Assembly (NCBI GenBank): GCA_018302605.1
Contig: JAGVZN010000015.1
Span: 1 to 47,078, forward strand
From: Candidatus Woesearchaeota archaeon
GTDB taxonomy: Archaea > Nanobdellota > Nanobdellia > Woesearchaeales > GW2011-AR9
Direction of reading: 5' to 3'
Length of the DNA: 47,078 nt
Position 1 is the stretch's first letter. The number at the start of each line of letters is the position of its first letter. The position numbers and the translations under genes were made by a program. Positions 1 through 47,078 of this stretch are shown piece after piece. Below the pieces are notes generated by a model that was not told the origin of the DNA, searched no databases, and saw only the letters and a list, made by a program, of their open reading frames with translations.

Positions 1-378
1 CTCATCAACTTCGATAGGAGTCAGTTTCAGTTCTACAATAAAATATTCATTGAATTTTTTGCAATATTTTGCAACTGCATCTGCGATTGAACGTATAGTA
101 TCGAGATGATGATTCGTTTGCCTGGCAATGCCACGAAATGGAGTTTTTTCGGCAAACATTTTGCAGATGTTCGTTATTTCCTTTTTAGGAAGATGTTTCC
201 AGAAAAACGGTGTTCCGGAAGTGCGGGGAAAAGTTTTCCAACAGGTCGTACATCGATATCGTTGGGTTCCGTTGGCTTGTTTTCCAAAGCGAATAATGTT
301 TCGCAAACCTTTCTTTTCGTAATCAGAACAACTCTTGTTTAAGCATATAACATCTAATTTTCTTGCTTTGCGTGACAT
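1..378 (-). mobile_element. IS1-type transposase, N-terminal part (runs off window)
   Basis: An open frame of 126 codons starts at ATG 378 and has no stop before the left edge, so only the N-terminal part is visible. The first 50 residues hold a zinc ribbon (C12-x4-C17 and C43-x2-C46) with the RFGKQANGTQRYRC pattern seen in InsA/IS1-type DNA-binding regions, followed by a GTPFF segment and a helix-turn-helix-like stretch. In IS1-type elements this part binds the terminal repeats. A catalytic DDE region would lie to the left, outside the window. The element appears to have landed in the yjjX-like gene at about 430. I could not define its terminal inverted repeat. The family assignment comes from the zinc-ribbon pattern only. 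Confidence 0.7.
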
Positions 379-425
379 AGTAAACACCTCTTTATTGACG
401 AAGAATATGAACTAGTTAATAAGTA

Positions 426-653
426 TTATTGAAAATAAACAACTTTATTCTGTATCAGTTCGGCCGCTTTGGCCCGGTTCTGCGCGCCGAGCATAGTGTG
501 ATGCAAAGTCAGCGGCTGTTCATTGATTCCCGAATCCACTTTAGAGAATAAGACCTGGGCAGATGATAATTGATCATACTCTTGGACTATCTCTTTCAGA
601 GCTTGGATCTTTACGGGATTCTCTGTGCCGATGGTGATGTTCATGGGTTTCAC
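426..653 (-). pseudogene. yjjX-like inosine/xanthosine triphosphatase, truncated
   Basis: The 75-residue product matches only the N-terminal part of the YjjX/PRRC1 house-cleaning NTPase family, which is normally about 170-180 residues. Recognisable are the GTENPVKIQALKEIV start and the INEQPLTLHHTMLGAQNRAKAA segment, corresponding to the family's SGV.AQP..DEET..GA.NRA region. The catalytic C-terminal part is missing. The last residues (about NKVVYFQ) are probably read from the inserted IS next door. The start is GTG 653, whose GTGA overlaps the stop of the upstream small gene; ATG 644 is an alternative. It is best read as a gene broken by the IS1-type insertion. Confidence 0.7.
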
Positions 654-820
654 TCTTCAATGTGAGCGAGTACTGCGGCGCTCAGCGGTTTAAAACAGGA
701 TTTAGCGAAAGAGATGGCATCTACAGCTTCATTTAGTTCTGGTTGCTTCGCCGTTTTTAATCTTGTGATCATCTTCTTGGTCAAGAGACCACCACAATTT
801 AAATCTTCTGGGAACCACAT
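650..820 (-). CDS. small unknown protein, 56 aa, upstream of yjjX-like gene
   Basis: ATG 820 opens a 56-codon frame (MWFPEDLNCGGLLTKK...) ending in a TGA that shares GTGA with the start of the yjjX-like gene, an arrangement typical of translational coupling. On the same strand a TATATAAA box lies at 844-851, about 27 bp before the ATG, so the transcript would be leaderless like many others here. I do not recognise a family. The product is soluble and basic in the middle, with two cysteines. Promoter spacing and coupling support a real gene. Confidence 0.5.
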   Translation of the reverse strand: MWFPEDLNCGGLLTKKMITRLKTAKQPELNEAVDAISFAKSCFKPLSAAVLAHIEE

Positions 821-843
821 GATTTTTTTGAGGATTAAATGAG

Positions 844-851
844 TTTATATA
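844..851 (-). promoter_or_regulatory. TATA box for the 56-aa gene
   Basis: TATATAAA on the minus strand, centred about 27 bp upstream of ATG 820, is the spacing expected for a leaderless archaeal transcript. Confidence 0.5.
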
Positions 852-893
852 GAACCACCAATTGCTTCAAACCAACTTAAAGTCTTCAGAACC

Positions 894-903
894 TATTTAA
901 ATA
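894..903 (+). promoter_or_regulatory. TATA box for HTH regulator
   Basis: TATTTAAATA is centred about 26 bp upstream of ATG 924, predicting transcription to begin at or next to the start codon (leaderless mRNA). Confidence 0.55.
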
Positions 904-923
904 AGAGGAACATCCAAGAGAAC

Positions 924-1511
924 ATGTCCAAAAACAATTTCCTCCTCGTTGACCTAAACGAAGCAAAGACCAAGAAATTAGCAGAGACGATCACCTCCGA
1001 CACTAGCCGCAAGATTCTGAATCATCTCGCGGAGAAAGAAGGTACTGAAAGCACCATTGCCCAAGAATTGAATCTGCCCCTCCCCACCGTGCATTATCAT
1101 CTACAGAAGCTGCGAGAAGCTGGCTTGGTCATTGTCGAAGAATACCATTACAGCACCAAAGGGCGGGAAGTCAATCATTATAAGCTGGCTAACAAATATA
1201 TCATTATCGCACCGAAGAAAGTGTCTGGCTTGAAACAAAAATTAAGAGGAATTCTGCCCGTTGGTTTGATTATTTTGGGAATCAGTGGGTTGTGGGGATT
1301 CTTGACAAAGACAACTACTGCTGCGACCAAAATGGGGGGGGGAGCTTTGGATAGCGTAGCGATGATGCCAACTCTGGGGCAAAACATTGTGATGATCCAG
1401 CCGCCGGTATATTCTGACCAATATAGTGTGTTATGGTTCTTAGCAGGCGGCTTGTTTACGTTATTGATTTACGTGCTGATTATTGTGATGCAAGAAAAGA
1501 TGAGACGGTGA
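924..1511 (+). CDS. membrane-tethered ArsR-like winged-helix regulator
   Basis: The first 100 of 195 residues form an ArsR/HTH_20-type winged helix: the segment TSDTSRKILNHLAEKEGT, a recognition-helix region around PLPTVHYHLQKLREAGLV, and a beta-wing ending in REVNHYKLA. Two hydrophobic spans follow (about 112-130 and 168-189), separated by a Met/Gly-rich loop, so the DNA-binding domain sits in the cytoplasm attached to the membrane. Such one-component regulators are common in archaea; the signal sensed is unknown. The next gene starts 5 bp downstream and the SIMPL gene follows, suggesting a small operon concerned with the cell envelope (inference). Confidence 0.75.
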   Translation: MSKNNFLLVDLNEAKTKKLAETITSDTSRKILNHLAEKEGTESTIAQELNLPLPTVHYHLQKLREAGLVIVEEYHYSTKGREVNHYKLANKYIIIAPKKVSGLKQKLRGILPVGLIILGISGLWGFLTKTTTAATKMGGGALDSVAMMPTLGQNIVMIQPPVYSDQYSVLWFLAGGLFTLLIYVLIIVMQEKMRR

Positions 1512-1515
1512 TAGA

Positions 1516-1746
1516 ATGAAGAAATGGATTGCTGTTATGGGTGTTGCTCTGGTTTTAGTGATGGGATTATTATTTTATTATTTGAGTTCACAAAGAGTAT
1601 TGGACCTTCCAATGGAATGCGAAGAAAATAAAGAAACAACTTGTAAAATGAAGTGCGATGATGCAATTGAAGAGATAGCAGATAATTCCGTTTGTAAAAA
1701 TCAATCACTAGTCTGCTGTCAAAGAAAACTTTACCCACTAAATTAA
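1516..1746 (+). CDS. small Cys-rich membrane-anchored protein
   Basis: A 76-residue protein with an N-terminal hydrophobic segment (about residues 5-24) that acts as signal anchor, then a short outward-facing domain with seven cysteines, including a terminal VCCQ motif, that could form disulfides. It is AT-rich compared with its neighbours and sits 5 bp after the HTH regulator and 20 bp before the SIMPL gene, so it is probably co-transcribed with both. I do not recognise a family. The frame is open without a better alternative, and the signal-anchor layout argues that it is coding. Confidence 0.6.
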   Translation: MKKWIAVMGVALVLVMGLLFYYLSSQRVLDLPMECEENKETTCKMKCDDAIEEIADNSVCKNQSLVCCQRKLYPLN

Positions 1747-1766
1747 GAAAACAGGAGTGATTTCAC

Positions 1767-2504
1767 ATGAATGAAAAGACAACACATGGATTGATTATGG
1801 GAGGATTGGCGTTATTGTTATTGTTCGCACTCTTCCAAGTGAGTGAAAAAGGAAGTGCCGGAGAAAACATTCCCAAGATTAGTGTCTCAGGAATGGCAGA
1901 GATGGAAATCATGCCCAATCAGGCTGTCCTCTCGCTGACGGTTTTGACGGAAGGCAGCGATGCGAAAGATGTCCAAGATAGAAATACGCAACAGATGAAT
2001 ACAGTTATCGCTGCGCTGAAAGAAGCAGGTGTGGATAATAAAGAGATCGAAACGACGGGATATAATCTTTACCCTTGGCATGAATGGAATCCTTCTTTGC
2101 AAAAGAGCGTAGAAAAAGGGTATCGCGTACAGCAAACAATTACGGTAACAACAAAAGAGACAACAAAAGCAGGAGAATTAGTGGATATTGCGGTGAAAAG
2201 CGGTGTGAACACGGTCAACGGGATCTCATTCAGACTTTCTACGGATCGAGAACAGGAAGTACGTGAAGAATTAGTAGCATTAGCATCAACGAAAGCACGA
2301 GAAAAAGCAGAAACTTTGGCGAAGAGTTTGAAAGTTTCGTTAGGAGATGTGCTCTACGCAACGGAGAGCAGTTTTAACAACGGGCCATGGTACTCTGGGG
2401 GTATGGCCAAAATAATGGCGATGGAAGCAACTTCTGCACCAGACATTGCCCCGGAACAGGTGAAGGTTTCGATCCAGGTGAATGTTGATTTTGAAGTTGA
2501 TTAG
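1767..2504 (+). CDS. SIMPL-domain (DUF541) secreted or membrane-anchored protein
   Basis: The 245-residue product begins with an N-terminal hydrophobic span (about 8-27). A SIMPL/DUF541 domain follows: ISVSGMAEMEIMPNQAVLSL at the start, alternating strands and helices, a central GYRVQQTITVTTK strand, a KAREKAETLAKSL helix and a final VSIQVNVDFEVD strand. SIMPL proteins (BP26, YggE) are extracytoplasmic and linked to oxidative or envelope stress; the biochemical role is not settled. A ribosome-binding-like AGGAGTGA lies 8-15 bp before ATG 1767. It is probably the third gene of an operon with the HTH regulator. Confidence 0.85.
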   Translation: MNEKTTHGLIMGGLALLLLFALFQVSEKGSAGENIPKISVSGMAEMEIMPNQAVLSLTVLTEGSDAKDVQDRNTQQMNTVIAALKEAGVDNKEIETTGYNLYPWHEWNPSLQKSVEKGYRVQQTITVTTKETTKAGELVDIAVKSGVNTVNGISFRLSTDREQEVREELVALASTKAREKAETLAKSLKVSLGDVLYATESSFNNGPWYSGGMAKIMAMEATSAPDIAPEQVKVSIQVNVDFEVD

Positions 2505-2567
2505 ATTTTTTATTTTCTTTTTTTCTTCGACCAAAAAACATAAAAAGAAAGAACGGATCAGATTATC

Positions 2568-2996
2568 GTGATCAAGCAGAATAAACAACATCTCGACCGA
2601 AAGCTGATCTTCCGCCTGCATCTTCTCTTTGCCATCTTCGTACTCATGCTCATCGTCATTGGCTATGACATCCTGGTACGAGCGATCGGGCTTCTCCTCG
2701 CCGTCTCGGGAATCCTCATCGGCTTGGGCATCGGTTTCCTTACGGGCAGAATAATGCAGATCCGTTGGCATGAAGAAAAGAACAAAGTGATAACCACGAT
2801 GGACACGGGGGGGGCATTTATCCTCGCGGGATATCTGCTCTTTGTTTACTTTAGGGATCGTTTCTTCGGGCATTGGCTGTATGGAGCAGCGTTGACGGCG
2901 TTTGGCTTTAGTCTCCTGGGAGGGATTGTCCTAGGGCGTTATCTCAATCTGAGATTAGAGATAGAAAGAGTATTGAAAGAAAAGAACTATCAGTAA
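2568..2996 (+). CDS. multi-spanning membrane protein, unknown
   Basis: A 142-residue protein starting at GTG 2568 with four predicted membrane spans (about 17-34, 38-60, 83-93, 101-124), basic loops, and charged termini. No catalytic motif is visible and I do not recognise the family. It follows the SIMPL gene after about 60 bp of AT-rich DNA and ends 5 bp before the convergent end of aspS. The GTG start gives the charged N-terminus expected before the first span. Confidence 0.6.
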   Translation: MIKQNKQHLDRKLIFRLHLLFAIFVLMLIVIGYDILVRAIGLLLAVSGILIGLGIGFLTGRIMQIRWHEEKNKVITTMDTGGAFILAGYLLFVYFRDRFFGHWLYGAALTAFGFSLLGGIVLGRYLNLRLEIERVLKEKNYQ

Positions 2997-3000
2997 CAGA

Positions 3001-4308
3001 TTATGGTTTTTCTCTTACCGGATCCCTAGGCAGCAACACGGCTTCGCGGACATTATCCAACAGCAACAACCGCTGGGTGATTCGATCCAAGCCAAAGCCG
3101 GCGCCGCCATGCGGCGGACAGCCGTACTGAAAGATCTCGGCATATTCCGGCATTGTTTCTGGATCAAGACCTTTTTCGACTGCCTGTTTCTTCCAGACAT
3201 CGAGACGATGTTCGCGCTGTGAGCCAGAACAGATTTCCACGCCGTTAAATAATAAGTCGAATGATTTTGTGACTTGAGGATTCTTCTCCGCTTTCATCTG
3301 GTAGAACGGCTTGACTTTCCAGGGGAAAAAAGTAATGAAGACAAACTCTGAATCGTATTTCTCTTTGATCATCTCGCAGATTAACTTCTCTCCTTCCGCA
3401 TCAAGATCCTCATCCGCGTTATACTTCTTGCCCTTGGGAGCAAGCATCTTCTTTGCTTCATCTAAGGTTAAACGAGGTATTTTTGTGGGAAGGTGATGTT
3501 CGACGTTAAGCAATTGCAATTCTGCTGCCGCTTCTGTTTTCAGATTGCTGATCAAGTCGATGAACATCTTCTCAATAAAATCCATGACATCTGTAAAATC
3601 TTTGATAAAACCCATCTCAAAATCAACACCGGTAAACTCGGTCAAGTGGCGCATTGTATTTGATTTCTCGGCGCGGAAAACGGGACCGATCTCATAAACA
3701 CGTTCAAAACCGCCGCCGACAAACATCTGTTTGTACACCTGCGGCGACTGCGCCAGATACATCGGCCGGCCGAAATAATCTACTTCAAATAATTCTGCTC
3801 CTGATTCAACGCCGATCTTGGTTAATTTGGGGCTGTTGATGTTCGTGAAACCATTTTGGTCAAAGAAATTGGTGGCGATCTTGACGATCTTGCTGCGAAT
3901 CTTGAAGATGGCCTGATGTTTGAGATTTCGCGTGTCTAAAAGACGATGATCCAAACGCTTGTCAATATTTGTTTGACTTTTGTCCGTGTTATCTATCGGA
4001 AGGGGTGTTCCGGCAAGAGAGAGGAGTTTGATTGCTTTGATTCCGACTTCGATTCCCCAGCGTGATTCTTTATTTTCTTTTGGAATACCAACAATTTCAA
4101 CGACCGATTCTTTGGTCAAATTGTTAACAAGATTGAATGAAGACTCATCTGTTTCACTTTTGAATGCGACGGTCTGCATATCACCGGTCCGGTCACGGAG
4201 AATGATGAATTTGATCTTGCTTAAATTACGGATTTCCTGGATCCAGCCCTGCAAGAGAACTTCCTGATTGAGATGGTTCTTCAGGTCTGAGAGGAGTGTT
4301 CGATCCAT
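3001..4308 (-). CDS. aspS: aspartyl-tRNA synthetase, archaeal type
   Basis: AspRS attaches aspartate to tRNA-Asp (or also tRNA-Asn in non-discriminating forms) in the cytoplasm. The 435 residues fit the short archaeal/eukaryotic class IIb form without the bacterial GAD insertion. An N-terminal OB-fold (VLLQGWIQEIRNL...FIILRDRTG) is followed by the class II core: the LDTR hinge segment, AQSPQVYKQM, motif 2 FRAEKSNTMRHLTEFT and motif 3 GFGLDRITQRLL near the C-terminus. By eye, the OB-fold residue aligned with Trp26 of the discriminating Thermococcus enzyme is Gln here, which leaves open charging of tRNA-Asn. No gat genes lie in the window. The end is convergent with the membrane protein at 2568-2996. 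Confidence 0.95.
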   Translation of the reverse strand: MDRTLLSDLKNHLNQEVLLQGWIQEIRNLSKIKFIILRDRTGDMQTVAFKSETDESSFNLVNNLTKESVVEIVGIPKENKESRWGIEVGIKAIKLLSLAGTPLPIDNTDKSQTNIDKRLDHRLLDTRNLKHQAIFKIRSKIVKIATNFFDQNGFTNINSPKLTKIGVESGAELFEVDYFGRPMYLAQSPQVYKQMFVGGGFERVYEIGPVFRAEKSNTMRHLTEFTGVDFEMGFIKDFTDVMDFIEKMFIDLISNLKTEAAAELQLLNVEHHLPTKIPRLTLDEAKKMLAPKGKKYNADEDLDAEGEKLICEMIKEKYDSEFVFITFFPWKVKPFYQMKAEKNPQVTKSFDLLFNGVEICSGSQREHRLDVWKKQAVEKGLDPETMPEYAEIFQYGCPPHGGAGFGLDRITQRLLLLDNVREAVLLPRDPVREKP

Positions 4309-4346
4309 GCTGACGCTTAAAATAGGCGGTTGTTTTTATTACTTTT

Positions 4347-4481
4347 GGTGTATTGGGCTCTGTAGAAAAAGTCGTCCGCCTGGCCTAAAGATTGACCGTG
4401 AGAAGCGATATGCTGGAACAGGTGCGAAAACGATCAGATCAAATGGCCGGTTCTGACTTTTTCTACAGAGCCGGTGTATTG
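4347..4481. mobile_element. MITE family C: 117-bp element with perfect TIRs and 9-bp target duplication
   Basis: The element spans 4356-4472. Its ends are perfect 18-bp inverted repeats, GGCTCTGTAGAAAAAGTC on the left and its exact complement on the right. It is flanked on both sides by the direct repeat GGTGTATTG (4347-4355 and 4473-4481), which I read as a 9-bp target-site duplication. No transposase fits in 117 bp, so it must be moved in trans. It sits between the aspS start and the gdhA end. No second copy was seen in this window. The intact ends and exact duplication suggest recent insertion. Confidence 0.9.
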
Positions 4482-4498
4482 CCATAACCCCAGAAGAG

Positions 4499-5710
4499 TT
4501 AAACTCTTCCCCTTAACTTCTCCGCTGCCAAAACTTTCTGAATGGCATGAATGTACGTCGCCGTGCGGAAGTCATATTTTTTCCCTGCCCAGGTAGACCA
4601 AAGTTGATTAAATGCTGCTTTCATCTTTTCCCGCAGACGCGCACGTACTTCCTCTTCTTTCCAATAATAGCCAGACTGGTTCTGCACCCATTCAAAATAA
4701 GAGACTGTAACGCCGCCGGCATTTGCCAGAATGTCAGGTAAGACCAAAGTTTTGTTCTGATGCAATATTTTATCTGCTTCTGGTGTCGTTGGCCCATTCG
4801 CTAATTCCAAAATAATTTTTGCTTTTACTTGATGAGCATTCTTTTCTGTAATGACCCCGCTTAACGCCGAGGGGATAAGGATGTCACAGTTAAGCGTAAG
4901 AAGCTCTTCGTTACTGATTTTTTGACCAGGAGGATAATTTTGTACGGAACCTGTTTTTTCTTTAATAGTTACAACTTCATCAACAGGAAGACCTTGCTGA
5001 GCATAGATTCCCCCTTTGGAATCGGAAACGGCGACGATCGTGAATCCGCGATCGGCAAATAATTTTGCCGCGTTCATCCCAGCGTTACCAAAGCCTTGGA
5101 TGGCTATACGCTTTCCTTTAAACTTTAATTTCTGTACTGCTTCTTCCAAGACAAAGACCCCGCCTAGTGCCGTGGCGATATCACGCACGAGCGAGCCGCC
5201 CAATTCTAACGGCTTACCAGTAATCATCCCTGGATCATGATGGCCAGCCTGTTGTTCGTATTCGTCCAGCATCCACGCCATGATTTGGCCTGTCGTGTAA
5301 ACATCGGGAGCGGGAATATCGATGCTGGAACCAAGATAAGGGCGGAAAGCACGGACATAGGCGCGGCTGAGCTCCTCCAGTTCTTTTCCAGAAAGAGATT
5401 TTGGATCGATGGTTACGCCGCCTTTTCCTCCACCGAATGGGATGTCAGCGACGGCCGTTTTCAGCGTCATCCAAAAGGCCAGGGATTTGACTTCGTCTTC
5501 GTTCACCTCCGGATGGAAACGAATGCCGCCTTTATACGGTCCTCGGGCATTGTTGAACTGGATGCGGAAAGCAGGGTATTTTTTGCCGTTAAGATGAAGC
5601 TCGGCTTTGTGTACATGATTAGGTGTTTCTAAGAGGGTAACTTCGGCAGGAGAGAGATTAGCCAGGGGGGCAAGTGTCTGCAAAAACTGAACAACGTGGT
5701 TAAAAGTCAT
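4499..5710 (-). CDS. gdhA: glutamate dehydrogenase
   Basis: Glu/Leu/Phe/Val dehydrogenase family, interconverting 2-oxoglutarate plus ammonia and glutamate with NAD(P)H. The 403 residues are normal for the hexameric archaeal/bacterial form. Visible motifs are the substrate region ARGPYKGGIRFHPEV, the catalytic-lysine segment PFGGGKGGVTIDP (about 91-103), PAPDVYTTGQIMAWM, the Rossmann motif GFGNAGMNAA (about 206-215) and the C-terminal ANAGGVTVSYFEWVQN. On the minus strand GGTGAGG lies about 11 bp before ATG 5710 and a TTAAATA box further up. It is one of two carbon/nitrogen enzymes here, beside malic enzyme. Confidence 0.95.
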   Translation of the reverse strand: MTFNHVVQFLQTLAPLANLSPAEVTLLETPNHVHKAELHLNGKKYPAFRIQFNNARGPYKGGIRFHPEVNEDEVKSLAFWMTLKTAVADIPFGGGKGGVTIDPKSLSGKELEELSRAYVRAFRPYLGSSIDIPAPDVYTTGQIMAWMLDEYEQQAGHHDPGMITGKPLELGGSLVRDIATALGGVFVLEEAVQKLKFKGKRIAIQGFGNAGMNAAKLFADRGFTIVAVSDSKGGIYAQQGLPVDEVVTIKEKTGSVQNYPPGQKISNEELLTLNCDILIPSALSGVITEKNAHQVKAKIILELANGPTTPEADKILHQNKTLVLPDILANAGGVTVSYFEWVQNQSGYYWKEEEVRARLREKMKAAFNQLWSTWAGKKYDFRTATYIHAIQKVLAAEKLRGRV

Positions 5711-5774
5711 GGATGGTAAACCTCACCGCAGGATTTAATTCTTCGACGAGAAAGGAGTATTTAAGATTTGTGGA

Positions 5775-7049
5775 TTAGAATTTACTCTTCGCTAATCTGC
5801 GTGCTAACTTCCCCAATCCACGACTATATTCTTTAAGGTCAACAATCTTCTTCCGCGCCACCCCCGAATCCATCGCTGCTTTGGCCACTGCTGAAGCGAT
5901 GCGGGGTAAGAGCCGGGGGTCAAATGGCTTGGGAATGATGTACTCCGGACCGAACGTAAATTCCTGATCATATGCTTTAATGGCTTGTTTGGGCATCTTC
6001 AGATGAGCAAGTTTGGCCAATGCCTTGACCGCGGCTTTTTTCATCTCCAGATTGATCGTTGTCGCCCGAACATCCAACGCGCCGCGAAACAAGAACGGAA
6101 AACACAAAACATTATTTACCTGATTGGGATAGTCACTCCTTCCCGTGGCCATGACACAATCCGGGACTGCTTTTTTTGCTTCCTGATAAGAAATTTCCGG
6201 GGTAGGATTAGCCATGGCGATAATAATTGGACGGGAGCTCATTGTCTTGAGCATCTGGCCGGTGAGAAGATTTCCTTGTGAGACGCCGATAAAGACATCA
6301 GCAGCGACTAAAGCTTCAGCAAGCGTTTTCTTATCCGTCTCCTGAGCAAAGGCCGCTTTATACTGATTCTGCTCATTTCGTGCCGTCGTGATAATGCCCT
6401 GACTGTCAACCAGGATAATCTGCTCATGCCTGGCGCCGAGTTCTAACAGCATATTGGCAATGGCGATAGCCGCCGCACCCGCACCAGAAAAAACAAATTG
6501 ACTATCCGTTATTTTTCTCTGGGTCAACTCTAACGCATTCAGTACGGCAGCAGAAGCGATGACCGCCGTACCATGCTGATCATCATGAAAGACGGGGATA
6601 TCCATCTTCTCTTTCAATTTTCGCTCAATTTCAAAACATTCCGGCGCTTTGATGTCCTCCAGATTGATGCCGCCAAAAGTTGGCTCTAATGAAGTGATGA
6701 TCTTGATCAGCTGTTCGGGATCCGGTTCATTGATCTCCAAATCAAAAACATCGATTCCCGCAAAGCGCTTGAATAAGATACCCTTGCCTTCCATTACCGG
6801 TTTCCCGGCCAACGCACCGATATTTCCCAAGCCGAGGACGGCCGTGCCATTGCTGATCACCGCAACTAAGTTCCCTTTAGAGGTATAGTGATAGGCAGCG
6901 TCGGGATTCTGTTGAATTTCCAAGCAAGGCTTAGCCACGCCGGGAGTATAGGCCAGAGAAAGATCGGCAGCAGTTTTACATGGTTTGGTGGGAACGGTCT
7001 TTATTTTCCCGGGAAAAGGATATTTGTGGTAATGTAATGCGTCTTCCAT
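5775..7049 (-). CDS. NAD(P)-dependent malic enzyme
   Basis: Oxidative decarboxylation of malate to pyruvate with NAD(P)+. About 424 residues from the chosen start, matching the short prokaryotic malic enzyme. Motifs: the [13 protein letters not shown] segment, [15 protein letters not shown], the metal and catalytic region [15 protein letters not shown] with DDQHGTAVI, a Rossmann [10 protein letters not shown] and [10 protein letters not shown] longer frame from 7106 is possible, but ATG 7049 begins at the expected [15 protein letters not shown] and lies about 25 bp after a TATA box at 7071-7077, so I take the shorter leaderless form. Together with glutamate dehydrogenase and the hydroxyacid dehydrogenase it fits amino-acid and pyruvate-linked fermentation (inference). 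Confidence 0.92.
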
Positions 7050-7069
7050 CTGAAAATGGTAAGATACAT

Positions 7070-7078
7070 CTATATAAG
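7070..7078 (-). promoter_or_regulatory. TATA box deciding the malic enzyme start
   Basis: Minus-strand CTTATATA lies about 25 bp upstream of ATG 7049, consistent with a leaderless transcript and against the longer frame from 7106. Confidence 0.55.
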
Positions 7079-7121
7079 TGTTGCGAATTGCAGGACTCTG
7101 TAACAAAAAGAGAAAAAAATT

Positions 7122-8402
7122 CTATTTCACAACTAATGTTCCTTTCATCCCGCGCCATTCATCACAGCTGCTGCAGGCATATTCAAATGAACCAACCTGA
7201 TCAGCGACAACAGTTACTTTTGTCGGACCACTGACTTTCTGCGCCACGCCCAAGCCAAGAACGGCAAAGGTGAAGTCCAGATTTTCAGGAACAAGATTGA
7301 AGACGACCGTCGAACCTTTCTGGACAGTGACGAGAGGTGGATCAAAGAGCCAGCGTTTGGCAGCCAGCGTCACTTCCACAGCCTGACTCGCTCCCGTTTC
7401 GGCTGGAGGAGAAGCAACTACAGATGGTTCAGGGGGAGATTCGATCGGAGAATTTTCCTGAACTGGTGGAGAGACACTCGTAGGAACATTCTGTTCGGGA
7501 CTGTCTACAACTGAACCAAGCTGTACTGATGTGTCCAAGCCTTGAGGAAAGAACATCTTGCCATCTTTGGTCAAATAGGAATCAACCGTCTGACCGGCAA
7601 CTGAAATGGTTATTTGGTAAAGACCGGCAACTTCGGCGGCCGCAACGACTTCCGCGACAAACGGCGGTCGCAGCAGATTCTCGTTGACGTAGCTGGTCAC
7701 ACGCGTCTCTGCTTCGGCTAAAGATAGCTCTTGGCCGAGGAGTGCTGTTTTCTCCGTGAACTGGAAACCTTGCGTAAAGACCGAAAAGAGGAGTAAGATG
7801 ATAGTTATCCCAGTCAATGCTTTCCATGTAGAAACATCTTTGAACAATCCGCTGTCGTCAGAAGTTTTCAGTTCAGGACTGTTTTTGACTTCAGTTTTAA
7901 CTTCTTTTTTGCTATCTCTTTTATTGTCTGCCCAAGGGTCGACCCGAGGAGTCGGCTCAACATATTTGGTTGTCTTTTCCGGCTTTGTTTCTGTTTTTGC
8001 TTCAGCTTTTTCTTTTTGTTCGAAAGATGATTTTTCCAGATGCTTCCTCTCTTCTTTCAATGGAACAACTCTTACTGGCGCAATAGCTTTTACCGATGTG
8101 ATGATAACTTCATCCTGCGGCTTCTTCACCTCAGCGTTCACGGATACTTTTGGTTCTGCTTTTGCCGTGGCTGTTTTGAGAATCTTTGATTCTCGTAATT
8201 TTCGAGAGGGAACTTTCCTGGACTTTTCTTCTTTGGGAGAATCCAACGCTGAGGCAAAGGGGTTCTCTTTCTTGGGGTTCATTGTTTTTTCCTTTGCATC
8301 AAGTTCATCCAAGAAATCTTCGCTAAGCACATCTTCCTCCATATATTCTTCTGCAAAAAATGATTCATCCATCTCGTCTAATTGTTTCTGTTCCATCACC
8401 AT
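7122..8402 (-). CDS. membrane-anchored protein with cupredoxin-like C-terminal domain
   Basis: The 426 residues fall into four parts: a long charged Lys/Glu-rich cytoplasmic region (1-190), a membrane span (about 193-212), a linker rich in Pro/Ser/Glu (about 285-340), and a C-terminal cupredoxin fold (about 345-426). The fold ends in FEYACSSCDEWRGMKGTLVV. In the CuA site of cytochrome oxidase subunit II the corresponding loop is C-x3-C-x3-H-x2-M. Here it is C-x2-C followed by Trp/Arg and Met, and the upstream His ligand region (ENLDFTFAV) has no His. Copper binding is therefore doubtful or altered. The domain would lie outside the cell. No electron-transport partner is adjacent. Confidence 0.7.
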   Translation of the reverse strand: MVMEQKQLDEMDESFFAEEYMEEDVLSEDFLDELDAKEKTMNPKKENPFASALDSPKEEKSRKVPSRKLRESKILKTATAKAEPKVSVNAEVKKPQDEVIITSVKAIAPVRVVPLKEERKHLEKSSFEQKEKAEAKTETKPEKTTKYVEPTPRVDPWADNKRDSKKEVKTEVKNSPELKTSDDSGLFKDVSTWKALTGITIILLLFSVFTQGFQFTEKTALLGQELSLAEAETRVTSYVNENLLRPPFVAEVVAAAEVAGLYQITISVAGQTVDSYLTKDGKMFFPQGLDTSVQLGSVVDSPEQNVPTSVSPPVQENSPIESPPEPSVVASPPAETGASQAVEVTLAAKRWLFDPPLVTVQKGSTVVFNLVPENLDFTFAVLGLGVAQKVSGPTKVTVVADQVGSFEYACSSCDEWRGMKGTLVVK

Positions 8403-8691
8403 TCACCCCAAGCAGGGAAAACCCTAGCCAGGAGAGATAAAAATGTAACCATCATCTCACCCTCATTATTAGCTTAGTTGATACGAATGTATTGTTCTAA
8501 GGGAAATAATTTATAAATATTTAGATGATGTGATTTAGAGGATTCAAAGGATATGTTGAGGGGAGATATGGATCATTTAGATAAATCACCTTTGGGAACT
8601 TGCAAAATTATCTAAGATGATGGTTAATAGTTGTACTAAGGCCCGTTTTTAAAAGTAAGATTTATTAAGCATCATTGTTTAGTTAAGTTCT
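8403..8691 (+). promoter_or_regulatory. AT-rich intergenic region with leaderless promoter for the 8692 cassette
   Basis: This region between divergent genes holds no convincing coding frame. TTTATTAAG at 8661-8669 is centred about 27 bp before ATG 8692 and is the likely TATA box. The 13-bp sequence CCGTTTTTAAAAG at 8643-8655 recurs in inverted orientation just after the cassette. A GGGGTGA just upstream of 8402 may serve as ribosome-binding site for the minus-strand gene. Confidence 0.5.
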
Positions 8692-9321
8692 ATGGACTTG
8701 AAGTGGTATAGATCATTAGAATGGTTCCTCAAAACAAAAAAAGTAAAGAGAGTTCTCTTTGTTTGTTCAGGAAATAGTTGTCGAAGCCCAGCAGCCGTAT
8801 ATTATTTTAACAAATTTACTCATTGGTGGAGTGGAGTTTCCTCTTTTTCTCGTGGAACGGAGGTTAATAAGATATTACAAACATTACAAGCACGAGGGAT
8901 ATACATTAAAAAATTGATGATTGAACCTGAATCAAAGAAAGTTATTGGTGACCGTGAATCAAAATTTCTTGGTGGGCATGTAGCCACCCAAATTTCTGCG
9001 AAAGATGTCCTTAAAGCGAACTTAGTTTTAACTATGGAAAAATTAATTCGAGATGAATTAAGAGCAGCTTATCCAGATGCAGCCCCTAAAATATTTACCC
9101 TAAAAGGCTTTGTGGATAAAACGGATGATTCTTCTTCTAATTTAGATATTGGTAACCCGTTTATTCCCCCCGCTATTAGAAAAAAAGATGCAACAGTAGA
9201 AGGGAAAGTTAAATATTATAGATACCTCCAAAATTACGCCAAAATCTTTGCAGAAATTGAGCTTTATGTGAGAAAAGTCGTAGAAATCATTTACCTATTG
9301 AATGCAGAAAAGAGGCCATAA
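8692..9321 (+). CDS. low-molecular-weight phosphotyrosine phosphatase-like protein
   Basis: The P-loop VCSGNSCRSP gives the CX5R(S) signature (C25...R31) of LMW protein tyrosine phosphatases and arsenate reductases. A later NLDIGNPFIPP may supply the general-acid Asp. At 209 residues it is longer than the usual 140-160, with extra segments around 55-85 and a C-terminal helix. The stop TAA shares its last base with ATG of the next gene (TAATG), so the two are translationally coupled. The gene is strongly AT-rich compared with the housekeeping genes around it, which suggests acquisition. The substrate is unknown. The pairing with a phosphohistidine-type enzyme suggests opposed phosphotransfer activities (inference). 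Confidence 0.8.
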   Translation: MDLKWYRSLEWFLKTKKVKRVLFVCSGNSCRSPAAVYYFNKFTHWWSGVSSFSRGTEVNKILQTLQARGIYIKKLMIEPESKKVIGDRESKFLGGHVATQISAKDVLKANLVLTMEKLIRDELRAAYPDAAPKIFTLKGFVDKTDDSSSNLDIGNPFIPPAIRKKDATVEGKVKYYRYLQNYAKIFAEIELYVRKVVEIIYLLNAEKRP

Positions 9322-11606
9322 TGCCAAAATATACTTTTTTGTGGGCAGAAGAGAATTATAACTACTACGAATTAAGCTCAATTCTTTTAAATTATGGAAT
9401 CCGCTCGCAGAAAAGATGGGGGAATGGAATAAATAATGGGATTACATTTGGGAAAGATTTCCATGCGGAATTTTATCTACCTGATGAGGAATTAACTAGA
9501 GAAGCAGAAAATTGGTACACATTTTTAACAAATAAGAAAAAATGGAATTTTTATCTTCAATCTATTAAAATATCTGGCGATGGAGTTCTTTCCGAGATCA
9601 AGAAACTTATCGGCACGGATCTCCTTAAGTTAAATGCCGAACAGCTTTGGGAATTGTACGATTTTTATGGGATGAAGTTAGGCCAGTTGTTTAATTGCTA
9701 TATTGTGTCACAGCCCCATCGAATTACTAAGTTAGAAAGAAAAGTATTACAATTTCTTCAAGAGAAAGGAATAAAAGATACTGCCCACTACTTCTCTGTG
9801 CTAACTACTCCCCCAACAAAGATAATTTTTTCTCCGGTGGGTAATAAACTTTTTACCGGCTCTTTTGCTGAACTGGTGGGTAAAGAAAGAAGTGTAATTG
9901 ACAAAACGTTAATCAATAAAGAGATGTATCACGAAGAGAAAGTTAGAAATCTAGAAAAACAAACGATGCTGGCAGAATTAAAACCATCTCAAAAAATAAA
10001 GAGGTTGATAGATATTTTAAGCATTTTAGGGCATGAACGATTTAAAATGCGTTTTGTCTGGATGCCAGCCCTTTATTATGGTGAATTATTCCTCATTGAA
10101 TTTAAGAGAAGATATAATGTAAATAAATCAAAATTAAGAGCGTATGATACTCCAGAACTGGAAAATTTAATCAGATTTGGTAAGAAATTATCTCCAAAAG
10201 TAATTTCGGTTCGAAAGAAAGGACTTCTTAAGCATCTTAAGAATGGAACTATATATACCCATGAAGGAGCACAAGCACAGAAAATACTCAAAACATTGGT
10301 CTCAAAGAAAGAAAAAACAAAAGAATTAACCGGTATGGTGGCATCAAAAGGGCACGCTGTTGGTAAAGTAATGATTCTTTCGTACAGACATTCCAAAGAG
10401 CACTCGGCAAAAATAAAAAGAATGCAGGAAGGAGATATTATCGTGACTGAAATGACTCGCCCTAATATTATTTTAGCCTGTGAAAGAGCAGGGGCAATTG
10501 TTACTGATGAAGGTGGAATACTTTGCCATGCGGCTATTGTAAGCAGAGAATTGGGGGTGCCCTGTGTTATTGGAACAAAAGAAGCCACTTCTTGCTTTAA
10601 AGATGGTGATTACGTTGAGGTTGATGCCAACGATGGAAAAGTAAGAAAAATAACTTTTAAAGAATATTCTGCAAAGAAGCATGATAGGGGCCTTAAAGCA
10701 GAAGACAGAGCAATAAAGATGGATATTAAGTTGAATAAGATCAAAAAAGGTAATATTTTTTGGTTTAACCAGGTAGAAATTAAAGATATTCCTACCGTGG
10801 GAGGTAAGGGGGCGAGTTTGGGGGAGTTATACAAAATTGTTAACGTCCCAAATGGATTTTGTGTGTCTGTAAATGCGTATCATCAATTTTTGAAGGAAAA
10901 CGATTTAGATACAAAAATAGACCAGATATTAGGCAGTGTTTCTATAAATAATGCTGAAGAATTAGAAGAGAAAGCTCACCAAGTTAGAGAATTAATTTTA
11001 AGTAGAGAATTGTCTTCAGTTATAAAAAATAAAATTTTAGAGAATTACAGAAAATTGCAGAATAAAAAAGTTGCGGTAAGAAGTTCCGCCACGGCAGAAG
11101 ACATCCCAACCGCTTCATTTGCTGGCCAAGCCGATACTTTTCTTAATGTTTCTACAGAAAAAGAAGTTTTAGAGAGTGTTCAAAAATGCTGGGCTTCGCT
11201 ATTTACATCTCGGGCAGTCTATTATCGAGAGAAAAATGGTTTTGAACACACTAAAGTATTAATTTCTGTTGTTGTGCAGGAGATGGTTAATGTTAATTAT
11301 GCGGGGGTTATGTTTACAAAAGATCCGGTTGAAAAGAAGTATATTTTGATTGAAGTTGTAAAAGGGTTAGGAGAACTGTTAGTTTCTGGTGAAGTAACTC
11401 CTAATACATATCACATCGAGAAGAAAAAGTTTGAAGTGATAAAAAAGCGTGAAAATTTCAGATTTGAGGTTAGCTTTTTAGCTGATTTAAGTAGAATTGG
11501 TCAGCTCATAGAGAAACATTACAAATATCCTCAGGATATTGAATGGGCAATAGATCAGAGTGGAAAAATTTTTATTTTACAGTCAAGAGCGATTACTACG
11601 TTGTAG
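9321..11606 (+). CDS. PEP synthase/PPDK-like protein with reversed domain order
   Basis: The 761 residues contain, in order, an unrecognised N-terminal domain (about 1-320), the PEP-utilising swivelling domain with the phosphohistidine motif GGILCHAAIVSRELGVPC (His403), and a C-terminal PPDK-type ATP-grasp domain (about 475-761) with GGKGASLGEL, VAVRSSATAEDIPTASFAGQ, VNYAGVMFTKDP and the end QDIEWAIDQSGKIFILQSRA. Normal PEP synthases run ATP-grasp, swivel domain, then PEP-binding TIM barrel. Here the first two are swapped and the TIM barrel is absent. Rifampin phosphotransferase uses the same two modules in the usual order. The protein probably transfers a phosphate from ATP through His403 to an unknown acceptor bound by the N-terminal domain. 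It is AT-rich and coupled to the phosphatase gene. Confidence 0.8.
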   Translation: MPKYTFLWAEENYNYYELSSILLNYGIRSQKRWGNGINNGITFGKDFHAEFYLPDEELTREAENWYTFLTNKKKWNFYLQSIKISGDGVLSEIKKLIGTDLLKLNAEQLWELYDFYGMKLGQLFNCYIVSQPHRITKLERKVLQFLQEKGIKDTAHYFSVLTTPPTKIIFSPVGNKLFTGSFAELVGKERSVIDKTLINKEMYHEEKVRNLEKQTMLAELKPSQKIKRLIDILSILGHERFKMRFVWMPALYYGELFLIEFKRRYNVNKSKLRAYDTPELENLIRFGKKLSPKVISVRKKGLLKHLKNGTIYTHEGAQAQKILKTLVSKKEKTKELTGMVASKGHAVGKVMILSYRHSKEHSAKIKRMQEGDIIVTEMTRPNIILACERAGAIVTDEGGILCHAAIVSRELGVPCVIGTKEATSCFKDGDYVEVDANDGKVRKITFKEYSAKKHDRGLKAEDRAIKMDIKLNKIKKGNIFWFNQVEIKDIPTVGGKGASLGELYKIVNVPNGFCVSVNAYHQFLKENDLDTKIDQILGSVSINNAEELEEKAHQVRELILSRELSSVIKNKILENYRKLQNKKVAVRSSATAEDIPTASFAGQADTFLNVSTEKEVLESVQKCWASLFTSRAVYYREKNGFEHTKVLISVVVQEMVNVNYAGVMFTKDPVEKKYILIEVVKGLGELLVSGEVTPNTYHIEKKKFEVIKKRENFRFEVSFLADLSRIGQLIEKHYKYPQDIEWAIDQSGKIFILQSRAITTL

Positions 11607-11741
11607 CTTTTAAAAACGGACTCTTTACACAAATAATCAAACGCAACTTACAACGCTAGCTTAGCCACGTCTAGAATACCTAGAAACTATCCAAAAGTAG
11701 TCACAAAAGCTTAAGAATGTTCTTTCCCCTCATCAAGAGGT

Positions 11742-12551
11742 ATGGAGTTTAGAATAGAACGAAAAGGAAACGAGAACTATCACAAATATCCCACTGATAA
11801 TCTGAAGAAAGCACAGGATTTTGCCAATCAGCTGAAAAAAGAATTTGATACGTTTATCCTGGCTGTGATCCTCTTTGGGAGCGCAGCGCGCCATGAAGCC
11901 AAGCCGACCAGCGACATTGACGTTTTGGTGGTGACTGATGACACCACATTTGTGATCTCTGAGCCATTGATCGAAGCCTACCGCCTGACGATTGAGAAGA
12001 TCGTGCCCAAAGTTTCATTACAACTGCACATCACGTCGATGACCTTTACCGCGTTCTGGGAACATGCGCGCGGCGCGGATCCGGTAACGGTAAATATATT
12101 ACGCGACGGCGTGCCGTTGTTAGATGTCGGCTTCTTCACGCCACTCCAACATCTGCTTAAGCAAGGCCGGATACGACCATCCGAAGAGAGTGTTTGGAGA
12201 TATTATGGTCAAGCCCCGCGAACATTAATCAATTCACGCTGGCATGTGCTTCAGGCGACGCTGGACTTATACTGGGCGGTGATTGATGCGGCGCACGCGG
12301 CATTGATGAGCAGGAATGAAGTGCCGCCGACGCCGGAGCATGTTCCGGAGATGCTCGAGCGGATCTTTGTCAAGCCGCGGCTGATGGACAGAAAATATGT
12401 CGAAGTAATGCGGGATTTCTATAAGCTCAGCAAGACGATCACCCACCGGGAATTAAAAGAAGTGAAAGGGATGGAATATGAAAGATATTTCCATCAGGCT
12501 GATGACTTTGTGAAAATGATGAAGAGATTGATTGAGAAAGTAAAGATGTGA
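11742..12551 (+). CDS. nucleotidyltransferase-fold protein with helical C-terminus
   Basis: An MNT/polymerase-beta-type nucleotidyltransferase domain lies at about 25-110 of 269 residues, with LFGSAARHEAKPTSDIDVLVV giving the G46-S47 motif and the metal-binding D58/D60 pair. The C-terminal half (about 150-269) is all-helical, has a HEPN-like look, and is fused in one chain instead of being a separate toxin subunit. I do not see the RxxxxxH RNase motif, so an RNase role is not supported. The gene has the base composition of the housekeeping genes. It precedes the YjdF-like gene by 4 bp, implying co-transcription. Confidence 0.7.
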   Translation: MEFRIERKGNENYHKYPTDNLKKAQDFANQLKKEFDTFILAVILFGSAARHEAKPTSDIDVLVVTDDTTFVISEPLIEAYRLTIEKIVPKVSLQLHITSMTFTAFWEHARGADPVTVNILRDGVPLLDVGFFTPLQHLLKQGRIRPSEESVWRYYGQAPRTLINSRWHVLQATLDLYWAVIDAAHAALMSRNEVPPTPEHVPEMLERIFVKPRLMDRKYVEVMRDFYKLSKTITHRELKEVKGMEYERYFHQADDFVKMMKRLIEKVKM

Positions 12552-12555
12552 TCTC

Positions 12556-13179
12556 GTGAAGATACGTAAACCAGACGTTCTCCCCTTTTCGCTTTTGGTT
12601 ATTTTTATCCTATTCTGGATAGTCTCGGCAATCGCTCCGCGCTATCGGGAGGTGTGGCTTGCGGAGAACCTGTTGACGGTGGCGTTTGTCCTGCTCCTGA
12701 TCTTGACCTACCGGGTGTTTCGCTTTTCAAACCTGAGTTACAGCCTCCTGTTTGGATTTATGCTCCTGCACGTCCTGGGAAGTTATTATTCTTATTCAGA
12801 AATGCCGCTGTTTTCCTATTTCAAAGAACTATTTGGGCTCAGCCGCAACCATTATGAACGACTGGTCCATTTCTTATTTGGGATTGTCTTTTTTCTGCCT
12901 CTGCAGGAATTCTGCAGGAAGAAATTGCGTCTGTCCCAAGGCTGGAGTTTACTGTTTGCGTTTATGACGATTGCCGCTCTGAAAGGGATGTATGAGGTCC
13001 TGGAATACGGCTGGCTGTTGGTGACCAAGAATGAATTGATCGGCATGGCTTATCTGGGAATGCAAGGAGATGCCTGGGACGCGCAGAAAGACATTTTCTG
13101 GGGGCTGGTGGGGGCAGGAATGAGCTGGATCGGGATGGCGGTAAAGGACGATTCCCGCAAAAAAGGGAAGGGGAAATGA
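12556..13179 (+). CDS. DUF2238/YjdF-like membrane protein
   Basis: A 207-residue integral membrane protein from GTG 12556 with about six spans. The family signature sits in the second half: the NHYERLVHFLFGI helix, KGMYEVLEYGWLL and the GMQGDAWDAQKDIFWGL motif containing conserved acidic residues within the membrane. The biochemical function of DUF2238/YjdF proteins is unknown. The start lies 4 bp after the nucleotidyltransferase stop, so the two form an operon. Confidence 0.8.
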   Translation: MKIRKPDVLPFSLLVIFILFWIVSAIAPRYREVWLAENLLTVAFVLLLILTYRVFRFSNLSYSLLFGFMLLHVLGSYYSYSEMPLFSYFKELFGLSRNHYERLVHFLFGIVFFLPLQEFCRKKLRLSQGWSLLFAFMTIAALKGMYEVLEYGWLLVTKNELIGMAYLGMQGDAWDAQKDIFWGLVGAGMSWIGMAVKDDSRKKGKGK

Positions 13180-13249
13180 CTTTTCTATGCACAGAAAACT
13201 AATAGTCCAATCAAAACCTTTAATAACATCCATTGACTTCTAAACTTTG

Positions 13250-14947
13250 ATGAAAGATAGTGTGAGAAAGTACGTCCTGAAGAATGCCCACGATTTTAAT
13301 GGCAAGGTCAATGACAAAGTTGTCCTCGGCCTCGTTCTTAAAGAAAAGCCAGAACTGAAGAGAGATGTTCCGGCAGTATTAAGAGAGATTCAAACAGTCA
13401 GTAAAGAGGTAGAAACACTTTCTCAACAACAGCTAAAGAAAGAGTTGAAGAAGCTCGCCCCGGAATTACTGAAAGAGCAGAAAGAAGAACAGAAAGGGCC
13501 ATTAAAACCACTGCCACGTGCGGAACAAGGGAAAGTAGTGGTCAGGATGGCACCGTCGCCCAGCGGGCCGCTGCATATTGGTCATGCTTACGGTGTTTCA
13601 CTGAATTCGGAATATGCGCGGATGTACGATGGCAAGCTGATCCTTCGCATCGAAGATACCAACCCAGAGAATATTTACTCGCCGGCATACAAACTCATCC
13701 CTGAAGATGTGCAATGGCTTACGGGCAATAACGTCAAAGAAGTCATCGTGCAATCATCCCGGTTAGGCATCTATTATGATCATGCGGAACAGTTGGTACG
13801 ACAAGGAAAGGTCTATCTCTGTACCTGTGATGCTGATGCCTGGCGAGAGATGAAGAGTAAAGGAAAAGCCTGTCCCTGCCGCTCACTTTCTGCAGAAGAA
13901 AACCAGGAACGCTTTGCCCGGCTGTTTAGCAGCTACGCCGAAGGCGAGGCAGTAGCCAGATTAAAGACGGACATTACCGACAAGAATCCGGCGCTGAGAG
14001 ATTTTGCAATTATGCGCATTGTCGAGCACGTCCACCCTAAAACGGGAAAAGAACAAAGAGTCTGGCCGCTGATGGTCTTTTCCGTCGCGATCGATGACCA
14101 TGAGCTGGGGATCACCCACGTCTTAAACGGCAAAGATCACATGGACAATGCCGCCAAAGAGCGGATGATTATGGATTGCTTCGGCTGGACATATCCGGAG
14201 TATAAACATTGGGGAATGATCAGTTTTATTGGTTTTGATCTCAGCACTTCTAAAACCCGGCGGGCAATTGAACAGAAAGAATATACCGGCTGGGATGACA
14301 TCCGACTGCCGTTCCTGCCGGCGCTGCGCAGACGCGGGTATCAAGCGGCCGCATTTAGGCGCTACGCCGTGGAAATGGGATTGAGCCAGAATGACAAGAC
14401 CGTTTCGCTGGAAGAGTTTTGGAAGAACATCAACGCGTTTAACAAGGAGATCATCGAACCGCAGGCAAACCGCTATTTCTGCGTGGAGAAACCGATGGCC
14501 GTGACGATTGCCGGCGCGCCGAAGAAGAATGTATTATTTGATCTCCATCCGGATTTCCCCGAGCGGGGAAAACGAGAATTTCATTCCGCCGGGGAGGTAT
14601 ATATTGCGGAATCTGATTATCATAAACTGAGCGCAGGCTTTACCCATCGCCTGATGGATTATTGCAATTTTCAGATCAAAGACGGAAAATGGTCTTTCCT
14701 GTCAGAAAGTTATGATGATTACAAAAACGCAGAACAGCGCGGGATGATCATCCATTGGCTGCCGATGCAGCGCCAGCCGGCCAGAGTCGAGGTGGTCATG
14801 GAAAATGGAACGACGACTCAGGGGATCGGTGAAGAAGGAATGACCTCGCTGAAAACAGGACAGATCATCCAATTGGAACGGATGTTTTTTGTCCGGGTGG
14901 ACGCAGTAGAAGAGGATAGAGTGACATTATGGTATTTACATCGGTGA
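13250..14947 (+). CDS. gltX: glutamyl-tRNA synthetase, archaeal type
   Basis: Class I synthetase charging tRNA-Glu (and tRNA-Gln in most archaea). About 565 residues, with the archaeal/eukaryotic GlxRS layout: an N-terminal helical extension (1-95), the catalytic core with MAPSPSGPLHIGHAYG carrying the HIGH motif and LRIEDTNPENI, a Cys cluster CTCDAD...ACPC that may bind zinc, and an atypical KMSKS region LSTSKTRRAI. The all-beta anticodon-binding domain ends with RVTLWYLHR. ATG 13250 is chosen over TTG 13247; a TTTAATAAC box about 29 bp upstream implies a leaderless transcript. A short unknown gene follows after 4 bp. Confidence 0.95.
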   Translation: MKDSVRKYVLKNAHDFNGKVNDKVVLGLVLKEKPELKRDVPAVLREIQTVSKEVETLSQQQLKKELKKLAPELLKEQKEEQKGPLKPLPRAEQGKVVVRMAPSPSGPLHIGHAYGVSLNSEYARMYDGKLILRIEDTNPENIYSPAYKLIPEDVQWLTGNNVKEVIVQSSRLGIYYDHAEQLVRQGKVYLCTCDADAWREMKSKGKACPCRSLSAEENQERFARLFSSYAEGEAVARLKTDITDKNPALRDFAIMRIVEHVHPKTGKEQRVWPLMVFSVAIDDHELGITHVLNGKDHMDNAAKERMIMDCFGWTYPEYKHWGMISFIGFDLSTSKTRRAIEQKEYTGWDDIRLPFLPALRRRGYQAAAFRRYAVEMGLSQNDKTVSLEEFWKNINAFNKEIIEPQANRYFCVEKPMAVTIAGAPKKNVLFDLHPDFPERGKREFHSAGEVYIAESDYHKLSAGFTHRLMDYCNFQIKDGKWSFLSESYDDYKNAEQRGMIIHWLPMQRQPARVEVVMENGTTTQGIGEEGMTSLKTGQIIQLERMFFVRVDAVEEDRVTLWYLHR

Positions 14948-14951
14948 AAAA

Positions 14952-15290
14952 ATGACAACGACTTTACTCTGCTACTGGTGTAATGATCTTACTGATCCTG
15001 AAAGGGGGTATGTTCCGTTAGGTGTGCTCGTCAGGGAGGGAGTTGAAGTCGCATTGAGAATCAAAAGATTTCAAGAATTACCGGCAGAGCAACAGCCCCA
15101 AGACAAATTTATGAAAAGTCTGCTTGATCCCAAAAATATTGAACATATTTTTGAGAGAACAACCGAAGCAACGAGAGGGCAGCCACTGAGTCTTCATTTT
15201 GCCGCAGTCAGCTGTGACCAGAAAGGAACAGTCGAAGAAAAAGCGGAGGCATTATTTGAAATTCATGTTACTAAGTATTATCAAAAATAG
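14952..15290 (+). CDS. unknown protein, 112 aa
   Basis: A soluble protein of 112 residues whose start follows the gltX stop by 4 bp, implying co-transcription. The N-terminus has a C-x2-C pair (CYWCND) and a GYVPLGVLVREGVEVALR segment; the rest mixes helices and strands. I do not recognise a family. Codon use matches its neighbours, which supports coding status. Confidence 0.55.
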   Translation: MTTTLLCYWCNDLTDPERGYVPLGVLVREGVEVALRIKRFQELPAEQQPQDKFMKSLLDPKNIEHIFERTTEATRGQPLSLHFAAVSCDQKGTVEEKAEALFEIHVTKYYQK

Positions 15291-15324
15291 AAAAATAAAT
15301 GAAATCTAAAAAGGAGTGATAAAC

Positions 15325-15810
15325 ATGCCAACAATATCCAGAGATACGCCGTTAGCGGAGATAACTTTGCGGCGCTATGAAAAGCCGACAATGCGTGAGC
15401 GCGAGTTAGTGCGCAAGTTCTGCCTTTCCGTCGGATTATTACAGCCGGGAGATTCACGGGATGTTGTCGTCGATGTCTTGCACGTCCTGCTCAAAGCAAA
15501 AACCCGGAGAGAGGAATTGCATTCAGAAGAAATCAAGAATTTGGTGATGACCGAACGGAAACAGGGCGGATTGCCGATGCTGGGGATCGCATCATCAAAT
15601 ATCCGCCGTCAATTGAAGCGGATTAAAGACCTGCATCTAATCGAAACAAATGCCAACCTTTATCGGATTGCCGAATGGGCGAATGTTTCAGAGATCTTTG
15701 AAGAGAAAGTGGAGAAGTTTTTATTGAATTCAGTGATGAGCCGGGTGCGCGAGTACGTACAGCGGCTGGATGAGGAGTTTATCCATAAGGAAGATAGTGA
15801 AGAAAGGTAG
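15325..15810 (+). CDS. conserved winged-helix-like protein, unknown
   Basis: About 161 residues. The helical pattern MRERELVRKFCLSVGL, HSEEIKNLVM, SSNIRRQLKRIKDLHLIE, YRIAEW looks like a winged helix, with DNA or nucleic-acid binding likely, followed by a long C-terminal helix. ATG 15325 is preferred over GTG 15316 because a good AAGGAG ribosome-binding site (15311-15316) lies 8 bp upstream. A short TA-rich gap separates it from the preceding unknown gene. The precise role is unknown. Confidence 0.65.
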   Translation: MPTISRDTPLAEITLRRYEKPTMRERELVRKFCLSVGLLQPGDSRDVVVDVLHVLLKAKTRREELHSEEIKNLVMTERKQGGLPMLGIASSNIRRQLKRIKDLHLIETNANLYRIAEWANVSEIFEEKVEKFLLNSVMSRVREYVQRLDEEFIHKEDSEER

Positions 15811-15886
15811 AACGGTTGTCTCTTTTCATTGAAGAGAAGAACAATGCACCCATAATTTAATATACCTCTTCTCTTTCTCTAAAATC

Positions 15887-16417
15887 ATGACAAAAGAAAA
15901 AACAGATCCCCTTTTCTCCACCAAAAGAAGAAGAGGCCGTCCCGTAGATTTTTCCGAGATAGTAGCCAATATCCAAGCAGAAAACCAAAGAAAGATTGAC
16001 CAAAGTAAACCTCAGGAAGAATTGATCGTGCCGTTAGAAGTACTGGTGGAATCGGCAGAATTTAGATCAGCCGACGTCACGGTTTCTGATCAGTTTATTG
16101 GTGTGGGACATCGGGAATATCGTACGGGGCAAGTTCAAGGTGCGACATATCAGGTTTCAGGGCATGACGTTGTCCGGGAGTTATCTTTTGCTGGCGGCTG
16201 GCCGGAAATCGTTGGCGAGAACGTCCGCGCGTATGTTTTCAAAGGGAAAACTGTGGAGTTGAGCGTAAATCCGTTCAATGCATCGCCTTACGAGATGCAA
16301 CATGCTGGTTCTGTCTATCACGAACGTGATTTTGAGGAGAAAGAACAGGCATTAAGAATCGAAGTTCTTGATGAAAACGGTAAAGTATCACGAACGTATA
16401 AAGCGGCGGGAAGATAA
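15887..16417 (+). CDS. unknown protein with N-terminal AT-hook-like motif
   Basis: The N-terminal segment KRRRGRPVDF contains an RGRP core like the AT-hook minor-groove binder. The remaining residues (about 40-176) are mainly beta strands with polar faces (VLVESAEFRSADVTVSDQF, GATYQVSGHDVVREL). No family is recognised. A TTTAATATA box lies about 30 bp upstream of ATG 15887. The gene stands alone, followed by a MITE. DNA binding is an inference from the short motif only. Confidence 0.5.
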   Translation: MTKEKTDPLFSTKRRRGRPVDFSEIVANIQAENQRKIDQSKPQEELIVPLEVLVESAEFRSADVTVSDQFIGVGHREYRTGQVQGATYQVSGHDVVRELSFAGGWPEIVGENVRAYVFKGKTVELSVNPFNASPYEMQHAGSVYHERDFEEKEQALRIEVLDENGKVSRTYKAAGR

Positions 16418-16422
16418 CAATC

Positions 16423-16592
16423 ATTTCTGGTATTTGTTTAGCTTGTGGCAAGGCCAAAAAGTGTATCCGAAGATGCTTTAATCCTCGCTTGGTGCGGAAA
16501 TAATCTTACCTCTAGCAAGATGCAGATAAAACATCAGCAGATTTCCGCTCGGATACACGGCCTGCCGAAAAAGCTAAACAAATACCATTTCT
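16423..16592. mobile_element. MITE family A: 158-bp element with 16-bp TIRs and 6-bp target duplication
   Basis: The element spans 16429-16586. Its ends are perfect 16-bp inverted repeats, GGTATTTGTTTAGCTT and the exact complement. It is flanked by ATTTCT on both sides (16423-16428 and 16587-16592), read as the target duplication. The arms continue as imperfect inverted repeats (GGCAAGGCC / GGCAGGCCG, GTGTATCCGA on both sides). Inside are complementary GCGGAAAT and ATTTCCGC blocks that can pair. An open frame crossing it (16445-16687) is not a gene. A related copy lies at 25504-25597 and a decayed one at 33819-33868. It sits directly upstream of the purA promoter. Confidence 0.85.
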
Positions 16593-16618
16593 TCAATCTC
16601 TATTTTCGATTTCCTAAA

Positions 16619-16628
16619 GCTATAAAAA
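16619..16628 (+). promoter_or_regulatory. TATA box for purA
   Basis: GCTATAAAAA about 27 bp before ATG 16651 predicts a leaderless purA mRNA. Confidence 0.55.
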
Positions 16629-16650
16629 TTCTGATTATCGTATTCTTTCC

Positions 16651-17949
16651 ATGCGCAAATCCATCGCCGTCATCGGGGGACAATTAGGAGACGAAGGAAA
16701 AGGCAAGATCGTTGATTATGTAGTCCAGCAGGCTGCGCAAAAAGTTCACACGACAGATGCTTACCACCGGCCGATTCTTGTCCGCCGGTATCAGGGCGGC
16801 GCCAACGCCGGCCATACGCTCACCGTCAATGGCCAAAGACACGCTCTCCATCTTGTTCCCAGTGGGATTCTCGAACCACAAGCCTACAATCTGATCGACC
16901 AGCAAGTTTTTGTCAATCCGCGCTTTCTTGTAGAAGAGATTCAGAGGCTACAAACAGTTGGTGTGGCTGTCTCTCCCGACAATCTCGGCATTGCCGCTAA
17001 CGCCCAGGTCACGCTGGATTATCATGTTGCTGACGATCAGGTTGATTATACCAAAAAACAGCGTTCTTCTACAGGCAACGGAATCCGCCAGACCGCTGTT
17101 GACAAGCAGAATCGGGTCGGCATCCGCTTTGTGGAATTTCTCGATCAGAAAGCGTTTAGGAATGCTCTGAAAGAACGCTTCCCGAATGGCTTTCCTGAAC
17201 AATACGACTCGTTGGAATCTTTTATCGATAGTTATGCTGCAGAACGGGATTTCCTGCAGGGATTTGTCACCCAAAGCCATGTTGCCAACAAACGCCACGG
17301 CAGAGACTATGAAATCTGGGAAGGGGCGCAAGGAGTTTTGATCGATGTGGACGTGGGATTATACCCCGATGTTACTTCTTCAAATCCGGCGTTCATCCCG
17401 GGAAAGACCGACCTCCGGCTCGGCGTGTTCAAGTTATACAAGAGCAGCGCCGGAACGGGAAAAAGACCATTTGTTTCACAGATGCCGCAAAAATTGCAAC
17501 GTACAGTGAGGAAGCCCTGGGGTGAGTTTGGCACGACGACACATAAGCCTCGAGACATTGGCTGGTTTGATGCCGTAGCCGCAAAGTATGCTGTGGAAGC
17601 GGCACAGATCGATGTCGCCGTGTTCACGTGTGGAGATAAGATGGAGTTGTTATCTCAACTCGGCGTGAAACCGAAAATCGTCGTCAGCTATGATGTTGGC
17701 GGCATCGGATTCAGAGAATGGAATCACTCATTCCACAAACGAGGATTTCTCCATCACGTAACGCCGGTCTTTGAAGAATTTGAACCGTGGAGAAATTTTA
17801 CGGAACAAGATGGAAGAAGCTTAACACCGCAAGCAGCGTGCTATGTTCGGCGCATTGAAGAATTGCTGGAACGGGAATGCATACTCATCGGCACCGGCCC
17901 AGGAAGGGAGGAGATGATTGTCCGGAAAAATCCTTATGATTTGATATAG
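16651..17949 (+). CDS. purA: adenylosuccinate synthetase
   Basis: GTP-dependent conversion of IMP and aspartate to adenylosuccinate, the first committed step to AMP. The 432 residues fit the full-length enzyme. The N-terminal GGQLGDEGKGKIVDY carries the catalytic Asp and P-loop-like GDEGKGK; GGANAGHTL and LHLVPSGIL follow; then the switch-type region around STGNGIRQT, the EGAQGVLIDVDVG motif, VTSSNP and a C-terminal GPGREEM. It is a single gene with its own promoter, downstream of MITE A. No other purine genes are in the window. Confidence 0.95.
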   Translation: MRKSIAVIGGQLGDEGKGKIVDYVVQQAAQKVHTTDAYHRPILVRRYQGGANAGHTLTVNGQRHALHLVPSGILEPQAYNLIDQQVFVNPRFLVEEIQRLQTVGVAVSPDNLGIAANAQVTLDYHVADDQVDYTKKQRSSTGNGIRQTAVDKQNRVGIRFVEFLDQKAFRNALKERFPNGFPEQYDSLESFIDSYAAERDFLQGFVTQSHVANKRHGRDYEIWEGAQGVLIDVDVGLYPDVTSSNPAFIPGKTDLRLGVFKLYKSSAGTGKRPFVSQMPQKLQRTVRKPWGEFGTTTHKPRDIGWFDAVAAKYAVEAAQIDVAVFTCGDKMELLSQLGVKPKIVVSYDVGGIGFREWNHSFHKRGFLHHVTPVFEEFEPWRNFTEQDGRSLTPQAACYVRRIEELLERECILIGTGPGREEMIVRKNPYDLI

Positions 17950-17953
17950 AGAA

Positions 17954-18052
17954 CAACTTTGGAATGTGATCAAGAGTTACGATGAACCGCTTCGCATCCC
18001 CTACAAATACGTGCTGGTTTTCGGAAAGAAGAACAAAAAAGATCAACGATAA
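17954..18052 (+). pseudogene. C-terminal remnant of a methyltransferase-like gene
   Basis: A frame without a start codon encodes LWNVIKSYDEPLRIPYKYVLVFGKK and a basic tail, ending at TAA 18052. The closing strand pair IPYKYVLVFGKK resembles the C-terminus of small class I SAM-dependent methyltransferases. Nothing upstream continues the domain, because purA ends only 4 bp earlier. I read it as a leftover fragment; the family call is tentative. Confidence 0.35.
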
Positions 18053-18074
18053 TAAAAATGATTGAATCAGGGTA

Positions 18075-18359
18075 TCAAACAGTAACACGAAAATATAATT
18101 CTGCTACTTTTTGGATAAGTTCACCAGAACCATCAGTTCTCCTCACCGGGTCACCTGCCCGATAGTTTTGAACCGGCAGAGAACCCTGCTCATTATTGAT
18201 GAGAGAGGCATATCTTTCGAGAGTCGCTTGGGTTTTTCGTTTAAGAATACTCAAGTCTTCCCCAAACTCAACAACGGCCCCGGGGATACCCGGAAAGAAT
18301 GACCAATAACCATCTACTCCATGTACCGCCACGGCGATATAATCCATTTGCTGCGTCAT
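18075..18359 (-). CDS. HicB-like protein without HicA
   Basis: The N-terminal 60 residues (YIAVAVHGVDGYWSFFPGIPG, then LSILKRKTQATLERYASLI) follow the HicB_lk fold: two strands, the DGYW..FPGIPG loop, and a helix. HicB proteins neutralise HicA mRNA interferases. No HicA (short dsRBD-like toxin with conserved His) is adjacent, so this is a solitary relative. The C-terminal 35 residues lack a visible HTH or ribbon-helix-helix domain. A GAGGTG ribosome-binding site lies just before ATG 18359. Confidence 0.6.
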   Translation of the reverse strand: MTQQMDYIAVAVHGVDGYWSFFPGIPGAVVEFGEDLSILKRKTQATLERYASLINNEQGSLPVQNYRAGDPVRRTDGSGELIQKVAELYFRVTV

Positions 18360-18443
18360 CGTAACACCTCTTTGAGAAGAGGAAGAGCATAATCACTTAA
18401 AAATGTTTTTTACAGATAGACAAACTGGTCCTCCATAAACATC

Positions 18444-18707
18444 CTAAATAATATCTTCTTCAGCCACGACGATAAAATCACCGGAAGCAATGACTGCGGA
18501 GAAAGGGATGAGGATCTGCCCATCTTTCGTCTTTTCCAATTCCATTTTATCAGTATACGACGTGGGATTCTTCAAGAGAATATGGATCAGCTCGCCGGAG
18601 CCGATCTCAAAAATCAAGTCAGCAACTTCACCAAATTTTTTGCCGGACTTAGAAACGACGGTCTTCCCCACCAATTCTCGTGAATATAATTTATCTTTGT
18701 CAACCAT
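18444..18707 (-). CDS. PRC-barrel domain protein
   Basis: The 87 residues form one PRC-barrel domain: LYSRELVGKTVVSKSGKKFGEVADLIFEIGSGELIHILL, a loop, then ILIPFSAVIASGDFIVV. Stand-alone archaeal PRC-barrel proteins are conserved, and relatives are linked to cell division and RNA metabolism; the exact role here is unknown. A TTTATATA box on the minus strand at about 18770-18777 and GAGGGTGA before the ATG support a short-leadered transcript. Confidence 0.85.
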   Translation of the reverse strand: MVDKDKLYSRELVGKTVVSKSGKKFGEVADLIFEIGSGELIHILLKNPTSYTDKMELEKTKDGQILIPFSAVIASGDFIVVAEEDII

Positions 18708-18840
18708 GCTGTGTCACCCTCGATTTTCAATCAGATACATCACTCTTCTCGTAAGAGTACAAAAGTGAGTATATAAAGTTTACGGTAATCAATTGATGAC
18801 AATAGAAAACTATTAATAATCTGAATGAAAAGCAGGAAGC

Positions 18841-19620
18841 ATGTATGTTTATGACCTCAATCCGATTCTGCTCCAATTAGGCCCGCTGGAGATCAGATGG
18901 TACGGATTAGTTTATGTTCTCGGCTTCCTCCTCGCTGCCTGGTGGCTGGAGCGGGCGCGCAAGCAGGGAAAGATAGCACTTTCCCAAAATGATGTTTGGG
19001 ATTTCTTCTTCTATCTGATGGTCAGCATGTTGGCCGGCGCCCGTTTGTTCATGGTCTTCTGGGAGCCGCAGATTTATCTGTACAATCCGCTCAATCTCTT
19101 GAAGATTTGGGAAGGAGGAATGAGTTTTCATGGGGCATTCGTCGGCATGGTCATCGCCGGCTGGTGGCTCTGCCGCGCAAAGAAGCTCGATTTCTGGAAA
19201 CTTGCGGATGTCATTTCTGTTCCGGCGATGTTTGCGCTCGCCCTCGGGAGGATTGCCAACTTTGTGAACGGAGAATTAGTTGGGAGAGTGTGGAATGGAA
19301 GATGGTGTGTTGTCTTTCCAGAATATGGTGACGCTTGTCGCCATCCCAGCCAGATCTATGCTGCCGTGAAACGTTTCCTGGTTTTGGGCTGGCTGGTGTG
19401 GTTAAGTAATCGGAAAGAGTTTACTCCCGGATTCATCTTCTGGAATTTTGTCTTTTTTGAGGGACTGGGCCGGATTATCGTCGATTTTTTCCGGGAGGAC
19501 CCACTGTATTTTGGTTTCAGTCTCGGACAATGGTTCAGCCTGGCCATGGTCATTGTTGCTTTGTGGTTCTTCTGGAAGAGACATCAAGAAGATTGGAAGA
19601 AATTGATCAAAAAGTCATAA
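18841..19620 (+). CDS. lgt: prolipoprotein diacylglyceryl transferase (Lgt)
   Basis: Lgt transfers a diacylglyceryl group to the lipobox Cys of prolipoproteins at the membrane. The 259-residue protein has about seven membrane spans and the family landmarks: the IRWYGLVYVLGF start, GGMSFHGAFVG (His97), the Lgt signature GRIANFVNGELVG (R137, N140, E145), RHPSQIY and a late GLGRIIVDFFRED with the Arg matching E. coli R239. The bacterial enzyme uses phosphatidylglycerol; in an archaeon the donor would be an ether lipid (inference). AGGAAG lies 3-8 bp before the ATG. No lspA is in the window. It is convergent with the ABCE1 gene. Confidence 0.92.
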   Translation: MYVYDLNPILLQLGPLEIRWYGLVYVLGFLLAAWWLERARKQGKIALSQNDVWDFFFYLMVSMLAGARLFMVFWEPQIYLYNPLNLLKIWEGGMSFHGAFVGMVIAGWWLCRAKKLDFWKLADVISVPAMFALALGRIANFVNGELVGRVWNGRWCVVFPEYGDACRHPSQIYAAVKRFLVLGWLVWLSNRKEFTPGFIFWNFVFFEGLGRIIVDFFREDPLYFGFSLGQWFSLAMVIVALWFFWKRHQEDWKKLIKKS

Positions 19621-19757
19621 AAGTGCGGGAAAGCGTCTCACCTCGCTCTTAAGAGCGAGAGGCTTGAACAGAGACGCTTTCTAATCCCCGCACTTTGTGA
19701 CATAAATAGGCTAGAAAGCCCATTCATCCTCATCTTAAAAGAAGAGGCTTTCTGGTC
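19620..19757. terminator. two nested hairpins between convergent lgt and ABCE1 genes
   Basis: Hairpin 1 (about 19620-19698) has outer arms AAGTGCGGG / CCCGCACTT, middle arms AAAGCGTCTC / GAGACGCTTT and an inner perfect palindrome CTCGCTCTTAAGAGCGAG. Hairpin 2 (about 19707-19759) has arms AGAAAGCC / GGCTTTCT and an inner CCTC-TCTT / AAGA-GAGG pairing. Both fill the whole gap between the two gene ends. They may stop or process transcripts from both sides; being GC-rich and lacking long T runs, they differ from ordinary archaeal terminators. A mobile origin is possible, but I saw no target duplication. Confidence 0.5.
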
Positions 19758-21524
19758 CTATTGGCCGTACCATTTCCCCGTTTCCCGTTGTTCACGATCT
19801 TTGACACTGCCCGGATTATTGATCCGCGGACGGTGCGAAGCTGGATCACGGCGCAGGGTAATTCCTAAATACTGCAAAAACGCATTCATTCCTTCTTCTA
19901 ATGGAAACGGCCCGCGCAGGAGACCGTTCTGCGCCGGAGTTCCAGAGAAGACGATCAACCGATCAGAAATGTAATCCATGAACAGGAGATCGTGATCAAC
20001 AACAAGGATGGTGGCATCGCGTTCCTGAGCGATTGTTTTGATCACTTTGGAAACGATCAGACGCTGTTCAACATCAAGATATGCCGAAGGCTCGTCTAAC
20101 AGGAAAAGCTGGGCATCCTGAGACAAGCAGTGGGCGATGGCCACGCGCTGCAGCTGGCCGCCAGAGAGTTCGCCCAATTTTTGACTGAAGAGTCTTTCGA
20201 TGTCCAGCGGCTTGATCAGCTGATGCGGATAACGGTCCACGGCCGTCTGCAGGAATTCACTGACGAGCAGATTAGAGTTTGTCTCCATGTATTGCGGCTT
20301 GTAGGCAACTTTAACCTGCGTATCGACACTGCCAGAATCCGGCAGGATGAGGCCGGCAAGAATTTTGATGAACGATGTTTTCCCAATGCCGTTTTCTCCC
20401 AGAATCCCGACAATTTCATTCTTGTATAAAGTGCCGCGTTCTGTCCGAAGATGAAATTGGCCCAATTGTTTCTGCAGATTGTCCCAAGAGATAAGACTGC
20501 GGGGAAGAATCTTGCGCGCATCCTGCGTCTTGTCGAATTTAAGCGGACGATCACGGAAACGGACGTTTTCTTCTTTGAGATAACCATCTAAAAACGCATT
20601 GATTCCTTCGCGTGCAGATTTGACGCCGGAGACGACACCAAACGCCCCTTCTTGCCCATACATGATATTGATGAGATCGGTCATGTAATCAAGGATGATC
20701 AAATCGTGCTCAATGGCCAGGATAGCTTTCTCCGGAGAAGCTAAAGAACGGATGAAGAGGGAAACACTGATCCGCTGCCGGATGTCGAGATACGATGACG
20801 GCTCATCAAACAGGAACAGATTAGCGTCTTTCAACACCGCAGCGGCAATGGCCGTACGCTGCAGTTCGCCGCCGGAAATCGTCGAGATATCGTTGTCCAG
20901 GACAGGAGTAAGATGTAATTGCTCGGCAATCGCCGAAAGTTGATTTCGCACGTCAGTTTTTGCCAGTAATTCACGCACTGTGCCGGAGAATTGTTTTGGG
21001 ATCAGATCCACCTGTTGGGGCTTGTAGGAAAGAGAGATCTCGTTCTGGTGAAGTTTTTCCATAAAGCGCTGAGTTTCTGTGCCTTTGAAATAAGCGATGA
21101 CCTCTTTGAAGTCGGGAGGATTATCCCACCGGCCCAAATTCGGTTTGAGGATATTGCCCATTATTTTGAGCGCAGTTGATTTCCCGATACCATTTCTTCC
21201 TAAAATGCCCGTTACCTGGCCAAAGACCGGAGAAGGCAGGGAATATAATTCAAACAGGTTCTCCCCATAACGATGGACAGGATCTTTATTCAGCGTATCT
21301 GGAAGATTGATGATCTGGATAGCACCAAAGGGACAGCGATTTGGACAGATGCCGCAGCCAGTGCAGAGAAATTCATCAATGCGCGCTTTTTTCCCAGGGT
21401 CATCACCCGGGAAAATACAATCTGCCCCGGCGCGGTTGACCGGGCACAATTTAGCACAGAGATAATTTCCACATTCCATCGGGTGGCATTTTTCCCGGTC
21501 AATGATTGCCAGACGTTTACGCAT
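19758..21524 (-). CDS. ribosome recycling factor ABCE1 (Rli1)
   Basis: ABCE1 splits ribosomes after termination together with aRF1/aPelota. The 588 residues show the full layout. N-terminal iron-sulphur clusters span the first 75 residues (CHPMECGNYLCAKLCP; CTGCGICPNRCPFGAI). The first ABC domain has Walker A GRNGIGKST and signature SGGELQRTAIAAA; a hinge follows; the second ABC domain has GENGIGKTS, LSGGQLQRVAIAH and LLDEPSAYLD. A minus-strand AATATAAAA box about 24 bp before ATG 21524 makes the mRNA leaderless. MITE B lies directly upstream of that promoter. Confidence 0.97.
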   Translation of the reverse strand: MRKRLAIIDREKCHPMECGNYLCAKLCPVNRAGADCIFPGDDPGKKARIDEFLCTGCGICPNRCPFGAIQIINLPDTLNKDPVHRYGENLFELYSLPSPVFGQVTGILGRNGIGKSTALKIMGNILKPNLGRWDNPPDFKEVIAYFKGTETQRFMEKLHQNEISLSYKPQQVDLIPKQFSGTVRELLAKTDVRNQLSAIAEQLHLTPVLDNDISTISGGELQRTAIAAAVLKDANLFLFDEPSSYLDIRQRISVSLFIRSLASPEKAILAIEHDLIILDYMTDLINIMYGQEGAFGVVSGVKSAREGINAFLDGYLKEENVRFRDRPLKFDKTQDARKILPRSLISWDNLQKQLGQFHLRTERGTLYKNEIVGILGENGIGKTSFIKILAGLILPDSGSVDTQVKVAYKPQYMETNSNLLVSEFLQTAVDRYPHQLIKPLDIERLFSQKLGELSGGQLQRVAIAHCLSQDAQLFLLDEPSAYLDVEQRLIVSKVIKTIAQERDATILVVDHDLLFMDYISDRLIVFSGTPAQNGLLRGPFPLEEGMNAFLQYLGITLRRDPASHRPRINNPGSVKDREQRETGKWYGQ

Positions 21525-21560
21525 CGGGAGTTATTGTGCTCATTGTTTTATATTCCTTTT

Positions 21561-21748
21561 GGTAAGTTGTACGTATAGTTAAGTCTGTGCGGGCTTGGTC
21601 AAGATGGCCTGCCGAGCGTTGCGATTGGACAGAAAGATAAAAGTCTCGCTCATCTCTAAATAGGGTTTTGTCATGAAGCTGGAAACAAACTAAGCGAGAC
21701 GAGGCAGGTCGACCTGCCCAAGCACAGACTTAATACGCACGGTAAGTT
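21561..21748. mobile_element. MITE family B: 172-bp element with TIRs and 8-bp target duplication
   Basis: The element spans 21569-21740. Left end GTACGTATAGTTAAGTCTGT and right end (complement) GTGCGTATTAAGTCTGTGC are imperfect terminal inverted repeats. GGTAAGTT occurs directly on both sides (21561-21568, 21741-21748), read as an 8-bp target duplication. Inside lie GTCTCGCT / AGCGAGAC arms and the palindrome GGCAGGTCGACCTGCC. No coding capacity. It sits between the divergent TATA boxes of ABCE1 and the 54-aa zinc protein. A partial copy of the left half is at 35112-35171. Confidence 0.85.
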
Positions 21749-21778
21749 TTAAATAAAAAAGCCACCCCTTAACCAAAA

Positions 21779-21943
21779 ATGGTCAAATGCAGTATCTGCG
21801 GAAGCGTGGTTCCGGAATTATTCTTAGAAAAGATCAAAGGAACAGTTCTGCGTCAGCCGGGCTCCAAAAAACAGTATCCGATCTGTTTTGCCTGCCAGAA
21901 GAAATGGCCGACAAAAGAGGAATTGCTGGCGAAAGTGAAATAG
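21779..21943 (+). CDS. small zinc-ribbon protein, 54 aa
   Basis: A short frame from ATG 21779 with two Cys pairs (CSIC near the N-terminus, CFAC near residue 40) around a basic GTVLRQPGSKKQYPIC segment, forming a four-cysteine zinc ribbon followed by KKWPTKEELLAKVK. This layout resembles small conserved archaeal zinc-ribbon proteins presumed to bind nucleic acid. A TTTTAAATAAA box about 27 bp upstream predicts a leaderless mRNA. The actual function is unknown. Confidence 0.75.
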   Translation: MVKCSICGSVVPELFLEKIKGTVLRQPGSKKQYPICFACQKKWPTKEELLAKVK

Positions 21944-22064
21944 GTGGGAGAATAAGAATAATTTTAAAAAGGGCTCTCTTTTCTAGCGGAATGAAGCTTT
22001 GAGTATAATAAATATCCCTAGACTCCGAATAAATAATAGGATATTTATGATATCAAAAAAGCAT

Positions 22065-22178
22065 GCCCCTGTAGCTCAGCGGTAGAGCGGCAGTTTCGTA
22101 GATCAAAACTGGTGCTGGGAAAATCCCTCGCCGGATCGGAAGAACTGCAGGTCACGCGTTCAAGTCGCGTCAGGGGCT
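22065..22178 (+). tRNA. tRNA-Thr(CGT) with 42-nt intron
   Basis: Acceptor stem GCCCCTG pairs with CAGGGGC and the discriminator is T, as in archaeal tRNA-Thr. D arm GCTC...GAGC, anticodon stem GCAGT/ACTGC, T arm ACGCG-TTCAAGT-CGCGT. The anticodon CGT is at 22097-22099. An intron at 22101-22142 follows position 37. The splice site is a textbook bulge-helix-bulge: anticodon stem, central 4-bp helix TTCG/CGGA, 3-nt bulges TAG and AGA cut after their second base, then inner ATC/GAT pairs. GATATTTAT about 26 bp upstream may be the promoter, and T runs follow the 3' end. No CCA is encoded. Confidence 0.93.
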
Positions 22179-22349
22179 CTCTTTTTCGAGATTTTCCACA
22201 AAGTTCTCTTTTTCGGCACAATCCATTTTGTGAGTGATGGTGAGCCGTCGCTGAAGCCAATTTTAAGAAATTTCAGAGATACAGAAGAAAATTGGCCCAG
22301 TTCCAGTATTATCCCAATCTTTATATAGGAGGAACAGGAAATTCTGCCA

Positions 22350-23216
22350 ATGAATACTCTCCTGGTTGGAGAAATCCACCTCTCTGCTGAAGAACTATTA
22401 GGGAAGAACACCCAACTTCTAAAAATAACCAATGAACAATTTCTGCAAACAAAGTCTTTTCCTGATGTCCAAGCCGTCGTTCTCAGGACATTTACCCCGC
22501 TGAAGACAGCAGAGCTGCAAAAATTCCCGGAGCTGAGATACGTCGTTGCGTGCAGTGTGGGAACAGATAATCTCGACCTGGGAGCATTAAAACAGAGAAA
22601 TATCCAGCTCGTCCATTGTCCGGGAACGAATGCAAATAGCGTCGCCGAACATACTCTTTATCTGATGCTTTCGTTATTGCGTGAAGATGCCCAAAAACCG
22701 TATGCCGAATTGAAAAACAAGACGGTCGGTCTCATCGGATTTGGCGCGATCGGCAAGCTCGTCGCCAAGAAATTGCAGGGATTCCAGGCACGTCTTATCG
22801 CTTTTGATGTGATCGAGCAAGATCCAAAAGTTCTGACGGAGTTGGGAGTGGAGATGAAAGATTATGACACTGTTTTGCGGGAAGCAGATTTACTGACAAT
22901 TCATGTGCCATTAAATAGACACACGGAGAAGATGATTACTTCCACAAGCTTTGAGCGGATGAAGTGGAATTGCTTTTTGATTAATACGTCCCGGGCGGAA
23001 GTCGTCCACGAAGAGGATTTGCTCCAGGAGTACCGGGATGGCCGATTTAGGGGAATTGCTCTAGATGTCTGTTCTCCCCAATTGAAAGAGAAAATGAACA
23101 AAGGAAATGTGCTGATCACGGACCATTGCGCAGCCCAGGGAGAGGATTCATTCCGGGAGCAGTGCATAAAGCCGGTAGAAGAATTTGTACGGATAATGAA
23201 TGGTGGCAGCCACTAA
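22350..23216 (+). CDS. D-isomer-specific 2-hydroxyacid dehydrogenase
   Basis: NAD-dependent oxidoreductase of the phosphoglycerate/D-lactate dehydrogenase superfamily. 288 residues, slightly short. The NAD-binding fold shows GLIGFGAIGKLVAKKL with an acidic residue after the next strand (AFDVIE), HVPLNRHTEKMI, INTSRAEVVHEEDL with the substrate Arg replaced by the SRAE context, and DVCSP. The late DHCAAQ supplies the catalytic His region, normally PH.A. The exact substrate cannot be told. CTTTATATAGG about 30 bp upstream acts as TATA box and overlaps an AGGAGG. It is a single gene. Confidence 0.85.
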   Translation: MNTLLVGEIHLSAEELLGKNTQLLKITNEQFLQTKSFPDVQAVVLRTFTPLKTAELQKFPELRYVVACSVGTDNLDLGALKQRNIQLVHCPGTNANSVAEHTLYLMLSLLREDAQKPYAELKNKTVGLIGFGAIGKLVAKKLQGFQARLIAFDVIEQDPKVLTELGVEMKDYDTVLREADLLTIHVPLNRHTEKMITSTSFERMKWNCFLINTSRAEVVHEEDLLQEYRDGRFRGIALDVCSPQLKEKMNKGNVLITDHCAAQGEDSFREQCIKPVEEFVRIMNGGSH

Positions 23217-23259
23217 TCCACCATAAATTATATAAACCAACTTCTCAGAAACCCCTCTG

Positions 23260-23997
23260 ATGATGGCCACCACCGAATTAAAAGTAGAAAAACTGGAAGC
23301 TGTGGAGACCAAGCCTGAACTGCAACCAGATCCGCTCCTGCACCAGAAAAAGAAAGAACGGAAACAGCTAGTCACGATCATCATTGTCATTGCCGTCCTG
23401 CTGGCGCTGGGATCGGGAACATTTTCTCTCTTTCATTTCTCTAAAGCGCCGCAGGCCTTGCCTGTTGACGAACTGCATGATCTCAATAGGCAGGGAAAAC
23501 TTTCTTCGGAACGGGGATACATGTACGAAGGCAATAGTATCGTGATGACTGAAGGGTTGTGGTGGTCGGATGTTTTTTTTGCGGGGACAATGTTTAAAGT
23601 GCCGCTTCACTTCGGCCCGCGAGATGTAGAGGAAATTGCTATCTCTGGACAATTAAACAGCTCTTTTAATGATGAGCCGGACATTTATGTTGCCATCGAC
23701 CCAGAAGTTTCCGATAAATATTATACTCTCGCCATCTCGGAGTTAAGCCTCAATCTGGCAAAAATCATGAATCGCGCGCCGATCGGCTCTTGTACTCAAG
23801 AGAACGAAAATGTCTGCTTCGAACGGGAAATCATCAATTGTGAGAAGACGAGAGGGAAACCAGTGATCGAATTTGAATATAGTGAAATCCCTTCCGTCCA
23901 GCTTGCTGGTTCGTGTATCAAGATTACCGGCCAAGGGTATAATCTCACAAAATCTGTCGATCGGTTATTATATCAATGGTATGGGATTATGAAATGA
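23260..23997 (+). CDS. single-pass membrane protein, unknown
   Basis: 245 residues: a charged cytoplasmic N-terminus (1-36), one membrane span (about 37-60), and an outward domain of about 185 residues with strands, four cysteines (CTQENENVC, C, SC) likely in disulfides, and a hydrophobic C-terminal helix. The family is unknown to me. TTATATAAA at 23228-23236 lies about 27 bp before ATG 23260, so the mRNA is leaderless. The stop overlaps ATG of the VOC gene (ATGA), showing translational coupling. Confidence 0.65.
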   Translation: MMATTELKVEKLEAVETKPELQPDPLLHQKKKERKQLVTIIIVIAVLLALGSGTFSLFHFSKAPQALPVDELHDLNRQGKLSSERGYMYEGNSIVMTEGLWWSDVFFAGTMFKVPLHFGPRDVEEIAISGQLNSSFNDEPDIYVAIDPEVSDKYYTLAISELSLNLAKIMNRAPIGSCTQENENVCFEREIINCEKTRGKPVIEFEYSEIPSVQLAGSCIKITGQGYNLTKSVDRLLYQWYGIMK

Positions 23998-24344
23998 GTG
24001 GGATAGTTCTTTCTTTGGTTGTTTTACAAAGTCAAAATATAGAAGATACACGATTATTTTACCAGCACCTATTGGGCGAAGAGCTCAAAGAGGAACAGCA
24101 CGGGAACGGCCCAAAACATTATTCGTGTTTATTGGGAGAATTCATTTTAGAGATCTATCCACAACGAACTAACGAGAGAGGAACTGATCAGCTGGGATTT
24201 GTCGTTGATTCTTTAGAACAGATTTTAGACTGTGTTGCTCCCGAATATGTACGACGTGGGCCGTTTGATACTGTTGACGGGCGAGGGCTACTCTTACGTG
24301 ATCCGGATGGAAGATTAGTGTATCTGGAAGAAAAGAGAACGTGA
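23994..24344 (+). CDS. VOC/glyoxalase-like protein
   Basis: A vicinal-oxygen-chelate fold of 116 residues. It shows the MSGIVLSLVVLQSQNIEDTRLFYQHLLG start with the beta-alpha-beta pattern, then LGEFILEIYPQ, DQLGFVVDSLEQ and the closing LLRDPDGRLVYLEE with its metal-binding Glu. It lacks a full second repeat, so it probably dimerises. The start is ATG 23994 (ATGA overlap with the upstream gene). The substrate is unknown. It is convergent with the gene at 24457. Confidence 0.8.
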   Translation: MSGIVLSLVVLQSQNIEDTRLFYQHLLGEELKEEQHGNGPKHYSCLLGEFILEIYPQRTNERGTDQLGFVVDSLEQILDCVAPEYVRRGPFDTVDGRGLLLRDPDGRLVYLEEKRT

Positions 24345-24355
24345 TGTTCTTAGCA

Positions 24356-24453
24356 TAATAGCAAATCTCCTTAATGATAGAACATTGGGGAGATTTGCTA
24401 GAATAGTAAATCGCAACAAAAAAAGTTCAAAAATTATTGCGATTTACTATAAC
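24356..24453. terminator. pair of related 12-bp hairpins between convergent genes
   Basis: Hairpin 1: TAGCAAATCTCC (24359-24370) pairs exactly with GGAGATTTGCTA (24389-24400). Hairpin 2: TAGTAAATCGCA (24404-24415) pairs exactly with TGCGATTTACTA (24438-24449). The arms of the two hairpins are near-copies of each other. The pair fills the gap between two convergent gene ends and probably works as a two-way terminator or RNA-stabilising structure (inference). Confidence 0.55.
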
Positions 24454-24456
24454 ATC

Positions 24457-25005
24457 CTATTCTTGAACTTGAAGAAGCTTGTTGCGCTGATAGAAATCTT
24501 CTATTGTTTTTTCATTCCACCAAGTGCCTCTCCCTCCGTAATCTTTAATTTCTCCAGAATAAATTAGTTCTGGTTGGTGAAAAGGAACGACCCCGGGATT
24601 TATTCTGAAACCCTCACTTTCTTTCCAACGCACATGCATCAGATGATCACCGGTAAACCACGTACCAGATCTTGCTACTGCTCTTCTGATTGCCACATCG
24701 TGGATATGGCTATTAGGGGTCTCTTGTTGGGTATAGTCAAAACCTGCTTGAACGTTTGTTGGAGCAGTATCATAAACATCTGATGCTGTTGAAACCAGCC
24801 ATTCTAACGTTTCAGGATTCTCTTTAAAGAATTCATAATACCCGTCTTCATAAATCTGAATTCCAAAATCCCGGGGGATGACCAAATCACCCCATTGATA
24901 GGCTAACCTCCATTGGTGTTCACCATATTGTTTGGTCCAAGAAGCATGAACCTCGTTCCGTTTCTTTCCAAGATAACCCGGTCTTTCCACTGTTTTCCAA
25001 GCCAT
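24457..25005 (-). CDS. unknown protein, 182 aa, Trp/Tyr-rich
   Basis: A soluble 182-residue protein rich in Trp, Tyr and His, with an HASWTKQYGEHQWRLAYQWGDLV start, a WLVSTASDVYDTAPTNVQAGFDY centre and a HMHVRW-like LMHVRWKESEGFRINPG segment. No signal peptide or membrane span. I do not recognise the family; conserved-looking polar clusters could mark an active site. A TTTAGTTTATAA stretch upstream of ATG 25005 may hold the TATA box. It is convergent with the VOC gene. Confidence 0.6.
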   Translation of the reverse strand: MAWKTVERPGYLGKKRNEVHASWTKQYGEHQWRLAYQWGDLVIPRDFGIQIYEDGYYEFFKENPETLEWLVSTASDVYDTAPTNVQAGFDYTQQETPNSHIHDVAIRRAVARSGTWFTGDHLMHVRWKESEGFRINPGVVPFHQPELIYSGEIKDYGGRGTWWNEKTIEDFYQRNKLLQVQE

Positions 25006-25064
25006 GGGGAGAAAGAAGAAATATTTAGTTTATAACAATTTCGGGGTTATACTTCCTACTGGAA

Positions 25065-25102
25065 AAGGGATGATACTCCCTCATTGGAGGAATCATTCCC
25101 TT
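25065..25102. terminator. hairpin at the 3' end of the CARF-like gene
   Basis: AAGGGATGATACTCC (25065-25079) pairs imperfectly with GGAGGAATCATTCCCTT (25086-25102), overlapping the stop codon of the minus-strand gene at 25093. It may end that transcript. Confidence 0.4.
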
Positions 25103-25467
25103 CTCATTCCCAACACTTCAAACTGATTGTTGATGACGGTAACTAACCGAAAATTTAACCCCAGCTCCAATACTGCTTCTAATAAAGCGATATGCTCTTT
25201 CCCGGAACCAGAAGCAAGATTTAAAGCGACTTCAAAGTCTACGATCTTGTCTTTCAGCTGTTTTTTGATCTCTTGAATGAGTGAAGAGCAGTCGGCATCT
25301 AAATTAAGAACAAGCAGTTGAACACTCTCTGGTTTTATTGTAAAGTTTTCTTCTCCAAACCGATTGGTAATCAAGAAGATCTTTGTCCAGGGCTGGGCTT
25401 GGATGATTCTGGAGACTTCTGACCAAGTCCCTTTCCCCGTAGACAAGCAGGCTAGAAGTGTGGGCAT
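25093..25467 (-). CDS. CARF-like Rossmann-fold protein, stand-alone
   Basis: 124 residues with strand-loop-helix repeats resembling the CARF/Csx1-N sensor fold: MPTLLACLSTGKGTWSEV, KIFLITNRFG, VQLLVLNLDAD and VALNLASGSGKEHIALLEA near the position where CARF domains carry their T/S-G-G ligand loop, ending in a short strand pair. CARF domains bind cyclic oligoadenylates. No cas genes, effector domain or CRISPR array are present. The family call is by eye and could instead be a related Rossmann family. Confidence 0.45.
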   Translation of the reverse strand: MPTLLACLSTGKGTWSEVSRIIQAQPWTKIFLITNRFGEENFTIKPESVQLLVLNLDADCSSLIQEIKKQLKDKIVDFEVALNLASGSGKEHIALLEAVLELGLNFRLVTVINNQFEVLGMRRE

Positions 25468-25503
25468 ACTGCTCAGAAGAAAGAGAGGTTTTAAAAATTA
25501 TTC

Positions 25504-25597
25504 GTATTTGTTTAGCTTTTCCGGCAGGCCGTGTATCCGCGCGGAAATCGGCAAAGATATTTTCTGCCTCTCGCGGTGAACCAGAAGATTTCCGCAC
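25504..25597. repeat. MITE family A, copy lacking the right terminal repeat
   Basis: GTATTTGTTTAGCTTTT followed by CCGGCAGGCCGTGTATCCG matches the right arm of the element at 16429-16586, and the internal GCGGAAATC (25541-25549) / GATTTCCGC (25588-25596) pairing is kept, followed by CACC-TAGC as in the other copy. The far terminal repeat is missing because the copy abuts the nudix gene end. Confidence 0.7.
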
Positions 25598-26056
25598 CTA
25601 GCCTTCTCCCCGTTTCTCCACAACGCAATTATAATAATTCTTTCCATGCGCAAGAACCATCTTTTCAATCATTGCATAATCACTGGGGATAATCTCCGCC
25701 CGACGTGTGGACAAATCTCGAAGATTAAACCAGGCAAGAGCGCCTTCCCGCCCTTCAACAAGCTGGGAAGACAGCGGCTGAAGACGGCAGAGGTGGAGCA
25801 GAAAGTGCTGGACGACTTCGTTATTCTCGCGAAGATGTTCTGACACAAAACCAAGATGCTCCTCAAACCGGCAAGGGATGCCCGTCTCTTCCCCAATCTC
25901 CCGGATCGCGGCGTCGGAAACATGCTCGTTCTTTTCGATCTTGCCTCCGGGAAGACCCCAGAAACCAACATAGCTCCCTTTTACCCGTTTGATCAGCAGA
26001 ATCTTATTCTCGTGAATCAAAGCAGCGATGGCGACAGCGAGCGGAAAATTGTTCAT
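25598..26056 (-). CDS. Nudix hydrolase
   Basis: 152 residues from ATG 26056. The Nudix box GGKIEKNEHVSDAAIREIGEETGI fits GX5EX7REUXEEXGU exactly and sits in the normal place after the HENKILLIKRVKG strand and the VGFWGLPGG turn. Such enzymes cleave nucleoside diphosphates linked to another group; the substrate is not predictable. A longer frame from 26146 exists, but ATTTATAACC about 27 bp upstream of ATG 26056 supports the shorter leaderless form. Confidence 0.9.
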   Translation of the reverse strand: MNNFPLAVAIAALIHENKILLIKRVKGSYVGFWGLPGGKIEKNEHVSDAAIREIGEETGIPCRFEEHLGFVSEHLRENNEVVQHFLLHLCRLQPLSSQLVEGREGALAWFNLRDLSTRRAEIIPSDYAMIEKMVLAHGKNYYNCVVEKRGEG

Positions 26057-26164
26057 GCGTCTATCGTTAAAAAAATGGTTATAAATAGATTTGGGTAGTG
26101 GAATAATAGTAGTGGGAATGTAGAAATCGTAACTTATATTAACCACAATGACCAGTTAAATCTG

Positions 26165-26917
26165 ATGTTAATCAGTTTCTTTGAAGAATTCCCCACAGAG
26201 AAAGATTTAGCGAAGCTGGATCTGATCAAATGGAAAACAAAGCTGTATCTTGCGGCGCCGGGATTGGCTTTGTTTAAACAGCTTCAGCAAAAATTGCTGA
26301 AGCGTGAGAATGTCCTCGAGACGATCTATTGGCCGGTATTGAAGAAAAAAGAGGGATATTGGATCTCACCATTCTCCCAGCGCAAAGCATTGCAACGGGT
26401 CTTTTCTGAGTTAAAAAAACAAGTAGTACCCGTGATGTTAGACCTAGAATTACCGACAACACAACACCCTTCGTTGTTCTGCACAGAATTTCTGCACTTT
26501 AGCGCAAATAAGAAAATGATTTCAGAGTTCATCAATTCGTACTATGGTGAGACGTACTTGGCGGAGTATTTTCCACTTGATGAAAAAAGAAAGAAGAGAC
26601 TAGAATTGGTCGGGTTGCATTATCAGAATCCAAAAGTGAACGTAGTGAAGATGTTTTATCATTCTCTACATCCTTTTACAGAAGATTTCCTGCGTGAAAG
26701 CTGGGAAAAAGGACGCCAAGAATTAGGAAAGAAATACATTCTGGGTTTAGGCACTATCGCCCCTGGAATTCAGGGAGACGAACCACTTTTGGCACTGGAA
26801 CAATTGAAACGTGATCTAACGATCGCCCGGGAACAGAAGATCAAAGAGGTAATTATCTTTAGATTGGGTGGATTGACCAAAGAATATACGCGAGTGTTGG
26901 CGAGGTTTGCGGATTGA
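26165..26917 (+). CDS. conserved protein, possibly TIM-barrel fold
   Basis: 250 residues without membrane segments. The pattern of strands and helices (MLISFFEEFP, KLYLAAPGLALFKQLQQKL, VVPVMLDLELPT, YILGLGTIAPGIQGDEP, EVIIFRLGGLTKEYTRVLARF) would suit an incomplete barrel, with conserved Asp/Glu at strand ends as in glycoside hydrolases. I do not recognise a named family. It starts 18 bp after an AT-rich region between divergent genes and ends near the convergent flavoprotein gene. Confidence 0.55.
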   Translation: MLISFFEEFPTEKDLAKLDLIKWKTKLYLAAPGLALFKQLQQKLLKRENVLETIYWPVLKKKEGYWISPFSQRKALQRVFSELKKQVVPVMLDLELPTTQHPSLFCTEFLHFSANKKMISEFINSYYGETYLAEYFPLDEKRKKRLELVGLHYQNPKVNVVKMFYHSLHPFTEDFLRESWEKGRQELGKKYILGLGTIAPGIQGDEPLLALEQLKRDLTIAREQKIKEVIIFRLGGLTKEYTRVLARFAD

Positions 26918-26960
26918 CTAGGGGGTTCATTTTTGGAGGATGATTGAATGATTGAGCTCA

Positions 26961-28049
26961 TCACCAAAGATATTTGATAAATCTTAAAAATCGCGGTTCG
27001 TTCCAGAGAACATGACTTAATAGCGGGATCGGGTTATCTCGAGTATAGCTCTCAAACACTTTCCGAACATGAGGCTGGCCGACGTAGGTGATCAATCGAT
27101 CCCAATCCTGGTCTGAGAATTTTGCCATAATTCGATGAACTTGCCGATGCAGCCACAGCTTTTTGCGTAAGGGCTTTAGTTCAGGCTGGTATTCTCTTTT
27201 TTCCAGAATACAGCGGGCAAGAATCTCCGCTTGCTGCAGTCCGGGAACCAAGCCACCCAGCGTGGTGGCTTTGACGTAGCCGGCAGCATCGCCGACAAGA
27301 TAGCAGTTATCTTTGTGCAACCTTTGTTTGGGATGATAGACAGGGATCGTACCGGCCTGCATCTCTTTTGCAGTAAAATGATGTTCTTTCATGAACCTGT
27401 CAAAATAATATTTGCTATTCTTGAGTGTCGCGACGCCGACGCGGGCAGTGGTGGTTGATTCAGGCGCAATCCAGGCAAATAAGCCGGGACAGATGTCATT
27501 ACCAAAATAGGTCTTAATTGTCTGCGGCTCGAACACGCCTTCCACGACAGCCTGAACCCCGTAGTAATTTTCCCTCTGCGGGTGATAGAAACCATAGGCT
27601 TTTGCCGTCGGCGATAAAGGGCCATCAGCAGCGATGACAATCTCTGGAGAAATAATCAATTCGCGATCGGCGATGATATCTTTAATCACTAATTTTTCCC
27701 TTTCCTTTCTAAGGAAACTGTGATTGACAAAAATCTTTGCTCCCGCTTCTCGTGCCCTGTCGGCGAAGAAATTGTCAAATCTGATGCGGCAGACGATGTA
27801 ATCTTTCTGCTTGATTGCGATCTTCTTCTGGGAGGGCGAATATACCTCGATGGAATTGATCGTGTTCACCAAAAATGAATCGAGCGGAAAGCCGAATTGA
27901 TCAAAGTCAGAAGTTAAGATGCCTGTGCACTGGATCGGCGAGCCGATCTGGGGATGATTCTCATAGATGGTGACGGCATGACCTTCTTTAGCTAAGAGAT
28001 AGCCGGCGTAACAGCCGATCGGTCCAGCGCCGATGATTGTAATGTTCAT
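26961..28049 (-). CDS. geranylgeranyl reductase family FAD oxidoreductase
   Basis: Flavoprotein of the digeranylgeranylglycerophospholipid reductase family, which saturates isoprenoid chains of archaeal lipids. 362 residues: the N-terminal FAD dinucleotide motif IGAGPIGCYAGYLLAKEG with the acidic strand end YENH, the QCTGILTSDFD segment that carries the PxxC-like flavin-shielding region, a VIAADGPLSPTAK loop, and the C-terminal YLVGDAAGYVKATTLGGLVPG motif binding the FAD ribityl. It could act on lipids or another polyprenyl compound. TTTATAAATAC lies just upstream of ATG 28049. Confidence 0.85.
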   Translation of the reverse strand: MNITIIGAGPIGCYAGYLLAKEGHAVTIYENHPQIGSPIQCTGILTSDFDQFGFPLDSFLVNTINSIEVYSPSQKKIAIKQKDYIVCRIRFDNFFADRAREAGAKIFVNHSFLRKEREKLVIKDIIADRELIISPEIVIAADGPLSPTAKAYGFYHPQRENYYGVQAVVEGVFEPQTIKTYFGNDICPGLFAWIAPESTTTARVGVATLKNSKYYFDRFMKEHHFTAKEMQAGTIPVYHPKQRLHKDNCYLVGDAAGYVKATTLGGLVPGLQQAEILARCILEKREYQPELKPLRKKLWLHRQVHRIMAKFSDQDWDRLITYVGQPHVRKVFESYTRDNPIPLLSHVLWNEPRFLRFIKYLW

Positions 28050-28107
28050 GAGAGTATTTATAAAATAGTTTTTTTAAAAATTTTGTTAATGAAGAACATT
28101 TACTAAA

Positions 28108-28150
28108 TAAGAACAAATAAGAAAAAAATAAAAAAGAAGAAAAATGGAAG
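28108..28150 (-). terminator. T-rich terminator of the S-layer-like gene
   Basis: On the minus strand the gene at 28167 is followed by long runs of T broken only by single C or A bases, the usual form of archaeal intrinsic termination. Confidence 0.6.
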
Positions 28151-28166
28151 AAGATAGCGCGTACCC

Positions 28167-29465
28167 CTAATAGTACGTTTGTTCTTCTTCGTCGTCTTTT
28201 TTCAACCGACTAAAGCCGACGATCAAGCCGATGATGACCAGTAAGACTACTAGTACAATCAAAGCTATTTCAAGGCCGTTGCGCAGGTTGAAATCGTTTG
28301 CCTGAGCAGGAGCAGCACCAGCTACATTTACCTGCAGAGGAAGCGTTTGGACGGTTTCACTGCCAGCTTTGACAGCAACAGAGACGGCATGTTGGCCGAC
28401 TGGAGCATCAACAGCAGGGGTTACGTCCACATAGACGACTTTGTTCTGACCAGAGGAGAGAACAACAAGCATTTCGCTGACGGAAGCCGTTGCCCAATCA
28501 CCGCCGGTAACAACATCAAAGGTAAATGCTTTGGTCGTTGTTCCTTCGTTGCTCAAAGCAACACCGAAAGTAGCTGTTTTGCCAGGTGCGACTGTTTGTG
28601 CACCAGGTCCGACAGCAAGCAAGACTTTGTCAGCTTTGGTCATTTCACCAGCAACAATAGTAACGGTTGCGGTTTTAGTGACTGTTTCATACCGGTCGTA
28701 TTTAGCCGTAACTTTTACGTCATACGTGCCAGCAGCTGCAGTAGCAGGGATCGGCAAGAACATTTCAGGAACATCCTTGCGTTCGTCAGCTTCAAGCTCT
28801 TTGACTACTTCCGTAGCTTTAACGCCGAGAGCTGGGATTTCTACAGTAACAACAACGTCTTCTTCCGTTCGATCACCATAGTTTTCCAAGACAGGCGTAA
28901 CCAAGAGAGCTCGACCAGCTTTGACAGTTTCTCCAGGGGAGAAGTAGACATCATTGATGCCGACTGCATGGCGTGGAGATTCTACATGGAATACAAATGT
29001 TTTTACAATCTCTTCTGAATTCCGATCAAAAACCAAAACACGCAGGGTGTTTTTGCCATTGCTTAGGTCGCTAGGGACGGTTACTTCTAAATCAACTGTT
29101 CTCTTTGTACCCGCTTTGAGGTCAAAGACATCAGATGCGTCCTGTAAAGACACATAATCGGAGTATTCATACCCACTTAGGCGGGCAAGCACTTCAATTT
29201 GCTTTGCATCTTTGGCTGCAACATCTTGATTATTTGCATCTTTCACGGTTGCAGGTAATTTCAATTCAACTTCAATTTCTAACTTTTCGCCTTCTTCAAC
29301 AACAAGAAGGGTGTTCTCGTCAACTTCTTCATCATTTACCATTACAGTCACATGGTCTGCGACCAAGCTACCAAGTGTGCTTTCGCTCACTGGAGCAGCG
29401 CTTACCAAAGAAACTAACAGTACGCTGATGACGAAAAAAGCCATTACGTTTAGTAGTTTTCTCAT
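28167..29465 (-). CDS. S-layer-like secreted protein with Ig-like domains and C-terminal anchor
   Basis: 432 residues from ATG 29465, preceded by a clear GGAGG. An N-terminal signal peptide (MRKLLNVMAFFVISVLLVSLVSAAP) is followed by about four beta-sandwich domains of the COG1361/NPCBM-associated NEW3 type (GVNDVYFSPGETVKAG-like starts, VENYGD, TVAPGKTATFGVALSNEG), with acidic, Lys-poor surfaces. A C-terminal membrane span (about 400-421) ends in a short charged tail KKDDEEEQTYY. It is almost certainly displayed on the cell surface. A longer frame from 29546 is rejected because the signal peptide and ribosome-binding site fix the start. TATATATAA about 100 bp upstream implies a leader of some 70 nt. 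Confidence 0.82.
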   Translation of the reverse strand: MRKLLNVMAFFVISVLLVSLVSAAPVSESTLGSLVADHVTVMVNDEEVDENTLLVVEEGEKLEIEVELKLPATVKDANNQDVAAKDAKQIEVLARLSGYEYSDYVSLQDASDVFDLKAGTKRTVDLEVTVPSDLSNGKNTLRVLVFDRNSEEIVKTFVFHVESPRHAVGINDVYFSPGETVKAGRALLVTPVLENYGDRTEEDVVVTVEIPALGVKATEVVKELEADERKDVPEMFLPIPATAAAGTYDVKVTAKYDRYETVTKTATVTIVAGEMTKADKVLLAVGPGAQTVAPGKTATFGVALSNEGTTTKAFTFDVVTGGDWATASVSEMLVVLSSGQNKVVYVDVTPAVDAPVGQHAVSVAVKAGSETVQTLPLQVNVAGAAPAQANDFNLRNGLEIALIVLVVLLVIIGLIVGFSRLKKDDEEEQTYY

Positions 29466-29561
29466 TTTGTATCTTCCTCCAAATTTCCTCTTCTTGCCCT
29501 TAGCGGGACACGATTCGGACATGGGTGCTAAAGCCCCCATCTTCATCTCCCAAAAGGCTGG

Positions 29562-29571
29562 TTATATATAA
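29562..29571 (-). promoter_or_regulatory. TATA box of the S-layer-like gene with long leader
   Basis: Minus-strand TTTATATATAA lies about 100 bp before ATG 29465, so the 5' leader would be about 70 nt. Most genes in this window are leaderless, so this is a different mode of expression. Confidence 0.5.
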
Positions 29572-29615
29572 ATGTTTCGCCATTTTGAGTATCTTAAAGT
29601 AACTACACCATGTTT

Positions 29616-32213
29616 TTATTCTTTAATGGTTAATTGACGGTACGCCGTGGTGTGCAGGGTATCGTTCTTGACCAAGACCTGGACAAGATATGTTCCGGCA
29701 GGTGTTTTGTCCGGCAAGGAGAGCGTCAGGCTGACTGTCTTCTCTTTCTGCTTAGCGAGATCAACTGTTTTTGTGGACTGGACCACCCCTAACTCCGGGA
29801 TCATCACCACGGCGCGGAGATCTTTTGCTTTGATCGAGCTCTCGTTCCGGATGGTGACAAAGATGTTGGTGTAATTGTTTTCACCGATGAGGTCTTCTGG
29901 GGCGAGCACAACCGATGTAATCACAAAATCAGCGTCTCCCGGTTTAGCAGCAGGCGGTAGTTCCGGCTGCGGTGGCTGTGGGGGAGTAATTGGTGGTAAT
30001 GGGTCATTATTCTTCTCATCATCATCTGCGGGAGAAGTACATCCCGGATCGGCCAGATCAACAAAGCCGTCGCCATCATTATCTTTACCATCTGAACATT
30101 GAGCTGTCTTTAGAGGTGGCTCTACGGGTGGCTCGATAGGTGGTGGAATAGTGGTGCGAAGCACAACTTTAATTGTAACCGGAGCGGAAACAGTCGTCAG
30201 GCCGTCACTGACCGTGAATGTAACTTGATGCAACCCAACTTGTTGGGCAGTTGGTGTCCAACTGAAACCGGCTCGCGTGAACCTTGCTCCTACCGGAAGA
30301 TCCTGGACCTTAAAGTGAAGTGTATCTTCTGTATCGGCATCGCTTGCTTTGACCGGGAAAGAGAGGGTTTCGCCAACATATACCCTACTGTCGCTTAAAG
30401 AGTCAAGTTGAGGCAGTTGGTTAACATCGGCAATAATGATCTTAACCTGTTGAAGTGATCTTGCTTTCCCGTCGTCAGCTTGAAGAGCTAGCGTGAACGC
30501 CCGGCTTTTATCCGGATGCTTGACAAAGGAGTACAATGGTTTCAACTGGATAGTATAAGTTCCATCTTGATTATCCACGACGCGGACGGCGTTCCTGCCA
30601 AGAGGAGCAAGGTCAGGAAGGATCTGATTGGCTGAATAAGGAGTCAGCGTGACTATATCGCCATTTTTATCAAAGACGCTGATGGTAAATTCCATCAGGT
30701 GTCCTTCTTTTCCAAGCTGAGTGCGTATGCTGCTGATCACGGGAGGGCTGTTTGGGTCAACTGGTGGGGATGAAGGTTTGTTCCATTCATCATTATCATC
30801 TATGGACCGGCAGCCAGGGTCGCTAAGATCGACTAAACCATCCCGATCGTTGTCCCGATTGTCAGAACATTGCGGAAGTGTTGCCACATTTTTGACGTGA
30901 ACAATAACTCTCTGAAAAACAGGAGAGAAACCGTCGGTAACCTTAAAGATTATTTCATGATCCCCCACATCTTTCGGAGAAGTCTTCCACGTGAAGAAAT
31001 GGTTGCCAGATTGATCAACGATGATCGATGCCTGGGCTGGCCCTTGCACGATGCTAAAGAAGAGTGTATCTTCCGCATCGGCGTCCGTTGCAAGCAAAGT
31101 AAAGCCGATGGTTTCTCCAGTGTACACATCCATGTCCGGAACTTCGACGAAGACGGGTGGGCGATTGAGGTCATTAACGGTGATTTTAGTGAATTTCCAG
31201 GTTGAAGATACTGTTCCGTCATGTACGGCAAAACCGATCGTGATTGTCTTCTGGGTTTGTGGATGTTTGACAACATCGTAATTAGGGCTAAAGGTCAAAA
31301 CGCCAGTATGTTTATCAAAATGAGCGCCGGCTGGGAGGAGATAGACAGAATAGGTCAGCGTATCTTTTTCCGCATCGGTGGCGCTGACTTGATACGTTAA
31401 CGTATCACCTTCGTTAACGTGAAGCGGAGGGAGATGATTGAGTACGGGAGCGGCATTGAGTGATTCATCGGGAACGGGTAGAGTGTTCGGCGCTGGCTTT
31501 TCCCCCGCGACGACATGAATGACGATGCTCTCGCTATCTTTTGCTTTCCCATCGGAGACGGAAAAAGTGATTGAATAATCACCAGCCTGCAAGGGACTCC
31601 AGAAAAATTTCCCAGTAGTGGAATCCAAAGTCATACCTGGCTGAAGCGGCAAAGCGCTGAATGAAAGCAGGTCGCCATCAGCATCCGTTGCGGTAAGGGT
31701 GAATTTGAGGGGATGATCTATTTCTATTGTTTTATCTCCGACTGATTTTAAGATGGGGGCATGATTCTGATTTGGAGGAGGCACGTCAGGCTGTGGCCCG
31801 GTTGGTTCTGAAGGTGACTGAGGATTAATATGTAATTTCAGGAATTGAAAATCATGGGAACTGCCGCTGTGAACAGAAGCGACAACTGTATAATCACCGA
31901 GAAGGTTTTTTGTTCCCAGCGTTAACATCTTCGTCAGAGAGTCTTGTGTATAGTTTTGAATATCCAAAAGCGTGTTGATCTTCTGCGCTCCTTTGTAGAG
32001 GTTGACACGGATGTCTGCGGTAGGAGCGAGACTATCCGCAACAAGCATGATCTGAGGCAGATCGCCTTGCGTGACCGTTATTGATTGCTGATTTACGCCG
32101 ACCCAATAGGCAAAGAGCGAGACATTTCCCGCAGACACCACGGGAGTCAGGGTTAAGAGCAATAAAGCGAGTACAATTCCGAATATTTTTTGATGTTGTG
32201 TGATCATTGTCAT
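29616..32213 (-). CDS. large cell-surface protein with cadherin/Ig-like repeats
   Basis: 865 residues with an N-terminal signal peptide (about 1-28, ending VVSAG). At least five cadherin-like putative-Ig repeats follow, each with the pattern N..P.....D....GE.L.F...A.D.D.D.L.F, and two calcium-type cysteine loops (CSDNRDNDRDGLVDLSDPGC and its near-copy CSDGKDNDGDGFVDLADPGC), and a C-terminal CARDB-like domain. Pro-rich linkers (PPIEPPVEPP and PPQPPQPELPP) separate blocks. There is no membrane anchor at the end, so it is secreted or held by partner proteins. It lies 10 bp downstream of the beta-barrel-like gene and is probably in the same operon. A role in adhesion or cell envelope is inferred. 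Confidence 0.8.
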   Translation of the reverse strand: MTMITQHQKIFGIVLALLLLTLTPVVSAGNVSLFAYWVGVNQQSITVTQGDLPQIMLVADSLAPTADIRVNLYKGAQKINTLLDIQNYTQDSLTKMLTLGTKNLLGDYTVVASVHSGSSHDFQFLKLHINPQSPSEPTGPQPDVPPPNQNHAPILKSVGDKTIEIDHPLKFTLTATDADGDLLSFSALPLQPGMTLDSTTGKFFWSPLQAGDYSITFSVSDGKAKDSESIVIHVVAGEKPAPNTLPVPDESLNAAPVLNHLPPLHVNEGDTLTYQVSATDAEKDTLTYSVYLLPAGAHFDKHTGVLTFSPNYDVVKHPQTQKTITIGFAVHDGTVSSTWKFTKITVNDLNRPPVFVEVPDMDVYTGETIGFTLLATDADAEDTLFFSIVQGPAQASIIVDQSGNHFFTWKTSPKDVGDHEIIFKVTDGFSPVFQRVIVHVKNVATLPQCSDNRDNDRDGLVDLSDPGCRSIDDNDEWNKPSSPPVDPNSPPVISSIRTQLGKEGHLMEFTISVFDKNGDIVTLTPYSANQILPDLAPLGRNAVRVVDNQDGTYTIQLKPLYSFVKHPDKSRAFTLALQADDGKARSLQQVKIIIADVNQLPQLDSLSDSRVYVGETLSFPVKASDADTEDTLHFKVQDLPVGARFTRAGFSWTPTAQQVGLHQVTFTVSDGLTTVSAPVTIKVVLRTTIPPPIEPPVEPPLKTAQCSDGKDNDGDGFVDLADPGCTSPADDDEKNNDPLPPITPPQPPQPELPPAAKPGDADFVITSVVLAPEDLIGENNYTNIFVTIRNESSIKAKDLRAVVMIPELGVVQSTKTVDLAKQKEKTVSLTLSLPDKTPAGTYLVQVLVKNDTLHTTAYRQLTIKE

Positions 32214-32222
32214 TGTGTCCTC

Positions 32223-33509
32223 CTAAAATTGCACACCTACATGCACTTTACCACCAAGATGATGAGATGACCAAGCTGGAATGGAGAGATAGACAGCATT
32301 TGCACCAATAGCTAAATAAGAAGAATCAAACGGTATTCTGATTCCCACTCCCGCACCTGCGGAAGCGCCAAACAGGGTGATCGTTTCTTCATCTTGTGGT
32401 TCAGAGATTGTTTTCGGTCCCATGAAGAGGGTGCCGTCGGGCAAAGTCAGATGCGTTGTCCGTTCTTTATTGCTTTCTTCTGTTCCCCACAAAGCATGAA
32501 GACCACCCTGAATTTCGAGGTAGAGCTGAGTCCTTTTTCCGAACGTGACTACAGGAAGACGCACGCCCAACGTGCTGCCGATTCCACCAACGACTGTTCC
32601 GTGGGTTTGAGTGGTAACATCTTCCCATTGTTTATAATTACCATCGGGAAGCAATTCTTTTCCCGGAGAAACAGAACGCGATGCCGTGCGACGACCGGTG
32701 GAGAATGAGGCCTCGACTCCCAGAAGGAGATACTCCCAAAGTGTATGTCGATAGCCTGCATCCACAGTGAAGGCTTCCGAAGTAGAAGTTAATGGAGCGA
32801 GCCCGCCGAGGGAGACAAACAGTTCATGTTCAACCCGGCGTGGTCGAGGGATGTAGATCGTTAAATCAGGTGGTGCACCGGAAGAACCACTACCAGAACC
32901 GGAAGAGGGGGATTTTCTTTTTTTAAGTTCCTCGATTTGACGCCGTGCTCTCTTCAAAGCATCCTCAAGGGCCCCGATAATTTCTTCGTCATCATCTGTT
33001 TCACGCGGCGACGGCTTAACTGGACCATCCTGATGATTTTCTCTCCACAGGCGATCCCTCTCCAGACGTTGAAGATTTTTCCTTTTTTCTTCTACCACTT
33101 CTGCCACTTTCTCGACACTGACCGCCTGACAATGATATGATTCTCCCCAAGGGCAGAGATTGTCCGGACCTTCTTCGACGATCAGGCCTTCTAATTTACC
33201 CAGACGGGCAGCATCATCACGATGCAAGCAGAGGCCGACGACGGCAGGATTGGTAGCGTAATGATCTGCACATTTACTTCGCGAGATGCGCGGGCGCGCT
33301 TTGCCGCTAGGACATTCCGGTGCTGGATCACAAGGATATTGGTCATTACAAACGTCTTCCAACTGAGTGACATCCACACAGATTTCCGTCGTCTGCGACG
33401 TACGAGACGAAGTACGAGGTGGTTCGGCGCGGGCGGAATAAGGGAGAGCAAAGAAAGCAAATGCGGCTGCTGTTGAGGCGATTGCCGATGTCAAATGGTT
33501 TTTGTTCAT
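32223..33509 (-). CDS. secreted protein with outer-membrane-like beta-barrel C-terminus
   Basis: 428 residues: signal peptide (about 1-28, ALPYSARAEPP), a Cys-rich region (about 42-130, nine cysteines), a charged helix likely to be coiled coil (about 130-200, EEIIGALEDALKRARRQIEEL), a Ser/Gly linker (SSGSGSGSSG), then about 200 residues of alternating amphipathic strands (HELFVSLGGLAPL, AFTVDAGYRHTLWEYLLLGVEASFS, TVVGGIGSTLGVRLPV, QLYLEIQGGLHALW, LFGASAGAGVGIRIPF, YLAIGANAVYLSIPAW, GKVHVGVQF). The last residue is Phe, as in bacterial outer-membrane barrels. Archaea are not expected to have such barrels. It is coupled by ATGA to the small gene upstream. Confidence 0.7.
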   Translation of the reverse strand: MNKNHLTSAIASTAAAFAFFALPYSARAEPPRTSSRTSQTTEICVDVTQLEDVCNDQYPCDPAPECPSGKARPRISRSKCADHYATNPAVVGLCLHRDDAARLGKLEGLIVEEGPDNLCPWGESYHCQAVSVEKVAEVVEEKRKNLQRLERDRLWRENHQDGPVKPSPRETDDDEEIIGALEDALKRARRQIEELKKRKSPSSGSGSGSSGAPPDLTIYIPRPRRVEHELFVSLGGLAPLTSTSEAFTVDAGYRHTLWEYLLLGVEASFSTGRRTASRSVSPGKELLPDGNYKQWEDVTTQTHGTVVGGIGSTLGVRLPVVTFGKRTQLYLEIQGGLHALWGTEESNKERTTHLTLPDGTLFMGPKTISEPQDEETITLFGASAGAGVGIRIPFDSSYLAIGANAVYLSIPAWSSHHLGGKVHVGVQF

Positions 33510-33679
33510 TGTGTTTCTCCTCCACGGTCACAGGTGAAAGTGGTGCTGTAGGTTACTTTTATCTCTGGATCAATCTGCTCAAATGAGGGAATATCTCTGG
33601 AGAAAGCATAATATGCAGCAGCACTAGCGGCGATAACGGCTGCGCTGGCAAATCCAATCATTTTTTGGTGAGAGACCAT
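33506..33679 (-). CDS. small membrane-anchored protein, 57 aa, first gene of surface operon
   Basis: ATG 33679 opens 57 codons: an N-terminal hydrophobic Ala-rich span (about 7-26), then a short outward segment SRDIPSFEQIDPEIKVTYSTTFTC with one cysteine. The stop overlaps the start of the barrel-like gene (ATGA), and GGAGGAG for that gene lies within it. The family is unknown. The coupling supports a real gene acting with the secreted protein. Confidence 0.6.
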   Translation of the reverse strand: MVSHQKMIGFASAAVIAASAAAYYAFSRDIPSFEQIDPEIKVTYSTTFTCDRGGETQ

Positions 33680-33691
33680 GGGCGTAGTGTC

Positions 33692-33767
33692 CTACTTTAG
33701 TGTCCCACTCCAAGGGTTCTACTCTAAAGTAGTTACTTATTCCCTAAAATAGACGTTTCTATTTAAA
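33692..33767 (-). promoter_or_regulatory. promoter and inverted repeat in leader of surface operon
   Basis: Minus-strand TATTTAAA-type box at about 33759-33767 would start transcription near 33737. The following leader holds an exact 9-bp inverted repeat, CTACTTTAG (33692-33700) and CTAAAGTAG (33724-33732), 23 bp apart. TAGTGTCC also occurs twice as a direct repeat around 33685-33704. The arms could be an operator or an RNA hairpin. Confidence 0.45.
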
Positions 33768-33818
33768 CCTTTCTTTAAATTTATTATTTTGGAGTAGAAA
33801 CAGAAAGCAAAAAAAAAC

Positions 33819-33868
33819 GTAATTATTTAGTTCTTCTGGCAAGCCGTGCATCTGAGCGGAAATCTGCT
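33819..33868. repeat. MITE family A, decayed fragment
   Basis: TTATTTAGTTCTTCTGGCAAGCCGTGCATCTGAGCGGAAATCTGC-like sequence (33823-33866) matches the arm of the copies at 16429-16586 and 25504-25597 with many changes. It sits between the surface operon and the permease gene end. Confidence 0.5.
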
Positions 33869-33888
33869 ACCGTTTCATAACTTCCAAT

Positions 33889-35061
33889 CTACAATGACCA
33901 GAAAGCATAGACGATTCCTAACAAGAACATCGCCATAAAAATACTGCCGAGCACGTGCATCTTTCCCAAAGTATACTCCGGCTTGCGATCGCCAAGGCGG
34001 CGGGCTCTCCAATACATCAGAATAACCAGGAGGCCTTCTAATCCTCCGGAAACAGCGCCAGTAAAGCCGAGAACAGCTAAAAAAGTGGTGAGGCCAAAGA
34101 CTGCAATCAAAAAAGGAATAATCAACGTCAGGAAGAGGCTGGACACCGGGGAAAGCCGATAGTCATAATGATACACCCCTTTCAACGCGATGGCATTAGT
34201 CAGAAAAGAGGTGAACATGGCGAGGATGGCCAATACGTTAGCGAGGATGCCCAGCAAGGGATGCGCATAGAGACTTAACGCCACAGTAGCGATGCGCTCG
34301 TTTGGCTGGAGAATTTCAAAGTTGTCTAAACCAACGATGCCGATAACAATAAACGCAAAGATGGCGTAGAGGACGATGGGAATGATCGAGCTGACAATAA
34401 TCACTTTTTTCATCTTTCTTGTTTCCAAACCGAGAACTTCTCGTACTTCGGGGATTCCGGCAAAGCCCATATATGCAAAGACAAGAATACCATAGGGGAG
34501 AAATGAATAGCGAAGATCCCAAGCGGAGAGAGAACTATAATCCAGACGGTTAAGCGAGAATATCCCAATAATCAGAACGACAATAACAAGAAAAGGAATG
34601 AGAATGAGTTCGGCCTTACCCATCGCTTTGATCCCACAGATGACGATGACGGCGCTGATCAGGAAGAAAATAATCGTATAGAGCAACGGCGCTCCCCATC
34701 GAAAGATGGCGAACGCTGCTTCTCCGACACCGATAAGATAGGCAGTCAGTGCGCCGTAGACAGCCAGAGGCATCGCGATCGTGGCGATGGTCTTTCCGAC
34801 TTTTCCAAGGTATCTTTCTGCATAGCCGGGGAGCTGATGCAGTCTCTTCGTGCGCAGGACGATTTCTCCATAGGTAAGATTAAGAAAGATATAGGCAAGG
34901 CCGATGATCAGGAGGATTAAAAATCCATAGAGATATCCGGCTTTGGCGATGACGTAAGGGATGCCTAAAATACCTGCGCCGACAATGATCCCCATCAATG
35001 TAGCAACAGATATCGGAAAGCGATTTCTGGTAAAGAATGAGGGAACCTCTTTTTTGGACAT
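33889..35061 (-). CDS. amino acid permease (APC superfamily, HAAAP/SLC38-like)
   Basis: 390 residues with about 11 membrane spans. The first span carries the unwound GIIVGAGILGIPYVIAKAG motif typical of aromatic and neutral amino-acid permeases, where substrate and ion bind; conserved GEAAFAIF and YMGFAGIPEV segments follow. Probably a proton- or sodium-driven importer; the substrate cannot be told. TTATATAAAT about 27 bp before ATG 35061 gives a leaderless mRNA. A MITE B fragment lies directly upstream of this promoter. Confidence 0.85.
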   Translation of the reverse strand: MSKKEVPSFFTRNRFPISVATLMGIIVGAGILGIPYVIAKAGYLYGFLILLIIGLAYIFLNLTYGEIVLRTKRLHQLPGYAERYLGKVGKTIATIAMPLAVYGALTAYLIGVGEAAFAIFRWGAPLLYTIIFFLISAVIVICGIKAMGKAELILIPFLVIVVLIIGIFSLNRLDYSSLSAWDLRYSFLPYGILVFAYMGFAGIPEVREVLGLETRKMKKVIIVSSIIPIVLYAIFAFIVIGIVGLDNFEILQPNERIATVALSLYAHPLLGILANVLAILAMFTSFLTNAIALKGVYHYDYRLSPVSSLFLTLIIPFLIAVFGLTTFLAVLGFTGAVSGGLEGLLVILMYWRARRLGDRKPEYTLGKMHVLGSIFMAMFLLGIVYAFWSL

Positions 35062-35111
35062 GGGAAAAATGAGGGATCTGTGATTTATATAATTATGGTT
35101 ATGGTTTGGCC

Positions 35112-35171
35112 GTACGTATTAAGTTAAGTCTGTGCGGGCAGGGTCGAGATCGTCTGCCGAGCGCTGGCTTT
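35112..35171. repeat. MITE family B, partial copy
   Basis: GTACGTATTAAGTTAAGTCT and the following TGTGCGGGC...GGTC-AGAT...CTGCCGAGCG match the left half of the element at 21569-21740. No right end or target duplication is seen. Like the full copy it lies just upstream of a TATA box. Confidence 0.7.
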
Positions 35172-35285
35172 GAGTAGGAGATTTTGCCATATCTGATTTA
35201 AACCGCGGGTTCTATCAAAGTAAAGCCACTTCCCACTAGTCAAGTGCGGGTGAAGAATATAAACAACTGTTCTATTCGAAAAATA

Positions 35286-35453
35286 ATGGCAAATAGTATC
35301 AATAAATGGGAAGTGACCCTCTTGAGATTCCAAGATAAAACCGGAACTAAATACAAAGTGACACGAAGAGTACCAGAATTACATTTAGCTGAAACAAAAG
35401 TCTTTATATCAAAAGAAGAAGCTAAACAGCAATTTGAACAATGGTTAGGATAA
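35286..35453 (+). CDS. small unknown protein, 55 aa
   Basis: From ATG 35286, MANSINKWEVTLLRFQDKTGTKYKVTRRVPELHLAETKVF is followed by a short helix. It looks like a small beta-alpha domain, soluble and basic. A longer frame from GTG 35244 is less likely. Its 3' end overlaps the convergent phosphatase gene by 9 bp. The family is unknown. Confidence 0.5.
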   Translation: MANSINKWEVTLLRFQDKTGTKYKVTRRVPELHLAETKVFISKEEAKQQFEQWLG

Positions 35454-35762
35454 ATAGCACGCAAATTTCTTTGCTTTTAATTCTAAACACGCTTTTAATT
35501 GGGGATTATCATAATTATAAACATCAGGAATGTCAAAAGAAAGTATTCTTTTCTGGACACTTAACTGAGGAAAACGTTTCTCTACTTCATTACGCTGCTC
35601 TTCATCCATTACCACCACAACATCTGCCCAAGAGAGTTGCTTCTTACTGAGAGGTTTACCATTGTATAAACCAGCAGATCTAGCATTAAATTTATCCTGA
35701 AAGAGGTGTTCAGCCAATTTACTTCTATTTTTATTCTGGTTGCAGATGAAGAGGACGTTCAT
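35445..35762 (-). CDS. short LMW phosphotyrosine phosphatase-like protein
   Basis: A 105-residue protein with the P-loop at the N-terminus, LFICNQNKNRSKLAE (C7-x5-R13-S14), WADVVVVMDEEQ, and a late DIPDVYNYDNP that can give the general-acid Asp. This is the short form of the LMW-PTP family found in many prokaryotes. It is the second LMW-PTP-type gene in the window; the one at 8692 is twice as long and differs clearly in sequence. The substrate is unknown. Confidence 0.8.
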   Translation of the reverse strand: MNVLFICNQNKNRSKLAEHLFQDKFNARSAGLYNGKPLSKKQLSWADVVVVMDEEQRNEVEKRFPQLSVQKRILSFDIPDVYNYDNPQLKACLELKAKKFACYLS

Positions 35763-35811
35763 AGGACGTCTAAATTAGTTAGAAATTAAAAAACTTCCGA
35801 TTAAAAAAAAG

Positions 35812-35974
35812 TGGGGACGCCGCGACTTTCTCACTGACGTTCAAAGCATTGCCGCTCAACGCCAATATTTGAACGCGGATCCGAGGCTGACTTCAGGGAA
35901 AGTCATGTCATCGCTTGACGCTCAACTCTCCAGTGCTGGAGGCCCCTATTCTAGCCAAGTTATACTACGTCCCC
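35812..35974 (-). tRNA. tRNA-Trp(CCA) with two introns (anticodon loop and T loop)
   Basis: On the minus strand the acceptor GGGGACG pairs with CGTCCCC and the discriminator is A. The anticodon stem GGGGC (35946-35942) pairs with GCCTC (35887-35883), giving loop CTCCAG plus A with anticodon CCA at 35939-35937. T stem CCGCG (35878-35874) pairs with CGCGG (35824-35820). Intron 1 (47 nt, 35935-35889) follows position 37. Intron 2 (42 nt, about 35867-35826) interrupts the T loop, best placed between 59 and 60 with bulges AA^T and AG^T. Exons join to a 74-nt tRNA. Central helices are imperfect (3 of 4 pairs) and the D stem is weak. A T8 run at 35810-35803 ends the transcript; an AATAAAAC box lies about 27 bp upstream. 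Confidence 0.85.
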
Positions 35975-36123
35975 ACTAACAGTTTAAAAACAGGCTTGTT
36001 TTATTAAGGTTTTTGTTTCGGAGAGAGTACGTATTTAGTTTGCCGTTCACTCACCTTGAGGCGAAACTGAATATGTATGGAAAGGGCATATCTTTTTAAG
36101 AGGAAACTATTTCTCCAACCTGA

Positions 36124-37191
36124 ATGATTACCATCAACGGATCCCAAGGAGAAGGCGGCGGGGCAATTGTCCGCGTCGCGCTGGCTCTTTCCACGTTTAC
36201 CGGACAAGAATTCAAAGTTACAGAAATCCGCGCCGGACGGCCGCAACCTGGACTCAAAGCACAGCATCTCGCCGCAATCAAAGCATTAAAGAAGATCTGC
36301 AATGCAGAAACAAATGAAGTACAGCTTGGTTCACGGGAATTGTGGTACAAGCCAGGAAAGATCAAAGCTGGGAAATATGAGTTTGACATCGGCACGGCGG
36401 GGAGCATCACTCTTTTCTTGCAGGCAATCATTCTGCCTTGCCTGTTTGCACCGAAGAAGATGACTTTGATCGTCAAAGGCGGGACGTCGGGAAAATGGCA
36501 GGCGTCGGTGGATTATCTGCAATCTGTGCTTCTGCCCCAGCTGAAGAGATTTGTAGAAAAGATCGAATTAAAGATCTTGAAGCGGGGATATTACCCGGAA
36601 GGCGGCGGTGAGATCGTTCTGGAGATCGTCCCAAAAGTTGACAATGAAGAAATTGAGAAAAATGTTCCCACGATAAGGTTGATGGAGCAGGGGATATTAG
36701 AACAGATCAAAGGGATCATTAATCTTTCTTCAGAGTTAGAAGAACAACGAGTGGGACAACGTATCCGCCAGGCGGCAGAGATGGAATTACGGCGATATCA
36801 TGTGCCGATTGATCTTCGAGTGGAATATACTTCTAGTAAAAGTATTGGCGGCGAAGTCGTTCTCTGGGCATTGTATAGCTCAAAAAATGACCCGGAAAGA
36901 ATTAACCCGGTGATCCTAGGCGGAGATGCCTTGCTGGAGAAAGGAAAACGTTCCGAAGATGTGGCAAAAGAAGCAGCGGCAGAATTGAAAGAAGAGATAG
37001 AAAGTGGAGCGGCTGTAGATCATCATCTGGCAGATCAATTGATCACATTTATGGCGCTGCTGCCCGGATCAGTGATGAAAGTGCGGGAAGTGAGTTCACA
37101 TACACGGACGAATATGGACGTGGTGGAGAAATTCCTGCCTGTATGTTTCGAAGTTAAAAATGGAATGATTACTGTTCAAAAGAAAGACTGA
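36124..37191 (+). CDS. rtcA: RNA 3'-terminal phosphate cyclase
   Basis: Converts RNA 3'-phosphate to a 2',3'-cyclic phosphate through an AMP-histidine intermediate. 355 residues in the RtcA family: the ITINGSQGEGGGAIVR start, AGRPQPGLKAQHLAAI, GTAGSITLFLQAIILP, YYPEGGGEIVLEI and the C-terminal HLADQLITFMAL preceded by the active-site His pair (AAVDHH), then HTRTNMDVVEKF. CTTTTTAAGAG about 27 bp before the ATG makes the mRNA leaderless. It stands next to the tRNA-Trp gene and 3 bp from the convergent RelE gene. Confidence 0.95.
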   Translation: MITINGSQGEGGGAIVRVALALSTFTGQEFKVTEIRAGRPQPGLKAQHLAAIKALKKICNAETNEVQLGSRELWYKPGKIKAGKYEFDIGTAGSITLFLQAIILPCLFAPKKMTLIVKGGTSGKWQASVDYLQSVLLPQLKRFVEKIELKILKRGYYPEGGGEIVLEIVPKVDNEEIEKNVPTIRLMEQGILEQIKGIINLSSELEEQRVGQRIRQAAEMELRRYHVPIDLRVEYTSSKSIGGEVVLWALYSSKNDPERINPVILGGDALLEKGKRSEDVAKEAAAELKEEIESGAAVDHHLADQLITFMALLPGSVMKVREVSSHTRTNMDVVEKFLPVCFEVKNGMITVQKKD

Positions 37192-37194
37192 TAA

Positions 37195-37461
37195 TTATTG
37201 AGAATAGATATTATCATGATGATCATAATCTTCAAAGATAATTGTTTTCGTCATTTCATTGACGCTGAAGACTAAGACAAAACTCCGGTCAATATGCACC
37301 CGTTTCAAGTGTTGGAGGGGAGCTCTTAAATTTTTATAATGTCGGGGGTTTTCACAGATCTCTTCTATTTTCTTTTCAACGATCTGTAATTGTTTTGGAT
37401 TCTTCTTGGCTAGTTTTCTAAAGATTTTCTCCACACTCTCCCGAAGTTCGTATTGGTACAT
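37195..37461 (-). CDS. RelE/ParE-type toxin
   Basis: 88 residues with the RelE fold: the YELRESVEKIFRKLAKKNPKQ helix pair, ICENPRHYKNLRAPLQHLKRVHIDRSFVLVFSV core strands and a TIIFEDYDHHDNIY end carrying the polar residues typical of the mRNA-cleaving site. Such toxins cut mRNA in the ribosome. The antitoxin-like gene ends 2 bp before its start, so both are in one operon. Confidence 0.85.
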   Translation of the reverse strand: MYQYELRESVEKIFRKLAKKNPKQLQIVEKKIEEICENPRHYKNLRAPLQHLKRVHIDRSFVLVFSVNEMTKTIIFEDYDHHDNIYSQ

Positions 37462-37462
37462 T

Positions 37463-37696
37463 TTATTTTAGACCAAAGTGGTGCTTAAAATTCTTTATCT
37501 GGATGGTTTTCTCTTTCTCCCTTTCCCCCATTTTCCGAATAAATTCAGGACGTAGTTGTGGTTCTAAGAATTCTTCACCAAATTCTAAAACGACTCTTTC
37601 AATAGCATCAGATTTATCTTTAAGACCGTATCTCGCTTTAACAATATTAAGTATTTGATTTGCTTCGTCGGATATTTGAATCATTGCTTGGACCAT
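37463..37696 (-). CDS. DUF2683-type antitoxin
   Basis: 77 residues from ATG 37696: MVQAMIQISDEANQILNIV with the KARYGLKDKSDAIERVV ribbon-helix-helix-like part, then LEPQLRPEFIRKM and a basic tail that would cover the toxin. This is the archaeal DUF2683 pattern, commonly paired with RelE. An AGGTGA lies 7 bp upstream of ATG 37696, favouring it over GTG 37705. TTTATATA near 37730 is the likely promoter; autoregulation by the complex is typical of such pairs. Confidence 0.82.
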   Translation of the reverse strand: MVQAMIQISDEANQILNIVKARYGLKDKSDAIERVVLEFGEEFLEPQLRPEFIRKMGEREKEKTIQIKNFKHHFGLK

Positions 37697-37792
37697 ATAT
37701 TTCACCTATATGCAAGATAGATGAGGGGTATATAAATCTTTGCGGTGAATTTTAGAAAATTATAAAAGCAAAACAGAGTCACAAATAGGCTA

Positions 37793-38203
37793 ATGAATAT
37801 TTTCCTTTGCTGTAGTAAGCATTTCTACGATAAAATTCCGCCGATCAAAGAAGCACTTGAACGAGCCGGACACACCATCACTCCCCCAAATAGTTACGAC
37901 GAGCCGTTCAAAGAGGAGGAGATCAAAGAAGTAGGCAGTGAAGAACACCGAGAATGGAAAGCGGCGATGATGCGGCGGCAGGAACCGAAGATCAGAGCGA
38001 ACGATGCGATCTTGGTCCTTAATTTTGAGAAGAAAGGGGTGGCCAATTATGTGGGCGGAGCGACGTTCTTAGAAATGTTCAAAGCGTTTGAATTAGGAAG
38101 AAAAATATTTTTGTATCATCCGATTCCGGAATCGATCCTGACGGATGAGATCAATGGATTTGGGCCGGTCGTGATCTATGGGGATTTGGGGAAAGTGAAG
38201 TGA
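37793..38203 (+). CDS. conserved Rossmann-like protein (nucleoside deoxyribosyltransferase-like)
   Basis: 136 residues: MNIFLCCSKHFYDKIPPIKEALERAGHTITPP, a helix MMRRQEPKIRANDAILVLNFEKKG, and NYVGGATFLEMFKAFELGRKIFLYHPIPES. The strand ILVLN followed by GGATFLEM.KAFELG.KIFL resembles the nucleoside 2-deoxyribosyltransferase/DUF4406 fold, in which the Glu of the helix is catalytic. It recurs as a conserved protein of unknown function in archaea and small bacteria. ATTATAAAAG about 28 bp upstream is the TATA box. It lies just before the DGR but shows no link to it. Confidence 0.65.
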   Translation: MNIFLCCSKHFYDKIPPIKEALERAGHTITPPNSYDEPFKEEEIKEVGSEEHREWKAAMMRRQEPKIRANDAILVLNFEKKGVANYVGGATFLEMFKAFELGRKIFLYHPIPESILTDEINGFGPVVIYGDLGKVK

Positions 38204-38270
38204 ACAATGAACTTTGAAAAGTCACTTTCTAGTAGTAAAATTTATAAATACCGCCACTTTTATGGTTTCC

Positions 38271-39248
38271 ATGACCGATGACCTGACAGATATCGTTGAA
38301 GCCGAACTTGTTGCACCAGTCACAGGGCTGGAAGACATTCATCACCACGAGATCAAACAATCAGTAGAGGCGCTTGTTATTGTTCAAGAAAGTAGACCAT
38401 CACCCGCATCTTATTCTCTGTATACTTTTCAGGAACCGCCAAAAGATGAAGATCCACGCAGCAGGATCAGAAAGGGGTGGGACGCAGTTGCTACTTTTTT
38501 TCTCCCGCGGAGTCAAAAAGTTAAGCGGGTACGACAACAAGAACAACGACGCCAAATTGCATACGCTCAGGCGGTGTATCAATGGACAGCCAAAAACAAA
38601 GAGGGAGTTGCTACTGCTTTAGAACAGTTGAAGACGGCGCACGAACATATTGGTGCTTATATTGGACAGACAGAAAATGGTATTGATCATTTACAAAAAG
38701 CATTAGAACGCGCGGAAGCGCAGATCAGCGAGACAAGAGAATATATTCAACGTCTGGAACAGAAAATGGATTCTTCAGATTATAGACGTGAGGAAGAAGT
38801 GCGCGTTGGTGCAGAAGGAGTTTCTGCCATGATTGAACAATATCGTACTGAGCGTGATGCCTGCGAAGCTGAAATGGCTCAAATTGGGGGGGTGAGAGCT
38901 TACGTTTCTGCTCTCGTAAGCGAATTCTCCGGCGATGTCGCTGCATCAAAACAATCATTAGGGCTTATTAAAAGAGTAATAACAGAGACAGTTCCTCTTC
39001 GCCTACGTTTGGAAACGGCACTGCGCCGTTATCATGGTCTTACTGCACCGGAGATTGAAGCTTATCAGGCAACGCATTTTCTTGCTGAAATGAGAACAAC
39101 AGTTGGTGACATGGAGGATAGTACGCGGGAAATCCATCAACGATGGACTGCTCAAGCAGATACATTCTTAGGTACTTCTGACCTTCCGTACGAACCGGTC
39201 TTGACGGAACTGCCTTTATTGCTAGCGCCAGAGGATGAAAAAAAATGA
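38271..39248 (+). CDS. DGR-associated coiled-coil protein, unknown
   Basis: About 325 residues from ATG 38271. TTTATAAAT at 38240-38248 is about 27 bp upstream, so the mRNA is leaderless. Residues 60-95 are strongly basic (SQKVKRVRQQEQRRQ); then come long helices with heptad patterns (about 95-190 and 215-290: LEQLKTAHEHIGAYI, LQKALERAEAQISETREYIQRLEQKM, YRTERDACEAEMAQI); the tail is acidic. No signal peptide or membrane span. The stop overlaps the target gene start (ATGA), so both products should be made together, and this protein is a candidate scaffold or partner of the variable protein. I do not recognise a family. Confidence 0.7.
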   Translation: MTDDLTDIVEAELVAPVTGLEDIHHHEIKQSVEALVIVQESRPSPASYSLYTFQEPPKDEDPRSRIRKGWDAVATFFLPRSQKVKRVRQQEQRRQIAYAQAVYQWTAKNKEGVATALEQLKTAHEHIGAYIGQTENGIDHLQKALERAEAQISETREYIQRLEQKMDSSDYRREEEVRVGAEGVSAMIEQYRTERDACEAEMAQIGGVRAYVSALVSEFSGDVAASKQSLGLIKRVITETVPLRLRLETALRRYHGLTAPEIEAYQATHFLAEMRTTVGDMEDSTREIHQRWTAQADTFLGTSDLPYEPVLTELPLLLAPEDEKK

Positions 39249-40126
39249 GAACATTAGATTTAGACACGCGTTTGGAACAGCTGACGGGGCAGTACGCTGC
39301 TGCGCGAGATACTCTGACTGCCCACCCACAGTTTGCAGAATATAGAACGCTGGATGAGGTTCCTGCTGATCTTGGATTATTAATTCGAGATTATGAAACC
39401 GCTTCGCAAGCATTGCAGCAGAAGGGTATTCCTGTTGCATCTATCGTTCCTCAGAGAAACATAAAAGTATTCCCTGATGCTCTGGAAGCCGATCAGATTG
39501 TGATCCCAAATATTACATTTTACGACGCTCACGGCACTCCTTGGCGAACGTATGGACGAGTGTTTCTAGATCGTAACGCGGTGAAGAACGAAGCAGGGAA
39601 GTATCAGACTCTCAATCAACAGGAATGGATTGATTATTGGAATCAACGCGGCAGAGTTCTGCCCTCTCTTCCACTATGGTACGCGATGCTCGAACGATTA
39701 CACGATGAGCAGCATCCTGGCCTCGATGGCATCGTCAAAGATCTAAAAGAAAGTTGGCTGGCAACAAGCACGCAAGTGGACTATGGACAATCGACGGTGA
39801 AACATGATTCTGGATTTCCGGAACTGCAGACAATTTCAGGTTGTAGTATTCCGGAAGGGAATCATTGGCTGAAAGATATTCTCACACAGAATCAATGGCG
39901 CACCGCGATCCAATCGTTACTTCTCTGTAAAGATGTAGATAAAGCAGTTTCCGTACTTCGGGAAGCAGTGGGCGTACCACCCTACATTTGGACTGCATCT
40001 CAAAAAACACGAAAAACACATCCGCAACGGGCGGTCTGGCTCGGTGCCGATACTGGTAGGCTTTATCTCCTTTGCTACTACTACCTATCGTACAGGGGCC
40101 GTTCCCGCTCGGTGGCTCTCCAGTAG
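39245..40126 (+). CDS. DGR target protein with C-type-lectin-like variable C-terminus
   Basis: 293 residues. The N-terminal half (1-150) is partly helical. The C-terminal half resembles the C-lectin fold of DGR variable proteins, with LWYAMLERLHDEQHP, ESWLATSTQVDYGQ and PYIWTASQK leading into RAVWLGADTGRLYLLCYYY and YRGRSRSVALQ at the very end. The variable repeat covers residues 262-291. Variable sites now read Gly267, Asp269, Gly271, Tyr274, Leu276, Tyr278-280, Tyr283, Val290, Ala291, a Tyr-rich surface like a binding paratope. No signal peptide or membrane segment is seen, so it is cytoplasmic or exported by an unknown route. ATGA coupling to the upstream gene. Confidence 0.88.
   Translation: MRTLDLDTRLEQLTGQYAAARDTLTAHPQFAEYRTLDEVPADLGLLIRDYETASQALQQKGIPVASIVPQRNIKVFPDALEADQIVIPNITFYDAHGTPWRTYGRVFLDRNAVKNEAGKYQTLNQQEWIDYWNQRGRVLPSLPLWYAMLERLHDEQHPGLDGIVKDLKESWLATSTQVDYGQSTVKHDSGFPELQTISGCSIPEGNHWLKDILTQNQWRTAIQSLLLCKDVDKAVSVLREAVGVPPYIWTASQKTRKTHPQRAVWLGADTGRLYLLCYYYLSYRGRSRSVALQ
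40029..40118 (+). repeat. DGR variable repeat (VR)
   Basis: 90 bp aligned without gaps to the template at 40378-40467 (offset 349). 75 positions agree; all 15 differences are at template adenines (A to T 8, A to G 6, A to C 1). Ten of 25 template adenines are unchanged. The repeat ends two codons before the target gene stop. Two changes are silent; most others fall in AAY template codons. Confidence 0.97.
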
Positions 40127-40350
40127 GCGCGGAGCGCCGGCGCGCGAAAAAATGGTTTCCACCAGAAATTATATTCTCGGTCATAGATAAGATTAAGAAC
40201 TGGTTTCTACTCTCTAAACTTCCGGCGATGCCGGTCAAACGGTTTGCCGGAGCCACACGTCAGTTCACGACGGCCATTCGTCTAAAGATTGGTCATGAAA
40301 TTCAGCCGCAACACCTAGTACGTCCGGAACGGCTGAAGCGGCGGTGCAGA
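40126..40350 (+). other. structured spacer between VR and TR, no avd gene
   Basis: After the VR comes GGCGC-GGA-GCGCC (40126-40138), a hairpin in the position where other DGRs have one after the initiation-of-mutagenic-homing site. Further hairpins are CCGGC-GAT-GCCGG (40222-40234), CAAAC-GTTTG around 40240, and TTCAGCCG (40301-40308) with CGGCTGAA (40330-40337). An open frame at 40072-40359 begins inside the VR and does not look like Avd. I read this as non-coding RNA or DNA structure needed for cDNA priming or target recognition. Confidence 0.55.
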
Positions 40351-40359
40351 CTTATATAA
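40351..40359 (+). promoter_or_regulatory. TATA box for the TR-RT transcript
   Basis: CTTATATAA is placed so that transcription would begin at about 40378-40383, exactly where the template repeat begins. The TR would then form the first 90 nt of the RT mRNA. Confidence 0.55.
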
Positions 40360-40374
40360 CGTGAACTGGCTACT

Positions 40375-40464
40375 ATGGGGCGGTCTGGCTCAATGCCAAT
40401 ACAGATAGGCTTAATCTCAATTGCAACAACAACCTATCGAACAGGGGCCGTTCCCGCTCAATGA
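40375..40464 (+). CDS. possible 29-aa leader ORF spanning the template repeat
   Basis: ATG 40375 starts 29 codons (MGRSGSMPIQIGLIS...AVPAQ) that cross the whole TR in a frame different from the target gene. Its TGA overlaps the RT start as ATGA. The first base is at or just before the predicted transcription start, so it may be untranslated or leaderless. It might couple RT translation to passage of ribosomes over the template. Coincidence is possible. Confidence 0.3.
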   Translation: MGRSGSMPIQIGLISIATTTYRTGAVPAQ

Positions 40465-40467
40465 CTC
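40378..40467 (+). repeat. DGR template repeat (TR)
   Basis: 90 bp with 25 adenines, reading in the target frame as L-N-A-N-T-D-R-L-N-L-N-C-N-N-N-L-S-N-R-G with eight AAY codons. AAY codons at mutable positions allow many residues without creating stops, a hallmark of DGR templates. The 3' end overlaps the first codons of the RT frame, and the TR frame is the same as the RT frame. Confidence 0.97.
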
Positions 40468-41564
40468 CGGCGGCCATCTTTCTCATGAAAACATATCCTC
40501 ACCTCTATGGACAAATCTGTTCTCGAGAAAATTTAGAACTTGCTTTTCGAAGAGCGCGAAAAAGAAGAAGTCGGAAACAATACGTGATTGATTTTGAGAA
40601 AGACTTAATGGGAAATCTGCAGCTGTTGCAAACGGAACTTCTTTTCCATTCTTACTGTCCACGCCCATTGCAATCGTTCATTCTTCGCGACCCAAAGACA
40701 CGGAAGATCAGCAAGTCTAACTTTAGAGATAGAATAGTACATCATGCTCTCTGTAATGTTATTGGCCCTCTATTGGAGAAGAAATTTATTTACGATTCTT
40801 ATGCCAATAGAGTTGGTAAAGGAACATTGAATGCAATAGAGCGATTCCATTTTTTCCAAAGAAAAGTCACGAAGAATAATACTCAAAGATGCCATGTCCT
40901 GAAAGCCGACATCTATCACTATTTCGAAACTGTTGATCATACTATTTTAATTCATCTTCTTTCACGAGAAATAACCGATCAACGCGTTCTCTGGCTTGTC
41001 AGAATTATTCTCCAAAATTATACTACTTCGGAAATCGGAAAAGGTATGCCCTTAGGAAATCTCACGTCACAGTTTTTTGCCAATGTGTACCTTAACGAAC
41101 TAGATCAATTTGTGAAACAGCAATTGCATGTAAAGTATTATCTTCGATATGTTGATGATTTTGTGATTTTTGAACGGTCAGCGAAGAAATTGGAAGATTA
41201 TGAAGCAAAGATTGATCTCTTTCTAAAAGATAATCTTGGCCTGCAATTACATCCAGATAAAACAAAGATTATTGAACATCAAAAAGGAATTGGTTTCTTA
41301 GGTTTTACTCTTTTCCCACATCATAAACTTCTTAAAGCAAAGAATGTAAGACATTTTCAGAAGAGATACAACTCACTTTATAATGAGTATGTAACAGAGA
41401 AGTGCAATTACGATCGAGTATATGATTTTCTTGAAGGATGGATGGCGTATGCAAAACAAGCAAATACGTATAACCTCAGAAAGAGAATTCTGTTGAAAAT
41501 GGAAGAAAGATTCCCTCAAGACATCTCCGCAAAAGAATTCAACAGAGCTCACAAACATTTATAA
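40461..41564 (+). CDS. DGR-type reverse transcriptase
   Basis: 367 residues (or 359 from ATG 40485). RT motifs in order: SKSNFRDRIVHHALCNVI; LKADIYHYFETVDHTIL with catalytic D150; GMPLGNLTSQFFANVYLNELD, where TSQ replaces the QG of retron and group II RTs as is usual in DGRs; RYVDDFVIF with D232/D233; then HPDKTKI and GFLGF. The basic C-terminal thumb-like region (300-367) has no extra domain such as maturase or endonuclease. It copies the TR RNA with errors at adenines. It is AT-rich compared with the target gene. A TATA box for the next operon overlaps its end. Confidence 0.95.
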   Translation: MTPAAIFLMKTYPHLYGQICSRENLELAFRRARKRRSRKQYVIDFEKDLMGNLQLLQTELLFHSYCPRPLQSFILRDPKTRKISKSNFRDRIVHHALCNVIGPLLEKKFIYDSYANRVGKGTLNAIERFHFFQRKVTKNNTQRCHVLKADIYHYFETVDHTILIHLLSREITDQRVLWLVRIILQNYTTSEIGKGMPLGNLTSQFFANVYLNELDQFVKQQLHVKYYLRYVDDFVIFERSAKKLEDYEAKIDLFLKDNLGLQLHPDKTKIIEHQKGIGFLGFTLFPHHKLLKAKNVRHFQKRYNSLYNEYVTEKCNYDRVYDFLEGWMAYAKQANTYNLRKRILLKMEERFPQDISAKEFNRAHKHL

Positions 41565-41587
41565 ATAACCTATCTTCTCACGTGGCT

Positions 41588-41758
41588 ATGGAAGGAAAAT
41601 ATTGCAGTTCCTGTAAGAAAAGAATGGTCAATGACCGGGGCAGCGTGACTTTTAAATGTCCCCAATGCAGCAATCATGAATTTGTGAGATGCCGCGGCTG
41701 CCGGACGAATGCCGTAAAATATGTCTGTCCGCAATGCAATTTTATCGGGCCTAATTAG
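41588..41758 (+). CDS. Zn-ribbon RNA-binding protein (DUF1610-like), 56 aa
   Basis: 56 residues made of two back-to-back Cys4 zinc knuckles: CSSC...CPQC and CRGC...CPQC, with a basic core. This is the small archaeal zinc-ribbon protein usually encoded next to elongation factor 1-beta, as here (6 bp apart). TTTATAAATAACC about 24 bp upstream overlaps the RT gene end and gives a leaderless mRNA. Confidence 0.85.
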   Translation: MEGKYCSSCKKRMVNDRGSVTFKCPQCSNHEFVRCRGCRTNAVKYVCPQCNFIGPN

Positions 41759-41764
41759 ATTACG

Positions 41765-42043
41765 ATGGCGAAAGCAATTATCACGTTTAAACTGATGCCA
41801 GAGTCGGTTGATGTTGATCTAGTAAAGATCCGTGAGAAAGCTCTAGTGATTGCCAAAGAAGCAGGCGCCATCGGCCAGATGCAGGCAAGAGAAGACCCAA
41901 TCGCTTTCGGTCTGAAAGCAGTTCTGATTCTGGCGATGTATGAAGTCGGCAATGCTGATTTTGACGGTATCGCCACAAAGATGAGTGAGATAGAAGACGT
42001 GCAGAGCGCTGAAGTAGCGAAAATGGATCTGGCGTTGGGTTAG
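41765..42043 (+). CDS. translation elongation factor aEF-1beta
   Basis: 92 residues, the normal length of the archaeal GDP/GTP exchange factor for aEF-1alpha. It has the ferredoxin-like fold with MAKAIITFKLMPES, the catalytic region EDPIAFGLKAVLILAMYEV and the end DVQSAEVAKMDLALG. It is co-transcribed with the Zn-ribbon gene upstream. Confidence 0.95.
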   Translation: MAKAIITFKLMPESVDVDLVKIREKALVIAKEAGAIGQMQAREDPIAFGLKAVLILAMYEVGNADFDGIATKMSEIEDVQSAEVAKMDLALG

Positions 42044-42086
42044 ATTACTAACAGTTTTGGGGAAAATTTCGAAAAAGTGAATTTTG

Positions 42087-42551
42087 ATGAAACTAATCAG
42101 TCCTGCTTTTGAAGCAAATGGTGAGATCCCTAGTAAATACACATGTGATGGGAACAATATCAGCATACCGCTGACTTTTGAAAACGTACCTCCAGAGATA
42201 AAGAGTCTTGTTCTGATCATGGACGATCCGGATATTCCCAAAGTGGCGAAGAAGAATTTTAAGATTGAGGTTTGGGATCATTGGATTGTCTTTAACATTC
42301 CGCCTGATATTGCTGGATTTACGGAGGGAAAAACGCCGCCAGGAATTGTTGGGAAGAATACGCGGGGAAGTAATGCCTACGGTGGGCCTTGTCCGCCGGA
42401 TCGGGAGCACCGCTATTTCTTCAAGCTATATGCGCTTGATGTGATGCTTGATTTAGATTCTACGGCGACGAAGAAAGAAGTGGAAAAAGCAATGGAGGGG
42501 CATATTGTGGCAAAAGCAGAATTAGTAGGAAGATACGAGAGGAAGAAATGA
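42087..42551 (+). CDS. PEBP family protein (YbhB/YbcL-like)
   Basis: 154 residues from ATG 42087 (TTG 42084 is rejected). It contains the PEBP signature: [47 protein letters not shown] and [20 protein letters not shown] with the anion-binding pocket His. The prokaryotic members bind small ligands; the role is unsettled. Its last 30 bp overlap the end of the convergent msrB gene. Confidence 0.9.
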
Positions 42552-42971
42552 TACTTTTAATCTTTTTTTCTTAACTATTTTTTTCTTAAATCCTAACGAA
42601 ACAGAATTAATACAATAACGCAGGCCTGTTGGCTTAGGCCCATCGTCAAAAAGATGGCCGAGATGCCCGCCGCATTTCTTGCAGAGAACTTCTCTCCGCG
42701 TCATCCCTGAACGATGGTCTTCTTGTAAAATTATTTTATCTTTGAGAACATTAGAAAAACTGGGCCAGCCGCATCCAGCATCAAATTTTGTATCAGAAGA
42801 GAAAAGTTCATTACCACAAGCAGCGCAGACATACATTCCTTTTTCCGTGTTGTACAATAACTTGCCGGAGAATGGCGCTTCGGTGCCTTTCTCACGGAGG
42901 ATATGATATTGTTCAGGAGTCAGTTCCTGTTCCCCGTTGGTTCTTTCTTGTTTTGTCTTTTTTTCTTTCAT
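42522..42971 (-). CDS. msrB: peptide methionine-(R)-sulfoxide reductase MsrB
   Basis: Reduces R-methionine sulfoxide in proteins. 149 residues: [20 protein letters not shown], two CxxC zinc sites (CAAC and CKKC), [31 protein letters not shown] with the catalytic Cys in RYCIN. The final 20 residues are basic and hydrophobic beyond the usual end and overlap the PEBP gene. A short AT-rich gap separates it from the MOSC gene on the same strand. Confidence 0.95.
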
Positions 42972-42988
42972 GATTTTTTATCTGATCA

Positions 42989-43744
42989 TTAACCTACAAA
43001 CGTAAAGCGAGCAACAGTTCCACGTCCAGTATTGATTGTCGCCAGAAAATCTTTTTTCGAACGCGTCCAGACGCGATGTGGGCCAAACTCTGCATCATCA
43101 CGCGCACGATAGATAACAACTGGTTCCGGAGAATCTGTTTCCGCGCTTAATCCAACGTCAAGGACATCATATTCTTTTCCTTTATAATGACACCATTTTC
43201 CCAAAGGGAGGTCAGCATCACCTTCCAATATTCTTTCGATGGAATCACCCTGACGAACGAAACCTTGCCTAAAGACTTCTGCATAGAACCCTGTCAGACC
43301 CCATTTGGTGGAGGTATAATCACACTTCGCTACTCGCTGATCAAACATTGCTTTGATAATTCCTGCGCCATACGCGTCAGCAATAGTGGTGCAAGGTGTT
43401 CTGATTGTACTAATTCTAAGTCTCACGTCAGCACCAACTTGATATACATCACCGATACGGACGGCATGATAATCTAAGCCTTCGGTGGTGAGATTTTCTC
43501 CAAGAGCGCCGGGAAAAACAGGAAAACTACGCTTCTTCAATTCTTCTAAGCATTCTAGGGAGTAAAAGCAGACTGCTTTCTGGTGTCCACCATGTTTTCC
43601 TGGTTTTCCGCTGCTTTGAATTTTATCTATACCCCAACTCCAATCATCACCAATAACGCGCTCAAGAGAAACATACGCTTCTGGTACAGGAAGCTTAGGA
43701 ACGCCGCCGCTTCCGATGTTGATTTGATGTATTTTTCCAATCAT
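42989..43744 (-). CDS. MOSC domain protein
   Basis: 251 residues. The MOSC fold is seen in FPGALGENLTTEGLD, VGADVRLRIS, and the TIRTPCTTIADAYG segment with the conserved Cys that takes part in molybdenum-cofactor sulfur chemistry, followed by GLTGFYAEVFRQGFVRQGDS. Stand-alone MOSC proteins handle N-hydroxylated compounds or deliver sulfur. The C-terminal 60 residues are an extra beta-rich extension not typical of the family. No Moco biosynthesis genes are in the window. Confidence 0.88.
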   Translation of the reverse strand: MIGKIHQINIGSGGVPKLPVPEAYVSLERVIGDDWSWGIDKIQSSGKPGKHGGHQKAVCFYSLECLEELKKRSFPVFPGALGENLTTEGLDYHAVRIGDVYQVGADVRLRISTIRTPCTTIADAYGAGIIKAMFDQRVAKCDYTSTKWGLTGFYAEVFRQGFVRQGDSIERILEGDADLPLGKWCHYKGKEYDVLDVGLSAETDSPEPVVIYRARDDAEFGPHRVWTRSKKDFLATINTGRGTVARFTFVG

Positions 43745-43809
43745 GGTAGATTTTTAATGTTCTTAGCTAGATGAAAGATTTTATATACTTTCTTATTTGG
43801 AGGGGATAG

Positions 43810-44628
43810 GTGGCATCGATAAATTCATTTGATAATACAAAAATACATTATGTAAGCCATAAAAGCATCAAAGATACAATCATTTTTGTACATGGATGGC
43901 CACATAACCATACCGTTTGGAACAGAGAGATTAAACATTTCTCTGGGAAAGGTTGGGGCATAATTGCTTTGGATTTGAGGGGCCATGGGATGTCTGGTAA
44001 GCCCGCAACAAAATCTGCATATAAAATGGAGAATTTTGCAAGAGACATAAAAGAGCTAATAGTGAAAAATAAAGTTAAAAATCCCATCTTGGTTGGCCAC
44101 TCATTTGGGGGAATGGTCTTGTTAAAATTTGAAGAATTATTTCCATGATTAGCTAAATGTTTAATCCTCATTGATGCCACTTATGAAAATCCATTAAAAG
44201 ATTTGCCAATATTAAAATTTTTTAAACTGACTCCACTAACTAAAAATTTACTGCAACATATATTGAACAATAAACTCCTACAACAAAAGCACTTCCGGGA
44301 GATTAATTTTTCGAAATGGAAAGGCCACTCCGATTTGTTTAATTGGATCAAAGGCGCAGAAAACACTCCCCTCAATAGCCTATTGTCATCTCTTAAAGAT
44401 ATGCTTGATTTTGATGAACACAGAATCCTTACAAAAATTAATATTCCTTGTTTAATCATTGAAGGAGAAAAAGATTTTAAAACGCCAAAGGCTGTAGCAG
44501 TAAGTATGCATAACAAAATAAAGAACTCAGAATTATCTTTTATTAAAGATGCCACCCCTGACACTAATATCCAAAATGCAAGTGAGATTAATAAAATAAT
44601 TGAAAAATTTTTAGTAAAGGTAGGCTAA
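43810..44628 (+). pseudogene. alpha/beta hydrolase with in-frame TGA
   Basis: One continuous frame of 272 codons interrupted by a single TGA at 44146-44148, between LKFEELFP and LAKCLILIDATYENP. The N-terminal part has VHGWPHN (oxyanion loop), RGHGMSGKP and the nucleophile elbow VGHSFGGM. The C-terminal part has IEGEKDFKTP (acid) but where the catalytic His is expected (GH.P) it reads ATPDTNIQNAS. Missing His plus the stop favour a decaying gene over recoding; many other genes here end in TGA. The start is GTG 43810 after GGAGGGG; TTATATAC lies about 27 bp upstream. AT-rich, probably acquired. Confidence 0.75.
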
Positions 44629-44696
44629 TCCAAAAAAAACCGCCTTGCTCGGTTACACTAGGCGCCGCACTTGCTGTAGAACAAGATCAGCGACAT

Positions 44697-45803
44697 TCAT
44701 CGGTGAATTGGGAAAAATTCTTTCTTAATCTCTTCCAACGAAGCCATCGTCTTAATCCCCGTCCCCGAAAAGTGTGTTCTCACTGCTTTAATCTTTTTCA
44801 AAATATTCTCCATCCGCGGTGGATCTTTCTTCAGTTTCCGCGCAATCTCGTGAAGATCATAATAACCAATCTGGGGTATTGTTGCTTCTGTGGCGAGGAG
44901 ATCGAGAAAAGCTGTCTCTTCTGGGAAAAGATTATTTTTTGCCATTTTCCGGATGAGTTTCTGATCAGTAAGAGCGCCGATTGATAATGGTCCGGCAACA
45001 CTAAATTGCTTGCCACAGCTGCACTTCTCAGAATTATAACCAGAATTTTTGAATTGTAAACAAGAAGAACAATGTAAGAAGTATTGATGTTGTTTGACCA
45101 GCGCGTCGCATTTCTCTTTTCCTTTCGAAGCTTGGAAATAGATCCGGAAATAATGTTCTTTATGGTAAGAGAGAAGCGGCGTGAGCGCTTTGTCAAACTG
45201 AATTCCCTGAAGCTGGATTTTGCGGATAAGTATGCGCAAGCCGATCTCATGCATCAGATAGTTATGCATTGGTTCGGCCCAATACTTTCGCCGGGTGACT
45301 TGAGGATAGGTCCCCGTTAATGCTGCCGTATCCGTCGCGGTAATAGCCAAAAAACCCTCGCGGGAAAGGCGGGCGATGGCTGCGCCAAGAAAAGGATTGG
45401 GGCTGCCAAAAGGATCAAGGTCAATGTAGTCAAAACCGGCCTGATCCAGCAGGAAGCGGCTTGCTTCTTTGTTTTCAATAATGATCTTGTCCGTTTTCTT
45501 GATCTTGCTGTCTTTTAACCGTTTCGTAAAATAAGACGGGAAATTTGGTTTGAGATCGTTAACGCATAGTCGTCCGATCTTTCCCGCTGCTAACTCTTTG
45601 ATGAAACGTAATGAGCGGATGCCGGAACCGGCAAGCGGATCAGCGATCTGGAGTTCTTTAGTGTTGATCGTGTTCAGCAGAAGAATAGAGATATTTCGAT
45701 TTGAGATCATCACTGGATTATAAAAAATATCCATCTTGGCATGAACATCTTTTGAGGGGAGATCAATGGGAAGAGCGATAGAATGTTCGGTGATGATCGT
45801 CAT
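44697..45803 (-). CDS. trm1: tRNA (guanine26-N2)-dimethyltransferase Trm1
   Basis: SAM-dependent enzyme making m2,2G26 in tRNA. 368 residues: an ALPIDLPSKDVHAKMDIFYNPVM start, ADPLAGSGIRSLRFIKE (SAM loop), DYIDLDPFGSPNPFLGAAI with the DPFGSP catalytic motif, TATDTAALTGTYPQ, a zinc cluster CSSC...CSC and a C-terminal RNA-binding region. A TTTTTAAAT box about 24 bp before ATG 45803 makes the mRNA leaderless. Confidence 0.95.
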   Translation of the reverse strand: MTIITEHSIALPIDLPSKDVHAKMDIFYNPVMISNRNISILLLNTINTKELQIADPLAGSGIRSLRFIKELAAGKIGRLCVNDLKPNFPSYFTKRLKDSKIKKTDKIIIENKEASRFLLDQAGFDYIDLDPFGSPNPFLGAAIARLSREGFLAITATDTAALTGTYPQVTRRKYWAEPMHNYLMHEIGLRILIRKIQLQGIQFDKALTPLLSYHKEHYFRIYFQASKGKEKCDALVKQHQYFLHCSSCLQFKNSGYNSEKCSCGKQFSVAGPLSIGALTDQKLIRKMAKNNLFPEETAFLDLLATEATIPQIGYYDLHEIARKLKKDPPRMENILKKIKAVRTHFSGTGIKTMASLEEIKKEFFPIHR

Positions 45804-45863
45804 TGGTTATCGAACGAAGCGTGATTTAAAAATGTAATCATTCCAAAGACTAAAGACAGAAAC

Positions 45864-46934
45864 CTAATCATCACTCTCTCCAATACCGTCCATCTCCCGA
45901 TAGATTTGGATGCAGGTAATCAATAACGCCAGAATTATCGGGCCAAAAAAGAATCCTAACAGGCCAAAAAAGTGCAACCCCCCCAAGACGCTCATAAAGA
46001 CAGCATAGGTTGACATCTGGATCTTTGTGCCGATGATTTTCGGCTTGATCAGCGTTTCGATAGATGTCAGCAGGAGAACGGACGCGACGACCAGAACAAT
46101 AGCTTTGATCGGCTCTTCCTGGATGGTAAGGATGACCGCCATCGGGATCCAAACCAGAGACGGCCCGATTCCGGGAATAAATGCGAGGATGGCAATGATC
46201 AGCCCCCAGAAGAGGGGAGAAGGGATATTTAACAGATAGAAAATAAGAGAAGCGGCAATGCCCTGAAGAAAAGCAGTGGTCACATTTCCCCCGATAACTG
46301 CACGGATAGTTTCTTCCAAGCGCTGGACGATCCGGCGTTTATCTGACCGTGACAGGGGGAGAATAGAAAGGATCGTAGCTTTGATCTCATCACCCTGCCC
46401 AAGAAAGTAGAACATCGAAAAGAGCATGACCAGAAGAAAAATAATGAAAGAGACAACACCCGCGATAAACCCGGTGATTTTGTCGTAGATATAGAGCGAT
46501 GTCCACTGCAGGAACTCGTTGCTGCGTTCTTTGAATTGAAGTGAATTAACGAGGGGTGAGAACGTGCTGGCAAGTTTACAGGCAGGACGATCCGTAGTAA
46601 CATCGGAACAATTCTGCAGGTCAGTAACAAAACTGGAGACCATCTGCCCGGATTTAACATAAAGGGATTGGGCCTGTGTTGCTAGGGGAAAAGCGAGAAT
46701 GGCGATGAGTAGGAAAAGAATCAGGCAGGCGCTGAGACCGATGATTATCTGGGAAGCTATCTTTGATTTTATGACTTGGAGAAGCTTCGAATAGAAAGGC
46801 TTGACAAAATAGGCCAGAAGAGCACCGACAATGATAGCGTTGAGATACGGGCGGAACATGAAAAAAGCGAGCAATAGCAGGAGAACGAAAACAAAGAAAA
46901 ATACCCATTTCCGCTTATGCTCTTTAAAACCCAT
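45864..46934 (-). CDS. AI-2E family transporter (PerM-like)
   Basis: 356 residues with about eight membrane spans in the PF01594 pattern: an N-terminal pair (FFVFVLLLLLAFFMFRPYLNAI), a variable central extracellular part with two cysteines, the IVQRLEETIRAVIGGNVTTAFLQGIAA segment, and IPGIGPSLVWIPMAVILTIQE plus KPKIIGTKIQMSTYAVF in the conserved C-terminal half. Family members export small molecules or exchange ions; the name AI-2E does not prove autoinducer transport. TTTAAATAA about 26 bp upstream is the TATA box. Confidence 0.9.
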   Translation of the reverse strand: MGFKEHKRKWVFFFVFVLLLLLAFFMFRPYLNAIIVGALLAYFVKPFYSKLLQVIKSKIASQIIIGLSACLILFLLIAILAFPLATQAQSLYVKSGQMVSSFVTDLQNCSDVTTDRPACKLASTFSPLVNSLQFKERSNEFLQWTSLYIYDKITGFIAGVVSFIIFLLVMLFSMFYFLGQGDEIKATILSILPLSRSDKRRIVQRLEETIRAVIGGNVTTAFLQGIAASLIFYLLNIPSPLFWGLIIAILAFIPGIGPSLVWIPMAVILTIQEEPIKAIVLVVASVLLLTSIETLIKPKIIGTKIQMSTYAVFMSVLGGLHFFGLLGFFFGPIILALLITCIQIYREMDGIGESDD

Positions 46935-46966
46935 CTCTTGGATAAATGAGCAGGATTATTTAAAGG

Positions 46967-47078
46967 TTACTTCTGATTGAGAGGCAGGCTTGCCGCAATC
47001 TGTCCAACGATCTGGGAGGCGACAGAACTGCCATACATCCCACAGATGGTTAAATCTTGATTCTCAAGATAGGCAAAG
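46967..47078 (-). CDS. C-terminus of probable PfkB-family carbohydrate kinase (partial)
   Basis: Thirty-six complete codons before TAA 46967-46969, running in from the right edge. FAYLENQDLTICGMYGSSVASQIVGQIAASLPL resembles the last helices of PfkB-type sugar or nucleoside kinases, where GN..AS.iV..iGa follows the active site. The catalytic part is outside the window, so the call is weak. Confidence 0.4.
   Translation of the reverse strand, partial: FAYLENQDLTICGMYGSSVASQIVGQIAASLPLNQK

Follow-up and report, generated by a model that had tools for sequence, protein, structure and literature searches.

In the diversity-generating retroelement (DGR) of BPP-1, avd lies 5′ of the template repeat (TR), while the interval between TR and brt is a structured spacer to which bRT-Avd is recruited and which primes cDNA at IMH* (PMC12875486). 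There the TR ends at 1356 and brt starts at 1501, leaving a spacer of 144 nt. Archaeal DGRs have been described from DUSEL4 Nanoarchaeota (PMC4372165), including that of AvpA, for which a lectin-like fold is known (PMC5006420), and DGRs are strongly represented among Woesearchaeota (PMC8421398). We analysed a DGR locus in a 47,078-nt stretch of a Candidatus Woesearchaeota archaeon (contig JAGVZN010000015.1, referred to as the window). With BPP-1 it shares the reverse transcriptase (RT) family, the TR and variable repeat (VR), the IMH, and a hairpin after the VR, but instead of avd and the 144-nt spacer it has a structured RNA 5′ of the TR and no avd that we could find. With the DUSEL4 elements it shares adenine-specific TR/VR differences, an IMH/IMH* pair of the TGGGGT/TGGAAT type (as the variant CTCGGTG/CTCAATG in the window), and a hairpin of the trinucleotide GRA type, and its genome resembles theirs in having several DGRs, VRs away from any RT, and orphan targets. 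The two differ in the hairpin, which lies within the gene in DUSEL4 and starts on the final base of the target stop codon in the window.

The initial annotation had described the locus as a complete DGR and stated that DGRs are known from DPANN genomes. Both statements were upheld, the first with the locus identified as a cellular-type DPANN DGR (adenine-specific TR/VR, RT clade, IMH/IMH*, and hairpin) and the second by published cases (PMC4372165, PMC5006420, PMC8421398). The high surprise value that it had assigned to an archaeal DGR was not, because DPANN DGRs have already been published, and the element thus adds one case to a known archaeal group. The features of the locus are listed in Table 1.

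Table 1. Positions of the DGR components and associated features in the window
Feature	Position	Strand	Evidence
Upstream ORF, 325 aa, coiled-coil	38271..39248	+	only coiled-coil-type Pfam/NCBIfam matches
DGR target (variable) protein, 293 aa, VR at C-terminus, predicted C-type-lectin-like fold	39245..40126	+	
Variable repeat (VR)	40029..40118	+	repeat search, TR/VR comparison
IMH core GCTCGGTG, fixed GG at 40111-40112 vs AA in TR	40107..40114	+	23/23 loci; PMC4372165
Post-VR hairpin GGCGC-GGA-GCGCC, trinucleotide GGA loop	40126..40138	+	like GRA-loop hairpins of PMC4372165
RT-16 structured RNA (RF03019), 5′ leader of template RNA	40220..40378	+	92.2 bits, gathering 50
Leader arm GCCGGAGCCA of clamp helix; also 3′ arm of local hairpin P1	40246..40255	+	
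Template repeat (TR), 25 adenines, eight AAY codons	40378..40467	+	repeat search, TR/VR comparison
TR 3′ arm TGACTCCGGCGG of clamp helix, directly after IMH* AA (40460-40461)	40462..40473	+	
DGR reverse transcriptase, stop included	40485..41564	+	RVT_1 2.3e-25; PDB 8ub7 1.9e-45; tree

Adenine-specific repeats and the target gene

An unbiased repeat search recovered VR and TR as two 90-nt copies with 83% identity. Adenines occupy 25 of the 90 TR positions, and all 15 VR/TR mismatches fell on them (15/15), with complete agreement at the 65 non-adenine positions; the probability of such a pattern by chance is about 7e-11. These counts agree with the initial annotation, as do the eight AAY codons, all of which are in frame, and the Tyr-rich variable residues in the VR. 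The reading of these differences as mutagenesis requires one correction. The GG of the VR, which stands opposite the AA of the TR, was fixed in 23 of 23 related loci and therefore represents an IMH/IMH* mark rather than mutagenesis, following the same GG/AA rule as TGGGGT and TGGAAT in the DUSEL4 DGRs (PMC4372165). Read mapping should accordingly show no variation at these two positions. The difference at 40115 is probably another fixed mark of this kind, and when the three 3′-end differences are left out, 12 of the 22 adenines outside the IMH were changed. Across 23 related loci, selected by at least 93% identity at non-adenine positions, 290 mismatches were at adenines and 3 at other bases. 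By computation, the TR codons allow about 3.7e11 protein variants. No second target for the window TR was found in the genome in a search that allowed up to 3 mismatches.

The target gene does end in the 90-bp VR, as first annotated, but it is confined to the second of two ORFs, the preceding one being separate from it. The VR forms the C-terminus of the target, the TR carries the AAY codons, and both the IMH/IMH* pair and a hairpin after the VR are present. Target homologues with the VR in the same place were found in other DPANN loci (L061, 42%; L135, 37%; L173, 27%). Searches of the target sequence against Pfam, NCBIfam, PADLOC, PHROGs, and PDB gave nothing useful, and no membrane segment was predicted. 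Its AF2 model had a pLDDT of 80.6, exceeding 90 across most of residues 101-292. Comparison of this model with PDB bore on the C-lectin fold anticipated for the C-terminus: the 50 matches listed were all C-type lectin-type proteins, but the best reached only E 0.021 (probability 0.87) and none fell below E 0.001. The model thus points weakly to a C-type-lectin-like C-terminus, and the target is a probable binding protein.

The upstream ORF and the target overlap by 4 nt (ATGA), and the two are probably translated together. For the upstream ORF, no membrane segment was predicted (maximum KD19 0.83) and no homologues were found beside other DGRs. As a separate observation, the RT reading frame is open through the TR in many loci; in the window it is open over 40365-41564 and coincides there with the target frame, from which this phase was probably inherited. 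At another locus (L054 2176-2330), the TR seems to carry a palindromic repeat inserted midway (AAGAAATTAAA...GAAATGAAG...).

The reverse transcriptase, its relatives, and the genome context

The RT contains the DGR motif TSQ, within MPLGNLTSQ, and YVDD, as had been annotated. Its start is preferably placed at 40485, with 40461 possible. Its PDB match, 8ub7, is an entry that we take to be the BPP-1 bRT. In a tree of 57 RTs drawn from DGRs and group II introns, support for the split between the 54 DGR sequences and the three group II sequences was 100/100. The window RT fell within the DGR clade, where the initial annotation had expected it, as sister to a Woesearchaeota RT (100/85). The nearest named RTs were mostly from Candidatus Woesearchaeota (best identity 62%), and bacterial RTs reached at most about 45%. 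The best phage match was the DGR RT of the archaeal virus ANMV-1 (38.8%), which lay outside the cellular DPANN group in the tree, but on a long branch. Within the order, the RT was present in 77 of 288 genomes at E 1e-20. The window RT also matched the group II RT model TIGR04416, though distantly and without reaching the cut-off, which would suit a reading of the locus as a retron, a group II intron, or a chance repeat. We give that reading a negligible chance, considering the separation of group II RTs in the tree, an RT motif of the SQ (xGxxxSQ) rather than the SP type, and TR/VR differences restricted to adenines.

Some related DGR RTs are longer: L053 12046-13779 (-), L055 6427-8235, L057 3832-5550 (-), and L059 4412-6154 (-) have frames of 570-600 aa. 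Of these, L053, L055, and L057 were scanned, and each has an HTH_40 domain at its C-terminus. RT-16 is found on the strand opposite to such an RT in several genomes.

The genome comprises 1.16 Mb in 32 contigs and is 90% complete. The window neighbours of the DGR are cellular genes (RNA 3′-terminal cyclase, an EF-1 guanine exchange domain, and the HVO_2753 zinc protein), so the element looks chromosomal. A second RT of the genome, 60% identical to the window RT, is located on contig C5 in a second cassette (L008 1844-3401), with RT-16 at L008 1844-1981 and a TR (TR2) at L008 1979-2057. The VR of TR2 lies on another contig (G000:C16:10153-10231 (-)), and the two showed 0 mismatches outside template adenines over 79 positions. 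On C16 the contig end truncates the target gene; its IMH, GGGGTA, can be seen. Earlier work has already noted DPANN VRs that have no RT close by (PMC4372165). The second cassette adjoins a gene for an AAA_5 (MoxR-like) ATPase.

Two further observations concern the wider genome. A dispersed MITE-like repeat with inverted ends (GTCATAAAAGTGCGGG...CCCGCACTTTGTGAC) occurs at 19614-19705 of the window and at L009 8135 and 12513, and one copy lies beside an RT remnant on contig C29. At 22065-22178 of the window, Rfam identified a tRNA of 114 nt that ARAGORN missed; from its length, it probably contains an intron.

The remnant on C29 (L009 7899-8024 (-)) is a C-terminal DGR RT fragment, 48% identical to the window RT. 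Such a fragment, together with the absence of the RT at E 1e-30 from the two other genomes of the genus, would fit a DGR that has become a non-functional fossil. For the window element itself we consider this improbable, given that the RT is open with YVDD intact, RT-16 scores 92 bits, and the IMH, the hairpin, the TR reading, and the non-adenine positions of the VR are all intact.

The RT-16 leader and a probable clamp helix on the template RNA

Between VR and TR, the initial annotation had recorded a spacer. The spacer is present but not empty, as it holds the RT-16 structured RNA, matched over its full length (158/158 model positions) and ending at the first TR base. A small ORF in this region (40072-40359) resembles Avd by position only; it was rejected as Avd because its product has a pI of 11.8 and no homologues and the ORF overlaps the RT-16 RNA. 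RT-16 was found in both DGR cassettes of the genome and in eleven other cassettes of the family, where it ends within a few bases of the TR start wherever a TR/VR pair was found. Within the order, it occurred in 67 of 288 genomes, of which 64 also carried the RT (Fisher 7e-47). It was detected in none of 14 control genomes, nor in ANMV-1 or six bacterial DGR loci. Our literature search, which did not cover the original description of the family, returned no paper on RT-16 RNA, and we found no role stated for this Rfam family.

The Rfam model extends only as far as the TR start and does not include a long-range helix. The leader box right after P1 is complementary to the sequence just past the IMH* AA, forming what we call the clamp. 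Over 28 non-redundant loci, the clamp duplex had an energy of -13.75 kcal/mol, compared with -9.10 for shuffled partners (z -9.4, 0/5000), although the shuffles leave the relatedness among the clamp sequences in place. In the same loci, pairing outside the conserved 6 nt gave z -6.2, shifting the TR arm away brought z to about 0, and 251 of 336 pairs formed in register against at most 143 at other shifts. Because the arms of these discovery loci were first spotted by eye, a hold-out set provides a cleaner test: in 9 independent loci, the clamp retained z -3.2 (8/10000), with a weak signal beyond the conserved 6 nt (z -2.0). The hold-out loci were chosen by rule; a first, stricter rule mispicked some TR ends and was revised once, and the clamp was significant under both. 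Over 37 loci, 73.9% of cells were paired, compared with 62.2% after shuffling and at most 45.0% when slid; covariation was 0.397 versus 0.202, and 10 of 12 clamp pairs showed changes on both sides. The helix also appeared in the unforced minimum-energy fold of 40218-40480. Pairing of the leader with the VR 3′ flank was weaker (-7.9 versus -12.6 for the TR), which argues that the clamp is specific to the TR.

The leader arm could instead serve mainly to form P1, in an ordinary DGR where the match to the TR flank is an idle by-product of conserved boxes. P1 is part of the Rfam RT-16 model and shows covariation in its own right (z -3.7 in the 28 loci), and its stability often equals that of the long-range duplex. 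We nevertheless judge this quite unlikely: the long-range pairing beats shuffles outside the conserved 6 nt while the shifted-arm controls do not, most clamp pairs have changed on both sides, and in the hold-out set P1 reached only z -1.2 where the clamp kept its signal. From the sequence comparisons, an RNA clamp that is absent from the literature searched probably keeps the template RNA closed.

P1 and the clamp might also be the two states of a switch, with P1 in the free RNA and the clamp in the RT-bound template or with RT translation off. The same leader arm has two conserved partners, and the RT ATG usually lies 24-64 nt beyond the point where the TR 3′ arm begins, with exceptions that include the C5 cassette (265 nt) and L049 (>1 kb). 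With the clamp positioned immediately ahead of the RT start, such a switch may concern RT translation, and a link between the two is possible. However, a switch cannot be shown by energetics alone, and in some loci one state is strongly favoured, so that we regard it as conceivable but rather unlikely.

A proposed template RNP in DPANN cellular DGRs

No match to the one Pfam model searched for Avd (PF05635, Avd-like) was found in this 90%-complete genome. This counts against a BPP-1-type layout but not against DGR membership; to our knowledge, not all DGRs have Avd. In the window, the RT starts about 18 nt past the TR, which is too close for a BPP-1-like spacer to fit.

We favour, as likely, a chromosomal Woesearchaeota-type DGR in which a clamped RT-16 template yields adenine-mutagenised cDNA that would rewrite the binding face of a lectin-like target. 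What the sequence shows directly in this account is every cis-acting part, the restriction to adenines, the clade of the RT, where RT-16 sits, and the covarying clamp. In the proposed course of events, a single transcript would carry the RT-16 leader, the TR, and the RT gene. The leader would fold and pair just 3′ of the TR, making the TR a closed loop with its IMH* end at the helix. The RT would then reverse-transcribe the TR with misincorporation opposite adenines, and the resulting cDNA would replace the VR at the end of the target gene marked by the IMH and the hairpin, thereby altering the binding face. This supposes an active element and a target with a binding function. We further infer that the RT-16 leader may do the job of the BPP-1 Avd and 3′ spacer, and that the clamp may set the cDNA start by presenting the TR 3′ end to the RT.

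Only tentatively, at less than even confidence, would we extend this account to DPANN cellular DGRs at large. These would use a template RNP without Avd or 3′ spacer, in which the RT-16 clamp defines the cDNA start, may exchange with the local hairpin, and couples template folding to RT translation or assembly.

Within the literature searched, the new part is the link of RT-16 to archaeal DGR templates together with the covarying clamp. The clamp leads to a model, open to testing, in which the RT of an archaeal DGR could find its template and start on it without Avd or spacer. If true, these elements would be compact diversifiers of one protein and one RNA, which may be easier than BPP-1 to study in laboratory hosts.
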